Origin: a virus
Length of the DNA stretch: 20,131 nt
Direction: 5' to 3' (one strand)
Virus record (IMG/VR): IMGVR_UViG_3300047551_001483
Coordinates: 1 to 20,131 of that record
Shown here: positions 1-20,131 of the stretch, piece by piece
Layout of the letters: each line of letters starts with the position of its first letter
How positions within the stretch are numbered: position 1 is the first letter of the stretch
Program-made: the position numbers and the translations under genes
The notes under the pieces: model-generated
The model's input: the letters and a program-made list of their open reading frames with translations, nothing else
Databases searched by the model: none
Told to the model about the DNA's origin: nothing

Positions 1-189
1 ATCGATTACACTCTAGGAAAACTTGTTTTATCAGAGTTCGATCCAGTTTCCATCGCAGACCCATTAAAAATTCTTCGTTTCGCTGCTAAACCAGCAACTA
101 ATAACTTCGAATCATCAAAAGATAAAATCTTTACAATCGACGAAGATGACGCAGGATCCATTAACATCAATATGTTTGCGATTGACTGA
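1..189 (+). CDS. 6: Probable baseplate wedge protein gp6, C-terminal fragment
   Basis: The first 62 codons in frame 1 are open and end at a TGA that shares its last base with the ATG of the next gene. Only the C-terminus is inside the window. It reads as a short beta-rich end (IDYTLGKLVLSEFDPVSI, then a KILRFAAKP strand and a FTIDEDDAGSINI strand). This fits the C-terminal end of T4-like gp6, the protein that with gp7 and gp53 forms the wedge core and links neighbouring wedges into the baseplate ring. The strongest support is synteny: the next two genes are recognisable gp7 and gp8 counterparts, and T4 has the order 6-7-8. Sequence alone is too short to be sure; another baseplate protein is possible. 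Confidence 0.62.
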   Translation: MDYTLGKLVLSEFDPVSIADPLKILRFAAKPATNNFESSKDKIFTIDEDDAGSININMFAID

Positions 190-3100
190 TGTTTGCAAAT
201 AACTATATCTCAACAATTGTAGAGAATCAGTTGCCTGATTTTGTCAGATCAGAGCATCCAAAATTTGTTGCGCTCCTTAAAAAGTATTATGAATACATGG
301 AGCAAGATGGTAAAACATTAAATCTCGGAAAAAATCTCTACGACTATGCTGACGTAGATACTACGAGATCTGATTTAATAAAGTATTTTAAATCTAAGAT
401 TATTCCAAACTTCCCAGAAGAAACAGAATTATCTACTGCGAAATTAATTAAAGCAGCCAGAGATTTCTATGATAAGAAAGGCACACCAGATTCATTTAAG
501 TTTCTCTTTCGCGCATTATACAATCAAGACATTGACGTTTACTTTCCTAAAGAAGATATTCTAAAAGCATCAGACGGTAAGTGGAAACAACCACAAGCAT
601 TGCGTTTAGCATTCTCTGATACGCTAACACTAGTTGCGAATGGCAATGTCAACGTGTTTGCTGTTTCTGCGAACACGATCACTTCTAATAACATTAACTT
701 CGTAAGCGCAAGTATCAATGTAAATTCCTATATTCAAATAGGAACAGAGAAAAGAAAAGTTACCAACGTCAATGCATCAACAATCATTGTTGAGATACCA
801 TTTGCGAATACAGGTAATGCGCAAACGTATGACTCTGCTAAACTCTATAAAGTTACACTCAGCGAATATGCATCCTTCAATGTAAATTTGTTAGAAAAGA
901 AACTTGGCGTTGGCGAAGTATCGAGAACAACTTGCGTTATCGAAAAGGCAGTGCAAACAGTTGATAGCCAAACAGGTCGCGAGATCGTTGAACTTTATGT
1001 TTCGAATGTTCGAAGATTGTTTGATGCTGGCGAGAATCTAGTTGTCAAATATACTGAAGATGGTATAGAGAAAACATTTAAGTCTAAGATTATTTCACTT
1101 ATCTCTAATCTTTCTTTGTATCGCAATCGTTTCGGTGTGGTGCAAACAGGTCGCCGTTACAAGACAGGCGATCCAGTCGTGTTTTATGGTGGTCTTGCAG
1201 ATACACCTGACGCCACAGAAGCAGTTGCTGTTGTCAATAATGTTTCTACTGGTTCTATTGAATCTATTACAGTAACCAAGCCTGGATACTATTATAGCAC
1301 ATTCGATAATTCATTTATTCGCGTGTTATCTACTTCTGGCGTTGGCGCTAACGTTGTTATCGATTCTATTTGGGATGACGTACCAGCAAATGCTGAAATA
1401 TTTGCATTTAATACCGACGCTCTTGTCTACAAGAAAGATATTCTTTTAAATGCATTAGAATACGACTTTGATAATGTAACCAATTATGTTAATGTTATTA
1501 CAGGTGCAGGTAATACAGTTAACACTGTTAATTTAAACACTGCTTCCTATGTTGCAAGTAATGTTAATAACTATTACAAATCATTTATTCTACAAATAAT
1601 TTCTGGCACAGGTGCAGCCAACTCGCCTAACAGCGCTCAAATATTGTCATATAATGGTACATCTAAAATTGCAACTCTATCTACTAATCTAGCAGTTGCT
1701 CCAGATAATACTAGCAATGTGAAAATTTATGCCAACGCTCAAACTGAGATTGGTCGCGCGATGACATTTGATAATGTTCTATTGGGTAGAATTAGACTTG
1801 TTGACCTTTTAGATGGTGGTGCTGCGTTTGAAGAACCACCAACCTTTGATACCGAAACAACGTATCAAACAGACTACACTTTAGACCAAGGCTATCTGAG
1901 TATTCCAACTGGTAATTTCTCAAGTTATAATAAAACAGGATTACCATATCCGTCTATTCGTTTAAGATCAGATGGTCCATACAGTTCAGCAAACGGATTC
2001 TATACTGGTTGTAGATTATTTTTAGATCCAGGTGATACAGCACACTATGCAAAAGTTGTGGATTACGTGGTAACCAATCCTGGAACAAGCGCTAATGTGA
2101 AGACACTCTACCTCGATCGCGCTTTTGAAAATAATATTAACGCGATCAATATTCTAGGATTTAGATTATTTTTGGACTTTAGACCAAGCGTTCGCACGAT
2201 TGGTAAAATTGGTATTATCAATGTTAAGAAGGGTGGAAGCGGTTATAACACTGGCGATTTCTTAGAGTTTATTGGAACAGGATATGGCGCCAATGCTACA
2301 TTAACTGTTTCTGGAGGCGCAATTACGTCAGTCAATTTAACCAGTCGCGGTGAAGGCTATAGCGCCATGCCGAGTGTTCGAGTCTTGGCTGCTAATGGAT
2401 CGATCTCAGCAGGCGCCAATGCTGAATTTGAAGTGTTGGGATTGAGCAGCGGTGAAGAAATTACTGCTGAGACCTCAGACATTGGTCGTATTCAAGACTT
2501 CCGTATTATCAATCGTGGCTTCGATTACGCAAACACTCCTCTCGTATCATTAAAAGTTGTAGATATTTTAACTGACAATCTACCAGCCGCTACTGTTGTT
2601 CTAACAGGTGATACGGTATGGCAAGGTAATACCACAAATACCAGCGCAACGTTCCAAGGTGTCGTTGACGCATCTTATAGACCTGATACAGTCAATACTG
2701 TTATTCGCGTGTTTAACTATAGTGGTACTATTAATACTTCCGCAGCACTTAGAGTAAACACTACATCGGGCAATATTTCGGTAAACGTATCAACGCAAAA
2801 CGCTGTAGTGTCATTTGCTGACATTTATGACGCTGCAGAACGCAAATATCCGTTCTATTATGGTAATGGATTGGCTAAAGCCAACGCTGAGTTCCTCAGA
2901 GGTCTTATTAAGTATGACGGATTCTATCTAAACACAGATGGATTCCCAAGTTCAGATAAGAAACTACAGAATAAAGACTACTACCACAATTATTCTTATG
3001 AATTATCTACTGAAAAATCGTTGGATGATTATAAAGAAACGATCTATCGTGTTGCGCATCCTGCAGGTATGCAGTTGTTGTCCAAGTATCTTCTAAAGAA

Positions 3101-3638
3101 TGAGATTGACGATGACTTAACAATATCCTCGAATATCTCTACTTCAAACACTTCTCAGTCAACTAATGCCAATACAAGTTACGCAAGCAATGTTCTTTAT
3201 GGTAACTCATCATTCTTCGTAAGTAAACCTGGAGAACCTGGTCCAAGAGCCAACGTAGGCGATTTAATCGTCATAAATACAACTGAAACAGCTTCTTTAA
3301 AACAATATACAAGAGTGATCGCAAACGTTGTAAGCAACGATGTAATTTGGCTGGAGTCAGCCATTGGTGGAGTTGGCGACGGTCGTTTAAGAATCACTAC
3401 TGGTAATGCTAATGTTAGAGTTTATTCTAACACTTCTGCAATTACAGAAAGTTTGGAAGCCAATGACAATATTTCATTTAATATATCTGGCACTGTTTAT
3501 AGAAAGAGTATCGTATCTATTACTGGTAATTTAATACAATTGAATACGTCAACTGGACTAGCCAACGCCAATGTACTTTACTTAAAGACGCCAATTTATA
3601 ACGTAGTGGCGTATAAGATTATTAGGACAAATTCATGA
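189..3638 (+). CDS. 7: Baseplate wedge protein, remodelled gp7 counterpart with large internal insertion
   Basis: 1149 aa. Residues about 1-135 resemble the part of T4 gp7 that starts some 300 residues before its C-terminus: a helical start, then AARDFYDKKGTPDSFKFLF and RALYNQDIDVYF, which match T4's DFYSTKGIEASYKFLFKVLYNEEVEI. Residues about 878-974 (FLRGLIKYDGF, YKETIYRVAHPAGMQLLSKY) match T4's RYKSDVIRFVHPVGFGF region. Between them lie about 740 inserted residues rich in Asn/Thr beta modules: a GTExRxV module at 170-222, GxGY-type modules at about 355-396, 675-750 and 764-805, and a SYNGT module at 441-515. Some 175 more residues follow the core. The first ~700 residues of T4 gp7 have no counterpart. 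The start overlaps the previous stop (TGATG) and has no good Shine-Dalgarno sequence, so coupled translation is likely. T4 gp7 is the central wedge protein binding gp10, gp8 and gp6. The T4 comparison is from memory. Confidence 0.85.
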   Translation: MFANNYISTIVENQLPDFVRSEHPKFVALLKKYYEYMEQDGKTLNLGKNLYDYADVDTTRSDLIKYFKSKIIPNFPEETELSTAKLIKAARDFYDKKGTPDSFKFLFRALYNQDIDVYFPKEDILKASDGKWKQPQALRLAFSDTLTLVANGNVNVFAVSANTITSNNINFVSASINVNSYIQIGTEKRKVTNVNASTIIVEIPFANTGNAQTYDSAKLYKVTLSEYASFNVNLLEKKLGVGEVSRTTCVIEKAVQTVDSQTGREIVELYVSNVRRLFDAGENLVVKYTEDGIEKTFKSKIISLISNLSLYRNRFGVVQTGRRYKTGDPVVFYGGLADTPDATEAVAVVNNVSTGSIESITVTKPGYYYSTFDNSFIRVLSTSGVGANVVIDSIWDDVPANAEIFAFNTDALVYKKDILLNALEYDFDNVTNYVNVITGAGNTVNTVNLNTASYVASNVNNYYKSFILQIISGTGAANSPNSAQILSYNGTSKIATLSTNLAVAPDNTSNVKIYANAQTEIGRAMTFDNVLLGRIRLVDLLDGGAAFEEPPTFDTETTYQTDYTLDQGYLSIPTGNFSSYNKTGLPYPSIRLRSDGPYSSANGFYTGCRLFLDPGDTAHYAKVVDYVVTNPGTSANVKTLYLDRAFENNINAINILGFRLFLDFRPSVRTIGKIGIINVKKGGSGYNTGDFLEFIGTGYGANATLTVSGGAITSVNLTSRGEGYSAMPSVRVLAANGSISAGANAEFEVLGLSSGEEITAETSDIGRIQDFRIINRGFDYANTPLVSLKVVDILTDNLPAATVVLTGDTVWQGNTTNTSATFQGVVDASYRPDTVNTVIRVFNYSGTINTSAALRVNTTSGNISVNVSTQNAVVSFADIYDAAERKYPFYYGNGLAKANAEFLRGLIKYDGFYLNTDGFPSSDKKLQNKDYYHNYSYELSTEKSLDDYKETIYRVAHPAGMQLLSKYLLKNEIDDDLTISSNISTSNTSQSTNANTSYASNVLYGNSSFFVSKPGEPGPRANVGDLIVINTTETASLKQYTRVIANVVSNDVIWLESAIGGVGDGRLRITTGNANVRVYSNTSAITESLEANDNISFNISGTVYRKSIVSITGNLIQLNTSTGLANANVLYLKTPIYNVVAYKIIRTNS

Positions 3639-5260
3639 AGTCATTAGTCTACAAAGATTTTGGAATCACGAACGCTGAAAACTTCGAGACCATGGTTTCT
3701 CTACCATTGGCAAATGTTTATGTGATGATTGGTCGATCATTACAATGGGCAAATGCGTCTAATAGTTCATTGTTAGATGACACCTATTTACCTGCTCCAT
3801 ATGATACGGTAGATTACGCAAATCAGTTAGCCAGAGATGGCATGATTATGAAAAAGATTACTGCTGCTGATCTTCAATTAGTAGCGCCAAGAGTTGATTG
3901 GGTAGCAAACACAGTTTATATTGCATACAATCAAACAACTAATCTATTTGTTAAGACTATTTCTACCACAATTACTGGTGGAAACGTAAATGTTTCAGGT
4001 GCATTGGCTAATACTGTTGTTGCCAATGGTATTAATCTTGCCGCATTGACTCCTGACGTAATCTCAGGAACACTTATTACTGTAGGTACTGAAACGAAAG
4101 AAGTTCATTACGTGACGCCAAACGGCACATTCCTTCGCGTTAACACAGCATTTGCTAACACATACACTTCACAAAATTTACAAGTATTAACTACGTCAGC
4201 AGTTCAATATTCAAACAAGTTTTATGTTCGTAATAACATGGATCAGGTGTTTAAATGTTTGTTTAACAATGATGGTGGTTTGTCTAGTATAATGCCAGAA
4301 ATCGCATTAGATGGTCAGTTGCCAGAAAATCCATACATTGAGACATCAGATAACTACAAATGGAAGTATCTATACACTATCCCATCTGGTTTGAAAAATA
4401 AATTCTTTACTGACAAATATATGCCAGTTCTTCGTGAGTCTATTGTTTATGATAATGCTGTTGGCGGTAGTATTGATATTATTAAAATTAATAGTGGCGG
4501 AAGTGGATATTATGCTGGCGGTAGCGTTAATAATTATGCTATTGCTACAGTAACTGGTGACGGAACTCGAGCCAATGTCACTGTTGATGTAACCAGCGGT
4601 GTTATAACTGATATTAATATTCTTGATGGCGGCAATAATTATACAACCGCAATAGTGGCATTAAATGACCCACTTCAAACATCATTAGGAGCAAATGCAA
4701 ATTTATCAGTTGTAATTAGCCCAAGTTATGGACACGGTGCATATCCTGTAAGAGAAATAGGTGCATCAGATATTATGATTAGCGTAGATTTTGATGGCGA
4801 TTTAGGAGGCGAACTGCCTACTGAATCTGATGGAACTGACACGATAAGGCAAATTTCCATCATTAAAGATCCGCAGTATGCTAATGGCGCATATGCAACT
4901 TCAACATATTTGCCAGTCTTTACTGAGTTATCTGTTTCTGCGCCATCTGTTACATTTGATCATAACGCTATTGTGTATTCTGGTAGCAGTTATGAGAATG
5001 CAGCGTTTACGGCTCGCGTAGTTCATTTTGATGATGAAACTAATTTATTGTTAATTAACAATATTGCTGGTAATGTGAATGCTTCTATATCAGATACCAT
5101 TTATCAGTACGGTAATCCCCTTGTTACTGCGAAAGTGTTTACCGTCACAAAACCAGATATAAATATTTTCAGCGGTGAGTTATTATATGTCGAGAATAGA
5201 GCAAAGATTACTCGCTCTCCTGATCAAACAGAAACAACTAAACTAGTTGTAGAATTTTAA
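3635..5260 (+). CDS. 8: Baseplate wedge protein gp8
   Basis: 541 aa against 334 in T4 gp8, a dimeric wedge protein that binds gp7, gp10 and gp6. Conserved blocks run in T4 order: VYVMIGRSLQWAN at 28 (T4 TIFITFGRSEPWSSN), VAPRVDWV at 83 (T4 VIPRRDWG), KWKYLYTIP at 242 (T4 VWEYLFEIP), IRQISIIKDP at 404 (T4 FRQISIITNP), and the C-terminal GELLYVENR...DQTE at 514 (T4 GEMIYMENR...DQTE). The extra length sits in insertions: a GTExKxV beta module at about 138-187, a GxGY module at about 277-363, and a further segment around 425-505. The ATG overlaps the stop of the preceding gene by four bases (ATGA), with AGGA at 3624-3627 as ribosome binding site. Identification is strong because both ends and the interior blocks match. 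Confidence 0.93.
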   Translation: MKSLVYKDFGITNAENFETMVSLPLANVYVMIGRSLQWANASNSSLLDDTYLPAPYDTVDYANQLARDGMIMKKITAADLQLVAPRVDWVANTVYIAYNQTTNLFVKTISTTITGGNVNVSGALANTVVANGINLAALTPDVISGTLITVGTETKEVHYVTPNGTFLRVNTAFANTYTSQNLQVLTTSAVQYSNKFYVRNNMDQVFKCLFNNDGGLSSIMPEIALDGQLPENPYIETSDNYKWKYLYTIPSGLKNKFFTDKYMPVLRESIVYDNAVGGSIDIIKINSGGSGYYAGGSVNNYAIATVTGDGTRANVTVDVTSGVITDINILDGGNNYTTAIVALNDPLQTSLGANANLSVVISPSYGHGAYPVREIGASDIMISVDFDGDLGGELPTESDGTDTIRQISIIKDPQYANGAYATSTYLPVFTELSVSAPSVTFDHNAIVYSGSSYENAAFTARVVHFDDETNLLLINNIAGNVNASISDTIYQYGNPLVTAKVFTVTKPDINIFSGELLYVENRAKITRSPDQTETTKLVVEF

Positions 5261-5275
5261 TCGTAGGTAAAATCA

Positions 5276-8200
5276 ATGGAATTTAATGTAGAACCATATT
5301 GGGACGATTTTGAAGCGACTAATGGTGCATTAGAAAATAACTATATGCGCATTCTGTTTCGTCCTGGCTACGCTGTTCAGGCACGCGAACTCACGCAGTT
5401 ACAAACTATTCTTCAGAATCAAATCAAGCAATTCGGCGATCACATTTTTAAGGATGGCTCACCAGTAATTGGTGGACATTTAACCATTGATAGTGGTGTT
5501 ACTTATCTAAAATTAGAAGCGCAAGATCCAGCAGGTCAAGACATTGATCTAGAAAACTTCCTTGGTGTTACAGTATTCAATTCAGGAGCACCAAAAACTC
5601 GCGCAAAGGTTATTCAAACTTATGATACCTCCAGCGATCGCACATTGATAATTCGTTATCTTCGTGGTTCAGGATTTACAGCTGGACAAACTATTTCAAC
5701 AGCAGCTGGCTTTAGTGCCAACGTTGCTACTGGTACATTTACTGGTACAGGTTCAACAGTTTCTATTAACGAAGGCGTGTTCTATGTTAATGGATTCTTC
5801 GTAACTGTTCAGCCACAAACTATAGTCCTAGATCCATATTCATCAACGCCAACTTATCGCGTTGGTTTAGAAATTGATGAAGAAATTATTACAGAATCAG
5901 TAGACAACGCACTACTAGATCCTGCTCAAGAGTCATTTAACTATCAGGCTCCAGGTGCTCATCGCTATCAATTTTCATTAAATTTAGCAAAACGTACAAT
6001 CGATTCTATTGACGATAGTCGTTTTTTTGAATTATTGCGCGTAGAAAATGGTGTTATTACCAAACAAGTTAGTTATCCAATTTACTCAGAGTTAGAAAAA
6101 ACTCTTGCTCGCCGCACTTATGATGAGTCTGGTAACTATGAAGTTAAACCATTTTTAGTAGATGTTTCAGCAAATACTGTTGCTGGTTCAACAGGCAATG
6201 CTAACACATTCATTGTAAATGTTCAACCTGGAAAAGCATACGTCAAGGGTTTTGAATTTGAAACGATCGGAACAACTAAACTAGCATCTGATCGCGCTAG
6301 AACTTCAACAACTAGAAAAGATTATAATCTTTCTCTTTACTATGGTAACAGAGTATATCTTTCTAACGTACAAGGCAGCGCAACTGCAGGTTTAGGAGTT
6401 TCTTATTCAGCACTCAACGAAGTTGACATTCACTGCGTTGCTGCTAATACTGTTGATCTTACAGGTATCTCAGCCAATTATTATTCTACAAGAATTGGCA
6501 CTGCAAAGATCAGAAACTTAGATAGATTGACTGGCGACACATATCAACTTTATTTGACGGATATGGATTTCTCGCCTATCGTTGCAACAGCCAATGCTAC
6601 AACGAATACCACAGCCATCAAGTTTCCGCCAAACTTTTCTGCTTCACCTAATGCATATCAAAATTGCATTATCACTATCGTAAATAATTTCGGATCAAAT
6701 GGCAACGTCGCTAAAATCACATCATATGATGGCACGAATAGAACTGCCTTTATTAATCCGCCAATTAAAACCGCGATGCTTCGCGGTGCTACATTCTCAC
6801 TCACCATTCCACCAGAATTTGCTGAATCTATTATCTCAGCAAACTCAGGATTTACTGGAGCAAACCTACAGGCAAATATTGCACTAGGAAGCCCAAGTAG
6901 AGATCCACTCGGAAATACTGTGTACGAAGATGCTACTTTGGACACAATGCTCTATAAAATACCTAACTTCTATGTGAAGTATGATAGTGATAAGAGCGTT
7001 GACTTCTTTCGTAGAATATTAAAATCAACAGTAAACTTCACAGTAAATGGTGCAGCAACTATTACTCTTACAGGTTCTGATGGTGTGCTAGATTTTGGAT
7101 CTGATGGTGCACTTGTTTCATCAGCAGAACGTTCAGAGAACATCATTGTCGTCGCAAAAACTGGCGCAAACGCTGGTAAAATTATCGACATGACTCTTGG
7201 AACTAGAAGCGCATATCGAACAGACTCTGCAACGTTAACTCTTTATACCTCAAACGGTTCAGGTACAGCGTTCGACGGCGACATTTATCTAACAACAAAA
7301 CTAAACAATGCCAATGGTATTGCTCGTAGAGTTAAGACGTTAGTGCAGTCTAACAGTGCTATCACAGCAGGAGATACATTATCTTCAGCATCAGCAGTTA
7401 CTGGATATTCTGATATTAAAATTAATGCATCTAATGGCACTATTTGGTTTACATCAAGCAACGTTGTAAACAAAATTCCTGGCGAAAAAACATCATTGTT
7501 CTTGAGCGATGTTGTAAAAATTAACAGAATTTATGATTCTGGTAGTATCTCATATGCTCCTAATACAACTAACAAAACTGATATCACTGATCGCTATACT
7601 TTTAACTCAGGTCAAACAGATAGTTACTACGATCATGCATCAATAACTTTAAAACCTGGTGAAAATCCACCAAGTGGACAAACAGTTGTATTCGTAGATT
7701 ATTATACGCATACTGGCACTGGTTATATTTCTCAAAAATCATATGCTAACAGTGTTTATGATTCTGAGCAAATTCCAGTTTATAAGAGTCAAACAGGGCA
7801 ATTATATTATCTTCGCGACTGTATTGATATGCGTCCACTTCGCGTATCTGGTTTAACTGCTAATCCATATAAGGCAATTACACTTGGACCAACAGGTAAT
7901 GTGGCTGCTAATGGTTATGTAATTACTGCTAATACAGCAAGATCACAAAACGTGTTGACTCCACCATTGATTACTGGTTCAATCGTTAGAATTAATAGCG
8001 AAGATAGAATTGTTGATAAGATTGACAATCCTACACAGATTAGAGTCACAAGACCATTTAATTCAGCATGCACTAATGGATCTATTCAACTAGTTGTTGA
8101 GAACATTCAATTAACTGGTGGTGTTGTACAACGTCCAACTGATTCTATGGAACTAGATTATGAATATTATCTACCAAGAATCGATAGAGTTGTAGCAACA

Positions 8201-9745
8201 AAGGATAAAGAATTTAAACTTATCCAAGGCGTTCCATCATTAACGCCAACACCACCTCTTGAACCAGAAGATTCAATGTCAATTTGTACAATGGATCTTC
8301 CACCATATACTGCTTCACTTAAATCAATTAATATCAAGCATATTGAAAATCGTCGATACACGATGAAAGATATTGCTATTATTGATAAGAGAGTTGCGCA
8401 GTTAGAAGATTATGTTCGACTCAAGGAATCTGAGAAGAATATTATCACAGATCCACCAAAGTCACCAGAAACGCCAAATATTAACAAACCAATCTATGGC
8501 ACTATTGTTGATGAGTTCAACGATATGACGGTGACTGACACATCACCAAGCGCTGAATTCTCAGCAGCTGTTGAGAAGGGGCTATTAACCTGCGCTAAAC
8601 TAATCAAAGCATACTCATTAGAACCTACAAAGTGGAGTTCTGGTGACAAACTCTTTATGCTTGGATATTCTGAAACGCCATTTGTTTCTCAGCCATTGTA
8701 TTCAAATACAGCAGGTGAAGTGGTTCAGAGTGGAATTATTGCTAAATTTGAAGGATTCGCAACTCTTTCACCAGAGCGTGATTACTTCTATTCGCAAACA
8801 TTCTTACCAGTACTAGGCGATACATCTGGTCGTTATGTTGAACCACCAACAACATTGGAACCTCCAGTTATTCCTGACGTTCCTTCAACACCAGGAACTG
8901 GACCAGTACCAGTTCCGCTTCCAAATTTACCATACCTAGATCCAAACTACACTGGAAATATTGTGGTAAACATTGGTGCAAATAACTATACTGATACAGT
9001 ATACAACGAACCAGTGTTGGTCGGCGATCGACTACCAACCAGAAGAAGTATCGTAGTGGATATTCCTCACTGGACTACGCAACCACAAATTAGTATTTTA
9101 CCGCAATATATTGATTATACCGAAACACTAAACGTTGCTCCGATTACATCAAGTAACAGTTATGTGAGCGTCAATATTGCTGCTACGCCAGATACTATTA
9201 CTACGTCAAATCTCACAGCATTTAATCTTGCTTCAATTGGGTTGGCTGTTGGCGGCTTCTTGGCTATCGGTCAAAATGTTGGTATACAAGATGGTCGCGA
9301 GGAAAGATTTATTAAGTTCATTGATCCAACTGGATCATTTATACAAGTTGATACCAACTTTACTGCTAATCTCACATCAGCTAATTTGGCAAACGTTGGA
9401 ATTATCGAAACCTTTACTCCAACTGTTGAAACTCAAACAGTTACATACGAGCCTTTGATTACTCAACAAATATCACTAGACTTTACGTCAATGATGCCAC
9501 TCACATATCTTGATGATATTTGGGCGCCACCACTTGTAGAGCCAGTGCCACCAGTTGAGTATCCAATGCCTGTATTTGCGCCAGGATGGCTACAAGAAAC
9601 CATCACTGCGCCATCAGTTGATACTGGATTTGATCAAATCTTTAATTCGCAGCCAGATGCTGCGCCAACTCCAGAAACTGATTTTAACTTTAATTTTGGC
9701 GATTTCGGATATTGGAACTTTGATAACTTTTATTATGGATCATAA
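5276..9745 (+). CDS. DUF4815-type virion structural protein (peripheral baseplate / fibre attachment)
   Basis: 1489 aa. The N-terminus (NVEPYWDDFEA, NNYMRILFRPGYAVQARELTQ, FKDGSPVIGG at 59-68) is typical of DUF4815 proteins of marine T4-like and other myophages. Further family-like blocks are GVFYVNGFFV at 167, GKAYVKGFEFE at 319 and RRYTMKDIAIIDKRV at 1026, which begins a short coiled coil to about 1058. Inserted beta modules lie at 443-511, 882-941 and 1310-1382. Residues 1189-1222 are proline-rich. The C-terminus is again proline-rich and ends in an aromatic, Asn/Asp-rich tail (FNFGDFGYWNFDNFYYGS). No enzymatic motif is seen. The gene starts 15 bases after gene 8 behind AGGTAAAA (5265-5272). 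T4 has gene 9 then 10 in this position, so a role at the baseplate periphery, holding fibres, is a reasonable inference, not something shown. Confidence 0.83.
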   Translation: MEFNVEPYWDDFEATNGALENNYMRILFRPGYAVQARELTQLQTILQNQIKQFGDHIFKDGSPVIGGHLTIDSGVTYLKLEAQDPAGQDIDLENFLGVTVFNSGAPKTRAKVIQTYDTSSDRTLIIRYLRGSGFTAGQTISTAAGFSANVATGTFTGTGSTVSINEGVFYVNGFFVTVQPQTIVLDPYSSTPTYRVGLEIDEEIITESVDNALLDPAQESFNYQAPGAHRYQFSLNLAKRTIDSIDDSRFFELLRVENGVITKQVSYPIYSELEKTLARRTYDESGNYEVKPFLVDVSANTVAGSTGNANTFIVNVQPGKAYVKGFEFETIGTTKLASDRARTSTTRKDYNLSLYYGNRVYLSNVQGSATAGLGVSYSALNEVDIHCVAANTVDLTGISANYYSTRIGTAKIRNLDRLTGDTYQLYLTDMDFSPIVATANATTNTTAIKFPPNFSASPNAYQNCIITIVNNFGSNGNVAKITSYDGTNRTAFINPPIKTAMLRGATFSLTIPPEFAESIISANSGFTGANLQANIALGSPSRDPLGNTVYEDATLDTMLYKIPNFYVKYDSDKSVDFFRRILKSTVNFTVNGAATITLTGSDGVLDFGSDGALVSSAERSENIIVVAKTGANAGKIIDMTLGTRSAYRTDSATLTLYTSNGSGTAFDGDIYLTTKLNNANGIARRVKTLVQSNSAITAGDTLSSASAVTGYSDIKINASNGTIWFTSSNVVNKIPGEKTSLFLSDVVKINRIYDSGSISYAPNTTNKTDITDRYTFNSGQTDSYYDHASITLKPGENPPSGQTVVFVDYYTHTGTGYISQKSYANSVYDSEQIPVYKSQTGQLYYLRDCIDMRPLRVSGLTANPYKAITLGPTGNVAANGYVITANTARSQNVLTPPLITGSIVRINSEDRIVDKIDNPTQIRVTRPFNSACTNGSIQLVVENIQLTGGVVQRPTDSMELDYEYYLPRIDRVVATKDKEFKLIQGVPSLTPTPPLEPEDSMSICTMDLPPYTASLKSINIKHIENRRYTMKDIAIIDKRVAQLEDYVRLKESEKNIITDPPKSPETPNINKPIYGTIVDEFNDMTVTDTSPSAEFSAAVEKGLLTCAKLIKAYSLEPTKWSSGDKLFMLGYSETPFVSQPLYSNTAGEVVQSGIIAKFEGFATLSPERDYFYSQTFLPVLGDTSGRYVEPPTTLEPPVIPDVPSTPGTGPVPVPLPNLPYLDPNYTGNIVVNIGANNYTDTVYNEPVLVGDRLPTRRSIVVDIPHWTTQPQISILPQYIDYTETLNVAPITSSNSYVSVNIAATPDTITTSNLTAFNLASIGLAVGGFLAIGQNVGIQDGREERFIKFIDPTGSFIQVDTNFTANLTSANLANVGIIETFTPTVETQTVTYEPLITQQISLDFTSMMPLTYLDDIWAPPLVEPVPPVEYPMPVFAPGWLQETITAPSVDTGFDQIFNSQPDAAPTPETDFNFNFGDFGYWNFDNFYYGS

Positions 9746-9760
9746 CTGAGGTAAAACGAC

Positions 9761-12628
9761 ATGGGTGTTTATATAAAACCAGAAGAATTAGAACGTATTA
9801 GAAATAGAGCTGCGACTAAAAAAAGTCCAGTTACTTCTACGGTCTATGATCCATACAATTATCAAACGCCGAGCATCACGCCATTTATGCGTGAGAATGA
9901 TATTAACTTCCAGGTGGTAAATTTAAAACCAGAAGCAACAGCCAATATCTTTTTTGACAATATTAAAGTCAATCATTTCAGTCAAAGAGCATCTTATATT
10001 AATGCTAATAGTTCTTCAGCATTTACAAGTATTCGTATTAATGAAGGAATCTATGGTAAAACTTCAAAAGCATATGGCGAAGTTCTAGGATCATCTATTA
10101 CTGGCACTGATAATCTTCTTTACTTGAATGAAAACTTTTTATCAGTAAAAGTTGCAGGCTCAAGTTTAGCAGCAACAGATTTCAATACAGACGATTATGT
10201 CTATCAAACTTCCAGTAATAATGTATTCTATTTTGACATTTATAGCGGATTCTCTTATCCGCAGTTAGAATTTTTCGGCAGAGTAAAGAACTGGGAAGTG
10301 TTGAATTCTACAACTGGCGTATTGGTCATTGAGCCATTGTCAGGTACATTTAAAACATCAGTCACTGACAGCACCAAGAATGCTATCTTCAATCAAACAA
10401 ACTTTATCTACAATCGTGCAGCGACTGACGTTTATGCAAATAATAGATTTAAGACGAGTGAAGACGTAGTAAAAGTTGGTGAAACAAATGCACTATTCAA
10501 TGTGACAAATTACATTGCACTTTCTTCATCAGTAAGTGGCGCAGGAATCAATTTAAAATCTATCGTTCTATCATCAAATGCTATTTCACGCGACGGATTA
10601 ACAACAATTGTTGGTAACACAATTAGTATCGTTTCAGGTACTAACATGGGTTACAAGGCAAACGTTGCAGCTGTTGCATACTCCAACGCAAATGGTTGGA
10701 TGATGGCTATTACTGATGCTGATATGGATTCATACTGCACATCCAACTCAGTATATTCTATTGGTGAACATACAGTCAATGACGTTGGCGCATTGTATGG
10801 TATTTTCCATATTCCTTCATACACCACGATTCGTTGGTTAGCAGGTGATCGTGTATTCACTGTGACTGATACAGCAACTTATGATGACAACAATTATAAG
10901 ATGCGTGCTATTGCAAAATACACTGCACTTGGAAAACTAGACACATCAGAGAACTCAAGAAATAATGTTCTCCGTGAAATGACACCAAGCACAAGACGTG
11001 CACCAAATAAAGCAACTGAGCCAACTCAGAAAGTTAATGATCGTAAGTTTATGGCGCAAACATTCTTCACACCAAAAGGCAATTCTATTGTAAATGGTGA
11101 AGTAAAGAATGCGTTTGGTATCTATGTGACTTCTATTGATTTGTTCTTTAAAGAAAAACCAACAAACAATGACGAGTTGCTACCATTCACAGTTGGTATT
11201 TCTAAAGTTGAAAGCGGCATTCCAGGCAATGATTTGATTGCTTCTAAGACTTTAGACGCTGCTCAAATTAAAGTCTCAACGCGACCAGATGTTGCCAATA
11301 GCAGCACCTTGACTAAATTCTCATTCAAAGATCCAGTTTACTTGCTACCAGAAACAGAGTATGCTATCAAATTAATGACTGAATCTGACGACTATATTGT
11401 TTGGACTGCAACATTGGGTGGAACTTATGAAGATAGCGTTGGCAACTCAAGAAGAATTTCTGAGCAGCCATACTCTGGCAATTTTTTCAAGGCACAAAAT
11501 GCTTCGAACTGGAACCCAATTCTAAACCAAGATTTGATGTTTAGAATTAATCGCGCTTCCTATGAAACATCTAATACATTCTACTTTAATATTAGCCCAA
11601 CTAAATCTGAACTCAATCGCATGGGTCCAGAATATGTTTCGAACACTGTCTATGATGCAATTAAGATTTCATCTAGCGGTGAACAAACAAAGGCACCAAC
11701 AAGTATTTTGTACGAAGTAAAAACAACAAGAGCAGATGGCACGTCTACTGATTATCAGAAGATTAATAATAATGAGATCTTCTACTTCAGCAGAGATACC
11801 GCTGGCGCTATTAAGCGTAGAGCAATCTTCAAGGGTGACGCAGAGTCAATTAATGTTAAGGTGACGATGACAACAAGCGATACCACAGTATCACCAATTC
11901 TAAACTATGAACAACTCAGCGCATTTACCTTGACAAATATTATTAACAATGCAGGATTGGCGAATAACTTGATTACCATTACAAATCCTGGTAATCATAT
12001 GAACGCTGCAAACATTGCTATCACAATCAGTTTACCTGATATTGGTAGCGATACTGCAACAGCCAATGTATTACCTGGAATGTTGAGTGGTAATAATCTT
12101 CTTGCAATTAATATTACCAATCCAGGATCTGGATACTATTCAACGCCAGAGATCTTTATTGTTGAGCCAGGAGCACCTGCTAACGCAACTGCAGTAATTG
12201 CTGGCGAAACTGAATCTTCTGGTGGTAATATTCTTGCCAAGTACCAGACAAAGATTGTTACCTTGGAAGATGGCTTTGATGCAGGTGATCTAGTTGTAAG
12301 ATTAGATGCCATCAAGCCAGCAGGAACAGACGTCGCTGTATACTTCAAGATACTATCTGCCAAGGATCTAGATAACTTTAATGATAAGAAGTGGAAGTTA
12401 ATGCGTAAGGTTCGCGATAACATTTCACCTGATCTAAATAAAACAGTTCCATTGGAATATCGTTTCTCTCTTACAAAGGGTAACATTGAATATAAAGAAG
12501 GTGACAAGATGTATCCTATTGGTGGAACGTTCAAACAGTTCGCCATTAAGATTCGTCTCACATCCAGTGATCCAACTCTTGCGCCTTCAGTAGATTCTCT
12601 CCGAGTAATCGCTGTTCCAGGTGGTTAA
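9761..12628 (+). CDS. Virion structural protein, probable partner of the DUF4815 protein
   Basis: 955 aa, no signal peptide or membrane segment. After a charged start (MGVYIKPEELERIRNRA), residues 60-420 are beta-rich. A recognisable marine-myophage block lies at about 430-600 (GIYVTSIDLFF at 453, PETEYAIKL, QNASNWNP, DLMFRINRASY at 591). At 605-730 a second block ends in LSAFTLTNIIN, interrupted at 730-815 by a GxGY beta module. The C-terminal domain (LEDGFDAGDLVVRLDAIKP, then YFKILSAKDLDNF, SSDPTLAPSVDSLRVIAVPG) resembles ends of large structural proteins that in other phages, as I remember them, are joined to DUF4815. The gene follows by 15 bases with AGGTAAAA at 9749-9756, the same leader octamer as the gene before. 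A baseplate-peripheral or fibre-connector role is inferred from position. Confidence 0.75.
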   Translation: MGVYIKPEELERIRNRAATKKSPVTSTVYDPYNYQTPSITPFMRENDINFQVVNLKPEATANIFFDNIKVNHFSQRASYINANSSSAFTSIRINEGIYGKTSKAYGEVLGSSITGTDNLLYLNENFLSVKVAGSSLAATDFNTDDYVYQTSSNNVFYFDIYSGFSYPQLEFFGRVKNWEVLNSTTGVLVIEPLSGTFKTSVTDSTKNAIFNQTNFIYNRAATDVYANNRFKTSEDVVKVGETNALFNVTNYIALSSSVSGAGINLKSIVLSSNAISRDGLTTIVGNTISIVSGTNMGYKANVAAVAYSNANGWMMAITDADMDSYCTSNSVYSIGEHTVNDVGALYGIFHIPSYTTIRWLAGDRVFTVTDTATYDDNNYKMRAIAKYTALGKLDTSENSRNNVLREMTPSTRRAPNKATEPTQKVNDRKFMAQTFFTPKGNSIVNGEVKNAFGIYVTSIDLFFKEKPTNNDELLPFTVGISKVESGIPGNDLIASKTLDAAQIKVSTRPDVANSSTLTKFSFKDPVYLLPETEYAIKLMTESDDYIVWTATLGGTYEDSVGNSRRISEQPYSGNFFKAQNASNWNPILNQDLMFRINRASYETSNTFYFNISPTKSELNRMGPEYVSNTVYDAIKISSSGEQTKAPTSILYEVKTTRADGTSTDYQKINNNEIFYFSRDTAGAIKRRAIFKGDAESINVKVTMTTSDTTVSPILNYEQLSAFTLTNIINNAGLANNLITITNPGNHMNAANIAITISLPDIGSDTATANVLPGMLSGNNLLAINITNPGSGYYSTPEIFIVEPGAPANATAVIAGETESSGGNILAKYQTKIVTLEDGFDAGDLVVRLDAIKPAGTDVAVYFKILSAKDLDNFNDKKWKLMRKVRDNISPDLNKTVPLEYRFSLTKGNIEYKEGDKMYPIGGTFKQFAIKIRLTSSDPTLAPSVDSLRVIAVPGG

Positions 12629-12631
12629 TGT

Positions 12632-12847
12632 ATGAAGTATAAGATTAAGAATACACCGTTTACGAGAGATTTAAAAAACATGGCTATACTGTGTACGGAT
12701 AAGTCTGTGAAGAACAAATACGAACAACAGATGGCATTATTAAGTGAAAACAAGCGTAGAGATGAGGAAATAAATAAAATCAAAGATGATATTTCTGACA
12801 TCAAATCTTTGCTTATTAAGATGATCGAAAGAGGACAAAATGGCTAA
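12632..12847 (+). CDS. Small coiled-coil protein of a conserved marine-phage type, function unknown
   Basis: 71 aa. An N-terminal block (NTPFTRDLKNMAILCTD, residues 7-23) is followed by a charged helix from about 26 to 67 with coiled-coil spacing (KNKYEQQMALLSENKRRDEE, then INKIKDDISDIKSLLIKMIE). I recall similar short proteins with an FxRDxxxMAxLxTD start beside structural genes of marine T4-like phages, but no function is known to me. The start lies 3 bases after the previous stop; AGGTGG (12620-12624 and nearby) is a plausible ribosome binding site. An ATG at 12628 is ruled out because it stops after four codons. The last 8 bases overlap the fibre gene, whose GAGGA ribosome site lies inside this gene, so the two are probably made together. 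An assembly helper or small virion protein would fit. Confidence 0.72.
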   Translation: MKYKIKNTPFTRDLKNMAILCTDKSVKNKYEQQMALLSENKRRDEEINKIKDDISDIKSLLIKMIERGQNG

Positions 12848-15785
12848 CGCAAATATATCAGCGATTCAAGTTACAAATACCTTTGATGAATGGCGTGTTG
12901 CCACGAACGATCTTATTCAGGATCGTAACATTCTTCGCAACAAAACCTATGTAAAAGACGAATCTGATCTTCAGTTAGCCAATGGCGCATTAACTCTTTC
13001 GCGCTCAACAGGCGGTGTTCTACTCACGATCACTGGTAGCGGCGGCGCACTTGTTGGCGGCACAACTACGACTTCTGATCTCACTGTTCAAGATGACGCT
13101 TCTGTTGCAAATAATCTTACAGTTAGCGGAAATGTGATTGCATCTGGTAACGTTACTGTAGGCAGAAATGTTAATGTCGCTATGGAACTTGCCGTCACTG
13201 GTAATGTTTCTGTAAATGTCGACAGATTTACAATTGATGCCAACACTGGCAACGTAACAGCGAAAGGCGATATTATTCTTGATGGCGGAGATTTAGTTTC
13301 TACAGCAAATGCCAACGTTGTAAATACATCTTCTGATACTGTCAGTTTAGGTGGCGCTGCAGCCACAGTTCGCATTGGATCCACTGGTGGTACAACTATC
13401 CTTCGTGGTAAAGCAAACGTAACTGGCACAGCAAATTTACTTGCTGGCGCCACAGTCACTGGTGATCTAGCAGTATCAAACGGAGTAATTGTTACAGCCA
13501 ACAGTTATTTAAATGCCAACGTAAATGTTGGTGAAACAATTTATGTCAACGGTATTGTAGCATCAAGATTTAAGAATGTCGATATTTCAAATATCGCTAC
13601 AATTGACAATGCGTTTATCACAACTCTCACAATAACCAATCCTATTCAATCACTAGGCACAGGCGCAAATAGTTGGTCATTGAGAATGGGTTCTTCAAGT
13701 GATGCGGAAGGATTCTTCCGCGTTACTCGCAGCGTTGCTTCAGGTAACGTTGATATTTGGTGGGACGAAACAGATGACACTTGGAAGTTTGTTCGCAATT
13801 ATCCTAACCATGGTAATGAAAGAGCAAATCTTAGCGCAACTCTAAAGAGCGTTCGCGACTTTGTCATTAATACCACTGCAACAGCAACTCAAACGGTTGA
13901 TCTTTCATTGTCTAACTGGTTTAGATACACGCTGAATCAAAATACAACAATACAGTTTGCTAATGCGCCAACCAGTGGAGTTGGTATTACTGCAACATTG
14001 TTGATCAATCAAGATGGCGTTGGCAGTAGAACACTTACGTTTGCAAATACTGTTTACTTTGCTAATGGAACAACGCCAACTGCCACAACAAATGCGAACT
14101 CAGAAGATATGTGGACATTTACCACATACGATGGCGGACAATCATTTATTGGTGCTCTAGCAATCAAAGATTCTTTCGTTCGCAGAATACCAGATGGTTT
14201 AGTTGAATATCTAGTTGTTGCTGGCGGTGGCGGCGGCGGTGCTGCAGATCATTTTTGGTACCATATGTCTGGCGGTGGCGGTGGTGGCGGCGGTGGTGTC
14301 CTCAGCAGTCCATCAATGAATATCGCAAGCAACACAACGTATACAGTCACAGTTGGTGCTGGTGGTTCTGGCGCATGGGATGCTAGTTTTTATGCTTCTG
14401 GCGTTCCATCAACGAGATATGGTTTTCAAAGCGCTCCAGGAACATCTGGATACGTTGTAGCATCTTCTGGCGCAAATTCATCTATCACAGGACCAACACC
14501 ATTTGCAAATGTTATATCTGTTGGTGGTGGTTGCGGTGGAATGGATTATTTTGCGGGCGGAAGGTATGCTAATAACGCTCCGAATCCAAATGGTATTGGT
14601 ACTGCAGGATTTCCAGGTGGTTCAGGTGGCGGTGATGGACGAGGTGGAATTTTTGCTGCATATAGAAGTGGTTTGCCATCCCAATATAATTTATCAATGA
14701 ATTTACCGTATTATCCTGGAGCAGGTCCAGGGACAACTGCCACGCTTCCATATACTTATGGCACAGCAAATCTTGCTGTTATATTTGGTGGAAACGTAGC
14801 CTCACCTGGTCCATCATATACTCCAACAGCAAATCTTGCTCAACCATATACTTGGGATGCTGCAAATAGTCGTTTTGTGTATGATCTTAATGTTGCTGGA
14901 ATAACAGGATTTGGATACTCTGGCGGCGGATCAGGAACTCCAGGACAAGGATTTGATGGTGGATATGGTGGTTATCTTTATACTGTCAATGCTCACAGCA
15001 CTCGAACTAATACGATGCCTGGTTTCATTGGTGGAGGTGGATCATATGTGCCAAATCCTGGTAGTTTTACAGCATCGCCATTTTTAACTACTGCAGATGA
15101 TGTAAAAAGACATTTCTTCATATATGGAATACTCGTCGGTGGTGCAGGAGCAGGTGGCGGTGGTGGCGCTGGTGGTATTGGCGAAACAGCACCAGCAGTA
15201 GAGTTCGGACCTCCATATGGTGGTATTAATTATGATCTTGGATTTATAGTTCCTGGAGGAACTAATCCGTATATTAATCCAATTGCTGGAGCTGCAGTTC
15301 CAATATTAACTGGACAACAACAAGGTGCTAACGGCGGAATTGGTGTTACGTCGACAATTTCAGGATCTTCTGTGATTTATGGCGCTGGCGGCGGTGGTTA
15401 TGGTTATGCAATTGGTGGTAAGGCTGGCGGAAACGTAAGCGCTAACGGTGCAGGTGCAGGTGGATTTGGCGGTCAGTTGACATATGGTCCAACAGGATCA
15501 TTTACTCAGGCGCCAGGAACTCCAGGATACACAGGCAATACAGCAACTAACGCTGCATTCTCAACTGCAGTTGTTAATCGCGGTGGTGGTGGCGGAGGCT
15601 CGTCAATGGCTGCTGGCGCAGGTGGATCTGGTGTTGTTATTATTCGTTACCCAATTCGTTCACTTAACGGTAAAGTGTTGTACATTCCAGCATCTTCAAA
15701 TACTGGATCGCCAACATATACAGAATCAGGTGGATATAGAATTTATACGTTTACAGGGTCAGGTTCTATTACTTGGGCTCTTTAA
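12840..15785 (+). CDS. Tail fibre / adhesin with glycine-rich receptor-binding-like C-terminal domain
   Basis: 981 aa. The N-terminus holds a helical VTNTFDEWRVATNDLIQDRN block (residues 11-30), seen at the start of marine T4-like fibres. About 78-260 is a run of short TVSGNV/NVTVGRNVNV strands, suggesting a fibrous beta stalk. Residues about 277-450 form an intermediate domain (NSWSLRMGSS, VDLSLSNWFRYTLNQNTTI, TLTFANTVYFANGTTP). From 461 to about 938 the protein is very glycine-rich, with runs of six and nine Gly, many Tyr and Pro, and closes with GGSGVVIIRYP followed by a C-terminal YRIYTFTGSGSITW strand pair common in phage fibre ends. Gly-rich tip domains bind host receptors in some T-even phages (gp38 type); the same role here is inferred. 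It lies where T4 has gene 12. Start supported by GAGGA at 12831-12835. Confidence 0.82.
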   Translation: MANANISAIQVTNTFDEWRVATNDLIQDRNILRNKTYVKDESDLQLANGALTLSRSTGGVLLTITGSGGALVGGTTTTSDLTVQDDASVANNLTVSGNVIASGNVTVGRNVNVAMELAVTGNVSVNVDRFTIDANTGNVTAKGDIILDGGDLVSTANANVVNTSSDTVSLGGAAATVRIGSTGGTTILRGKANVTGTANLLAGATVTGDLAVSNGVIVTANSYLNANVNVGETIYVNGIVASRFKNVDISNIATIDNAFITTLTITNPIQSLGTGANSWSLRMGSSSDAEGFFRVTRSVASGNVDIWWDETDDTWKFVRNYPNHGNERANLSATLKSVRDFVINTTATATQTVDLSLSNWFRYTLNQNTTIQFANAPTSGVGITATLLINQDGVGSRTLTFANTVYFANGTTPTATTNANSEDMWTFTTYDGGQSFIGALAIKDSFVRRIPDGLVEYLVVAGGGGGGAADHFWYHMSGGGGGGGGGVLSSPSMNIASNTTYTVTVGAGGSGAWDASFYASGVPSTRYGFQSAPGTSGYVVASSGANSSITGPTPFANVISVGGGCGGMDYFAGGRYANNAPNPNGIGTAGFPGGSGGGDGRGGIFAAYRSGLPSQYNLSMNLPYYPGAGPGTTATLPYTYGTANLAVIFGGNVASPGPSYTPTANLAQPYTWDAANSRFVYDLNVAGITGFGYSGGGSGTPGQGFDGGYGGYLYTVNAHSTRTNTMPGFIGGGGSYVPNPGSFTASPFLTTADDVKRHFFIYGILVGGAGAGGGGGAGGIGETAPAVEFGPPYGGINYDLGFIVPGGTNPYINPIAGAAVPILTGQQQGANGGIGVTSTISGSSVIYGAGGGGYGYAIGGKAGGNVSANGAGAGGFGGQLTYGPTGSFTQAPGTPGYTGNTATNAAFSTAVVNRGGGGGGSSMAAGAGGSGVVIIRYPIRSLNGKVLYIPASSNTGSPTYTESGGYRIYTFTGSGSITWAL
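14220..15653 (+). other. Glycine-rich putative receptor-binding domain (part of the 981-aa fibre)
   Basis: Codons 461-938 of the fibre gene. Homopolymer Gly runs at 14223-14240 (six codons) and 14271-14297 (nine codons) open the domain, followed by many GGG, GAGG and GGSG motifs separated by aromatic- and proline-containing loops. This composition resembles polyglycine-sandwich adhesins of T-even phages, where variable loops between conserved Gly motifs set host range. Its repetitive GGN codons could favour recombination between phages. Receptor binding is an inference from composition and position. Confidence 0.55.
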
Positions 15786-15791
15786 TAAATA
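15784..15791 (+). promoter_or_regulatory. Probable T4-type late promoter (AATAAATA)
   Basis: AATAAATA matches the T4 late consensus TATAAATA and its relaxed marine form NATAAATA, which is read by the phage sigma factor gp55 type. It overlaps the stop of the 981-aa fibre gene and ends 25 bases before the ATG at 15817, giving a short leader. This is one of only two gaps of about 30 bases in the window, and the other carries the same motif. In AT-rich DNA the motif also occurs by chance, so position is the main support. Confidence 0.6.
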
Positions 15792-15795
15792 TCGG

Positions 15796-15813
15796 TATTC
15801 ACTATAGAGAATA
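15796..15813 (+). repeat. Imperfect palindrome in the leader of the 110-aa gene
   Basis: TATTC-A-CTATAG-A-GAATA is an 18-base palindrome with one mismatched pair. It lies between the probable late promoter and the ATG at 15817 and includes the AGAG that would be the weak ribosome binding site. As RNA it could form only a short AU-rich stem, so it is not a terminator; it could be chance. Confidence 0.35.
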
Positions 15814-15816
15814 ATA

Positions 15817-16149
15817 ATGCCCTATGCAGAACTTACAGTAGACCAAGGTACAACCTTTGAAAGTACGCTTGATTTAGTCAATGATGATGGTTCTGCTATC
15901 AACGTGACAAACTTTGTCTTTACTGGATCCATCCGTAAATCTTATTATTCCAGTAACGTGACTGCTAATTTAATGATTACTATTGTTAATGCTGTAAACG
16001 GAAACGTGAATATCAGCCTAAACGCAGCCACAACTGCCAACATAAAAGCAGGGCGTTATCTTTATGACGTTAAGATGAAAGATACATCAAATGTAGTGAC
16101 TAGAATTGTGGAAGGTATCATGACTATAACTCCACAGGTCACTAAATAA
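15817..16149 (+). CDS. Small beta-rich virion-associated protein, fibre cluster
   Basis: 110 aa. The pattern is LTVDQGTTFESTLDLVNDDG, then SIRKSYYSSNVTANLMITIV, then GNVNISLNAATTANIKAGRY and LYDVKMKDTSNVVTRIVEGI, ending MTITPQVTK. This is a compact all-beta, immunoglobulin-like or fibre-adaptor-like fold. I recall proteins of this form (DQG at the start, RKSYYSS in the middle, a G-x-V-T-x-T-P-E/Q end) between fibre genes of marine T4-like phages; none has a function known to me. It is the first gene behind the late promoter at 15784-15791. The next gene starts at the base directly after its stop, so it is probably made together with the 72-aa and 447-aa products. A baseplate or fibre attachment role is inferred. 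Confidence 0.75.
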   Translation: MPYAELTVDQGTTFESTLDLVNDDGSAINVTNFVFTGSIRKSYYSSNVTANLMITIVNAVNGNVNISLNAATTANIKAGRYLYDVKMKDTSNVVTRIVEGIMTITPQVTK

Positions 16150-16368
16150 ATGAATATACGTCCAAGAATTAAAGTAGTAGTAAGTTCAGATACAAGAGTT
16201 GGTAGAGTAACCTTCAACAAAGTTGCTCGAACTGGTTCTGTTAGATTTACAGATTTATCTGATGTTGTTTCTACTGGGCAGACTGATGGCTCAGTTTTGG
16301 TATATAATGCAAACACAAACATATATGAAGTAAAAACATTACCCAAGGTTGATGGGGGAACATATTAA
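16150..16368 (+). CDS. 72-aa mini-fibre-like protein, function unknown
   Basis: After a basic N-terminus (MNIRPRIKVVVSSDTRVGRV, residues 1-20), residues 33-63 carry FTDLSDVVSTGQTDGSVLVY followed by NANTNIYEVK. This is the D-L-x-D-V...G-x-x-L-x-Y-N-x-x-T-x-x-Y/W module found inside many phage fibres. A similar stretch, LASLNDVNIGAPFSDQNNK, lies at 108-126 of the next fibre. The protein ends VDGGTY, like the LDGGSF end of the 447-aa fibre. It starts immediately after the previous stop, and its own stop overlaps the next ATG (TAATG). The tight coupling and fibre-like motifs suggest a small fibre-associated or cap protein; that is inference. No good Shine-Dalgarno sequence of its own is visible. 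Confidence 0.7.
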   Translation: MNIRPRIKVVVSSDTRVGRVTFNKVARTGSVRFTDLSDVVSTGQTDGSVLVYNANTNIYEVKTLPKVDGGTY

Positions 16369-17711
16369 TGTCCACTCTGGTACAAATTAAACGATCGACA
16401 GCGAATGTCGCCCCTCCGTCACTCATAGAAGGCGAGTTAGCGTATTCCTATGTAAGTAATACATTATTCATTGGCGATACAGCCAATGGTGTAATGAATA
16501 TTGGCGGTAAGTTATATACCGATTTAATTGATGCAGGTTCAGCCGCAAATGGGTCGATGACCTTTGTTCGTCGATATTCAAATGGTTCTGCTCAGTTCTC
16601 TCAGCTCGATATTCTTGTTTCTCCAACTGCGAATAGTCACGTTGCAACAAAGCAATATGTTGACGAAGCAGTTACAGCCAATGTAACGCTCGCATCACTT
16701 AATGACGTCAATATTGGCGCACCATTCAGTGATCAGAATAACAAAATCTTAATCGGTAACAGCGCAGGATACTATGTTGGAACTGCAGTTACTGGTAATG
16801 TTTCGATTTCAAACACTGGCGTCATTACTATCGGCGCAGGTCAAGTTGTCAATTCAATGCTTGCCAATGCCAAGATTGGCGTTGTCGCAGGCGCAGGTTT
16901 AGCAAGTAATCTTGCAGTACCAGCACTGGGTGAGACTGTACAACTTGATGTAATTGCTGGTGATGGTATTAGCAACACTGGCGACGCAATCGCAGTTGAT
17001 AATACTGTTGTTCGCACCAGCGGAACACAGACAATCAATGGTCTCAAAACATTTAATGACACTGTTACCATTGACGATAATCTATATGTTACAGGAAACA
17101 TTTTCCTAAATGGTAACACAACGTATATCAACGTTGCCACATTAAATGTTGCTGATCCATTAATCTATCTTGCATCTAATAATTACTCATCCGATATCGT
17201 TGATATTGGTTTCATGGGTGCAAAGAATACTGCAGGTCAGTATAGCCATACAGGTCTTGCTCGTCACGCAGCGGATGGTATTTGGTATCTCTTTGATAAT
17301 CTTGCCGAAGAAGGTCATGTTAATAACGTTGTAGACGTTGCAAATACAACGTATGCACTATTGCGCGCAAACATTGACGCGAAGTCAATGAATACTCAAA
17401 CATTGGGTATTTCTCAGACGCTATATGTGACAGGCAATACAACATTATCATCTAACTTAACAGTATCGAAAAATGTTTCGATCAGTCAAAACTTAACTGT
17501 AACAGGAACTGCAGACTTTGGTTCTCTCACATTAAGTTCGCCGCTCGGAGTACCATCAGGTGGTACTGGTAAGGCATCATTTACAGCGAATGGTGTATTC
17601 TTTGCGAATACTACATCTTCGTTGTCGTTTGCAACAGGTACAGAAGGTCAGGTTTTACAAATTGCATCAGGAGTTCCAGCATTTGCTATGCTAGATGGTG
17701 GCTCCTTCTAA
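16368..17711 (+). CDS. Tail fibre protein
   Basis: 447 aa. The N-terminal module at 7-47 (IKRSTANVAPPSLIEGELAY, then NTLFIGD) is shared with the 603-aa fibre and the partial last gene and probably attaches the fibre. HVATKQYVDEAV at 91-102 is a common fibre helix motif. Residues 110-230 are beta-rich and end TSGTQTINGLKTFN. A marine-phage fibre domain follows at about 252-337 (TLNVADPLIYLASNN, DIVDIGFMG, HTGLARHAADGIWYLFD). The C-terminal part has TVTGN-type strands and, at 391-447, PLGVPSGGTGKASFTANGVF, then TEGQVLQIASG and LDGGSF, a frequent fibre ending. The start overlaps the previous stop by one base, with no clear Shine-Dalgarno. The role as a trimeric fibre is inferred from these modules. 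Confidence 0.8.
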   Translation: MSTLVQIKRSTANVAPPSLIEGELAYSYVSNTLFIGDTANGVMNIGGKLYTDLIDAGSAANGSMTFVRRYSNGSAQFSQLDILVSPTANSHVATKQYVDEAVTANVTLASLNDVNIGAPFSDQNNKILIGNSAGYYVGTAVTGNVSISNTGVITIGAGQVVNSMLANAKIGVVAGAGLASNLAVPALGETVQLDVIAGDGISNTGDAIAVDNTVVRTSGTQTINGLKTFNDTVTIDDNLYVTGNIFLNGNTTYINVATLNVADPLIYLASNNYSSDIVDIGFMGAKNTAGQYSHTGLARHAADGIWYLFDNLAEEGHVNNVVDVANTTYALLRANIDAKSMNTQTLGISQTLYVTGNTTLSSNLTVSKNVSISQNLTVTGTADFGSLTLSSPLGVPSGGTGKASFTANGVFFANTTSSLSFATGTEGQVLQIASGVPAFAMLDGGSF

Positions 17712-17723
17712 TAGGAGTATGTT

Positions 17724-18194
17724 ATGAATGAACAAGCATTTATTAATGCATATATTAAGTTATTAAATGATTCTTTTAACGAAGCGATAAATAAAAACAT
17801 AGTTTTACAGGCACAGTTAGAAGTAGCAAAAAAAGATGTTGGAAGGGTTGCAGAACTTGAGGAAAAAGTAAAACAACTATCAACAGAATCATTTGATAAT
17901 AGTGGGCTTGCTGGTAGGTTACAAGAACTCGAGAGGCAACTAGCCGAATCTCGCAATCAAAGCAAGTCCGTTGTTGAAAATTTAAATTCTCAACTTGCAA
18001 ATAAAGCAATGCAGGCTGAGACGTTTAAGCGAGAAGTTTTGTCATGTCGTGAGACCATCAAAAATTTGACAAACGAGATTCAGGTTTTAAAGAGCAGAAA
18101 AAAGAAAAAACCTGTTAATGAAACTGTGACAGAGAATGTGGTTGAACATGCTGCTGAAGCAAAAATAGAGGATTCAAGTAGCGACACATTCTAA
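17724..18194 (+). CDS. Coiled-coil protein between fibre genes, function unknown
   Basis: 156 aa. Residues 1-24 form a helical start (MNEQAFINAYIKLLNDSFNE). About 25-123 is a long coiled coil broken near 57-63 (ESFDNSG). RKKKK at 125-129 is followed by an acidic, Ser/Glu-rich flexible tail ending SSSDTF. There is no beta-fibre sequence, unlike its neighbours. A good ribosome binding site, TAGGAG at 17712-17717, precedes the ATG; an ATG at 17719 is excluded because it stops after two codons. The stop overlaps the ATG of the 603-aa fibre. Position and shape would suit a fibre assembly chaperone or a rod-like linker, but nothing in the sequence proves either. Confidence 0.72.
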   Translation: MNEQAFINAYIKLLNDSFNEAINKNIVLQAQLEVAKKDVGRVAELEEKVKQLSTESFDNSGLAGRLQELERQLAESRNQSKSVVENLNSQLANKAMQAETFKREVLSCRETIKNLTNEIQVLKSRKKKKPVNETVTENVVEHAAEAKIEDSSSDTF

Positions 18195-20005
18195 TGTCAA
18201 CAACGATACGAATTAAAAAATCTGGAACAGCAAGCAATACTCCTGGAACACTGGAGTTTGGCGAACTTGCCATCAACTATGCTGATGGCAAACTGTTTTA
18301 TAAAGATGCCACTGGAAACATTCAACAGTTTTCCAGCGGTGGCAATATTAATGCATTCGAAACTGTTAATGCTAACGGTTCTTTGCTTATTGCTGATTCG
18401 AATACTGACATTTTAAATATCATCGCTGGTACAGGTATCGACATCAGTGGCAACACTGTTAGCGATACATTCACGATAACTTCACGTTTAGATAATACTG
18501 TAACCAGCACTAGCACAACTTCAGCTGCTACACCTGCTGCAGTAAATGCTGTTCACACGATAGCCACTGGTGCATATACACTAGCAAATTCTAATTATTT
18601 GCCAGCAGTTACACGATTAAATGTTACTGCACCTGGAATATATTATTCTATAGATCAGTATTCAGGAAATAATCCTACTCTTTATATTCGTGCTGGCGAA
18701 ACATTAGCATTTAATTTAAGTGTATCTGGTCATCCATTTATGATTCGCGTCTCAAGTGGCGGCGCAAATTATAATACTGGATTAACACACGTTGCTGCTA
18801 ATGGTGCAATAAGCACTGATGGAAGTGCGCAAGGGCAAGTCAGCGGAACTCTATATTGGAAAGTTCCATTTGAATTACAAGGCAATACTTATGTCTATCA
18901 ATGTTCCGTTCATAGCGGAATGGTTGGTAATGTTGTTATTGAGCAGCCAACAGCAAATGTATTATCTGTTGCCACATCAGCATACGGTCAAGCAAACGCA
19001 GCATATACTCAAGCGAACGCTGCTTATGTTCAGGCTAATGCAGCATACACTAAAGCCAATGCACCAATTACTATTAGAGAAATATATTCTAGTAATGGTA
19101 ATGTTATTAATTCATTCGCAAATATTAATACAATTCAGTTTGATACTGAATCTGGATTAGCAGTTGTAGATGAAAGTAATAATGCTGTCACAATTCAATT
19201 AAACAGCACATTTAAGTATTGGAATATTAATGGTAATCCAGGTCTTGTTGCAACAGGATTAGACACAGTTAATTTTATCGGTAGTGGAATTACCATCACC
19301 GCAAATAATAATGCTTCGCCAAAAACAATCACCTTTACATCTACTGGTGGTGGGGGTGGTGGAAGCAACACTGAAATTATTGTTGATTCGAATACTGTAG
19401 TTGCACAAACAAATACCTTTACATTATCTCAAAACGTAAACGCAATTAGTCAATTAGTTGTAGCCAAAAACGGTTTACAACTTACACCTAATCTTCATTT
19501 TATAGTCTCAGGAAATACAGTAACATTAAACGCTGTTGCTGAGATTAATGATGTCATGACGTTTACAAATTTTAGAAGCGTGACAGGAACAAGTAGTGGA
19601 GCAGGATTAACGCAGTATTCATATAACACCACAACATCATCAATTGAAACTGTTGATGAGTGGTCAAAATCTACTTACAGAAGCGCAAAGTATCAGATGC
19701 AAGTTGAAAGTGGTGCTGGCTATTATAGCACTGATATTATGCTAATTCATGATGGTGTTTCTACGAATTTAGTTCAATATGGAACCGTATCATTTGCTTC
19801 TAATGTTGGCGTATTTTCTTCTGACATTAGTGGAAGCAACGTTAGACTTCGTTTTACTGCCACAGATGCTACATCCAATTTAACCTACTTTAGAACAATA
19901 CTTGCTAACAGAGCATCTGAATCATTACCATCTGATCTAATGAATGGAAACGATTCTTATGATCTAATGTTAACACTTCCATTCAACCCAACAGACTTAA
20001 ATTAG
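18194..20005 (+). CDS. Tail fibre protein with embedded cupredoxin-like domain
   Basis: 603 aa, a mosaic of fibre modules. Residues 7-48 hold the shared N-terminal module (IRIKKSGTASNTPGTLEFGE, NYADGKLFYKD). A beta segment covers 55-100. At about 145-252 lies a cupredoxin-like domain with His180, Cys237, His240 and Met243 in the positions of a type-1 copper site. Four AYxQANA heptads (263-290) form a likely trimeric coiled coil. A beta domain at 292-383 leads to a Gly6 linker at 385-390. The next module, at 393-460, includes LVVAKNGLQLTPNLHFIVSG. A C-terminal domain at about 475-575 (DEWSKSTYRSAKYQMQVESG, DIMLIHDG) is common in marine phage fibres. The ATG overlaps the preceding stop by one base, so translation is probably coupled. 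Fibre role: strong inference. Copper binding: untested. Confidence 0.82.
   Translation: MSTTIRIKKSGTASNTPGTLEFGELAINYADGKLFYKDATGNIQQFSSGGNINAFETVNANGSLLIADSNTDILNIIAGTGIDISGNTVSDTFTITSRLDNTVTSTSTTSAATPAAVNAVHTIATGAYTLANSNYLPAVTRLNVTAPGIYYSIDQYSGNNPTLYIRAGETLAFNLSVSGHPFMIRVSSGGANYNTGLTHVAANGAISTDGSAQGQVSGTLYWKVPFELQGNTYVYQCSVHSGMVGNVVIEQPTANVLSVATSAYGQANAAYTQANAAYVQANAAYTKANAPITIREIYSSNGNVINSFANINTIQFDTESGLAVVDESNNAVTIQLNSTFKYWNINGNPGLVATGLDTVNFIGSGITITANNNASPKTITFTSTGGGGGGSNTEIIVDSNTVVAQTNTFTLSQNVNAISQLVVAKNGLQLTPNLHFIVSGNTVTLNAVAEINDVMTFTNFRSVTGTSSGAGLTQYSYNTTTSSIETVDEWSKSTYRSAKYQMQVESGAGYYSTDIMLIHDGVSTNLVQYGTVSFASNVGVFSSDISGSNVRLRFTATDATSNLTYFRTILANRASESLPSDLMNGNDSYDLMLTLPFNPTDLN
18626..18949 (+). 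other. Cupredoxin-like domain (codons 145-252 of the 603-aa fibre)
   Basis: The stretch runs GIYYSIDQYSG, PTLYIRAGETLAFNL, SGHPFMIRVSSGG, YWKVPFELQGNTYVYQCSVH and SGMVGNVVIE. This is the strand order of a plastocyanin/azurin-type fold. His180 sits after a Gly on the first ligand strand. The C-x2-H-x2-M spacing of Cys237, His240 and Met243 equals that of amicyanin (CTPHPFM) and is two residues shorter than in plastocyanin (CSPHQGAGM). All four ligand positions are filled. Similar segments occur, as I remember, in marine phage structural proteins; I know of no functional study. Confidence 0.7.
18980..19063 (+). repeat. Four 21-base heptad-coding repeats (AYxQANA)
   Basis: Codons 263-290 of the 603-aa fibre encode AYGQANA, AYTQANA, AYVQANA and AYTKANA. 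The DNA copies differ mainly at third positions, so the amino-acid pattern is being kept, not the bases. Regular Ala/Tyr and Ala/Asn heptads of this kind form trimeric coiled coils in fibre shafts. Confidence 0.8.
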
Positions 20006-20012
20006 ATAAATA
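20005..20012 (+). promoter_or_regulatory. Probable T4-type late promoter (GATAAATA)
   Basis: GATAAATA fits the late consensus NATAAATA. It overlaps the TAG stop of the 603-aa fibre by one base and ends 23 bases before the ATG at 20036. The layout is nearly the same as at 15784-15791: motif across the stop codon, short AT-rich leader, weak purine-rich ribosome site (TAAGAGAGAA), then a fibre-cluster gene. Confidence 0.6.
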
Positions 20013-20035
20013 GTTGTATTTAAGAGAGAACTCCG

Positions 20036-20131
20036 ATGCCAACAACATTACAATTTAGACGCTATGGTACTGCTGCCACTGCATCTGTTACAGGTGCGAA
20101 TGGTGAAATTACCATTGACACAGATAAGGAA
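20036..20131 (+). CDS. Start of another tail fibre gene (partial)
   Basis: Thirty-two codons are open to the window end. The product begins MPTTLQFRRYGTAATASVTG, then ANGEITIDTDKE. It matches the N-terminal module of the 447-aa and 603-aa fibres: a short beta strand, Arg/Lys-rich turn, T/A-rich stretch, G-E-[LI] and a D-x-[DG]-K segment. It is therefore probably a third fibre of the same attachment family. It follows the late promoter at 20005-20012, with AAGAGAGAA as the probable ribosome binding region. The rest of the gene lies outside the window. Confidence 0.75.
   Translation, partial: MPTTLQFRRYGTAATASVTGANGEITIDTDKE

Follow-up and report, generated by a model that had tools for sequence, protein, structure and literature searches.

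In a tail-fibre protein from an uncultured T4-like phage, residues 139-250 are probably a genuine cupredoxin domain in which the type-1 copper site is complete, and which has been plugged as a module into a baseplate/tail-fibre protein of T4-like type. The protein is encoded in a 20131 base stretch of DNA from an uncultured IMG/VR virus record (the whole stretch is hereafter called the window). Computation shows the fold, the homology to type-1 copper proteins, and that the four ligands have been kept together. The original prediction of such a domain is correct, beyond chance, and its scope is broader than first noted, as the domain recurs widely in the tails of marine phages and is not a single curiosity.

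A tail-fibre gene among baseplate genes

The open reading frame at 18194-20005 (+ strand) encodes a baseplate-associated tail-fibre protein of 603 amino acids with an internal cupredoxin domain. The domain (18608-18943, + strand; residues 139-250, including the C-terminal strand) is supported by a structural model, structure matches and a profile match. The tail-fibre label first given to this protein is backed by phrog_677 ("baseplate wedge tail fiber protein connector"), which matches residues 47-250 with an E value of 5.7e-30, and there is also a weak match to Phage_fiber_2. A set of AYxQANAAY repeats, read from the translation, lies 3' of the domain (18980-19066, + strand) and may represent a fibre shaft or linker. 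The surrounding genes are baseplate and fibre genes, including a baseplate wedge protein at 189-3638 (+ strand; PF23786, phrog_17744) and a gp8-like baseplate wedge protein at 3635-5260 (+ strand), which tblastn aligns with gp8 of T4-like cyanophages at ~30% identity. The adjoining fibre gene (16368-17711) has a BppL_N match of 28.4 bits, over the Pfam cut-off of 25.8, and a further fibre-like gene begins in the last bases of the window (20036-20131; MPTTLQFRRYGTAATASVTGANGEITIDTDK), where it is truncated by the contig end. Comparison with phage records revealed no DNA closely matching the window.

Four residues of the domain are predicted to bind copper, and each is found at the place originally named: His180, the first ligand, in an HPF motif (18731-18733), followed by Cys237 (18902-18904), His240 (18911-18913) and the predicted axial ligand Met243 (18920-18922) within QCSVHSGMVG, all on the + strand. 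The strand pair PTLYIRAGETLAFNL, which had also been claimed, is present in the translation. The four residues are invariant in A2, an alignment of 26 diverse family members that were picked with intact sites (29-76% identity to the window domain). Cys237 is the sole cysteine in the 603 amino acid protein and is therefore without a disulphide partner inside its own chain, and histidines occur at residues 121, 180, 199, 240, 435 and 519. His199 (18788-18790) lies in the motif Y-N-T-G-L-T-H-V and is invariant (H73 in domain numbering) in A1, an alignment of 31 related domains from viral contigs that represents the window's own subfamily; cyanophage gp9 domains do not have the equivalent His.

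Predicted fold and homology to type-1 copper proteins

AlphaFold2 gave a model of the window domain with a pLDDT of 90.2 and a pTM of 0.82. Searching this model against the PDB with Foldseek returned 56 matches at E ≤ 1e-3, with rusticyanin first (3.1e-5); amicyanin (1.2e-4), copper nitrite reductase, laccases and plastocyanin were also matched, and the best 50 matches are copper proteins of the cupredoxin superfamily. VIA-align superposed the domain on copper nitrite reductase with a Z score of 10.7 (2.3 Å over 106 residues) and on the N-terminal domain of 2dv6 with a Z score of 10.0 (2.3 Å over 94 residues, 27% identity). As had been proposed, the domain is predicted to fold as a cupredoxin sandwich. 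Within the model, His180 is located just ahead of strand 56-59, Cys237 closes strand 106-111, and His240 and Met243 are in the loop preceding the last strand, 118-124 (strands in domain numbering). The modelled ligand loops occupy the positions where type-1 copper proteins hold their ligands, and the superposition and alignment suggest that the four ligands would cluster within bonding distance. In a separate model of Syn9-type gp9, residues 300-406 at the C-terminus form a high-confidence domain (pLDDT ~92) with the same cupredoxin fold, matching 2dv6 (Z 10.4) and rusticyanin; the model is poor outside this domain.

The window domain scores 17.6 bits against Pfam PF00127 (Copper-bind), under the gathering cut-off of 21.2, which is cleared by the relative L226 (24.6 bits). 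The C-x2-H-x2-M spacing had been likened to that of amicyanin, and phmmer does pair H54, C111, H114 and M117 of the domain with chain positions 53, 92, 95 and 98 of amicyanin 2gb2, though weakly (E 0.73). The A2 profile matches PDB sequences of plastocyanin (7.1e-6), rusticyanin (2.5e-5) and amicyanin (7.1e-5), and the chains matched at E < 0.001 comprise plastocyanins, rusticyanins, amicyanins, pseudoazurin, auracyanin, azurin and copper nitrite reductases. In the A2 profile alignments with plastocyanin and rusticyanin, each of the four ligands meets its counterpart, such that the phmmer and profile alignments together place His180 opposite the N-terminal ligand His of amicyanin, plastocyanin and rusticyanin. 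The window sequence alone is marginal; the significance of the window domain comes from the family profile, the fold and the ligand conservation. Pro follows the N-terminal ligand His in 26/26 A2 members. This counts against the copper-site reading, as Asn is usual at this position in small blue copper proteins; HP is the motif seen at the type-1 sites of multicopper oxidases. One family member, L055, has the variant spacing C-x2-H-x3-M.

Conservation and loss of the ligands

Eight columns of A2 are invariant (G42, H54, P55, G88, Y109, C111, H114 and M117) and four of these are the ligands, a result that leans to intact sites as the members were chosen that way. An open survey of fetched viral loci gave 266 distinct full-length viral domains covering all four ligand positions. 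H, C, H and M are all kept in 258 of them, Cys, the second His and Met are jointly lost in five, and both His are lost with Cys and Met kept in three, which belong to one clade. None of the 266 domains has lost exactly one ligand. Cys and His are not freely lost in homologues. Some of the retrieval peptides include ligands, so bias was checked with ligand-free peptides, and the domains that these retrieved give the same picture (for example, 62/62 for VGDTINFN and 23/23 for GMTYAFDN). After reduction at 50% identity, with degenerate copies included, the four ligands occupy conservation ranks 6 to 9 among 94 columns. We attach no probability to ligand retention because the sequences are related and the losses represent few lineages.

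The joint losses of Cys, His and Met are found in L060 and in the second and third copies of three-domain arrays in L209 and L252. The first array copy is intact in both L209 and L252, and their relative L222 has three intact copies, so that L222 can be set against L252 and L209 as a naturally occurring contrast between intact and dead copies. These tandem triple domains lie in one marine phage protein each (from 1349 in L222, 1373-1888 in L252 and from 1367 in L209). In the phage arrays of L369, L370 and L373 (around 1500-1870), Phe and Gln replace both His, and Cys and Met are kept. We considered a strict all-or-none loss of the site, which the early degenerate copies fitted, and rejected it: a freshwater clade (FCQM) keeps Cys and Met without both His, and the claim is therefore reduced to "never exactly one ligand lost".

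The pattern is that of a working metal site and not of a fold kept for itself. Ligand conservation does not identify the metal, and phage proteins fold in the cytoplasm, where the C-H-H-M site might take up Zn(II) or another cytosolic metal from assembly onwards and hold it as a structural staple, with no copper. When blue copper proteins are expressed in E. coli, their apo forms can take up zinc. A Met fourth ligand at the type-1 spacing is, however, typical of copper and unusual for structural zinc, and copies without a site survive next to intact ones within tandem arrays, so the fold can do without a staple. We consider a zinc staple unlikely.

The site-lost copies surveyed (HSSV, ESNY, DSTI, ESSA, HSFL and FCQM) also fit a domain that is scaffold only, in which the cupredoxin fold came from a cellular copper protein, the ligands remain by descent, and the domain serves as a metal-free Ig-like spacer or adhesin. 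Drift would be expected to yield single losses first, yet no such domain was seen, and the high conservation rank of the ligands also argues against a bare scaffold, making this quite an improbable account. The domain is most likely a metal-binding surface module of the baseplate/fibre complex, with copper as the first-choice metal.

Distribution, proposed role and comparison with known systems

Using tblastn, the domain was found in 329 phage records, mostly of T4-like phages of Synechococcus and Prochlorococcus. There it is annotated as gp9 "baseplate wedge tail fiber connector", under other baseplate or fibre names, or as hypothetical, and the fibre proteins that carry it differ widely in architecture. 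Among cyanophages, the full-length copies examined show HP and, after it, C-x2-H-x2-M. The domain was not detectable with the family profile in the structural region of S-CREM2 (42-104 kb) and is therefore not universal in cyanophages. The S-SZBM1 gene carrying the cupredoxin domain, S-SZBM1_206 (SSZBM1_206), encodes a protein of 498 amino acids that was identified by mass spectrometry in CsCl-purified virions, with 9 peptides and 24.9% coverage (PMC9146016 Table 1). At least one domain-bearing member is therefore a virion protein, and the window protein is presumably one too.

The suggestion of a plastocyanin-like host partner was rejected as a general rule, as no psbA turned up in the five long relatives of this phage that were checked (83-173 kb, of which some may be incomplete). 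Electron transfer with a host envelope partner, or redox sensing that switches the baseplate, is very unlikely: although the top profile matches are electron-transfer proteins (plastocyanin, rusticyanin and amicyanin), the varied architectures of the domain-bearing fibres and the presence of the domain in relatives without detected psbA indicate that a photosynthetic partner is not general, and we know of no partner for a redox role. The record of L011 (172,991 bases), a long relative, contains two cupredoxin domains and no psbA was found in it, unlike the marine cyanophages checked.

Phage assembly is cytoplasmic and free copper is scarce in the cytoplasm, which counts against copper loading. 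For a metal-binding surface module, we suggest that the protein would be synthesised in its apo form in the host cytoplasm, that copper, or zinc at first, would be acquired during lysis or in the water, and that the metal-loaded domain would then be displayed on the tail. More speculatively, the site might serve contact with the host surface through docking that depends on the metal or on redox state, much like the iron-bearing tail fibres of the "Ferrojan horse" idea. This role is suggested because site-lost versions persist beside intact ones, so that the metal is not needed just for the fold. Marine phages with the domain may thus carry copper on their tails. That many aquatic T4-like phages, including well-studied cyanophages, use type-1 copper of the baseplate or fibre when they meet the host, for metal-receptor docking or as a redox trigger, is a possibility that we put forward tentatively and hold to be doubtful; it would be a metal-borne adsorption step not previously described in phages. 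Blue copper proteins are familiar as cellular electron carriers and enzymes. An intact site retained in tail proteins across hundreds of marine phages would turn phage particles into marine carriers of copper-binding domains and would point to a metal-dependent adsorption step. The domain is a directly testable target in cultured phages such as S-SZBM1, Syn9 and P-SSM4.

A profile search of genome contigs with A1 revealed no cellular relatives, while searching them with L133 identified three Flavobacteriia (L353-L355). Their domains are 46-49% identical to the L133 viral domain and have all four ligands. The Flavobacteriia proteins differ in being cellular and lipoprotein-like, with three CHRD domains and a C-terminal cupredoxin-family domain; the proteins lie at 3732-5315 in L354 and 3735-5315 in L355. 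Checks of the CHRD domains and the lipobox covered L354, and L355 by reading alone. Such lipoprotein-like proteins are a possible cellular source of the domain. BFVD matches include proximal tail fibres, S8-peptidase-annotated proteins and giant-virus "beta-sandwich" proteins. Among A0A481YVH3, A0A481Z6J5 and A0A7D3QVK4, which match the model, are Marseillevirus/Pithovirus "beta-sandwich" proteins and a Fadolivirus "blue type 1 copper protein".

The domain shares its fold, strand order and four ligands with amicyanin, plastocyanin and rusticyanin (PF00127 and other type-1 cupredoxins), and its C-x2-H-x2-M spacing with amicyanin. Unlike these proteins, the window domain is located inside a virion fibre protein, has no signal peptide and has Pro after the first His, and single members of the phage family are mostly under the Pfam cut-off. 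In gp9 of T4-like cyanophages (phrog_677; T4-GC 398), the homologous domain is C-terminal and has the same ligands. By direct reading, the gp9 N-terminal region (ANDNTGDTLR..GG.KINDNF) is absent from the window protein, where the PHROG match starts at residue 47 and profile position 216, and in contrast to gp9 the window protein continues past the domain with fibre repeats and ~340 more residues. Cyanophage PetE, the auxiliary plastocyanin, is a cupredoxin encoded in some of the same phages. It differs in being a small separate gene with a signal-peptide-like start and a PF00127 match of ~1e-20, and an origin of the tail domain from the phage's own petE was provisionally rejected, given that the tail domain matches PF00127 only marginally. 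Metal ions are also found on the HxH tail fibres of T4 gp37, whose HxH motifs bind octahedral iron and are not a folded type-1 copper domain (PMC11705849). The "Ferrojan horse" hypothesis, built on iron at these tail-fibre motifs, is the nearest published idea (PMC11705849), and the open-licence papers searched describe no cupredoxin from the tail or virion of a phage. The domain combines a known fold and a known site with an apparently undescribed location.
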